From Gammaproteobacteria bacterium (lineage in GTDB: Bacteria > Pseudomonadota > Gammaproteobacteria > UBA5335 > SLRW01), in the NCBI GenBank assembly GCA_007130745.1, contig SLRW01000005.1:1-42152 (forward strand): a stretch of DNA of 42,152 nucleotides, written 5' to 3'. Position 1 is the stretch's first letter; each line of letters starts with the position of its first letter. The translations under genes and the position numbers were made by a program. This document shows, piece by piece, positions 1-42,152 of the stretch. A model generated the notes under the pieces. That model made no database searches. It had not been told where the DNA came from and saw only the letters and a program-made list of their open reading frames with translations.

Positions 1-1
1 C

Positions 2-214
2 AAGATTTTCACGGTGACTTCGGGGGCGTTGGCGTTGGCGTTGGGACCATTTGTGCTTGCGTCTTTCGTTGGTCGTGGGGCACGCTTTTTCCTGGTGGCC
101 TGGCTGGCCGGGCGTTTTGGCCCGGTGGTTGAACAGAAGCTCAGGCAGCACATGGAGATTGCCGGCTGGTTGACTGTGCTGCTGTTTGTGGTGATTTACC
201 TGATGGTGCGTTAA
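2..214 (+). CDS. YqaA/DedA-like inner-membrane protein, C-terminal fragment (5' end outside window)
   Basis: Open frame from the window edge to TAA 212-214; hydrophobic ...GPFVLASFVGRGARFFLVAWLAGRFGPVVEQKL...; position immediately before nlpD fits YqaA-family genes. Confidence 0.65.
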   Translation, partial: KIFTVTSGALALALGPFVLASFVGRGARFFLVAWLAGRFGPVVEQKLRQHMEIAGWLTVLLFVVIYLMVR

Positions 215-942
215 TGAAGCGTGCGCTGGTACTGGTGATCGTGATCCTGTTGCAGGGCTGTGCCGGCGCCCTGCACTGGGAGGGTGGTCCTGCGCCACGC
301 GGCGGCGCAGCCCCTGATGGCGATACCTATACCGTGCGTGAGGGGGATACGCTGTTTTCCATCGCCTGGCGTAATAATCTGGATTATCGCGATCTTGCTG
401 CCTGGAACAATATCGATGATCCCTCGCGCATACGCGCCGGTCAGCGGCTGTCGTTGCGTCCTTCATCCGCTAGGCCCGCCACACCTTCGCACCGGAGCAC
501 TCCGCCGGCGTCTGATACGACGCCCTCACCGCGTCCGTCAAGACAACGCCCCGCAGTACTTGCTGACAGTGAACTGAACTGGGACTGGCCGGTACGTGGT
601 GAGTTGATTGCGCGGTTTAACGAGAACGGCAACCGGGGTGTCGATATCACCGGCCGCGAGGGTGATCCCGTGCGTACGGCAGCAGCGGGCGAGGTGGTCT
701 ACAGTGGCAGCGGTCTGAGTGGTTACGGCCAGCTGATTATCATCAAGCATACCGATACCTACCTGAGCGCTTACGCCCATAACCGGGAACTGCTGGTGGG
801 GGAGGGAGACAAGGTCTCAGCCGGCCAGCGAATTGCCGAAATGGGCCGCGCCCCGGGCAGTGATAACCGGCCGCGTCTGCACTTCGAAATCCGCCGCAAC
901 GGCGAGCCGGTGGATCCGCTCACACGCCTCCCCGAGCCTTGA
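214..942 (+). CDS. nlpD: NlpD-like lipoprotein: LysM domain plus M23 (LytM) peptidase-like domain
   Basis: Lipobox-like LLQGC; LysM YTVREGDTLFSIAWRNNLDYRDLAAWNNI; C-terminal VRTAAAGEVVYSGSGLSGYGQLIIIKH...LHFEIRRNGEPVDPL. Confidence 0.9.
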   Translation: MKRALVLVIVILLQGCAGALHWEGGPAPRGGAAPDGDTYTVREGDTLFSIAWRNNLDYRDLAAWNNIDDPSRIRAGQRLSLRPSSARPATPSHRSTPPASDTTPSPRPSRQRPAVLADSELNWDWPVRGELIARFNENGNRGVDITGREGDPVRTAAAGEVVYSGSGLSGYGQLIIIKHTDTYLSAYAHNRELLVGEGDKVSAGQRIAEMGRAPGSDNRPRLHFEIRRNGEPVDPLTRLPEP

Positions 943-967
943 TAAAAGCCTTCAGGAAAAGCAATTA

Positions 968-1060
968 ACATGAAGACCATGAAGAAAAGAAGAATTTATT
1001 AATTATATCGTTATTAATAATCCTTCTTCATGTTCTTTATGCCCTTCATGGTCTTCATGT
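968..1060. repeat. AT-rich inverted repeat between convergent genes; 17-bp perfect outer arms
   Basis: ACATGAAGACCATGAAG (968-984) and its exact reverse complement CTTCATGGTCTTCATGT (1044-1060); inner TATTAAT/ATTAATA arms; CATGAAG words recur in tandem. Confidence 0.85.
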
Positions 1061-1113
1061 TTGGCTTTATTGGTTTTTTTTATTGCTTTTAATGACGGCT
1101 TGGCCTGAGACGT

Positions 1114-1497
1114 TTATTTTTCCCTCGGGTCAATCATCAGGGCGGCGACGACGCGGCGGTCTTCGGCGAGCAGGATGTTGAAGGTCCGGCAGGCGGCCGG
1201 GGTGGTCATCACTTCCACGCCGATGCGCTGGCGGTGCAGTGGCTGCAGCAGCGCGGGGTGCGGGAATTGCTGGGTTTCACCGGTGCCGAGTAGTACCACT
1301 TCCGGTTCCATGGCGGCGATCGCATCGAGGTGCTGTTCCTGTAGCCCGTCAATGCCGGCGGGGGGCCACTCAGGCTGCAGCACCTCATTGCCGACAATCA
1401 GGCTGGCGGTGTAGCGGGTCTCGCCAATGGTAATGCTGTCCTGTGTGCAGGCACGAATGCGATGGGTGATGCCCGGGTTGTCCATGTGCAGCTTCAT
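1114..1497 (-). CDS. Mth938-like (DUF498/NDUFAF3-like) domain protein
   Basis: MKLHMDNPGITHRIRACTQDSITIGETRYTASLIVGNEV...EVVLLGTGETQQFP...GVEVMTTPAACRTFNILLAEDRRVVAALM is the family pattern. Start could also be at 1506. Confidence 0.85.
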   Translation of the reverse strand: MKLHMDNPGITHRIRACTQDSITIGETRYTASLIVGNEVLQPEWPPAGIDGLQEQHLDAIAAMEPEVVLLGTGETQQFPHPALLQPLHRQRIGVEVMTTPAACRTFNILLAEDRRVVAALMIDPREK

Positions 1498-1661
1498 GCC
1501 CGGCACTTTATGGCGGCCAGGCCTCCAGGTGCAAGCGGTGAAGAGTCACCCGGGCGCGTTTTCGGCGTGCCAGCCATTGACACGGGGGAGGCGACTGAGT
1601 AGCTTTGCGGCAGCGTTCCCGTGCCTGGCGCGGGCCCATCCAGCGACCGGATCATAGTGCC

Positions 1662-2840
1662 TTGATCGAAGAATTTCCCCGTATCCAGCGGTTACCGCCT
1701 TACGTTTTCAATATTGTCACCGAGCTGAAAACGGCGGCGCGTGCCCGTGGTGAAGATATCGTTGACTTCGGCATGGGTAATCCTGACCAGCCCACGCCGC
1801 AGCATATCGTCGATAAACTCACCGAGGCGGTACAGCGCGGCGACACCCATCGCTACTCGCAGTCGCGTGGGCTGCCGCGTCTGCGTCGGGCAATCTGCAA
1901 CTGGTATGAGTCGCGCTATGACGTGTCGCTGGATCCGGAAAGCGAGGCCATCGTCACCATTGGCTCCAAGGAAGGCCTGGCGCATCTGGCGCTGGCCACC
2001 ATGTCCACCGGGGATGTGGTGCTGGTGCCGAACCCGGCCTATCCGGTGCATCCCTATGGGTTTGTGATCGCCGGCGCGGACATCCGGCATGTACCCATGA
2101 TTCCGGGTGGTGATTTCTTTGCCGAGTTGCAAAAGGCCATACGCGACAGCTGGCCGCGGCCCAAGATGCTGGTGCTTAATTTCCCCGGCAACCCCACCAC
2201 CCAGTGTGTAGAGCTGGATTTCTTCGAAAAAGTGGTGGAGATTGCTCGTGAGCACGGTATCTGGGTAATTCACGACCTGGCCTATGCGGACATTGTGTTT
2301 GATGGCTACAAGGCGCCTTCTATTCTGCAGGTACCGGGCGCGAGTGAAGTGGCGGTGGAGTCGTTTACGCTGTCAAAAAGCTATAATATGCCGGGCTGGC
2401 GTGTGGGTTTCATGTGCGGCAATCCGACACTACTGGGTGCGCTGGCGCGTATGAAATCCTACCTGGATTACGGTATTTTTACGCCTATACAGGTAGCAGC
2501 TATCAAGGCACTGGAAGGGCCGCAGGATTGCGTGGCCGAAATCCGTGACATGTATCGCTCGCGCCGTGACACGCTGTGTGACGGACTTAACCGGATTGGC
2601 TGGGAAGTGCCGCGTCCGCGCGCCACCATGTTCGTATGGGCGCCGGTGCCGGAGCCTTTTCGCGATATGGGATCGCTTGAGTTCAGCAAAATGCTGTTGC
2701 GCGAGGCTCAGGTGGCGGTGTCCCCAGGGGTGGGCTTTGGCCAGTACGGTGATGATCATGTGCGTATCAGCCTGATCGAGAACGAGCACCGAACACGGCA
2801 GGCGGTACGTAATATCCGACGGCTTTTTCGCCGCGGCTGA
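1662..2840 (+). CDS. alaC: Alanine-synthesizing transaminase AlaC-like, class I/II aminotransferase
   Basis: Strong similarity to remembered E. coli AlaC ([55 protein letters not shown]). Start uncertain: TTG at 1662 or TTG at 1605. Confidence 0.9.
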
Positions 2841-2858
2841 AGGACGATTGCCTATGGG

Positions 2859-2886
2859 CGCCCACGCATGGCGTGTGCGTCTTTTT
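2859..2886 (+). terminator. Hairpin plus U-tract (intrinsic terminator or hom-leader attenuator)
   Basis: CGCCCACGC-ATG-GCGTGTGCG (8/9 paired) followed by TCTTTTT, 14 nt before the hom Shine-Dalgarno. Confidence 0.55.
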
Positions 2887-2914
2887 GTGTATCATTTTCA
2901 GGAGGTTCGCAGTT

Positions 2915-4228
2915 TTGGAACCGGTCAAGCTGGGATTGCTGGGTCTGGGCACGGTAGGCAGCGGCACGGTGAATATGTTTCACCGGGCCGGGGCCGAGAT
3001 TGAGCGCCGTGCCGGACGCCAGATTATAGTGACACGCGCTGCTGCGCGGGACTTGAGCAAGCCCCGCGATTGCGAAACACGTGATATCGATCTCACTGAT
3101 GATCCGATGTCGATCATCAACGATCCCGATATCCAGGTGATCGTTGAGTTGATCGGTGGCTATGAAGAAGCCCGCGATCTGGTGCTGGCGGCGATTCGTC
3201 AGGGCAAGCATGTGATTACCGCGAACAAGGCCATGATTGCCAAATATGGCAATGAAATCTTTGCCGAGGCGGAAAAGCACGGTGTGACGGTGGCCTTTGA
3301 GGCAGCCGTGGCCGGTGGCATTCCTATCGTCAAGGCGATTCGTGAAAGCCTGGTGGGCAACCACATCCAGTGGTTGGCCGGCATTGTCAACGGAACCACC
3401 AACTACATCCTGACCCAGATGCGTGACGAGGGCTGGGGTTTCCAGACTGCGCTGGATGAGGCGCAGCGACTGGGTTATGCCGAGGCCGATCCGACCTTTG
3501 ACGTGGAAGGCATTGACGCTGCCCACAAACTGACCATTCTCGCTTCCATTGCCTTTGGGGTGCCGCTGCAGTTCGACAAGGTTTACACCGAGGGTATTGC
3601 CGGCATCGGCCGCGAGGATATCCAGTACGCCGAAGAGCTGGGTTACAGCATCAAGCACCTGGCCATTGCGCAGATGACCGACGAAGGTATCGAGCTGCGT
3701 GTGCATCCCACGCTGGTGCCACACCGCCGCCTGATGGCCAATGTCGGCGGGGTGATGAACGCGGTGATGGTGTATGGCGACGCCGTGGGGCGCACCATGT
3801 ATTATGGCGCCGGCGCCGGTTCCGAGCCTACGGCTTCGGCGGTCATGGGTGATATTCTGGACGTGGTCCGCTCTCTGAGCGCCGGCCCCGATAACCGCGT
3901 GCCCTATCTGGGTTTCCAGCTGGCTTCGTTGTCATCGGTGCCGGTGTTGCCGATGGAGGCCATCGAGACGGCCTATTACCTGCGCATGGAAGTGCTGGAC
4001 AGCCCCGGGGTGATGGCGGCAGTGACGCAGATACTGGCTGAGCTCAACATCAGCATTGAGGCACTGTTGCAGAAGGTGCCGGAACCGGACCAGAACACCG
4101 TGCCGATCATCATGCTCACGCATCGTATTCGAGAACGGCAGATGAACGAGGCGCTTTATCGTATAGGCCAGCTTGAGGCAGTGCAGGGCAAGATTGTCCG
4201 CATCCGACTGGAATATTTTGATGAGTGA
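2915..4228 (+). CDS. hom: Homoserine dehydrogenase (with C-terminal ACT domain)
   Basis: VKLGLLGLGTVGSGTV NAD-binding start; NGTTNYILTQM; ACT-like C-terminus. TTG start at 2915 preceded by AGGAGG (2900-2905) at 9-nt spacing. Confidence 0.93.
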   Translation: MEPVKLGLLGLGTVGSGTVNMFHRAGAEIERRAGRQIIVTRAAARDLSKPRDCETRDIDLTDDPMSIINDPDIQVIVELIGGYEEARDLVLAAIRQGKHVITANKAMIAKYGNEIFAEAEKHGVTVAFEAAVAGGIPIVKAIRESLVGNHIQWLAGIVNGTTNYILTQMRDEGWGFQTALDEAQRLGYAEADPTFDVEGIDAAHKLTILASIAFGVPLQFDKVYTEGIAGIGREDIQYAEELGYSIKHLAIAQMTDEGIELRVHPTLVPHRRLMANVGGVMNAVMVYGDAVGRTMYYGAGAGSEPTASAVMGDILDVVRSLSAGPDNRVPYLGFQLASLSSVPVLPMEAIETAYYLRMEVLDSPGVMAAVTQILAELNISIEALLQKVPEPDQNTVPIIMLTHRIRERQMNEALYRIGQLEAVQGKIVRIRLEYFDE

Positions 4229-4246
4229 GGCCGGGAGCACACTGGC

Positions 4247-5386
4247 ATGACAGCACAGCAACGCTATACCGGATTGATCGAGCGCTATGCCGATCGCCTG
4301 CCGCTGGAAGGCGCGGTACCGCCGGTCAGCCTGGGCGAGGGCAACACGCCGCTGATCCGACTGGATAATCTGGTCCGCGATCTGGGGCGGGATGTTGAGC
4401 TCTATGTAAAGTTCGAGGGTCTCAACCCCACCGGTTCGTTCAAGGACCGGGGCATGACCGTGGCGGTGACCCGGGCAATGGAAGAGGGCAGTCGCGCCAT
4501 TATCTGTGCCTCTACCGGCAATACTTCGGCCTCGGCGGCGGCCTATGCTGCGCGCGCCGGGATTACGGCTTTCGTGATTATCCCCGACGGCAAGATTGCG
4601 CTGGGCAAGCTGGCTCAGGCGGTCATGCACGGCGCGGTGGTATTGCAGATCAAGGGCAACTTCGACGCCGGCATGCGATTGGTACGCGAGGTGGCAGAGA
4701 CCGCGCCGGTGACGGTGGTGAACTCCATCAACCCCTGGCGCCTTCAGGGCCAGAAGACAGCCGCCTTCGAGATTGTGGATGAGCTGGGCCGGGCGCCGGA
4801 TTATCACTGTCTGCCCGTGGGCAATGCCGGCAATATCACGGCGCACTGGATCGGTTACAGCGAGTTGTGGGCCGGCGCCAGCGAACTGACCCGGGCGTGT
4901 AATTTCTGCGAAGGCCTTTGCCAGTTGGCCGGCAAGCCGGTGATCAGTCAACGGCCCCGCATGATGGGGTATCAGGCCAGTGGCAGCGCGCCATTCTTGC
5001 GCGGGGAGATGGTCGATGACCCTGAAACTGTCGCGACGGCTATCCGCATCGGCCACCCCCAGAGCTGGGAGCAGGCGTGGACGGTACAGCAGGAATCCGA
5101 CGGCGCTTTCGCCGAGCTTGACGATCAGGAATTGCTGGCCACCCAGAAGCGTCTGGCCGAGCGTGAGGGGGTGTTCTGTGAGCCGGCGTCCGCCGCTTCG
5201 CTGGCCGGTGCCTTGCGTGACATCAAAAACGGGCGTATCGCCGAGGGTTCCACGGTGGTTTGTACACTCACCGGCCATGGCCTCAAGGATCCTGATATAG
5301 CCATTGAGCAGTGCCAGGGTGCGGTGATCGACGTGGACGGTACTCGCCAGGCGGTGGAACAGGCGATCGTGGATCGCCTGGCCTGA
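4247..5386 (+). CDS. thrC: Threonine synthase
   Basis: PLIRLDNL...[20 protein letters not shown]...[24 protein letters not shown]-fold motifs; directly after hom. Confidence 0.95.
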
Positions 5387-5400
5387 GGAGCAGTGTGGCC

Positions 5401-6453
5401 ATGCCGGCCCGACTGACTGTGTTTGTGCCGGGACTGTTTGGTCCGCTAACCGGTATTCATCCTGAAATGCTTGAACCCCCGCGACTGACGGCGCTGGAAC
5501 GCTGGTGGTCGCTGGGGCGTCCGATGTCTCTGCAGCTACCTGTTGTCAGTGCCCCCGAACAGATGTTCCTCCTGCTTTTTGGTGTGCCTTGCGAGGGCGA
5601 GCTGCCCGGTGCCCGGCTGAGTCTGGCTGCACAAGGGATTGAACCCCCATCAGCTTCGCTGTGGCGGGCTGATCCGGTCTATGCCCGTGCCGGCACGGTT
5701 GATGTCCATATTGATGATCGTGCGGTGTTACCGGTCACTGCGCAGGAAAGCGAAACCCTCTGCCGGGATTTTAATCGGGATTTCGATGCGCGTGGCTGGC
5801 GACTGTGGGCGTCACGTCCGGGGCAGTGGTATCTGCAGTCGACGCAGCCGCTTCAGGTGACCACCGTGCCATTGTCGATAGCGCTGGGACGGGGGCTGGA
5901 GGGGATCATGCCGTCTGGCCCTGACGGCGCCCGTCTGCGGGCCCTGCTTAATGAGCTGCAGATGTGGCTGTTCGAACATCCGCTGAATCAGGCGCGCGAA
6001 GCGCAGGGGTGTCCACCCATCAACAGTATCTGGCCCTGGGGTGCGGGCGAAGCGGGACTGCCGCGCAAGCACTGGCGTGCATTATGGGCGGTAGACGATT
6101 TCTACCGTGGCGCCGGCAAGGTGGCGGGAGCGGATCTCGTTGCCACGGTGCCGGCCGATGGAACGGCGCTGGTTCCGGCGCTGCCAGCATCAGGCGAGGC
6201 CATGCTGGTGCTCGATTCATTGCTGCGCCCGGCAGCGCTGGGCGATGTGGGTCAATGGTATGACACCCTGCAACAACTTGACCGGGACTGGTTTGCGCCC
6301 CTGCTGGATGCTCTGGTCCAGCGTCGGGTGCAGGCCATTCACCTGGCGGGCGGAGCCCGGCACGGTTTTGTGCTCAGGCGTGGCGATCTGTGGCGAATCT
6401 GGCGCCGCCGGCACCCCCTGACGCGCTTTGTCACTACCGCATCCGGTCTGTGA
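5401..6453 (+). CDS. RpfE-like / phosphoglycerate-mutase-like regulatory-type protein of unknown function
   Basis: 350-aa ORF; FVPGLFGPLTG start and WPWGAGEAGLP motif typical of the family; located before prfB. Confidence 0.65.
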   Translation: MPARLTVFVPGLFGPLTGIHPEMLEPPRLTALERWWSLGRPMSLQLPVVSAPEQMFLLLFGVPCEGELPGARLSLAAQGIEPPSASLWRADPVYARAGTVDVHIDDRAVLPVTAQESETLCRDFNRDFDARGWRLWASRPGQWYLQSTQPLQVTTVPLSIALGRGLEGIMPSGPDGARLRALLNELQMWLFEHPLNQAREAQGCPPINSIWPWGAGEAGLPRKHWRALWAVDDFYRGAGKVAGADLVATVPADGTALVPALPASGEAMLVLDSLLRPAALGDVGQWYDTLQQLDRDWFAPLLDALVQRRVQAIHLAGGARHGFVLRRGDLWRIWRRRHPLTRFVTTASGL

Positions 6454-6567
6454 TGACGCCCGGCCGGGTTGTTTGTTCCCGGCGATGACGCTATTGCGCG
6501 GATGTCAGCCGACAGCGCGTGGTGTAGAATGCGCAGCCTTAAAAGCATTTGCACGGTCGGGGGAGTC

Positions 6568-7666
6568 ATGGCGGAAACCAATATGCTGCGTCAGGAAATT
6601 CGGGATATGCAAGGTCGCTGGCGCGACCTGAGGGGGTATCTTTGACCTTGATCGCCGCCGGGAAAGATTGACCGAAGTCGATCGCGAACTGGAGCAGCCG
6701 GAAGTCTGGGAGAATCCCGAGCGTGCCCAGGAACTGGGCCGCGAGCGCGCCCGTCTGGATGAGCTGGTTGGCAGCATGGGTCGCATCAACCAGGGACTTG
6801 AAGAAGCCGCCGAGTTGCTGGAGCTGGCCGAGGCCGAGGACGACGAGGCCACCGTGGCAGAAATCACGGGGGACATTGAATCACTGCAACAGCGGCTGGC
6901 CGGGCTTGAGTTCCGACGCATGTTCTCCGGCCCCATGGACGCCTCGGCTGCTTTTGTGGATATCCAGGCCGGCTCTGGTGGTACCGAGGCCCAGGACTGG
7001 GCCGAGATGCTGTTGCGCATGTATTTGCGCTGGGCTGAAAAACAGGGTTTTATCACTGAGTTGGTGGAGGTGTCTGCGGGTGAAACCGCGGGCATCAAAA
7101 GCGCCACCATACGGATTGACGGTGAATATGCCTTTGGCTGGTTGCGTACCGAAACCGGGGTGCACCGGCTGGTTCGCAAGTCGCCCTTTGATTCGGGTAA
7201 CCGCCGTCATACATCTTTCGCGGCGGTGTTCGTGTCGCCGGAAGTCGATGATGACGTGGATATAGACATCAACCCGGCTGATCTGCGGATTGATGTCTAC
7301 CGCGCCAGTGGCGCCGGCGGGCAGCATGTGAATACCACCGAATCGGCGGTGCGCATTACACATAATCCCACCGGTGTAGTGGTGCAGTGTCAGAATGATC
7401 GCTCCCAGCACAAAAACCGTGCCACAGCCATGAAGCAGCTCAAGTCCAAGCTTTATGAGCTTGAGATGCAGAAACGTCGCACCGAGGCGCAGGCCCAGGC
7501 CGATTCCAAGGCCGATATCGGCTGGGGCAGCCAGATCCGCTCTTATGTGCTGGACCAGTCGCGTATCAAGGATTTGCGTACCGGCGTGGAAACCGGCAAT
7601 ACCCAGGCGGTGCTTGACGGGAGTCTGAACGAGTTCATTGAAGCCAGTCTCAAACAGGGGCTGTAA
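6568..7666 (+). CDS. prfB: Peptide chain release factor 2, expressed by +1 programmed frameshift
   Basis: 0-frame [25 protein letters not shown] ends at in-frame TGA 6643-6645; +1 frame continues [16 protein letters not shown]... with GGQ motif ([19 protein letters not shown]). Confidence 0.97.
6631..6646 (+). promoter_or_regulatory. RF2 programmed frameshift site: SD-like AGGGGG + slippery CTT TGA C
   Basis: AGGGGGTATCTTTGAC, the canonical prfB recoding element. Confidence 0.95.
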
Positions 7667-7682
7667 CTGAAATAGAGGCGAT

Positions 7683-9182
7683 ATGAGCGAAGAACACGAA
7701 GAACACCGGCTGATTGCCCAGCGGCGCGAAAAACTGGATCGTCTGCGTGAGCAGGACCAGGCCTTTCCCAACGATTTCCGGCGAGATTCAGTGGCTGATG
7801 AGCTGCAGGGAATGTATGGGCAGCGCAGTGGCGAGTCGCTGGAAGCCGAAGGCATCCGGGTGCGGGTAGCGGGCCGCTTGATGGCCAAGCGGGTGATGGG
7901 CAAGGCCAGTTTTGCCCAGGTCCAGGATCATTCCGGTCGTCTGCAATTGTTCCTGGAGCGCGATGCTCTGGCGGAAGGTGTTTACGCCGAATTCAAGAGC
8001 TGGGACGTGGGTGATATTGTTGGCGCCGAGGGCACGCTGTTTCGTACTAAAACCGGCGAGCTGACGGTACGCGTTGAACGGCTGCGCTTGCTGGTCAAGT
8101 CCCTGCGCCCGCTGCCGGAGAAGTTTCACGGCCTCAGTGATCAGGAAATGCGCTATCGCCAGCGTTACGTGGACCTGATCATGAACCCGGAGGTAGTTGG
8201 GGTATTCCGCCAGCGTGCGCGGATTGTGCAGCTGGTGCGTGATTTCATGAACGGCATGGGTTTTCTGGAAGTGGAAACACCCATGATGCAGCCCATTCCC
8301 GGCGGCGCCCAGGCGCGCCCCTTTGTGACCCACCACAATGCTCTGGACATGGACCTGTATCTGAGGGTGGCGCCGGAACTGTATCTCAAGCGGCTGGTGG
8401 TGGGAGGCTTCGAGCGGGTTTACGAGATCAACCGCAGCTTTCGCAACGAGGGCGTATCCACCCGGCACAATCCCGAGTTCACGATGCTCGAGCTGTATCA
8501 GGCCTATGCCGGCTACACGGATATGATGGATCTGACCGAGCGCCTGCTGCGTACGTTGGTTGAGATGCTCTACGGTGACACCAAACTGAACTGGCTGGGC
8601 CAGCAGTACGATTTTTCGGGTACTTTTGCTCGCGTGAGTGTGGAACAGGCGCTGCTCGACAGTGACGCCGGGATTGACCCGGAGCGCTTGCGTGATGAAG
8701 CGCACCTGTGCGAGCGGTGTCAGCACCACGGTATCGAGGTGCAGTCCGAATGGGGGGCGGGAAAGCTGCAGCTGGAGCTGTTCGAGAAGCTGGTCGAGAG
8801 CACCCTTGAACAGCCGGTGTTCATCACTGACTATCCCACCGAGGTTTCACCGCTGGCGCGACGGCGTGATGATGACCCCTTTCTTGTCGAGCGCTTCGAG
8901 TTCTTCGTCGGCGGCCGCGAGATTGCCAACGGTTTCTCCGAACTCAACGATGCCGAGGATCAGGCCGAGCGCTTTCGTGAGCAGGCCCGCAGCAAGGAAG
9001 CCGGCGACGAAGAGGCAATGTTCTTTGATGCCGACTATGTGCGCGCGCTGGAATACGGCATGCCACCCACCGCCGGGCAGGGGATTGGTCTTGACCGCCT
9101 GGTGATGTTGCTGACTGACACGGCGTCCATTCGTGACGTGTTGTTGTTTCCGTTGATGCGCCCGGAGGCAGAAAGCGATTGA
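7683..9182 (+). CDS. lysS: Lysyl-tRNA synthetase, class II
   Basis: [59 protein letters not shown]; follows prfB. Confidence 0.97.
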
Positions 9183-9183
9183 T

Positions 9184-10245
9184 CTAGTCGGACTTGATCC
9201 CGGGCACTGCGTAGGGGAGTTCGCCGGGGGTGATTTCCGGCCCCTCGGCTGAATGAAGATGCAGTGGCGGGTTATCAAGTGCATCCAGGCGTACCACCAG
9301 CAGCAGTGACCAGGCGTTGTCGCCATCCGGGCGGGCATCAGCAATATGGCCAATGGCCTGGGCGCCGTCGCTGCTGAATATCGGGTCACCGGGTTCGGGG
9401 CGTTGCTGGTTCAGGCAGCGGGCGAGAATCATGCGCCGGTTGGGCCGGCCACGGTGTTGCAGACGGGCGATCACTTCCTGACCCGGGTAGCAGCCCTTGC
9501 GAAAGCTGATGCCGTCGAGCAGCTCCAGATTGACGCTCTGGCCCACGAACAGGCCGACGGTGGCCGGGTGGATCATCGGCAGCCCGGAGGCATGATCCAG
9601 CAGTTGCCATGCATCGCTGCCAACCGGCGCACCATGCACGTTGAGCTTCTCCCATACCTGCTTTGCGGCATCATTTTCGAGCAGCACTTCCAGGCGGGGT
9701 TGCGGGCCGGATATACGCAGTACGGGGTGCCCACCGCAGCGGCCTGTGGCATCAACCGGCTCGACTACGCTGTCACCCAGTGCCTCGCCCAGCAGGCGGA
9801 GTGCTTCGGGGCCGGAAACACCCAGCCGGATATAGCGGTTGGACAGATCGCTGATGGTCACCTTGGCACGCAATACGTATTTTTGCAGGTGTGCGATAGT
9901 GGGCTCCACCAGCACGCGGGGCAAGGACAGAGCCAGTGTGTCGGCATCAAGCCAAAACACCCGCACGATGGCCAACAATCGCCCTTTGGGGTCGCACAGG
10001 CCACCCAGGCGGCTCCGATTTTCGGACAACCCTGTGACATCGCAGGTCAGTTGGGAATGAAGAAAATCCCGTGCCTGTTCGCCGCTAACGCCAATCAGCC
10101 CGAGATGGGAGAGGTCGGCAAAGATATTGCCTGTATGCGCCATGCTGGCTTCCTGTACGGGCACACCAAAATGAAGCACTTCGCCGCTGTCCTGGTCGAA
10201 TTCGGCGCCGGCGTTGGCGAGAAAACCTTTCCATTCGGGTTGCAT
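9184..10245 (-). CDS. ygfZ: Folate-binding YgfZ (GcvT-like) protein, Fe-S cluster maintenance
   Basis: LGLIGVSGEQARDFLHSQLTCDV; KGCYPGQEVIARLQHRGRPNRR (the YgfZ K-GC-PGQE motif). Confidence 0.93.
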   Translation of the reverse strand: MQPEWKGFLANAGAEFDQDSGEVLHFGVPVQEASMAHTGNIFADLSHLGLIGVSGEQARDFLHSQLTCDVTGLSENRSRLGGLCDPKGRLLAIVRVFWLDADTLALSLPRVLVEPTIAHLQKYVLRAKVTISDLSNRYIRLGVSGPEALRLLGEALGDSVVEPVDATGRCGGHPVLRISGPQPRLEVLLENDAAKQVWEKLNVHGAPVGSDAWQLLDHASGLPMIHPATVGLFVGQSVNLELLDGISFRKGCYPGQEVIARLQHRGRPNRRMILARCLNQQRPEPGDPIFSSDGAQAIGHIADARPDGDNAWSLLLVVRLDALDNPPLHLHSAEGPEITPGELPYAVPGIKSD

Positions 10246-10365
10246 GTCCGGTCTCCGGAAGCGGCTGCGTGAAAAGTTCTGCGGAGTGCAATCTTACCCA
10301 CAGGTAAACGAGTAAATAAAGCCGTATTCAAGGCCGGTTCAAACGCCGTTTTTGCTGGCTGGCGC

Positions 10366-10394
10366 TTGCGTGATGGCCGCAGATTCAGTATAAA
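10366..10394 (+). promoter_or_regulatory. Putative sigma70 promoter of the SDHAF4-sdh operon
   Basis: TTGCGT (10366-10371) - 17 nt - TATAAA (10389-10394), about 30 nt upstream of the ATG at 10425. Confidence 0.6.
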
Positions 10395-10424
10395 CGTGGC
10401 CTCTTCCTTGAGGCAGGGGCAGGC

Positions 10425-10601
10425 ATGCGCAAGCACGGCGACAACCCGGCTGACAAGCGCGTCCGGCAGGGCGACCCGGCGACCCGGTCTGCAGGTGATG
10501 CCGGCAATAGTCAGCTGCCACCCGAGTTTGGCGGCCCCGAGGGACCGGAACCTACGCGTTACGGTGACTGGGAGCGTCGGGGACGCTGCAGCGATTTCTG
10601 A
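10425..10601 (+). CDS. SDHAF4/DUF1674-family succinate dehydrogenase assembly factor (58 aa; absent from ORF track)
   Basis: My translation: [58 protein letters not shown]. The C-terminal [23 protein letters not shown] is the family signature; purine-rich GGGG about 8 nt before the ATG; directly upstream of sdhC. Confidence 0.9.
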   Translation: [58 protein letters not shown]

Positions 10602-10697
10602 AACCGGGTTTGTCATCACCCGGCATTAATTCAGTGCGCACGTGCACGGGGGGTATGACCTCCGGTAGCGCGCGGATAATCAGCAGGAGAATACCTG

Positions 10698-11093
10698 ATG
10701 GCAGTAAATGATCGGCCATTGTCGCCGGCACTCCAGGTTTATCGTTGGCACCTGTTGATGGCGATGTCCATCCTGCATCGTGCCAGCGGGGTTTTACTGG
10801 CTCTGGGTGCCGTGGTGCTGGTGGTGTGGCTGCTGGCGCTGGCATCGGGCCCGGAAGCCTATGTCCGGGTGAGCGGGGTGATCGGCTCCGTGCCTGGCCA
10901 GGTTCTGCTCTTCGGCTGGTCCGCGGCGCTGTTCTATCATCTCTGCAACGGTATTCGGCATCTGTTCTGGGATGCGGGCAAGGGCTATGACTTGTCTGCG
11001 GCCTATGCCAGTGGCTATGCCGTACTTGCGGCCACGCTGATACTGACCCTGGCCGCCTGGGGTGGCGCCTGTCTGGTACTCGGGGGATCATGA
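10698..11093 (+). CDS. sdhC: Succinate dehydrogenase cytochrome b556 subunit
   Basis: RPLSPALQVYRWHLLMAMSILHRASGVLL; HLCNGIRHLFWDAG. Confidence 0.95.
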   Translation: MAVNDRPLSPALQVYRWHLLMAMSILHRASGVLLALGAVVLVVWLLALASGPEAYVRVSGVIGSVPGQVLLFGWSAALFYHLCNGIRHLFWDAGKGYDLSAAYASGYAVLAATLILTLAAWGGACLVLGGS

Positions 11094-11473
11094 TGGATAT
11101 GCGTAAACCTCTGGCCCGGGTAAGGGGCCTGGGTGCGGCCGGCGAGGGTGTCGGTCACTGGTGGGCCCAGCGGGTTACTGCGGCGGCGCTGGTGCCGCTG
11201 AGTTTGTGGTTTGTGATTTCCCTGGTGATGCTGGCGGGCGCGGATTATGCGGCGATGCATGCCTGGGTGGCGCAGCCCTGGGTCAGCGTGCTGCTGATTT
11301 TGTTCATTATTGCCACCTTGCATCACGCCCAGCTCGGTCTGCAGGTGGTAATCGAGGATTATGTGCCCACGCCGTTGCTCAGGATCGCTTCCATACTGCT
11401 GGTCAAGGCGGTGGCCGTAGTGCTTGTCATGGCCGGTGTGCTGGCCGTACTGCAAGTAGCCCTGGGAGGTTAG
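11090..11473 (+). CDS. sdhD: Succinate dehydrogenase membrane anchor subunit
   Basis: Three hydrophobic helices; HHAQLGLQVVIEDYV motif; overlaps sdhC by ATGA. Confidence 0.93.
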   Translation: MMDMRKPLARVRGLGAAGEGVGHWWAQRVTAAALVPLSLWFVISLVMLAGADYAAMHAWVAQPWVSVLLILFIIATLHHAQLGLQVVIEDYVPTPLLRIASILLVKAVAVVLVMAGVLAVLQVALGG

Positions 11474-11476
11474 CGG

Positions 11477-13267
11477 GTGTCTGAGAGTTACCGGATTATC
11501 GAGCACGAATACGATGTGGTGGTGGTGGGTGCCGGTGGCGCCGGCCTGCGGGCCACGCTGGGCATGGCCGAAAAAGGGCTGTCCACGGCCTGCGTGACCA
11601 AGATCTTTCCCACCCGCAGCCATACCGTGGCCGCCCAGGGCGGCATGAGTGCCTCGCTCGCCAATATGGGAGAAGATGACTGGCGCTGGCATATGTACGA
11701 TACCGTCAAGGGCTCGGATTGGCTGGGTGATCAGGATGCCATCGAGTATATGTGCCGCGAAGCGGTGCCGGCGGTGGTGGAACTCGAACACTACGGTGTG
11801 CCTTTCTCGCGCACCGAGCAAGGGCGTATCTACCAGCGGCCCTTTGGCGGGATGACTACCCATTATGGCAAGGGTACCGCCCAGCGCACCTGTGCCGCGG
11901 CTGACCGCACCGGCCACGCTATTTTGCACACGCTTTACCAGCAGGCTTTGCGCAACCGGGCTGAATTTTTTGTAGAGTATTTTGCGCTTGACCTGATCAT
12001 GGATGACGACGGGGTGTGCCGGGGTGTGACGGCCTGGAATCTTGCCGACGGCAGCATCCATCGTTTCCGTGCTCACATGGTGGTGCTGGCTACGGGGGGC
12101 TACGGCCGGACCTATTTCTCGGCGACTTCGGCGCACACCTGTACCGGTGACGGCAACGGCATGGTGCTGCGCGCCGGTTTGCCCCTGCAGGACATGGAAT
12201 TCGTCCAGTTTCATCCAACCGGTGTGTATGGCGCCGGCTGTCTGATTACCGAGGGTGTGCGTGGTGAGGGTGGCTATCTCACCAACAGTGAGGGTGAGCG
12301 CTTTATGGAGCGCTATGCGCCCAATGCCCGTGACCTGGCCTCACGCGACGTGGTCAGCCGCGCTATGACCATAGAGATTCGCGAGGGCCGTGGTGTGGGA
12401 CCGGACAAGGATCATATCCATCTGCATCTGGAGCATCTGGGTGCCGATGTGATCAATTCCCGTTTGCCGGGGATTGCTGAAACGGCGCGTATCTTCTCCG
12501 GGGTTGACGTCACTCGTGATCCCATCCCGGTGCTGCCTACGGTGCACTACAATATGGGCGGCATTCCCACCAATTATCATGGCGAAGTGGTGACCCTGAA
12601 AGGGGATGATCCGGACCATGTGGTTCCGGGGCTGATGGCGATTGGTGAGGCGGCCTGCGTGTCGGTGCACGGCGCCAATCGCCTGGGCTCTAACTCGCTG
12701 CTGGATATTGTGGTATTTGGTCGTGCTGCAGCTATTCGTTGCGCCGAGTTAATCAAGCCCGGGCAGTCGCATCCGCCGCTCACCGGCGATGATGCCGAGC
12801 GTGGCGTCGCGCGCCTGGATCGGTTGCGTAACGCCAGTGGTAGCGAGCCGACCGCAGCCATTCGCGAGCGTATGCAGAAGGTGATGCAGAGTGATGCCGC
12901 AGTGTTTCGCACCGGCGACACCCTGGCTGAAGGGCAGCAGCGTATTGATGAGGTCTATGCCAGCTTTGCTGATGTCGGGGTGACGGATCGTTCATTGATC
13001 TGGAACAGCGACCTGGTGGAAACACTGGAACTGGAGAATCTGCTGGGTAATGCCGTGGCTACCATGCATGCGGCAGCCAATCGCACCGAGAGCCGGGGTG
13101 GGCATGCCCGCGAGGATTACCCTGATCGCGATGACGACAACTGGCTCAAGCACACGCTGTCGTGGGTAGATGACGCGGGCAAGGTCCGGTTCGACTATAG
13201 ACCGGTACATATGTATACGCTCACCGATGAGGTCGAGGTGATTCCGCCCAAGGAGCGTGTTTACTGA
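11477..13267 (+). CDS. sdhA: Succinate dehydrogenase flavoprotein subunit
   Basis: [60 protein letters not shown]-terminus [26 protein letters not shown] start. Confidence 0.97.
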
Positions 13268-13276
13268 ATTGACGCG

Positions 13277-13325
13277 GAAGTCGCTCGGCGACTTCAGCAG
13301 TGGGGGTGGCAGCAGCGCCACCTCC
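13277..13325 (+). other. Two consecutive hairpins in the sdhA-sdhB gap
   Basis: GAAGTCGC-TCG-GCGACTTC (13277-13295) and GGGGGTGGC-AGCAGC-GCCACCTCC (13302-13325, with a G.U pair). Confidence 0.65.
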
Positions 13326-13345
13326 GGTAACGAGGAGATCCCGGT

Positions 13346-14125
13346 ATGGCGCAGTTCCGACTCCCGAAGAATTCCAGGATAGGCACGGGACGCGAGTTCC
13401 CGGCGCCGGAAGGAGCGCGTAACGTAAAGCGCTTCCGGATTTATCGCTATGATCCGGATAGTGGGGCTAACCCGGTGATGGACACCTATCACCTGGATCT
13501 GGACGATTGCGGGCCGATGGTGCTGGATGCGTTGATCAAGATCAAGAACGAGATTGATCCCACGCTGACTTTCCGCCGTTCCTGCCGCGAAGGTATTTGT
13601 GGCTCCTGTGCCATGAATATACAGGGTGGCAACACGCTGGCTTGCACCCAGGCGATCAGTGATTTCAGCGGGGATATCGGGATTTATCCGTTGCCCCACA
13701 TGTCCGTGGTCAAGGATCTGGTGCCGGACATGGAGCGTTTTTACGCCCAGTATGCGGCGGTGGAACCGTGGATGAAGACCGAAACGGCCACGCCGCCGGA
13801 TCGCGAGCGACTGCAGTCTCCTGAGGAGCGGGCGCGTCTGGATGGCCTTTACGAGTGCATTTTGTGCGCCTGTTGCTCTACCGCCTGCCCAAGTTACTGG
13901 TGGAACGGTGACCGTTATCTGGGACCGGCAGCGCTGCTACAGGCCTATCGCTGGATTGCCGACAGCCGAGATGAGGCCACTGGTGAGCGTCTGGATGCAC
14001 TGGAAGATCCCTTCAAGCTGTACCGTTGTCATACGATTATGAATTGCACCCGGACCTGTCCCAAGGGGCTCAATCCGGCGCGTGCCATCGGCGAAATCAA
14101 GAAGCTGATGGTGGAGCGGCGCTGA
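13346..14125 (+). CDS. sdhB: Succinate dehydrogenase iron-sulfur subunit
   Basis: [60 protein letters not shown]. Confidence 0.97.
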
Positions 14126-14136
14126 GTCTGACGTTT

Positions 14137-14388
14137 ATGGATGCTGAACGGGAGCAGGCGCGCCTGCGCTGGATGTGCCGGCGAGGGATGAAAGAGCTCG
14201 ACCAGCTGCTGCTGGGTTTTTTCGATGCCCGCTATGCAACGCTTGAACCCTTAGCACGTCAGCGTTTCGCCGAATTGCTGGAATGGCAGGATCCGGAGCT
14301 GGCGGCACTGTTATTTGGGCGCATGGCGCCTCCGGACACGGAATGTGCGGATGTGGTACGGCAAATTCGAGAGTGCGCGCGTTTTTGA
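14137..14388 (+). CDS. sdhE: SdhE/CptB (SDHAF2-type) FAD assembly factor
   Basis: LRWMCRRGMKELDQLLLGFFDARYATLEPLARQRFAELLEWQDPEL, including the CRRGMKELD RGxxE motif. Confidence 0.94.
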   Translation: MDAEREQARLRWMCRRGMKELDQLLLGFFDARYATLEPLARQRFAELLEWQDPELAALLFGRMAPPDTECADVVRQIRECARF

Positions 14389-14863
14389 GCCCCGGCCTTC
14401 CCGGCAGTTGCTGATCTCACTGACCCTGTTGTATGCAGCTACACTCGCGCTGGTGGTGTTGATGTTGCCATTGTGGCTGGCTCTGCCGCTGCTTGGGTTG
14501 TTGCTCTGGCGCGGCGGACGGGACTGGCAATGCCACTATGGCCACCGGCGCATCGTGCGACTGGTGGCAGGGGCGCCAGGGCGGTGGTTTGTACATCAGG
14601 CCGATGGTATCCGGCAGGAAGTGACTGTTGCCGCCGCCAGTGTGGTGCATAGTCGGCTTTTGATGCTGATGCTTGTAAATGCGAATGGATGGCGGGGGCC
14701 GCTGGTGCTGCCTCGTGATGCCCTGGCTGCCGAAGCACACCGGCGGCTGCGGGTGTTGTTGTGGTGCCGGGGCGAACCGGACACTCAGGAAGATGAGTTT
14801 GCCGGCGAGACACGCTGGTGGCGACAGTTCAGACTGCCACGCGGCAGTGCCGGCAGAGAGTGA
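14351..14863 (+). CDS. ygfX: YgfX/CptA-like membrane protein
   Basis: Overlaps sdhE; two N-terminal TM segments then a soluble domain (PSRQLLISLTLLYAATLALV...). Start uncertain (14315 or 14351). Confidence 0.75.
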   Translation: MWYGKFESARVFEPRPSRQLLISLTLLYAATLALVVLMLPLWLALPLLGLLLWRGGRDWQCHYGHRRIVRLVAGAPGRWFVHQADGIRQEVTVAAASVVHSRLLMLMLVNANGWRGPLVLPRDALAAEAHRRLRVLLWCRGEPDTQEDEFAGETRWWRQFRLPRGSAGRE

Positions 14864-14873
14864 GGGGTAATCA

Positions 14874-15260
14874 ATGGAAGCACGGCTTGAGCGTATCGGC
14901 TTTTACGGGAGTCTGGGCTGGCTGGTTCTGGCCGGGCTCAGTCTGGTGATGCTTGTAGAGAGCGGCGCCCCGGCGGAGCTACCCGAACCCACCGCCTGGA
15001 CCTGGGCCAGTTATGGTTTGCTGGCCATTGCGATCGTGGTGGTGTATCCACTGATTATTTATGTTGCCGCAGCACCAACGCGCATTCCATGGTTAAGTCT
15101 GCTCATTAGTATGGTGCTGGTGGAAGGGGCGCGGATATTTGTGCCTGATCTGTTTGACTGGCGACTGGGATTGCACGGACTGGGGTTGTGCTTTGGCGTT
15201 TTTGCCGCCTGGCGCTTCAAGCTGTTGATGGATGCCAGAGGCGCACCCCCTTCAGCCTAG
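14874..15260 (+). CDS. Hypothetical multi-TM membrane protein (128 aa)
   Basis: Four predicted hydrophobic stretches; intact ORF after ygfX and ending before a strong terminator; no family recognised. Confidence 0.6.
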   Translation: MEARLERIGFYGSLGWLVLAGLSLVMLVESGAPAELPEPTAWTWASYGLLAIAIVVVYPLIIYVAAAPTRIPWLSLLISMVLVEGARIFVPDLFDWRLGLHGLGLCFGVFAAWRFKLLMDARGAPPSA

Positions 15261-15283
15261 CCGGGCGCCACATATGGAGACAT

Positions 15284-15318
15284 AAAAAAACCCCGCGCCA
15301 GATGCGCGGGGTTTTTTT
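15284..15318. terminator. Bidirectional rho-independent terminator
   Basis: AAAAAAACCCCGCGC-CAGAT-GCGCGGGGTTTTTTT between convergent genes. Confidence 0.95.
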
Positions 15319-15339
15319 ATGGACGGTCTTGAATGCGGA

Positions 15340-16023
15340 TCAGAAGCTGTAACGAAGACCCGCGGCAATGGTGCGGAAGTCATCGTTGATGTTGCCGCCG
15401 ACCGTCAGGGCAATGCTGTCGTTACCGGTGAGACCGCCGAAGTTGTCCACCAGGGTGTAAATACCCTCGTAGCGCAGCGAGGTGTTGGCGCGCAGGTTGC
15501 TGTAGTCGACGAAGACTTCACCATCCGGATTGTCGTTAGCATCAAGGACGTCATCCTCAAAGGCGCCTTCGAAGACGTAGTCGATATGAACGCCAAACTG
15601 AAAGGCCTGGTTAATAGCATGGCGCAGACCGACACTGGCGCCGCCGGTGAAGTCGAACTGGGTGTCGCCGCTGGTGTCGTCGTAGACGTTGGCTACGGTA
15701 CGCAGAACTGCCACCACATCGGTGCCTCTACCGACTCTCTCACGGTAACCCAGGCCCAGGCTGACACGCTGGAAATCCAGGATGTCACGATTGAAGTCAT
15801 GGTCGCGGTAGTCGTAGACCACGAAGAGATTATCGTGAACCTGCCAGGAAAAATTGAAATCCAGCCCGGAGGCGTCGCGGCGTGTGGTGTTGGAATCTTC
15901 GATATTGTCCTGGCCGGTGGCGTGGTAGCCAACGCCCACATAGGAATAGCTGAAGTCATTGGCCAGTACAGGCGTTGCCGGCATTATCATTGCCGCCATG
16001 CAGACGAAGTGGCGTGCTTTCAT
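15340..16023 (-). CDS. Outer-membrane beta-barrel protein (putative)
   Basis: MKARHFVCMAAMIMPATPVLANDFSYSYVGVGYHATG...: signal peptide, alternating amphipathic strands, terminal aromatic (GLRYSF). GGAGAA before the ATG. Confidence 0.8.
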   Translation of the reverse strand: MKARHFVCMAAMIMPATPVLANDFSYSYVGVGYHATGQDNIEDSNTTRRDASGLDFNFSWQVHDNLFVVYDYRDHDFNRDILDFQRVSLGLGYRERVGRGTDVVAVLRTVANVYDDTSGDTQFDFTGGASVGLRHAINQAFQFGVHIDYVFEGAFEDDVLDANDNPDGEVFVDYSNLRANTSLRYEGIYTLVDNFGGLTGNDSIALTVGGNINDDFRTIAAGLRYSF

Positions 16024-16106
16024 AGAAGGTTCTCCCTCGATCAACGTTTCTTATTCATGTGCCCAAGGCCCCCTGCGGACCCCGCTGAACCCCGTGTGAG
16101 GTTACC

Positions 16107-16137
16107 ATTATTTGATGATGGTGCAAAAGTTTGTCAA
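16107..16137 (-). promoter_or_regulatory. Putative sigma70 promoter for the OMP gene
   Basis: Reverse strand TTGACA (16137-16132), then 18-19 nt, then AAATAAT. Confidence 0.5.
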
Positions 16138-16141
16138 TGGG

Positions 16142-17872
16142 TCATTTCTGACCAGGTTTTTGATTGTCCTCAATACTGCCTGAACCGGGCCGAAGATGCC
16201 AGCATACTGGCAGTTCCCCGCCAACGAAACCGTCAGGTACCAGAATGGTAGTGCGGGCACGGTCATCAGGGTTGCGCTCGGGATAGTCCAGACTGAAGTG
16301 CAGGCCGCGGCTTTCCCGCCGGCGCATGGCGGCATCAATGATTAATTGCGCCACTGTGGTCAGGTTGCGTAGCTCCAGCAAATCGGGCGTAACCACAAAA
16401 TGGCTGTAGTATTCGTCAATTTCCCGCTGCAGTAACTGCACGCGATCACGGGCGCGGCGCAGGCGCTTGGTGGAGCGTACGATGCCGACGTAATCCCACA
16501 TCAGGCGGCGCAACTCCAGCCAGTTGTGGCTGACCACGATTTCCTCGTCTGAGTCCGTGACCCGGCTTTCATCCCAGGCCGGGAGTTTGACGTGAGCCGG
16601 CGCAGGCAATGGCTGCCCAACGATATCGGCGCCGGCAGTGGTGGAAAAAACCAGGCATTCCAGCAGACTGTTGCTGGCCATGCGATTAGCGCCATGCAGC
16701 CCGGTGAAGGCGGTTTCGCCCACGGCGTAAAGTCCGGGCAAGTCGGTGCGTCCGCAGTGATCGGTCATGACGCCGCCGCAGGTGTAATGCGCGGCAGGGA
16801 CTACCGGGATAGGGCCGCTGCTCATGTCATGGCCGAGTTCCAGGCAGCGTTGGTAGATGGTGGGGAAGTGTTTGCGGATGAAGTCACCTCCCTTGTGAGA
16901 AATATCCAGCCACACATGCTCCAGTCCCAGGCGTTTCATTTCATGATCAATGGCTCGTGCGACCACGTCGCGCGGGGCCAGTTCAGCGCGTTCGTCGAAG
17001 GCGGGCATAAAGCGCGTGCCGTCGGGCAGCAGCAGGTATCCGCCCTCACCACGTACGGCTTCGCTGATCAGGAATGAACGCGCATCCGCACTGGGAGCCT
17101 GGCCGGGCAGGTAAAGGCAAGTAGGGTGGAATTGCATGAACTCCATATTGGCTATGCGGCAACCGGCACGCCAGGCCATGGCAATGCCGTCACCGGTGGC
17201 GCTGCGCGGGTTGCTGGTGTACAGGTAGACCTTGCTGGCGCCGCCAGTGGCCAGGACGACATAAGCGGCCGGCATCGCCCGTACCTGGCCGTCGCGGGTG
17301 TTGAGCAGATAAGCGCCGGCACAGCGTTTGTCAGGCTGCCCGCTGGTTCGCACACTGATCAGGTCTATGGCGACATGATATTCCAGCACGGTGATGTTGG
17401 GATGTTGCCGTACTCGTGCCTCGAGGGTGTTTTCGATCGCCTGCCCGGTGCGGTCTTCGGCATGGATGACCCGCCGGTGGCTGTGGCCGCCCTCGCGTGT
17501 AAGGTGATAGCCGCTGTCGCTGCCGGGGCTGTCACCGTTGCGGGTGAATTCCACGCCCTGGTCTATAAGCCAGGCGATGGCGGCGGGTCCCTGTTGTATA
17601 GCAAAGCGGACGATATCCGGGTCGCACAGTCCGGCACCCGCGGCCATGGTGTCGGCGGCATGGGCTTCAAGCGAGTCGGTGCTGTCGAGCACGGCGGAGA
17701 TGCCGCCCTGGGCATAGCGGGTAGAGCCTTCGCTGAGAGCGTCCTTGGATACGATGGCGACCTCATGGCTGTCGGCGACACGCAGCGCGAGGGTCAGTCC
17801 GGCGGCGCCGCTGCCTATGATCAGTACCTTGCCGGTTACGTCCTGAGCTGTTTGCATGGATTGGTCCGCCAT
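16142..17872 (-). CDS. nadB: L-aspartate oxidase
   Basis: [49 protein letters not shown]; adjacent to rpoE as in many gammaproteobacteria. Confidence 0.94.
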
Positions 17873-17978
17873 GGGCTGCTACCATTTCGCCGACGCAGCG
17901 GGGTTTCCGGGGTGCACCGACCGGTGCTGTCCGCGCGGGGCCACAGGCATTGATTATACGTTGATGCATCGGCTTGGC

Positions 17979-18005
17979 GAACTTAACCGCGATTGGTCTG
18001 TCTAG
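17979..18005 (+). promoter_or_regulatory. Candidate sigmaE/AlgU-type promoter upstream of rpoE
   Basis: GAACTT (17979-17984) - 16 nt - TCTAG (18001-18005); resembles GAACTT-N16-TCTGA. Confidence 0.5.
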
Positions 18006-18049
18006 TCAGCAACAGGACAGAGGGTCGCGGGCACACGGAGAATGCCCGC

Positions 18050-18634
18050 ATGGGCGAGCGAGCGGTTGATCAGGAACTGGTAGAGCGTGTGCAGCGCGGC
18101 GACAAGGCCGCTTTCGACCTGCTGGTGCGCAAATATCAGCACAAGGTGGTCAAACTGGTGACGCGTTACGTTTATGACCAGGGCGATGCCATGGATGTGG
18201 CCCAGGAGGCATTCATAAAAGCCTACCGGGCTCTGCCACGCTTTCGTGGCGACAGCGCTTTTTATACCTGGTTGTACCGGATCGCTATTAATACCGCCAA
18301 GAACCATGTCATGGCCCGGCGCAGGCAGCCCTTCATCAACGAAAGCGATATGGGAGGTGATGGCGAACAGGATAATGGCGACTCCCGACTGGTGGCTGTT
18401 GAGAGTGAAACCCCGGAAGGGCTGGCCCTGACCGATGAAATCCGCGACCGGGTTTTACAGGCCATTGAGGCTCTGCCCGAGGATTTGCGTACGGCCATCA
18501 TGCTGCGCGAGCTGGACGGACTCAGTTATGAACAGATTGCACAAACCATGGAGTGCCCGGTGGGTACAGTGAGATCCCGATTGTTTCGTGCGCGAGAGGC
18601 CATTGATCGTGAACTGGCTGAATTGATTGATTGA
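18050..18634 (+). CDS. rpoE: RNA polymerase sigma factor RpoE/AlgU
   Basis: DQELVERVQRGDKAAFDLLVRKYQHKV...QEAFIKAYRALPRFRGDSAFYTWLYRIAINTAKN. Confidence 0.97.
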   Translation: MGERAVDQELVERVQRGDKAAFDLLVRKYQHKVVKLVTRYVYDQGDAMDVAQEAFIKAYRALPRFRGDSAFYTWLYRIAINTAKNHVMARRRQPFINESDMGGDGEQDNGDSRLVAVESETPEGLALTDEIRDRVLQAIEALPEDLRTAIMLRELDGLSYEQIAQTMECPVGTVRSRLFRAREAIDRELAELID

Positions 18635-18669
18635 ACTGCGGGCCATGTTGCCCGGGGGGTGTTGGGTGT

Positions 18670-19185
18670 ATGACGGATGAACTGAAGCAAGCGTTGTCGG
18701 AATCGGTGGATGATGAGCTGCGCGCAAGTCAATCGCGGTTTCTGGTCAGCCGTTTACTGGCGGATCGTGAATTGCGGGGCCGCTGGGTGCGTTACCATCT
18801 GATCGGGGAGGTGCTGCGCGGCTCGCTTGCCGACAGCCGCTGGGCACCTGAATTCAGTGCCGGAGTAATGGCCAGGCTGGAGAAAGAACCCGAACATCAG
18901 TCGCAGGCCGCGGGGCGACGCCGGCAGATGCTTGCCGCCGGGTTGGCTGCGTCAATTGCCCTGGTGGTGTTGGTGGGGACGGTGCAGTGGCTGGACGCTG
19001 ACCCGGTCGGCACGCCCGGCATGACTCAGGGTGCCGTCGCCCAATCCGGGCCTGGTGGTTTTTCGGCGCAACTCGATGTCTATATTGCCGGGCATCAGGA
19101 ATTAATGGCTATATCCGGAGGGCAGGGCATGGTGCCTTACGCCCGGTTGACCAGCGGCATTTATGACAGCGGTGAGCAGCAGTGA
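18670..19185 (+). CDS. rseA: Anti-sigmaE factor RseA/MucA
   Basis: ELKQALSESVDDEL...LRGRWVRYHLIGEVLRGSL followed by a TM segment; follows rpoE. Confidence 0.92.
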   Translation: MTDELKQALSESVDDELRASQSRFLVSRLLADRELRGRWVRYHLIGEVLRGSLADSRWAPEFSAGVMARLEKEPEHQSQAAGRRRQMLAAGLAASIALVVLVGTVQWLDADPVGTPGMTQGAVAQSGPGGFSAQLDVYIAGHQELMAISGGQGMVPYARLTSGIYDSGEQQ

Positions 19186-20177
19186 GAATAATAGTCTCCA
19201 TCACATGGCTGCTGCTTGTATTGCCGGCATTGACACTGGCCGACGGGGCCGCTGAGACGAATTCACCACGTGAGGTGCTGGCCTCAATGGAGTCCGTCAC
19301 CGGGTTTGATTATGAGGGTGTTTTTGTCCTGCGCGATGGCGATTCAATGGAGTCCTATCATGTGATGCAGCGCATTGAAGATGGTGTTGTTCACGAAAAG
19401 ATCGTCTCCCTGTCCGGCCCCTACCGCGAATTTCATCGGCGTGATGAACAGATCATCTGCCTGTTACCCGAGCGTGGCCTCCAGCTGACTGGATTGTCGC
19501 GTGCCATGAGCCCTTTGCCGGGGCCGTTTCCGCAGGAGCAGGGATACTACGATCGACTTGAAAGCAATTATCGGCTGGAGCTTCTGGGTGAAGGCCGGGT
19601 TGCCGGGCGCAAGTGCGACCGGGTGGGAATTTTGCCGCGCGATGATTATCGTTATGCCAAGGAATTGTGTATAGACCGTCAATACGGCGTGCTGTTGTCC
19701 TCACGCAAATATCTTGAAGCGGGGGAGGAGACTGTTGAATTCAAGTCCGCAGAGTTTGTGCGTATCGAGTTTCCGGACAACATTGACGCCAGCCGGCTGG
19801 AGGCCGGGGTCGACACGGAAAACCTCAAGGCCAGGCAGCGGAACTGGCAAATGGTAGACGACGGGACTGCTGAAGCGGACTGGCGGGTGAGCAAACTGCC
19901 GCCGGGTTTTGAACTCACCGGTCGTTCACAGCCCATGGCCGAGGGTTCGCCCAGGGTGATTGAGCATCTGATGTATTCCGATGGTCTGGCCAGTGTTTCC
20001 CTGTTCGTGGGTGAGGTGTCTGCCGAAGGGGGCAGTTTCACCGGGCGTTCCAGGCAGCGCTCAATCAACGTGATGGGCGCGGTGCATGGTGATTATCATG
20101 TGACCGCGGTGGGCGAAGTGCCCGAGCGCACCCTGGAGTTAATGGTGAATAATCTGGAAGCTGTCTCAAGGCGTTAG
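19182..20177 (+). CDS. rseB: Sigma-E regulatory protein RseB/MucB
   Basis: Signal peptide; FDYEGVFVLRDGDSMESYHVMQRIEDGVVHEKIVSLSGPYREFHR; GAVHGDYHVTAVGEVPERTLELM. Confidence 0.95.
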   Translation: MRIIVSITWLLLVLPALTLADGAAETNSPREVLASMESVTGFDYEGVFVLRDGDSMESYHVMQRIEDGVVHEKIVSLSGPYREFHRRDEQIICLLPERGLQLTGLSRAMSPLPGPFPQEQGYYDRLESNYRLELLGEGRVAGRKCDRVGILPRDDYRYAKELCIDRQYGVLLSSRKYLEAGEETVEFKSAEFVRIEFPDNIDASRLEAGVDTENLKARQRNWQMVDDGTAEADWRVSKLPPGFELTGRSQPMAEGSPRVIEHLMYSDGLASVSLFVGEVSAEGGSFTGRSRQRSINVMGAVHGDYHVTAVGEVPERTLELMVNNLEAVSRR

Positions 20178-20180
20178 TCA

Positions 20181-20651
20181 ATGATTGAAGAACACGGATG
20201 TGTACAGGGCTCTGCCGGGGGTTATGCCCGGGTGCTGACCCGTCGGCGGGCCACCTGTGGGCGTTGCAGTGAGCAACATGGCTGTGGTCGCGCAGCACTG
20301 GCGCAATGGTTCGGATCCACCACATTGGTACAGGCACGTGATCCACTGGGCGTGAACCCCGGCGAGCGCGTCATTGTGGGCCTGGCAGAACGCGCATTGT
20401 TACGCGCTTCGCTGGCGGTGTATGGCGCGCCCCTGGTCAGCATGCTGGTGTTGTCTCTGGCCGCGGAGTTTTTGGTCGGCAATGAGCTGCTGACGGTGCT
20501 TGCCGCGATGACCGGTTTCGCTGCGGGCCTGTTCCAGGCCCGGCGCTGGGCGGCAAGACCCGGGCAAGGTGAGGCGCTGATGCCGGTGATTCTCAGACGG
20601 GTCAGTGAAAGCGAGCGGGTGTTGCATCCCTGGCCGGAGGCCTCACCATGA
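20181..20651 (+). CDS. rseC: RseC/MucC family positive regulator
   Basis: Cys-rich RRRATCGRCSEQHGCGRAAL then two TM helices; operon context. Confidence 0.93.
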   Translation: MIEEHGCVQGSAGGYARVLTRRRATCGRCSEQHGCGRAALAQWFGSTTLVQARDPLGVNPGERVIVGLAERALLRASLAVYGAPLVSMLVLSLAAEFLVGNELLTVLAAMTGFAAGLFQARRWAARPGQGEALMPVILRRVSESERVLHPWPEASP

Positions 20652-22039
20652 TTAGCCACAGCGGCCGGGTTATACTGATTCTTCTGTTGTCCCTGGCCTT
20701 GCCGGCCAGTGGCTTCGCGCGTTCCGGCCTGCCGGACTTTACCGTCCTGGTCAAAGAGCTTGCTCCGGTGGTGGTTAATATCAGTACCAGCCATCATCCA
20801 GGTCTTTATGCCGAGGATGACGGCGAAGGTATGAGTGAACAGACCTGGGATCTGCTCTTCGGTCACGGCGATGACTTCATTCCCATGCCCGACGAGGAAG
20901 CTCAATCGCTTGGTTCGGGGCTGATTATTGGCGACGAAGGCTTGATTCTGACCAACTACCACGTGGTCCGGGATGCGGCTGAAATTGTAGTCAAGCTCAA
21001 TGATCGCCGGCAGCTGGCCGCGGAAGTCATTGGCCATGACGAGCGCAGTGACCTGGCGCTGCTGTCTATTGCCGCCAGTGATCTGCCGGTGGCGCGTATT
21101 GGAGACCCCCGGGAAGTGCAGGTGGGAGAATGGGTGCTCGCCATTGGCTCCCCATTTGGTTTCGATTATTCGGTGACCGCCGGTATTGTCAGCGCCAAGT
21201 CGCGCAGCCTGCGTAGCGAGCAATATGTTCCCTTTATCCAGACCGATGTGGCGATTAATCCCGGCAGTTCGGGGGGGCCGCTGTTCAATCTTGACGGCGA
21301 AGTGGTGGGGCTGAACTCCCAGATATTCAGCCGTACCGGTGGCTTCATGGGGGTTTCTTTTGCCATCCCGATTGATCTGGCCATGAATGTGGCGCGCCAG
21401 TTGCGCGAGAACGGCGAGGTCAGGCGAGGCTGGCTGGGTGTGGTTATGGATGATGTGGATCGCGACTGGGCCCGGGCGCTGTCTCTGGAGCGACCCGAAG
21501 GCGCGCTGGTGACCCGTGTCATTGATAACAGCCCGGCCGCCCGCGCCGGTATTCGATCCGGCGATGTGATTGTGCGCTTCAATGAGCGCGAGGTTTTTGA
21601 TTCCGGGCGGTTGCCGCCACTGGTCGGCATCTCGGAGATTGGCCCCGCGTTGCCGGTGACCGTGGTCAGGGAGGGCAACAGGCGCACACTTGCGGTGACG
21701 CTGGAGCAATTGCCCGAACCGACTACAGTGAATCGCTGGCTGGATGCCAGCGATGATCTCGGCATCTGGGGGATGCGCCTGGGCGACCTGGCAGCAGTGC
21801 AGCGCCAGGCGTTGGGTGACGGAGTGCGTGGTGTGCAGGTAAGGGACATTCAGGACGGCGCCGTCAAGGCGGCCGGCCTGCACCGGGATGACGTGATTCT
21901 TGCCGTTAATGGTGTGCCGGCGCGGCTGGCGGCCCAGGTAGTGACTCAGTTGGGTGAAACCCCGGCCGGTGACCTTTTGTTGCTGGAGCTGATGCGCGAC
22001 GGGGAGTTGCTCGAACTCACGCTGGAAGTGCCTGAATGA
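20648..22039 (+). CDS. mucD: Periplasmic DegP/MucD-type serine protease
   Basis: LTNYHVVRDA, DLALL, NPGSSGGPLFNLDGEVVGLNSQIF catalytic triad plus two PDZ domains. Confidence 0.95.
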   Translation: MISHSGRVILILLLSLALPASGFARSGLPDFTVLVKELAPVVVNISTSHHPGLYAEDDGEGMSEQTWDLLFGHGDDFIPMPDEEAQSLGSGLIIGDEGLILTNYHVVRDAAEIVVKLNDRRQLAAEVIGHDERSDLALLSIAASDLPVARIGDPREVQVGEWVLAIGSPFGFDYSVTAGIVSAKSRSLRSEQYVPFIQTDVAINPGSSGGPLFNLDGEVVGLNSQIFSRTGGFMGVSFAIPIDLAMNVARQLRENGEVRRGWLGVVMDDVDRDWARALSLERPEGALVTRVIDNSPAARAGIRSGDVIVRFNEREVFDSGRLPPLVGISEIGPALPVTVVREGNRRTLAVTLEQLPEPTTVNRWLDASDDLGIWGMRLGDLAAVQRQALGDGVRGVQVRDIQDGAVKAAGLHRDDVILAVNGVPARLAAQVVTQLGETPAGDLLLLELMRDGELLELTLEVPE

Positions 22040-22311
22040 GCGCCCCGCGCATGCTTACACTGTTTGGCCGTGAACGCTGTCACCTGTGTGAGGAGATGTT
22101 CGAAGACTTGCAGCCTCTGCTCAGGGGGCATGATGTAAGGCTGGAGGAGGTCGATGTAGATAGTACGCCGGCTTTGCGCGATCGCTATGGCCTGCGGGTG
22201 CCGGTGTTGGTGTGTGCAGACGGCGAGGTGCTGGCGGAGGGGCGGCTGGACCCGGCTATTGTGCAGCGCTGGCTCGACGGGCTGGCATCTGACCCCGCTG
22301 TGCACCCATAA
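22036..22311 (+). CDS. Glutaredoxin-like (DUF836) protein
   Basis: LTLFGRERCHLCEEMFEDLQPL; RDRYGLRVPVLV. Confidence 0.9.
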   Translation: MSAPRMLTLFGRERCHLCEEMFEDLQPLLRGHDVRLEEVDVDSTPALRDRYGLRVPVLVCADGEVLAEGRLDPAIVQRWLDGLASDPAVHP

Positions 22312-22390
22312 TCACGCTTTTTGATTTGCTCCGGTCGGCCCTGGAAGGGGTGCGGTGAATTCGGCGCCTGTCCAAAATTACTGGAATCTG

Positions 22391-24196
22391 ATGGATCACA
22401 TCCGCAATTTTTCGATTATTGCTCATATTGATCATGGCAAATCCACTCTTGCCGACCGCTTCATTCAGGTGTGTGGTGGCCTGAGTGAGCGCGAGATGCA
22501 GGAGCAGGTGCTGGACTCCATGGATCTTGAGCGCGAGCGTGGCATTACTATCAAGGCCCAGGCGGTCAGCCTCGAATACCCGGCCCGGGATGGCCGGACC
22601 TACCTGCTTAATTTTATTGATACCCCGGGGCATGTGGACTTCTCCTACGAGGTTTCGCGTTCGCTGGCGGCCTGCGAGGGCGCCTTGCTGGTGGTAGATG
22701 CCGCCCAGGGGGTGGAGGCGCAGAGCGTAGCCAACTGCTACACGGCAATTGCCGAGGGGCTTGAAGTGCTGCCGGTGCTCAACAAGATTGATTTGCCGTC
22801 AGCTGAGCCTGAACGTGTGATTGCCGAAATTGAAGATATCATCGGGATCGAGGCGACGGATGCCCTGCAGGTCAGCGCCAAGACCGGCGAAGGCGTGGCT
22901 GATCTGCTTGAAGCGCTGGTGGCGCGGGTGCCGCCGCCGCAGGGCGATGCCGACGCGCCCTTGCAGGCTCTGATTATCGATTCCTGGTTTGATAATTATG
23001 TGGGTGTGGTGTCGCTGGTGCGGGTAGTTCACGGCAGCCTTGGCAAGGGTGACCGCATCAAGGTGATGGCGCCCGGTCGGGTCTGGCAGGTGGACAAGGT
23101 GGGTGTGTTCCGGCCGAAGGCCGAGGAGACTAACCGCCTGCACCCCGGTGAAGTGGGTTATGTGATGGCCGGGATCAAGGACATCGACGGCGCGCCCGTG
23201 GGCGATACCATCACCCATGCCGACCGTCCCTGCAGCGAGCGACTGCCCGGCTTCAAGCAGGTCCAGCCGCGGGTGTTTGCAGGGTTGTTTCCCGTCAGTG
23301 CCGATGACTATTCCGATCTTCGCGATGCGCTCGACCGGCTGCGGCTGAATGACTCCTCGCTGAGCTACGAACCGGAAAACTCCACCGCGCTGGGTTTCGG
23401 CTTCCGCTGCGGCTTTCTGGGTATGCTGCATATGGAAATCGTGCAGGAGCGCCTGGAGCGCGAATACGATATTGACCTGGTGACCACCGCACCCACTGTT
23501 GTCTATGAAGTGCTGACTACCGCCGGTGAGGTCGTGGCGGTGGACAATCCTTCGGTCCTGCCGCCGATGGGTGAAATTGAGGAGATTCGAGAGCCCATTA
23601 TCCTGGCGAGCATCCTGGTGCCCCAGGAGCATGTCGGCAACGTCATCATGTTGTGCGAGGAGCGCCGAGGTCGCCAGCAGCGCATGAACTATACCGGCAG
23701 TCAGGTGCAGGTGATCTATGAGCTGCCACTTAGCGAGGTGGTGATGGATTTTTTTGATCGCCTGAAGTCGGCCACACGGGGTTTTGCTTCTTTCGATTAT
23801 GAATTCCTGCGTTTCGAGGCGGCCAACTTGGTGCGCCTGGATGTGCTGATCAATGGCGAGCGGGTGGATGCGCTATCCATTATCGTGCATCGCGAAAAGG
23901 CCTATCCCCGTGGCCGTGACCTGGTCGAGAAGATGAAGGAACTGATCCCGCGGCAGATGTTTGATGTGGCCATCCAGGCATCGCTGGGATCACAGATTAT
24001 TGCCCGCAGCACGGTCAAGGCCTTGCGCAAGAACGTGACGGCCAAGTGCTACGGCGGCGATATCACCCGCAAACGCAAGTTGCTGGAAAAACAGAAAGCC
24101 GGCAAGCGCCGGATGAAGCAGGTGGGGTCGGTGGAGATCCCGCAGGAGGCCTTTCTGGCCGTGCTCGACATGAGCAAGAAAGACGGGCAGGGCTAG
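22391..24196 (+). CDS. lepA: Elongation factor 4 (LepA)
   Basis: [25 protein letters not shown]...; [35 protein letters not shown]. Longer GTG start at 22355 possible. Confidence 0.97.
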
Positions 24197-24216
24197 CATG
24201 ACAAAGGAAATTTCTG

Positions 24217-24990
24217 ATGTTTGATTTTGCCCTGTTGCTGGTGATTCTGACGCTTTTTACCGGCACGGTGTGGGCGCTGGACCGGTGGCTGTGGCGCCCG
24301 CGCCGCGAAGCCGCCGGGCAGGGCGAGGAAGCGGTGCCGGGGTGGATCGACTTTTGCCGCAGTTTTTTTCCGGTGATTCTGATCGTGCTGCTACTGCGCT
24401 CTTTTGTGGTCGAACCCTTCCGTATTCCTTCGGCTTCGATGATGCCCACGCTGTATACCGGTGATTTTATTCTGGTGAGCAAGTTCAGTTACGGTCTGCG
24501 GTTGCCGGTGCTCAATACCCGCTTTGTACCGGGAGGTGATCCGCAACGCGGAGATGTGATGGTGTTTCGTTATCCGGAGAACCCTTCTATTGATTTCATC
24601 AAACGGGTGGTCGGGGTGCCGGGCGACGAGGTGGTCTACCGTGACAGCCGCCTCTATATCAATGGCGAAGCGGTACCGATGGAATCGCTGGGCGCTTATG
24701 AAGGACCGCTGGGTGATATCATGCCGCTGCAGCGCTACCATGAGGGGCTTACCGAAACGGGACATGATATCCTGTTAACCGCTATGGATCGGCCCGCCTC
24801 CGTGCGCTATGTGGTCGGTGAGGGCGAATATTTTGTGATGGGTGACAATCGCGACAACAGCGATGACAGTCGTCGCTGGGGGCCGGTATCCGGGGATCTG
24901 CTGGTCGGTCGGGCTTTTGTCATCTGGATGAACTGGGATCAGGCGCGGATGCGCCCCGCATGGGAACGCATCGGTAAGCGTATACATTAG
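24217..24990 (+). CDS. lepB: Signal peptidase I
   Basis: PFRIPSASMMPTLYTGDFILVSKF; DFIKRVVGVPGDEV; YFVMGDNRDNSDDSRRWG. Confidence 0.97.
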   Translation: MFDFALLLVILTLFTGTVWALDRWLWRPRREAAGQGEEAVPGWIDFCRSFFPVILIVLLLRSFVVEPFRIPSASMMPTLYTGDFILVSKFSYGLRLPVLNTRFVPGGDPQRGDVMVFRYPENPSIDFIKRVVGVPGDEVVYRDSRLYINGEAVPMESLGAYEGPLGDIMPLQRYHEGLTETGHDILLTAMDRPASVRYVVGEGEYFVMGDNRDNSDDSRRWGPVSGDLLVGRAFVIWMNWDQARMRPAWERIGKRIH

Positions 24991-25034
24991 TACCTTTAGA
25001 TATCGAGCCCCGGCGGCGGGGTGGGGAGGGCAAC

Positions 25035-25406
25035 ATGAAAGCACCTTTGAAACAGCAGGGGATGAGCGCTTACCAGATTTTGTTGCTGGCTATTCTGGTG
25101 CTCTTTCTTGTCTTTACCGGGATACGGCTGGTGCCTATCTACGGTGAGTACATGAGCGTGAAGTCCTCAATGCAAAGAGTGCAGGAAGGTAACATCGACG
25201 CTCCGGGATCACCGCGGTCCCTGCAACGTGAACTTGAGCGTCACTTGCGCATCAACAGCGTGACCAGTGTCGAAACCGATAATATCCACATCAGCCCGCA
25301 GGGTGATGGTTACCTGATGCGGGTGAGCTATGAAGTGCGTACCGGCTGGATCGGCAATATAGACCTGATCGTCAGCTTCGAAAATGAGGTGCAGATAGGC
25401 CGTTGA
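25035..25406 (+). CDS. DUF4845 single-pass membrane protein
   Basis: KQQGMSAYQILLLAILVLFLVFTGIRLVPIYGEYMSVKSSM between lepB and rnc, the typical DUF4845 position. Confidence 0.88.
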   Translation: MKAPLKQQGMSAYQILLLAILVLFLVFTGIRLVPIYGEYMSVKSSMQRVQEGNIDAPGSPRSLQRELERHLRINSVTSVETDNIHISPQGDGYLMRVSYEVRTGWIGNIDLIVSFENEVQIGR

Positions 25407-26080
25407 GCACCGTGCTGTCGGAATTGGGCGAGGCCATCGGCTATTGCTTCAGTGACGAGTCTCTGCTGGAAGCGGCACTGACTCATCGCAGCGCCGGCCA
25501 GCCCAATAACGAACGGCTTGAATTCCTGGGCGACGCGGTGCTGGGCATGGTTATGGCCGAGGCCATGTTCCGGCGTCACCCCCGGCTCAGCGAAGGGGAT
25601 CTCAGTCGTTTGCGTTCGACCCTGGTGCGTGGTGATACCCTGGCCGCCGTGGCCCGTGATATCGGGCTGGGTCAGTGTCTGCAACTGGGTCCGGGGGAGC
25701 GCAAAAGCGGCGGTTATCGCCGTGAATCCATCCTTGCCGATGCGCTTGAGGCGCTGCTCGGGGCAGTTTATCTCGATGGTGGTTTTGAGGCTGCCGTCGC
25801 GGTGATTCACCACCTGTGGGGCCACCGGATTGACGCATTACCGGATGCCGGTGAGCTGAAAGATCCCAAGACTCGCCTGCAGGAGTATTTGCAGGGTCGC
25901 GGACAGGCCTTGCCCGAATATCATCTGGAGGCGGTCACCGGTGATGATCATCGTCAGACTTTCCGCGTGAACTGTATTATTACCGATACCGGTCGCTGGC
26001 AGGGTGAAGGTACATCACGCCGGCGTGCCGAGCAGGCGGCCGCCGACGCCGCGCTTGACTCGCTGGTTTCCTATGAGTGA
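25403..26080 (+). CDS. rnc: Ribonuclease III
   Basis: NERLEFLGDAVLGMVMAE signature; C-terminal dsRBD. Start TTG 25403 or GTG 25412. Confidence 0.97.
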   Translation: MSTVLSELGEAIGYCFSDESLLEAALTHRSAGQPNNERLEFLGDAVLGMVMAEAMFRRHPRLSEGDLSRLRSTLVRGDTLAAVARDIGLGQCLQLGPGERKSGGYRRESILADALEALLGAVYLDGGFEAAVAVIHHLWGHRIDALPDAGELKDPKTRLQEYLQGRGQALPEYHLEAVTGDDHRQTFRVNCIITDTGRWQGEGTSRRRAEQAAADAALDSLVSYE

Positions 26081-26978
26081 CAAGAATCTGTCTTTTCGCA
26101 GTGGCGTGGTCGCGCTGGTGGGCCGTCCCAATGTGGGCAAGTCCACGCTGCTCAACCGCATACTCGGGCAGAAAGTCAGTATCGTCACCCACAAGCCCCA
26201 GACCACGCGACATCGCATTGCCGGCATCTACACTACCGGACTGGGGCAGATTGTGTTTCTGGATACGCCGGGCCTGCATGGCGCGGTGAGCACTCAGCTC
26301 AACCGGCATATGAACCGGATAGCCCGGGCGTCGTTGGCCGAGGCTGATCTGGTGGTGCTGATGGTTCGTGCCTTGCAGTGGCGGGATGACGACGAAGAAG
26401 TGCTGGAGGCGGTGCGTGATTCCGGCCGTCCGGCGGCGCTGGTCGTCAACCAGGTGGATCGTGTGGCCCAACGCGAGCGCTTGCTCCCCTTTATGCAGGA
26501 GTTGAGTGCCCGCCACGACTTTGCCTTTGTGGTGCCCCTGTCAGCCGCCACCGGGGATAATGTCCCGGCACTGGAAGCCGAGTTATTCAAGACCCTGCCT
26601 GAAGGCCCCTGTTTGTATGATCCCGAACAGGTGACAGATCGCAGTGAACGGTTCCTTGTTGCAGAGATGGTGCGTGAGCAGCTCATGCTGGGCCTGCAGC
26701 AGGAAATCCCCTATGGGACGACTGTCGAGGTAGAGGCCTTCGTCCGCGAGCGCGGCATGCTGAAGGTGGCCGCCCTGGTCTGGGTCAATCGCGAAGCGCA
26801 CAAGGCCATTGTGATTGGCCGGGGTGGCCAGCGTCTCAAGGCTATGGGGCGTGCTGCGCGGCTGGTGATTGAGCGCGAATTTGACGAGAAGGTGCACTTG
26901 CAACTGTACGTCAAGGTACGCGCAGGCTGGGCGGATGACGACAATCTGCTGCGCCAGCTTGGTTATGAGATGGAGTGA
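26073..26978 (+). CDS. era: GTPase Era
   Basis: GRPNVGKSTLLNRILGQKVSIVTHKPQTTRHRIAGI; KH domain GRGGQRLKAMGRAAR; ATG overlaps the rnc stop. Confidence 0.97.
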   Translation: MSDKNLSFRSGVVALVGRPNVGKSTLLNRILGQKVSIVTHKPQTTRHRIAGIYTTGLGQIVFLDTPGLHGAVSTQLNRHMNRIARASLAEADLVVLMVRALQWRDDDEEVLEAVRDSGRPAALVVNQVDRVAQRERLLPFMQELSARHDFAFVVPLSAATGDNVPALEAELFKTLPEGPCLYDPEQVTDRSERFLVAEMVREQLMLGLQQEIPYGTTVEVEAFVRERGMLKVAALVWVNREAHKAIVIGRGGQRLKAMGRAARLVIEREFDEKVHLQLYVKVRAGWADDDNLLRQLGYEME

Positions 26979-27730
26979 ATGTGGCTCCTGCAGGCAGTGC
27001 AAGCCGTGTCGAGTTGCAACCCGTCTGGTTGTTGCACCGGCGGGATTATCGCGACAGCAGCCAGATACTGGAGGCGCTGAGTTGTGATCATGGCCGCATC
27101 GGGCTGGTGGCCCGCGGGGTGCGGCGGGCCAATTCCAGGCTGCGAGGGGTGCTTGAGCCTTTTCAGCCGCTGCTGCTGTCCTGGAGCGGAAGGGGCGAGC
27201 TGCAGACTCTGACTGGCGCCGAGCGCCAGCAAACCTTGCCGCGGCTTGTCGGGGATGCCCTGATGGCCGGCTTCTATCTCAATGAATTACTTTTGCGTCT
27301 GCTGGCCCGGCATGATCCCCACCCTGATCTTTTCGGTCATTACACCGATGCGGTGCACGCACTCTCCAGTACGGTTCGTGTGGCTGTGGCGGTGCGCCGT
27401 TTTGAATGGCAGCTGTTGGAAGCGCTGGGGGTGGCGCCGGATCTGTTGCACGAAATGGATGACGGCACCCGGGTTCAGCCTGGGCGTTGGTACCGGGTCG
27501 ATCCTGAAGCCGGAGTTTGCGCGCTTGCGGGTCCGGGCCCCGCGGTGCAGGATGCACCGGGAGAGGCCTTGCTGGCGATTGCTGGCAACGATCTGGACAA
27601 TGCAGATGAGCAGACGTTGCGTCAGGCCGGGCGCGTGTTGCGCCAGTTGCTTGAGGTGCGCCTCGACGGGCGTGCGCTCAAAACCCGCCAGGTATTGATG
27701 GCCATGCGCCGCGGGTCACCGGGGTTGTAG
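26975..27730 (+). CDS. recO: DNA repair protein RecO
   Basis: [55 protein letters not shown]. Confidence 0.94.
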
Positions 27731-27761
27731 ACAAAAACAGATGAACAAGACGAGGCAGACA

Positions 27762-28499
27762 ATGGATCTGGGCGTCAATATTGATCATGTGGCCAATGTG
27801 CGCCAGGCGCGCGGGACCCGCTATCCCGAGCCGGTACAGGCGGCGCTGGCCGCCGAGCAGGGCGGGGCCGACAGTATCACCGTGCACTTGCGTGAAGATC
27901 GTCGTCACATCAATGAGCGCGATGTCAGATTATTGGCGCGGACCATCCAGACCCGACTCAATCTGGAAATGGCACTCACGGACGAGATGATTGATTTCGC
28001 CCTGGAGCTGCGGCCGGCGGACTGTTGTCTCGTGCCCGAACGTCGCGAGGAATTGACTACCGAGGGCGGGCTGGATGTCCGCAGCCATGAACGGGCGCTG
28101 CAGCCGGCTGTGGCGCGTCTGACCGAGGCCGGTATCCGGGTGTCGCTGTTCGTGGATCCCGTGGCGGAGCAGCTGGAGGCAGCGGCGCGTGTCGGCGCCC
28201 CGGTGGTGGAGTTGCATACGGGTCGTTATGCCGAGGCGGACAGCCGCGAGCAGCAGGCGGCCTGTCTGGAAGAGCTGCGCCGTGCCGGCAGCGCGGCGAA
28301 GGCGTTGGGACTGATTGTGCACGGGGGGCACGGCCTGCACTACCACAATGTGCAGCCGGTGGCGGCTATTCCGGAAATGGTGGAACTCAATATTGGCCAT
28401 GCCATCGTGGCCCGGGCCATTTTCAGTGGCCTGGAACGCGCCGTGGCAGATATGAAAGCGCTGATTGACCGGTCTATTCGTCACAATCATGACGAATAG
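27762..28499 (+). CDS. pdxJ: Pyridoxine 5'-phosphate synthase
   Basis: [57 protein letters not shown]. Start 27741 also possible. Confidence 0.97.
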
Positions 28500-28504
28500 A
28501 CCGG
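28469..28504. repeat. Perfect 15-bp inverted repeat spanning the pdxJ stop codon
   Basis: CCGGTCTATTCGTCA-CAATCA-TGACGAATAGACCGG; pdxJ TAG at 28497-28499 lies in the right arm. Confidence 0.95.
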
Positions 28505-28555
28505 CGCTTCCTTCTGTCGCTGTTTCAGGGAAACGCTGATTAATCGCCGGTGATT

Positions 28556-28631
28556 CCGTCATTCCCGCGCAGGCGGGAATCCAGAGGTCGTGCAAGATTG
28601 CTCTGGATCCCCGCCTGCGCGGGGGCGACGG
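28556..28631. repeat. dRS3-like composite palindromic repeat (two 31-nt inverted arms)
   Basis: CCGTC-ATTCCCGCGCAGGCGGGAAT-CCAGAG (28556-28586) vs inverted CTCTGGATCCCCGCCTGCGCGGGGGCGACGG (28601-28631), 27/31 matches; contains ATTCCC-N8-GGGAAT. Confidence 0.9.
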
Positions 28632-28644
28632 GTCCGGGTCAGCT

Positions 28645-29757
28645 TTATTCCATTGCTGATTTCAGGGCCTCAACCACACGCAGGATGCTTTCGTCTTCCA
28701 GTCCCGGCCAGATGGGCAGGCTCAGTACTTCATCGGTGGCTTTTTCCGCTTCCGGCAGGGGTCGGGCATGATCCCGGTACATTGGTAACTGGTGCATGGG
28801 ATGCGGGTAGTAGATCATGCTGCCCACGCCTGCTGCGGCCATATGTTCCTTGACCTGGTCGCGACGACCATCCGCGATGCGGATGGTGTATTGATGAAAC
28901 ACATGCCGACACTTTTGCTGCACTACCGGGGTGGAAACACCCGGCGTATCGGCGAGTAATTCCGAATAGCGGGCAGCTACCCGCTGGCGGTCCGTGTTCC
29001 AGGCGTCAAGATGTTTGAGGCGTACCCGCAGCACGGCCGCCTGGATGCCGTCCAGGCGCGAGTTATAGCCCAGTTCCTCATGCCAGCCACGACTGACCTG
29101 GGCATGGTTGCGCAGATGTCTGACGCGCTCGGCGACATCCGCATGCGGGGTGACCATCAGCCCCCCGTCACCCGCGCATCCCAGATTCTTGGTGGGGTAA
29201 AAGGAAAAAGCGCCGGCATCGCCCAGCGTGCCCAGTTTGCTGCCGTCATATTCACCGCCGATGGCCTGGCAGGCATCCTCGATCAGATACAGGTCGTGTT
29301 CCCGGGCCAGTTGCAGCAGGGCATAAAGGTCTGGCCCCTGGCCATAGAGATCCACCGGCAGGATGGCACGGGTGCGTGGGGTGATGGCTTCGCGTACCGA
29401 CTCCGCATCCAGGTTGAAGGTGGCGGGGTCGATATCGGCAAACACCGGGGTAGCGCCGCGCAGGCTGATGGGCTCAACCGTGCCGTAGAAGGTGAAAGGG
29501 GAGGTGATCACTTCGTCACCGGGGCCGATGTCCATGGCGTGCAGGGCCAGGGTCAGGGCATCGGTGCCGGAATTCAGCCCCACCGCATGCTCCACGCCCA
29601 GGTACGCCGCAATTTCCTTTTCAAACGCTGCTACATCCTCACCCAGCACAAACTGCCGGGTTTCCAGTACGCCGGTAATAGCCTGCTTGAGTTCATCAAT
29701 CAGCGGTTCGGTCTGGTGGCTGACGTCAACGGGCGGGATATTGGGGTGGGTTGTCAT
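28645..29757 (-). CDS. DegT/DnrJ/EryC1/StrS-family PLP aminotransferase
   Basis: AYLGVEHAVGLNSGTDALTLALHAMDIGPGDEVITSPFTFYGTVEPI; DLYGQGPD; EDACQAIGGEYDGSKLGTLGDAGAFSFYPTKNLGCAGDGG. Confidence 0.94.
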   Translation of the reverse strand: MTTHPNIPPVDVSHQTEPLIDELKQAITGVLETRQFVLGEDVAAFEKEIAAYLGVEHAVGLNSGTDALTLALHAMDIGPGDEVITSPFTFYGTVEPISLRGATPVFADIDPATFNLDAESVREAITPRTRAILPVDLYGQGPDLYALLQLAREHDLYLIEDACQAIGGEYDGSKLGTLGDAGAFSFYPTKNLGCAGDGGLMVTPHADVAERVRHLRNHAQVSRGWHEELGYNSRLDGIQAAVLRVRLKHLDAWNTDRQRVAARYSELLADTPGVSTPVVQQKCRHVFHQYTIRIADGRRDQVKEHMAAAGVGSMIYYPHPMHQLPMYRDHARPLPEAEKATDEVLSLPIWPGLEDESILRVVEALKSAME

Positions 29758-29864
29758 ACAGAATATCCTGTAGCCGGGGTTATGGTTTGGCGCGCATTCT
29801 AGCATTGCCCGGACCATGTCCGGGAGGTTTCAGGTTGAAGTTTTCAGTTTTCAGACTGCGGAAT

Positions 29865-31655
29865 TCAGGGCTTGTGATTCCCGCGCTTGCGCGGGAGGTA
29901 GAGGTCGGTGAGGGTGCCGGTGAAGGCTTCGGCGGCCAGGCCCACGCTTTCCGACAGGGTGGGGTGGGGATGGATGGTAAGGGCGATGTCCTCGGCTTCA
30001 CTGCCCATTTCTATGGCATGAGCGCATTCGGCGATCAACTCGCCGGCGTTGGGGCCGACGATGCCGGCACCGATGATGCGTTCGCTGCCCCGCTCGAAAA
30101 TCAGGCGGGTCATGCCTTCGGGCCGGTTTTGCCCCAGCGCTCGGCCGCTGGCGCTCCAGGGGAAACTGCCGACGGCATAGTCCAGCCCCTGTTGCCGGGC
30201 CTGTTCCTCGGTGAGGCCCACCCAGGCCACTTCGGGGTCGGTATAGGCCACCGAGGGAATCACGCGGCGGTCAAAGCCACGGCGCTGGCCGGCCGCCACC
30301 TCGGCGGCCAGGTGGCCCTCATGGGTGGCCTTATGCGCCAGCTGGGGCTCGCCGGCAATGTCGCCGATAGCGAAGATATGCGGGGCGGAGGTCCGCATCT
30401 GTTCATCGACGCGGATGAAGCCTTGTTCATCCAGTTTTACCCCGGCCTGTTCGGCAGCAATGCGCCGGCTGTTGGGGCGCCGTCCAATGGCCACCAGCAC
30501 GCGGTCAAAGATGGCGGTTTCAGGCGCATCCTTGCCTTCCAGGCTGACCCGGATTTGTTTTTTGGTGGCCTTGATGTCGCTTACCCGAGTGCCGGTATAG
30601 ATTGCCTCGCATTCCTGTTCCAGGCGTTTGTGCAGGGGTTTGATCAGGGCTCGGTCGGCGCCGGGAATCAGTGTGTCGGTCATTTCTACTACACTAACGC
30701 GGCTGCCCAGGGCCGAGTAGGCCGTGGCCATTTCCAGGCCGATAATGCCGCCGCCAATGACCAGCAGACGTGCCGGGATTTCCGTCAGTTCCAGAGCGCC
30801 CGTGGAGTCCATAATGCGGAGGTCTTCCGGGGCGTCGGGGAGCACCGTGGCATGGGAGCCGGCGGCAATAATCGCCTGTTCAAATTGCAACTGCAGGGTG
30901 CCGTCGACGGTGCGGATGGCGAGCTGGTGACTGCCGGTGAATTCCGCTTCGCCCTGAATCACGCGCACCTTGCGTTTTTTTGCCAGACCGGCCAGGCCGC
31001 CGTTGAGCTGACTGACGATGCTGTCTTTCCACTGGCGCAGGGCATCCGCGTCAATCTCGGGTGCCTTGAAGCGTACGCCATGAGAACTCATGTCTTGTGC
31101 CTCACGAATGACACGGGCGGCGTGCAAGAGTGCCTTGGAGGGAATACAGCCGACGTTGAGACAGACGCCACCGAGCTTCGGGTAACGTTCCACCAGGGTT
31201 ACGTCCAGTCCCAGGTCGGCGGCGCGGAAAGCGGCGGCATAGCCGCCGGGGCCGGCGCCGATGACGACCAGGGCGGTGGTAATGTCCGCATCATTGTCTT
31301 TGGCTGCTGCCGCGCCGGGACGGGCAGGCGCCTGCGGTTCTGGTGCCCTTTCTTCAGCCGCTGCAGATGGAGCAGGGTCTGCCGGTGAAGACACCAAGTC
31401 CTCGCTGGTGTCAGCAGCGGCCTCCAGAGTAACAATGGGTGTGCCTTCACTGACCTTGTCACCCACGCTGACCAGTACTTCCACCACCTTGCCGGCCTGG
31501 GGGGCAGGCACTTCCAGTGAAGCCTTGTCGCTTTCCAGAGTAATCAGGGACTGTTCGGCTGCCACCGTATCGCCGGCACTGACCAGTACCTCAATCACAT
31601 CCACGGCATCGAAATCGCCGATATCGGGGACCCTGACTTGCTGTGGCTTGCTCAT
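29865..31655 (-). CDS. lpdA: Dihydrolipoyl dehydrogenase with N-terminal lipoyl domain (PDH complex E3)
   Basis: Lipoyl domain [23 protein letters not shown]...[16 protein letters not shown]3 [17 protein letters not shown]; operon with aceEF. Confidence 0.96.
29877..29897. repeat. Half dRS3-like hairpin overlapping the 3' end of lpdA
   Basis: ATTCCCGCGC-TT-GCGCGGGAG; palindromic TCCCGCGC/GCGCGGGA inside the last codons. Confidence 0.7.
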
Positions 31656-33043
31656 ATCGTTTCCTGAAGGCTCAGCTGGTGGGGATCAGACAGCAGTCTG
31701 GCCAGGTGGGTAGTAAAGCGAGCGGCCTCGGCACCGTCAATGACCCGATGGTCGTAAGACAATGATAGCGGCAGCATCAGCCGGGGCCGCCACTCACCAT
31801 CCTGGTAAACCGGCCGGGTTTGCATGCGGGAAACGCCGAGAATGGCGACTTCCGGGGCATTGATGATCGGAGTAAAGGCGGTGCCGCCGATACCGCCCAG
31901 ACTGGAAATCGAGAAGCAGCCGCCGCGCAGATGCTCGGGTTTGAGTTTGCCGTCGCGGGCCAGTTCAGCCAGTTCGGCGGTTTCGCGGGCGAGCTGGTAA
32001 ACGCCCTTGCGATCAGCCTCGCGTATCACCGGCACCAGCAGGCCGTCCGGTGTGTCCACGGCCACGCCAATATTGACGTACTGTTTGAGTATCAGGTGTT
32101 CGCCGCCGCTATCCAGTGAACTGTTGATGCGCGGGAATTCACGCAGGGCCGTGGCGCAAACATTGAGCAGAATGGCCAGCATGGTGAGCTTGACGCCATG
32201 ACGGCCGGCATCGCCCTGCAGCGCCTTGCGCAGCCGCTCCACCTCGGTGACGTCGGCCTCGTCAAACTGGGTAACGTGGGGGATCGTTGCCCAGCTGCGC
32301 TGCAAATGCGGCCCCGCCTTGCGCTGGATACGGCTGAGCGGGATACGCTCGGTAGCACCAAAGCGGGAAAAGTCCACGGCCGGTGGTGGGGTTGTGCCCG
32401 GCGCCGCGCCTGCCGTGCCGCCCTGGCGAATCGCTCCCTTGACGAAAGCCTGTACATCCTCACGCATGATGCGCCCGCGTGGGCCGCTGCCCTCGACTTG
32501 CGAGAGGTTTACCCCGAGCTCGCGGGCAAACTTGCGCACCGCCGGGCTGGCATGTACGGGCACGCTGGTGGAGGGCGCCGTACCGGTGGCGGGGGCGGGT
32601 CGGGGGCCAGTGGGGTTGTCCGCGTCAGCCCGGGGGGGGCGTTCCTGGCTGCCGGAGAAGGCTTCATCGGCAGCCGGCGAGGGGGTTTCGCTTGCCTGTG
32701 CGGGCTTTGTTTTCCCAGCCTGGGATGCGGCGTCCAGTGCGGGTTTTTTACCGGTCGCCGCTTGTTTCCCGCGCTGGCTGCTGTCCTCGCTGGAGTCGGT
32801 GTCTGTGATTTCCAGCGTGGCGACCAGGGAGCCTTCACTGACCTTGTCGCCGACGGCTACCTTGATCTCCTTGACGGTGCCTGCGGCGGGCGAGGGAATC
32901 TCCAGCGAGGCCTTGTCGCTTTCCAGGGTGATCAGCGATTGTTCCTGTGTCACCTGTTCGCCGGCACTGACCAGCACCTCGATGACATCCACGGCATCGA
33001 AGTCGCCGATATCGGGCACCCTGATCTCTTCAATCCTGGCCAA
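31652..33043 (-). CDS. aceF: Pyruvate dehydrogenase complex dihydrolipoamide acetyltransferase (E2)
   Basis: One N-terminal lipoyl domain, E3-binding domain ([29 protein letters not shown]), catalytic [20 protein letters not shown] start with GAGGAG. Confidence 0.95.
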
Positions 33044-33091
33044 AATTCAAGCTCCTCATGATTACATGGTGGCTGACCGGCTCACCTGTGG

Positions 33092-35761
33092 CTAGTGTGC
33101 CCAGGGGGGGGAGGGGTCCGTGCTGATACCGTATTTGCGTATCGCCTGACCCACGCTGGTGGATTTGATATCACCCTTTGCAGCCAGTTCGTGCAGCGCT
33201 GCCAGCACAATATGGTAACGGTCCACTTCGAAGTAGCGGCGCAATTCCGGGCGGGTATCACTGCGGCCAAAGCCGTCCGTGCCCAGCGTCCGGTAGGCCG
33301 CAGGGACCCAGGCCCGAATCTGGTCGGCCACGGTGCATATGTAGTCGCTGGCGGCGACCACCGGCGATTGTTCTTTGCCCAGACACTGTTCGATATAGCT
33401 CTGTTGTGATTTTTTGCCGGGATTGAGCAGGTTGTGTCGATCCGTGGTCAGGCCATCGCGGCGCAATTCGGTAAAACTGGTTACGCTCCAGACATCGGCG
33501 CTGACTCCCCAGTCTTCAAGCAAAAGGTTTGCCGCGGCCTGCGCCTCGCGCAGGATGGTGCCCGAACCCAGCAAGCGCACCCGGGGCAGGCGTTGTTTAT
33601 GCTGCGTGGCCGGCCCTTGTTCAAGCCGGTACATGCCCCGCAGGATGCCGTCCTCCACACCCTTTGGCATGCCAGGGTGGGGGTAGTCCTCGTTCATTAC
33701 GGTAAGGTAGTAGTAAACATCCTCGTGGCGTTCATACATGCGTTTCATGCCTTCATGCACGATCACCGCCAGCTCATAGCCGTAGCAGGGGTCGTAACTG
33801 ATGCAGTTGGGGATGGCCGACATCAGCAGATGGCTGTGCCCGTCCTGGTGCTGCAGACCTTCGCCATTAATGGTGGTGCGTCCGGCTGTGCCGCCAAGCA
33901 GAAAGCCGCGCGCGCGGCTGTCACCGGCCGCCCACATCAGGTCGCCCACCCGCTGGTATCCGAACATGGAATAGAAAATATAAAACGGAATCATGCTGAT
34001 GCCGTGATTGCTGTAGGCGGTAGCGGCGGCGAGCCAGGAGGAGAAGGCGCCGGCCTCGGTGATGCCTTCTTCCAGAATCTGGCCCTTTTTGTCTTCTCGG
34101 TAGTAGGCCAGCTGTTCAATATCCGGCGGCTCATACAACTGACCGGCGGGGGCGTAAATACCGAGTTGGCGAAACAGGCCTTCCATGCCGAAGGTACGAG
34201 CCTCGTCCGGCACGATAGGCACGATACGTGGCCCGATTTCCTTGTCGCGGACCAGGGCCGAGAGCAGTCTGACGAAAACCATGGTGGTTGATATCTGACG
34301 CTCCCCGCTGCCTTCGAGCACGGACTTGAAGCTGGACAAGGGTGGCACCCTGATTTCTCCCGCCTCTCGTCGGCGAGCGGGCAGAAAGCCACCCAGAGCC
34401 TTGCGGCGTTCGCGCAGGTATTTCATTTCCGGGCTGTCTTCCGGCGGTTTGTAATAGGGCGCCCGCTCCAGCTGTTCATCGTCCAGAGGGATATTGAAGC
34501 GATCGCGGAAGCGACGCAGGGCGTTAATCCCGACCTTTTTCTGCTGATGGCTGATGTTCTGGGCCTCACCGGCCTCACCCATGCCGTAGCCTTTGACGGT
34601 TTTGGCCAGAATTACCGTGGGTTGGCCCTTGTGTGCGGTGGCGGCGGCATAGGCGGCATACATTTTGTGCGGATCATGGCCGCCGCGATTGAGCCGCCAG
34701 ATATCCTCGTCCGTCATGCGCGCAACCATTTCCTTCAGCTCGGGGTATTTGCCGAAGAAATGATCGCGGGTGTAAGCGCCGCCCTTGAGCTTGTAATTCT
34801 GGTATTCACCATCCACCGCCTCTTCCATGCGCTGTTGCAGCAGGCCTTTGGTGTCCCGGGCAATCAGCGGATCCCAGTAGGATCCCCAGATGACCTTAAT
34901 CACATTCCACCCGGCGCCGCGGAATTCACCTTCGAGCTCCTGGATGATCTTGCTGTTGCCGCGCACGGGTCCGTCGAGGCGCTGCAGGTTGCAGTTGACC
35001 ACGAAAATCAGATTGTCGAGGTTTTCGCGGGCGGCGATATCAATCGCCCCCAGTGATTCCGGCTCGTCCATCTCGCCGTCGCCCATGAAGGCCCAGACCT
35101 TGCGATCATCGGCATCCGCCAGGCCCCGGTCATTCAAATACTTCATGAAACGAGCCTGGTAGATTGCCATGATCGGGCCCAGCCCCATGGAGACCGTGGG
35201 GAATTGCCAGAAATCCGGCATCAGCCAGGGATGCGGGTAAGAAGACAGTCCTGGGGCATTGGCTTCCTGGCGGAAGCGGTCGAGCTGCTCCTCGTCCAGT
35301 CGGCCTTCCAGATAGGCCCGGGCATAGATGCCGGGGGCGGAATGGCCCTGGATGTAGACCAGGTCGCCGCCGTGATCTTTGCCGGGGGCGCGGAAGAAAT
35401 GGTTGAAGCCCACGTCGTAGAGTGTCGCCGATGAAGCGAAGCTGGCGATATGTCCGCCCAATCCCGGGTTTTTCTGGTTGGCGCGCAGCACCATGGCCAT
35501 GGCGTTCCAGCGGATAATGGAGCGCAGCCGCCATTCCAGATCGGGATCGCCGGGACTGGTTGCTTCCAGCGCCGGGGGGATGGTGTTGATATAGGCGGTG
35601 TTGGGGCTGAAGGGGATAAAGGCGCCCGAACGGCGGGACTTTTCAATCAGTCGTTCCAGCAGGAAATGGGCCCGTTCCGGACCTTCCGCATGCAGTATGC
35701 CTTCCAGAGCCTCAAGCCATTCTGCGGTTTCTTGTGGATCGCTGTCGTGATGCTCGTCCAT
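33092..35761 (-). CDS. aceE: Pyruvate dehydrogenase E1 component (homodimeric type)
   Basis: DEHHDSDPQETAEWLEALEGILHAEGPERAHFLLERLI; GDGEMDEPESLGAIDIAARENLDNLIFVVNCNLQRLDGPVRGN; ATG at 35761 preceded by AGGAGG. Confidence 0.97.
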   Translation of the reverse strand: MDEHHDSDPQETAEWLEALEGILHAEGPERAHFLLERLIEKSRRSGAFIPFSPNTAYINTIPPALEATSPGDPDLEWRLRSIIRWNAMAMVLRANQKNPGLGGHIASFASSATLYDVGFNHFFRAPGKDHGGDLVYIQGHSAPGIYARAYLEGRLDEEQLDRFRQEANAPGLSSYPHPWLMPDFWQFPTVSMGLGPIMAIYQARFMKYLNDRGLADADDRKVWAFMGDGEMDEPESLGAIDIAARENLDNLIFVVNCNLQRLDGPVRGNSKIIQELEGEFRGAGWNVIKVIWGSYWDPLIARDTKGLLQQRMEEAVDGEYQNYKLKGGAYTRDHFFGKYPELKEMVARMTDEDIWRLNRGGHDPHKMYAAYAAATAHKGQPTVILAKTVKGYGMGEAGEAQNISHQQKKVGINALRRFRDRFNIPLDDEQLERAPYYKPPEDSPEMKYLRERRKALGGFLPARRREAGEIRVPPLSSFKSVLEGSGERQISTTMVFVRLLSALVRDKEIGPRIVPIVPDEARTFGMEGLFRQLGIYAPAGQLYEPPDIEQLAYYREDKKGQILEEGITEAGAFSSWLAAATAYSNHGISMIPFYIFYSMFGYQRVGDLMWAAGDSRARGFLLGGTAGRTTINGEGLQHQDGHSHLLMSAIPNCISYDPCYGYELAVIVHEGMKRMYERHEDVYYYLTVMNEDYPHPGMPKGVEDGILRGMYRLEQGPATQHKQRLPRVRLLGSGTILREAQAAANLLLEDWGVSADVWSVTSFTELRRDGLTTDRHNLLNPGKKSQQSYIEQCLGKEQSPVVAASDYICTVADQIRAWVPAAYRTLGTDGFGRSDTRPELRRYFEVDRYHIVLAALHELAAKGDIKSTSVGQAIRKYGISTDPSPPWAH

Positions 35762-36079
35762 ATGTGGACTGTTGCCTCCTTGGATTCGGGACTGAATCTT
35801 GTATCCAGCATGGTAGTCCCGGTAGGCACCGGATTTCCACGACCAGAGGGATGTTATGGCAGGATACGCCAGTAAGACCACCCGGGAAGTTTTTTCCTGT
35901 CACGATACGCGTTAGAATGTTTGTTCATAAGGTCTTGTCGGCCAAAACCAGCAGAGGTCCGATGCACTCGCAAGGCAATTTGGTTTCAATCCTGATGGAT
36001 GTTCGCCCCGCCCCGGTGGCGATAACATCGGGCCGGCCTTACTCTTTTTCCCGTATTTCCTCGTGCCGCAAGCAAATTG

Positions 36080-36104
36080 CCGGCCGGTTTTCGAGCCGGT
36101 CCGG
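36080..36104 (+). other. GC-rich hairpin in the sucA leader
   Basis: CCGGCCGG-TTTTCGAG-CCGGTCCGG (one bulge), about 40 nt upstream of the sucA ATG. Confidence 0.5.
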
Positions 36105-36143
36105 GGCTTGTTGTGTGTCCGGTGCGTTTTCGAAGGGACATGA

Positions 36144-39056
36144 ATGAGTAACGATCTGCGAGAAAATTATCGTACCTCCGCGCTATTCGGTGGCAATGCC
36201 GAGTTCATGGAGAGCTTTTACGAAAAGTATTTGCAGTCGCCTGAATCGGTGCCGGAACACTGGCGAGCATATTTTGCCGACATGGAGCAGGAGGCCGGGC
36301 GCGGGGATGTGGCGCACAGTCCAATCCGCGAGTCCTTCGAAAAACTCGCCCGCAGCCGGGGCAATGGCCATGCCACTGCCAGTGGCGGGCTGTCTCCTGA
36401 TGCGGCCCAGCGTCAGGCCGGGGTGCTGCGGCTGATCAATGGCTACCGCGTTCGGGGCCACCAGCAGGCGCAGATTGACCCGCTGGGGTTGATGGAGCGC
36501 CCATATATCCCTGATCTTGACCCGGCTTATCATGGTCTCGGCGAAGCCGATATGGACACCGAGTTCAATACTGGCTCGCTGTTTGCCGATGAACGCCTGC
36601 CCCTGCGGCAAATTATCGATATCGTAAAAAGCGTCTACTGCGGCACGATCGGCGCCGAGTACATGCATATCACCGATACGGCGGAGAAGCGCTGGATCCA
36701 AAAGCGGCTGGAAGGCAGCTATGGCGAAACGCTTTTCAACGCAGAGGAAAAGCGCAATATTTTGCGGCATCTGTCGGCAGCGGAAGGGCTTGAGAAGTAT
36801 TTGCACACCCGTTATGTGGGGCAAAAACGCTTTTCCCTGGAAGGCTGCGAAAGCCTGATCCCCCAGATGGATGACATGATCACCCGCGCCGCGAGAGCCG
36901 GCGTGCAGGATGTGGTCCTGGGGATGGCGCACCGTGGCCGTATTAATGTGCTGGTTAACCTGCTTGGCAAGTCGCCCAGGGAACTGTTCGAGGAGTTCGA
37001 GGGAAAAATCGATCTCGAGAGTTTGAGTGGCAGCGGTGATGTGAAATATCACATGGGTTTTTCCTCGGACCTGGAGATAGAAAAACAGCGCGTGCATCTG
37101 GCGCTGGCATTCAATCCGTCGCACCTGGAAATCGTCAACCCGGTGGTGGTGGGCTCAGTGCGTTCACGTCAGGAGCGTCGCGGGGATCGCACCGGTGATC
37201 AGGTGTTACCGGTGACCATCCATGGCGACGCTTCCTTTTCCGGCCAGGGTGTGGTGATGGAAGTGCTGAATATGTCCCAGGCGCGGGGCTTTGCTACCGG
37301 CGGCACAATGCACATCATCATCAATAACCAGATCGGTTTTACCACCAGTAACCCGCTGGATTCACGCTCCACCCCTTATTGCACCGATGTGGCCAAGATG
37401 GTTCAGGCGCCGATCTTCCACGTCAACGGGGATGATCCCGAAGCGGTGCTTTTTGCTACCCGGGTAGCGCTGGATTTCCGCAATGAGTTCCACAAGGATG
37501 TGGTGATCGATCTGGTTTGTTTCCGCCGTCACGGGCATAACGAGGCCGATGAGCCCTCGGTCACCCAGCCGGAGATGTATGGCCGTATCAAGGACCACCC
37601 CGGCACTCGCGCGCTATACGTCCAGCGACTGATCGAGCAGCAGGTTACGGACGAGGAACAGGCCCGGGCGATGGTTGATGATTATCGCGATGGTCTGGAC
37701 CAGGGCCACAATATCGTGCGCAAGACATTGGGCATGGTCGGCAACGAGTACACCATCGATTGGTCGCAGTACAATAGTCGGGACTGGGATCACAAGATCG
37801 ACACCGCCATCCCCGCCGAGCGCATGCGTTCGCTGGTCGAGCGCCTCACCCGTTTGCCGGAGGGGTTCGAGCCGCATTCACGCGTGCGCCGCATTCTGGA
37901 TGATCGTCGCAAGATGGCGGCCGGGGCCACACCGGTGGACTGGGGGCTGGCCGAGAACCTGGCTTATGCCTCGCTGGTGGAGGATGGCTATCGGGTGCGC
38001 CTGACCGGGCAGGACAGTGGTCGCGGCACATTTTTCCACCGTCACGCAGTAGTGTTTAACCAGAATGATGGCCAGCCCTGGGTGCCCCTGCAGCATATTC
38101 ATCCTCGCCAGGCCGACTTCGCCGTGATTGATTCGCTGCTCTCCGAAGAGGCCGTGCTGGGTTTTGAGTATGGCTACTCCACGGCCGATCCGGCGGCACT
38201 GGTAATCTGGGAGGGTCAGTATGGTGACTTCGCCAATGGCGCCCAGGTGGTGATTGACCAGTTCATTAGCTCCGGTGAAGCCAAGTGGCAGCGGCTGTGC
38301 GGGCTGGTGATGTTTCTCCCGCATGGCTACGAGGGGCAGGGTCCGGAGCATTCCTCTGCACGCCTGGAGCGTTACCTGCAGCTGTGTGCCCAGCACAATA
38401 TGCAGGTGTGTGTGCCCAGCACTCCGGCGCAGATGTTCCACATGCTGCGTCGCCAGATGCTGCGGCCCTACCGGCGCCCGCTGGTGGTGATGACCCCCAA
38501 GAGCATGTTGCGCCGCCGACTGTCGACTTCACAGCCTGAGGATTTGACCGGCAGCCGGTTCCGCCCTGTGATGGAAGAAGTTGACGATCTTGCCGATGAC
38601 AAGATCAAGCGGGTGGTCTTCTGCAGTGGCAAGGTCTATTTTGACCTGCTGGAGGCGCGTCGTGAGGCGGAAGAATACCGCATTGCCCTGATTCGTATTG
38701 AGCAGCTTTATCCTTTCCCGGAAAGGGAATTTGAGGCGGTGCTGAAGCAGTATCCAAAGGTGCGGGACATTGTCTGGTGTCAGGAAGAACCGCGTAATCA
38801 GGGCGCCTGGTACCAGATACGTCATCGTTTGATCCGGCCGCTGCAAAAGCAGCAGACCCTCTCTTATGTGGGGCGTTCGGCCTCGGGCTCAACCGCGGCG
38901 GGCTATCATGAGCTGCATGTGCGCCAGCAACGCCAGTTGCTGGCCGAGGCGCTGGACCTGAGTAGCCACGAACAAACTCGTAGCAAGTCCGTCCGGCATG
39001 GCAAGGCGCGTGGCGCCAGGGCATCAACCGGCAAGCAATCCACGGAGAAATCATGA
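36144..39056 (+). CDS. sucA: 2-oxoglutarate dehydrogenase E1 component
   Basis: [78 protein letters not shown]. Confidence 0.97.
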
Positions 39057-40441
39057 GCATTGAAGTCAAGGTCCCTCAGCTGCCGGAGTCGGTAGAAGAC
39101 GCGACCATCGCGAGCTGGCACAAGCAAAAGGGCGACCGGGTCAGCCGTGATGAGAATCTGGTGGACCTGGAAACAGACAAGGTGGTGCTGGAAGTTCCAG
39201 CCCCGGCTGACGGGGTAATGGGCGAAATTCTCCGCGGCGAAGGCGACACCGTCACCGCGGGTGAAGTGCTGGCCATGCTTGAGGAAGGTGCCGACGCGGG
39301 CAAGAAGGACGACAACAAGGACGCGGCCGTCAAAGCGACTGCTAATGACAAGGTCGAGTCATCTGATGATAAAGCCCTTGCCGAGAAAGAAAGCAGCGCA
39401 TCAAAGGCCGATGCCGATGAGCGTGTCGGGACGGACAACGGCGAAGCCGGTGGTGATCCGGGGCCGCTTAGCCCGGCAGTACGGCGCCTGGTCCAGGAGC
39501 ATGATATAGACCCCTCGCGAATTTCCGGCACGGGAAAAGATGGCAGGATTACCAAGGCTGATGTGCTGGCCTGGATGGAAGGCGGCGGTAGCAGCGAGGA
39601 AGCCGGGCCAACTCCGCAGTCCGGGAGCAAGCCTGCCGAGGCGCCACCTGGCCGCCCGGCCGCGCCCGCGCCACGACGTCAGAGCGCTGATCCGGAGTCG
39701 GAGGACATCTCTCCGGATGCCGATATTATCCCGGGCGGCAAACGTCAGGAACAGCGGGTGCCGATGACGCGCCTGCGCCGGCGTATCGCCGAGCGGCTGG
39801 TCGAGGCACAGCAGACCGCCGCTATCCTGACCACCTGGAACGAAGTCGATCTGGGCGCGGTGGGTGAGCTGCGCCAGCGCTACAAGGATACCTTCGAGAA
39901 GGAATACGACGTCCGTCTCGGCTATATGTCCTTTTTCGTCAAGGCTGCGGTCGAAGCCCTGAAGCGCTTCCCGGTCATCAATGCTTCGGTCGACGGCACC
40001 GATGTGGTCTATCACGGCTACTTTGATATCGGTATCGCCGTGTCCGCCCCTCGCGGGTTGGTAGTGCCCATTCTGCGGGATGCCGACCAGATGAGCTTTG
40101 CCGAGGTGGAGCAGGGCATTGTTGATTTCGCCGCCCGGGCCCGTGACGGCAGCTTGACCATGGATGATCTCACCGGGGGCACCTTCAGTATTACCAACGG
40201 GGGTGTTTTTGGTTCGCTGATGTCCTCACCCATTCTCAACCCGCCGCAGAGCGCCATTCTCGGGATGCACAAGATTCAACAGCGGCCCATGGTGGTGGAT
40301 GGCGAGATCGTGGCGCGGCCGATGATGTATCTGGCCCTGTCCTACGATCATCGACTGGTCGATGGCAAGGATGCGGTGCAGTTTCTGGTGGTGATCAAGG
40401 AACTGCTCGAGGATCCGGCGCGGCTGATGCTGCAGATTTGA
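39053..40441 (+). CDS. sucB: Dihydrolipoamide succinyltransferase (OGDH E2)
   Basis: [26 protein letters not shown]...[34 protein letters not shown]; overlaps the sucA stop. Confidence 0.97.
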
Positions 40442-40508
40442 TACGCGCGCGCTCCGGCACTGGGCTGGAGACGCATGGGCGCGTTTGTGATTGTTTACCG
40501 GGGGTAAC

Positions 40509-41945
40509 ATGGCAGTAAAAAAATTTGATGTCGTAGTTATAGGAGCCGGGCCGGCCGGTTATGTGGCGGCCATCCGCTGCGCCCAACTGGGGCTGAAGAC
40601 AGCTTGCATTGATGACTGGACCGGCCGTGACGGCAAGACCGCGCTGGGCGGCACCTGTCTGAATGCCGGCTGCATCCCGTCCAAGGCGATGCTGGAAGTT
40701 TCGGAAATCTATGCCCGCACCAGTGCCGGCATGGATGATTTTGGCATCAAGACCAGCGGCGTGCAGCTCGACCTCGCCGCCATGCACAAACACAAGAGCA
40801 AGGTGGTGCGTACCCTGACCGGGGGTATTGAAGGCCTGTTCAAGACCAACAAAATCACGCGCATGGAAGGGCGGGGCAAGCTCCTCAGTAACAATCGGGT
40901 TGAATTCACGCCGTTGAAGAAAAACGCCAGGTCCGAAGAAATTGAAGCCGAACATGTGATCCTGGCCAGCGGTTCACGACCGGTGGATATCGACTCGGCG
41001 CCGATGGATGGCGAGCGTATTGTGGATTCCTGGGGTGCGCTTGATTTTGAGGAAGTACCCAAAAAGCTCGGCGTCATTGGCGCCGGGGTGATCGGCCTGG
41101 AATTGGGCAGCGTATGGCGGCGTCTGGGCAGCGAAGTGGTGTTGCTTGAAGCCCAGGACCAGTTCCTGGCCTTTGCCGACCGTGATCTGGGCAAGCATGC
41201 GCTCAAGTCCTTCCAGAAGCAGGGTCTTGATATTCGTCTGGGCTGCCGGGTGCTTTCCGGCAAGGCCACGGCCAAACAGGTGGCGGTGGAATACGAGGAT
41301 GCCAGCGGCAAGAAGCAGACGCTGAAGTTTGATCGTCTGGTTGTCTCGGTGGGCCGTCGGCCCAATACCGACAATCTGGCGGTGGAAGAGGCCGGGTTGC
41401 AGCTTGATGAAAAGGGGTATGTGGATATAGACGAGGATTGCCGCACGAACCTGCCCGGCGTCTATGCCATTGGCGACGTAGTGCGCGGCCCGATGCTGGC
41501 CCACAAGGGCTCGGAAGAGGGCATGGCAGTGGCCGAGACCATTGCCGGTGGCAAGGGCCATGTGAACTACGAGGCCATTCCGTCGGTTGTGTATACCCAC
41601 CCTGAAATTGCCTGGGTAGGGCGCAATGAGGAAGAACTCAAGGCGGCTGGTGTGGAATATCGCGTGGGCACTTTCCCTTATGCCGCGGCGGGTCGTGCGC
41701 ATGCCATGGGTGAGACCGAGGGCATCGTCAAGATACTGGCCGATGCCGATACCGATCGCCTGCTGGGGGTGCATATTTTCGGCCACAATGCCGGCGAGTT
41801 GATCGGCGAGGCCGTGGTAGCGATGGAATTCGAGGCCAGCGCCGAGGATCTGGCGCGCACTATTCACGCCCATCCCACGCTGTCGGAGGCCATTCACGAG
41901 GCTGCCCTCAACGTGGACAAGCGGGCGATACATATCAAGAACTGA
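40509..41945 (+). CDS. lpd: Dihydrolipoyl dehydrogenase (OGDH E3)
   Basis: KFDVVVIGAGPAGYVAAIRCAQLGLKTACID; GGTCLNAGCIPSKAMLE; no lipoyl domain; follows sucB. Confidence 0.97.
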   Translation: MAVKKFDVVVIGAGPAGYVAAIRCAQLGLKTACIDDWTGRDGKTALGGTCLNAGCIPSKAMLEVSEIYARTSAGMDDFGIKTSGVQLDLAAMHKHKSKVVRTLTGGIEGLFKTNKITRMEGRGKLLSNNRVEFTPLKKNARSEEIEAEHVILASGSRPVDIDSAPMDGERIVDSWGALDFEEVPKKLGVIGAGVIGLELGSVWRRLGSEVVLLEAQDQFLAFADRDLGKHALKSFQKQGLDIRLGCRVLSGKATAKQVAVEYEDASGKKQTLKFDRLVVSVGRRPNTDNLAVEEAGLQLDEKGYVDIDEDCRTNLPGVYAIGDVVRGPMLAHKGSEEGMAVAETIAGGKGHVNYEAIPSVVYTHPEIAWVGRNEEELKAAGVEYRVGTFPYAAAGRAHAMGETEGIVKILADADTDRLLGVHIFGHNAGELIGEAVVAMEFEASAEDLARTIHAHPTLSEAIHEAALNVDKRAIHIKN

Positions 41946-41968
41946 CTGGCGTCAATTCTTGCGTGTTC

Positions 41969-42042
41969 CGTTTTCCGTGTTCTGTTTTCCGAAGAGATCG
42001 GTCGAAGCCATTCGGAACACGGTAAACGGAACACGGAAAACG
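41969..42042. repeat. Inverted repeat made of short tandem words
   Basis: CGTTTTCCGTGTTCTGTTTTCCG (41969-41991) vs inverted CGGTAAACGGAACACGGAAAACG (42020-42042), 21/23 paired. Confidence 0.85.
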
Positions 42043-42076
42043 AAAAGGGGCTGCGCCTTTGGCGCAGCCCCTTTTT
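42043..42076. terminator. Bidirectional rho-independent terminator between lpd and tRNA-Val
   Basis: AAAA-GGGGCTGCGCC-TTT-GGCGCAGCCCC-TTTTT. Confidence 0.95.
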
Positions 42077-42078
42077 AT

Positions 42079-42152
42079 TGGTGGGCGATGCTGGGATTGA
42101 ACCAGCGACCCCTGCCGTGTGAAGGCAGTGCTCTCCCGCTGAGCTAATCGCC
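42079..42152 (-). tRNA. tRNA-Val, anticodon CAC, CCA encoded; G1 lies 1 nt beyond the window
   Basis: Reverse strand (G)GGCGATTAGCTCAGCGGGAGAGCACTGCCTTCACACGGCAGGGGTCGCTGGTTCAATCCCAGCATCGCCCACCA; all four stems pair; loop TTCACAC. Confidence 0.95.

Follow-up and report, generated by a model that had tools for sequence, protein, structure and literature searches.

SDHAF4 is a helper used by mitochondria to finish respiratory complex II, and to our knowledge no bacterial member of its family has been functionally examined. Does the 58-codon ORF that precedes the sdh genes in a 42,152-nucleotide stretch of gammaproteobacterial DNA (contig SLRW01000005.1; hereafter the window) encode a bacterial SDHAF4, and is it likely to act there as in the human pathway? 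A structural paper of 2018 knew of no SDHAF4 homologue in bacteria (PMC5773532), and a review of 2023 mentioned a limited number, among alpha- and gammaproteobacteria that are not model systems (PMC10238741). The family and these homologues are thus already published (PMC10784507, PMC10238741). Our literature search found the operon position of SDHAF4, its frequency and its link to the type of SdhA unreported, an absence that is not proof, as most subscription journals lay outside the search.

The initial annotation had proposed an SDHAF4/DUF1674 gene at 10425-10601 on the forward strand, missing from the ORF track. Its coordinates, its ATG at 10425 and its TGA at 10599-10601 were confirmed, and a purine-rich stretch, GAGGCAGGGGCAGG, lies ahead of the ATG; the ORF was probably omitted from the track because 58 aa falls under a 60-aa cut-off. 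When the translation was searched against Pfam, PF07896 (DUF1674/SDHAF4) was the sole significant match; it scored 56.3 bits (E 4.2e-15), well above the family's gathering cut-off (23.5 bits), and a phmmer search of the PDB aligned query residues 8-58 with human SDHAF4 (8dyd_C, 8dye; E 1.5e-10). NCBIfam held no model matching the 58-aa protein, and a search of a plasmid collection was without match. The source genome, a 1.3 Mb draft in 156 contigs that is 80% complete, carries one SDHAF4 copy. With the conserved Asp-Phe ends described below, the assignment passes all available sequence tests, and on these grounds the ORF is confirmed as a genuine SDHAF4 relative.

The protein shares with SDHAF4 and its yeast counterpart Sdh8 the C-terminal core, four functionally tested residues, the terminal Asp-Phe and a short, probably disordered N-terminal region. 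It differs from them in being only 58 aa long, without room for a mitochondrial targeting peptide, and in being encoded by what appears to be the first cistron alongside its presumed client, sdhA. Family and core are also shared by bacterial DUF1674 proteins from other classes of Pseudomonadota, for example in Caulobacter or the one solved by NMR as 2k5k. The phmmer search also identified PDB entry 2k5k, deposited as "uncharacterized protein RhR2", as a DUF1674/SDHAF4 family protein; it is probably a solved family member of bacterial origin without an assigned function.

In the human complex, D107 and F108 of SDHAF4 occupy the active (dicarboxylate) site of SDHA, touching H407 and R451, while E84 and E92 touch R171 (PMC10784507). 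Mutants of D107/F108 bind more weakly and fail to release SDHAF2, binding of E84N is undetectable, and with E92N only about half is released (PMC10784507). According to the phmmer alignment these four residues correspond to E34, E42, D57 and F58 of the window protein, and all four are present. Asp-Phe followed immediately by a stop codon was found in all 96 sequences (95 fetched homologues plus the window), and each of the 94 sequences scorable at the position equivalent to E92 has Glu or Asp there. On the side of SdhA, the contact residues R121, H357 and R402 (human R171, H407 and R451) are present, as is the FAD-binding His49 (human H99); the numbering offsets of 50, 50 and 49 agree with the range of the alignment. 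The three contact residues were assigned by way of known SDHA motifs.

The gene order in the window is SDHAF4-sdhC-sdhD-sdhA-sdhB-sdhE-cptA, all on the forward strand. The sdhC gene (cytochrome b556 subunit, 10698-11093; PF01127, E 6.4e-35; TIGR02970) starts 96 nt past the SDHAF4 stop, the distance originally given, and is followed by sdhD (membrane anchor, 11090-11473; PF01127, E 6.2e-24), sdhA (mitochondrial-type flavoprotein, 11477-13267; TIGR01816) and sdhB (iron-sulfur subunit, 13346-14125; PF13085, E 4.1e-33). Next come sdhE, the SDHAF2/Sdh5 homologue, in which RRGMKELD represents the RGxxE motif (14137-14388; PF03937, E 1.2e-19; 56.6 against NF008130, below the curated cut-off of 120), and a cptA/ygfX-like gene (14315-14863; PF07254, E 2.7e-10), the true start of which may lie further in. 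Divergent from SDHAF4, on the reverse strand, is a ygfZ-like gene of the GCV_T fold (9184-10245; PF01571, E 5.1e-17). The sdh genes are thus flanked by ygfZ on one side and by sdhE and cptA (14137-14863) on the other, which groups complex II assembly and repair factors together; in E. coli these three genes are located away from sdh. An Rfam search of 9000-16000 found no RNA element near the operon. Elsewhere in the window, prfB (release factor 2, 6631-7666) apparently has the programmed +1 frameshift site that is classical for this gene, AGGGGGTATCTTTGAC, which immediately precedes the long ORF at 6668-7666, such frameshifting being a known mechanism in prfB.

A promoter had been suggested ahead of the ORF, and the block in question does consist of TTGCGT at 10366, a 17-nt spacer and TATAAA at 10389-10394, 30 nt ahead of the SDHAF4 ATG. 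Its position, spacing and distance from the gene therefore stand. Its match to consensus (8 of 12 positions) does not serve as evidence by itself, as 199 of 500 dinucleotide-shuffled versions of this intergenic region also reached at least 8 matches, and a standard promoter scan did not include it among its listed sites. Support comes instead from conservation: of 9 genomes from the order, the window's included, 8 retain TTGCG...ATTCAGTATAAA with identical spacing amid sequence that has otherwise diverged. No comparable block was seen in a three-genome alignment of the 96 nt between SDHAF4 and sdhC. This pattern favours a single promoter ahead of SDHAF4 and, together with the gene order in other genomes, supports the earlier proposal that SDHAF4 would be the first cistron of the operon.

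The distribution of the gene was determined in 369 Gammaproteobacteria genomes drawn evenly from the class, and PF07896 was present in 91 (~25%). With five positives from nearer relatives added to those of the class sample, 95 loci from outside the window were then fetched and compared. In 91 of the 95, SDHAF4 shares its strand with sdhC and lies immediately upstream (median gap ~73 nt). Among the 75 loci that extend far enough, sdhE comes after sdhB in 64, and among the 84 that reach far enough upstream, 54 have a divergent ygfZ there. An sdh operon headed by SDHAF4 is a common arrangement in Gammaproteobacteria and no oddity of the source genome. Four gammaproteobacterial SDHAF4 genes are unlinked (L058 in G047, L113 in G293, L120 in G361 and L135 in G290), and that of L120, away from sdh, adjoins a divergent ygfZ. 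In G047 and G293, both 1.1 Mb genomes, the SDHAF4 tail reads GITYDF instead of GRCxDF. In contrast to the gammaproteobacterial operon, DUF1674 genes of other Pseudomonadota classes mostly lie in a different region or contig from sdhA; among 28 such genomes, presumably Alphaproteobacteria for the most part, SDHAF4 was never beside sdh, the nearest being ~5.7 kb from sdhA.

Carriage of SDHAF4 follows the type of SdhA. By best PDB matches, the SdhA of the window resembles mitochondrial SDHA (905 bits) far more closely than it does that of E. coli (689 bits). In the class sample, the identities of the best SdhA match were two-humped, falling either at 63-100% (mitochondrial type) or at or below 59%, with the dividing line set after this gap was seen. 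SDHAF4 was found in 91 of 119 genomes with a mitochondrial-type SdhA and in 0 of 250 others, with one case uncertain (Fisher P 9e-62, a value that ignores shared descent). A partial control for descent was provided by five mixed families, in which SDHAF4 was confined to mitochondrial-type members: the negative members had a full E. coli-type SdhA in three families (f100, f108, f155) and the negative member had just a 43%-identical flavoprotein in the other two (f121, f150). Family f108 also includes a genome (G328) with a mitochondrial-type SdhA and without SDHAF4. The uncertain case is G158, a doubtful positive with a full E. coli-type SdhA elsewhere and SDHAF4 on a 1535-base contig (L136, G158:C53) that also carries the start of a mitochondrial-type sdh operon. 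The contig may therefore be foreign, and the locus may represent either contamination or a second operon. The residues that contact SDHAF4 are equally present in E. coli-type SdhA; being common to both types, they do not explain the restriction and were ruled out as its cause.

SDHAF4 is not strictly required even with a mitochondrial-type SdhA, as 28 genomes of that type lack a detectable copy (L139-L166); their fetched sdh stretches, some cut by contig ends, contained no SDHAF4-like motif. On an SdhA tree (FastTree, 117 mitochondrial-type gammaproteobacterial rows), ~12 gains or losses of SDHAF4 are needed, which implies that the gene has been repeatedly lost or gained. The human SDHA-SDHAF2 complex is stable and bacterial SdhA-SdhE complexes come apart readily (PMC10238741), which would leave less work for SDHAF4 unless mitochondrial-type SdhA behaves differently. 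A tentative explanation, possible rather than probable in our judgement, is that the SdhA type sets the dependence on SDHAF4: mitochondrial-type SdhA would grip SdhE tightly and need SDHAF4 for its release, E. coli-type SdhA would not, and SDHAF4-sdhCDAB-sdhE would be gained, replaced or lost as a unit. The tighter hold on SdhE is extrapolated from the contrast that the review draws between human and bacterial complexes (PMC10238741).

SdhE, SDHAF2 and Sdh5 (PF03937) are, like SDHAF4, SdhA assembly factors, and in the window sdhE lies at the opposite end of the operon; they differ from SDHAF4 in belonging to an unrelated family and in promoting flavinylation, not a later step. SdhE was found in 90 of the 91 SDHAF4-positive class genomes, the exception (G346) being 71% complete, and in 229 of the 278 SDHAF4-negative ones. 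That SDHAF4 accompanies SdhE fits a role in SdhE release, weakly so since SdhE is common anyway. Four genomes with a mitochondrial-type SdhA (G170, G216, G318 and G362) had neither SDHAF4 nor an SdhE match. A Caulobacter genome included as a control contained both PF07896 and PF03937.

We consider it likely that the ORF is translated into a bacterial SDHAF4, that it forms the first cistron of an SDHAF4-sdhCDAB-sdhE operon and that its product acts as in the human pathway. The analysis establishes the gene and its family, the conserved key residues, purifying selection, linkage to the sdh operon, a promoter-like block kept across the order, confinement to genomes with a mitochondrial-type SdhA and the accompanying SdhE, whereas we infer translation, SdhA binding, SdhE release and handover. 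As the initial annotation had suggested, SDHAF4 would chaperone SdhA here. SdhE would bind SdhA and promote covalent attachment of FAD. The tail of SDHAF4 would then bind flavinylated SdhA, its C-terminal Asp-Phe entering the dicarboxylate site (H357/R402) and E34 and E42 contacting R121, and would displace SdhE before SdhB binds. Plugging the active site, SDHAF4 would shield the FAD and hand SdhA over to SdhB.

Alternatively, SDHAF4 might plug the active site of unassembled SdhA, limiting solvent access to FAD and the production of reactive oxygen, with no part in SdhE release. The Asp-Phe tail is the most constrained part of the protein and its human counterpart sits in the dicarboxylate site (PMC10784507), and bacterial SdhA-SdhE complexes may separate without a helper (PMC10238741). 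We regard this as unlikely, since nearly every carrier also has SdhE and the residues involved in SDHAF2 displacement are kept, although the frequency of SdhE in non-carriers weakens the first of these arguments.

If SDHAF4 were instead a translated relic that adds little to SDH assembly in bacteria, its absence from 28 of 119 mitochondrial-type genomes and its repeated gain or loss on the SdhA tree would be readily understood. Codon changes, the retained operon position (91 of 95 loci) and the intact Asp-Phe-stop ends make this quite improbable. In the last 26 codons (10521-10598), which align with human SDHAF4 and contain E34, E42, D57 and F58, a same-genus genome differs by 7 synonymous codon changes and a single non-synonymous one, and a same-family genome by 14 and 4, respectively. 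Within the genus, the amino acid was altered at 22 of the 32 N-terminal codons. By this measure the conserved half is under strong purifying selection and the N-terminal half is unconstrained, as expected if the tail alone binds the partner; the rapid N-terminal evolution is also consistent with the disorder that marks SDHAF4 until it binds SdhA and becomes ordered, and the first ~30 residues here are probably disordered. The reading frame, the conservation of which in relatives was in question, is maintained in 95 homologues, and in the conserved half codon changes fall mainly at third positions. We effectively dismiss the idea that the frame arose by chance and that the real gene is the antisense ORF at 10095-10619, or none: that ORF is longer, at 174 aa, and the sense ORF falls below usual length cut-offs, but the antisense frame has no Pfam match and contains a stop codon in the genome from the same genus, while the sense ORF has its 95 conserved homologues.

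The placement of SDHAF4 in the sdh operon provides genomic-context evidence that it acts on complex II in bacteria, and its presence shows that 60-aa cut-offs can hide conserved genes. Its distribution shows where genetic models for SDHAF4 are to be sought, and the type of SdhA offers a testable reason why E. coli manages without it. If SDHAF4-sdhCDAB-sdhE does operate as one unit, the human assembly pathway would become testable in a bacterium.
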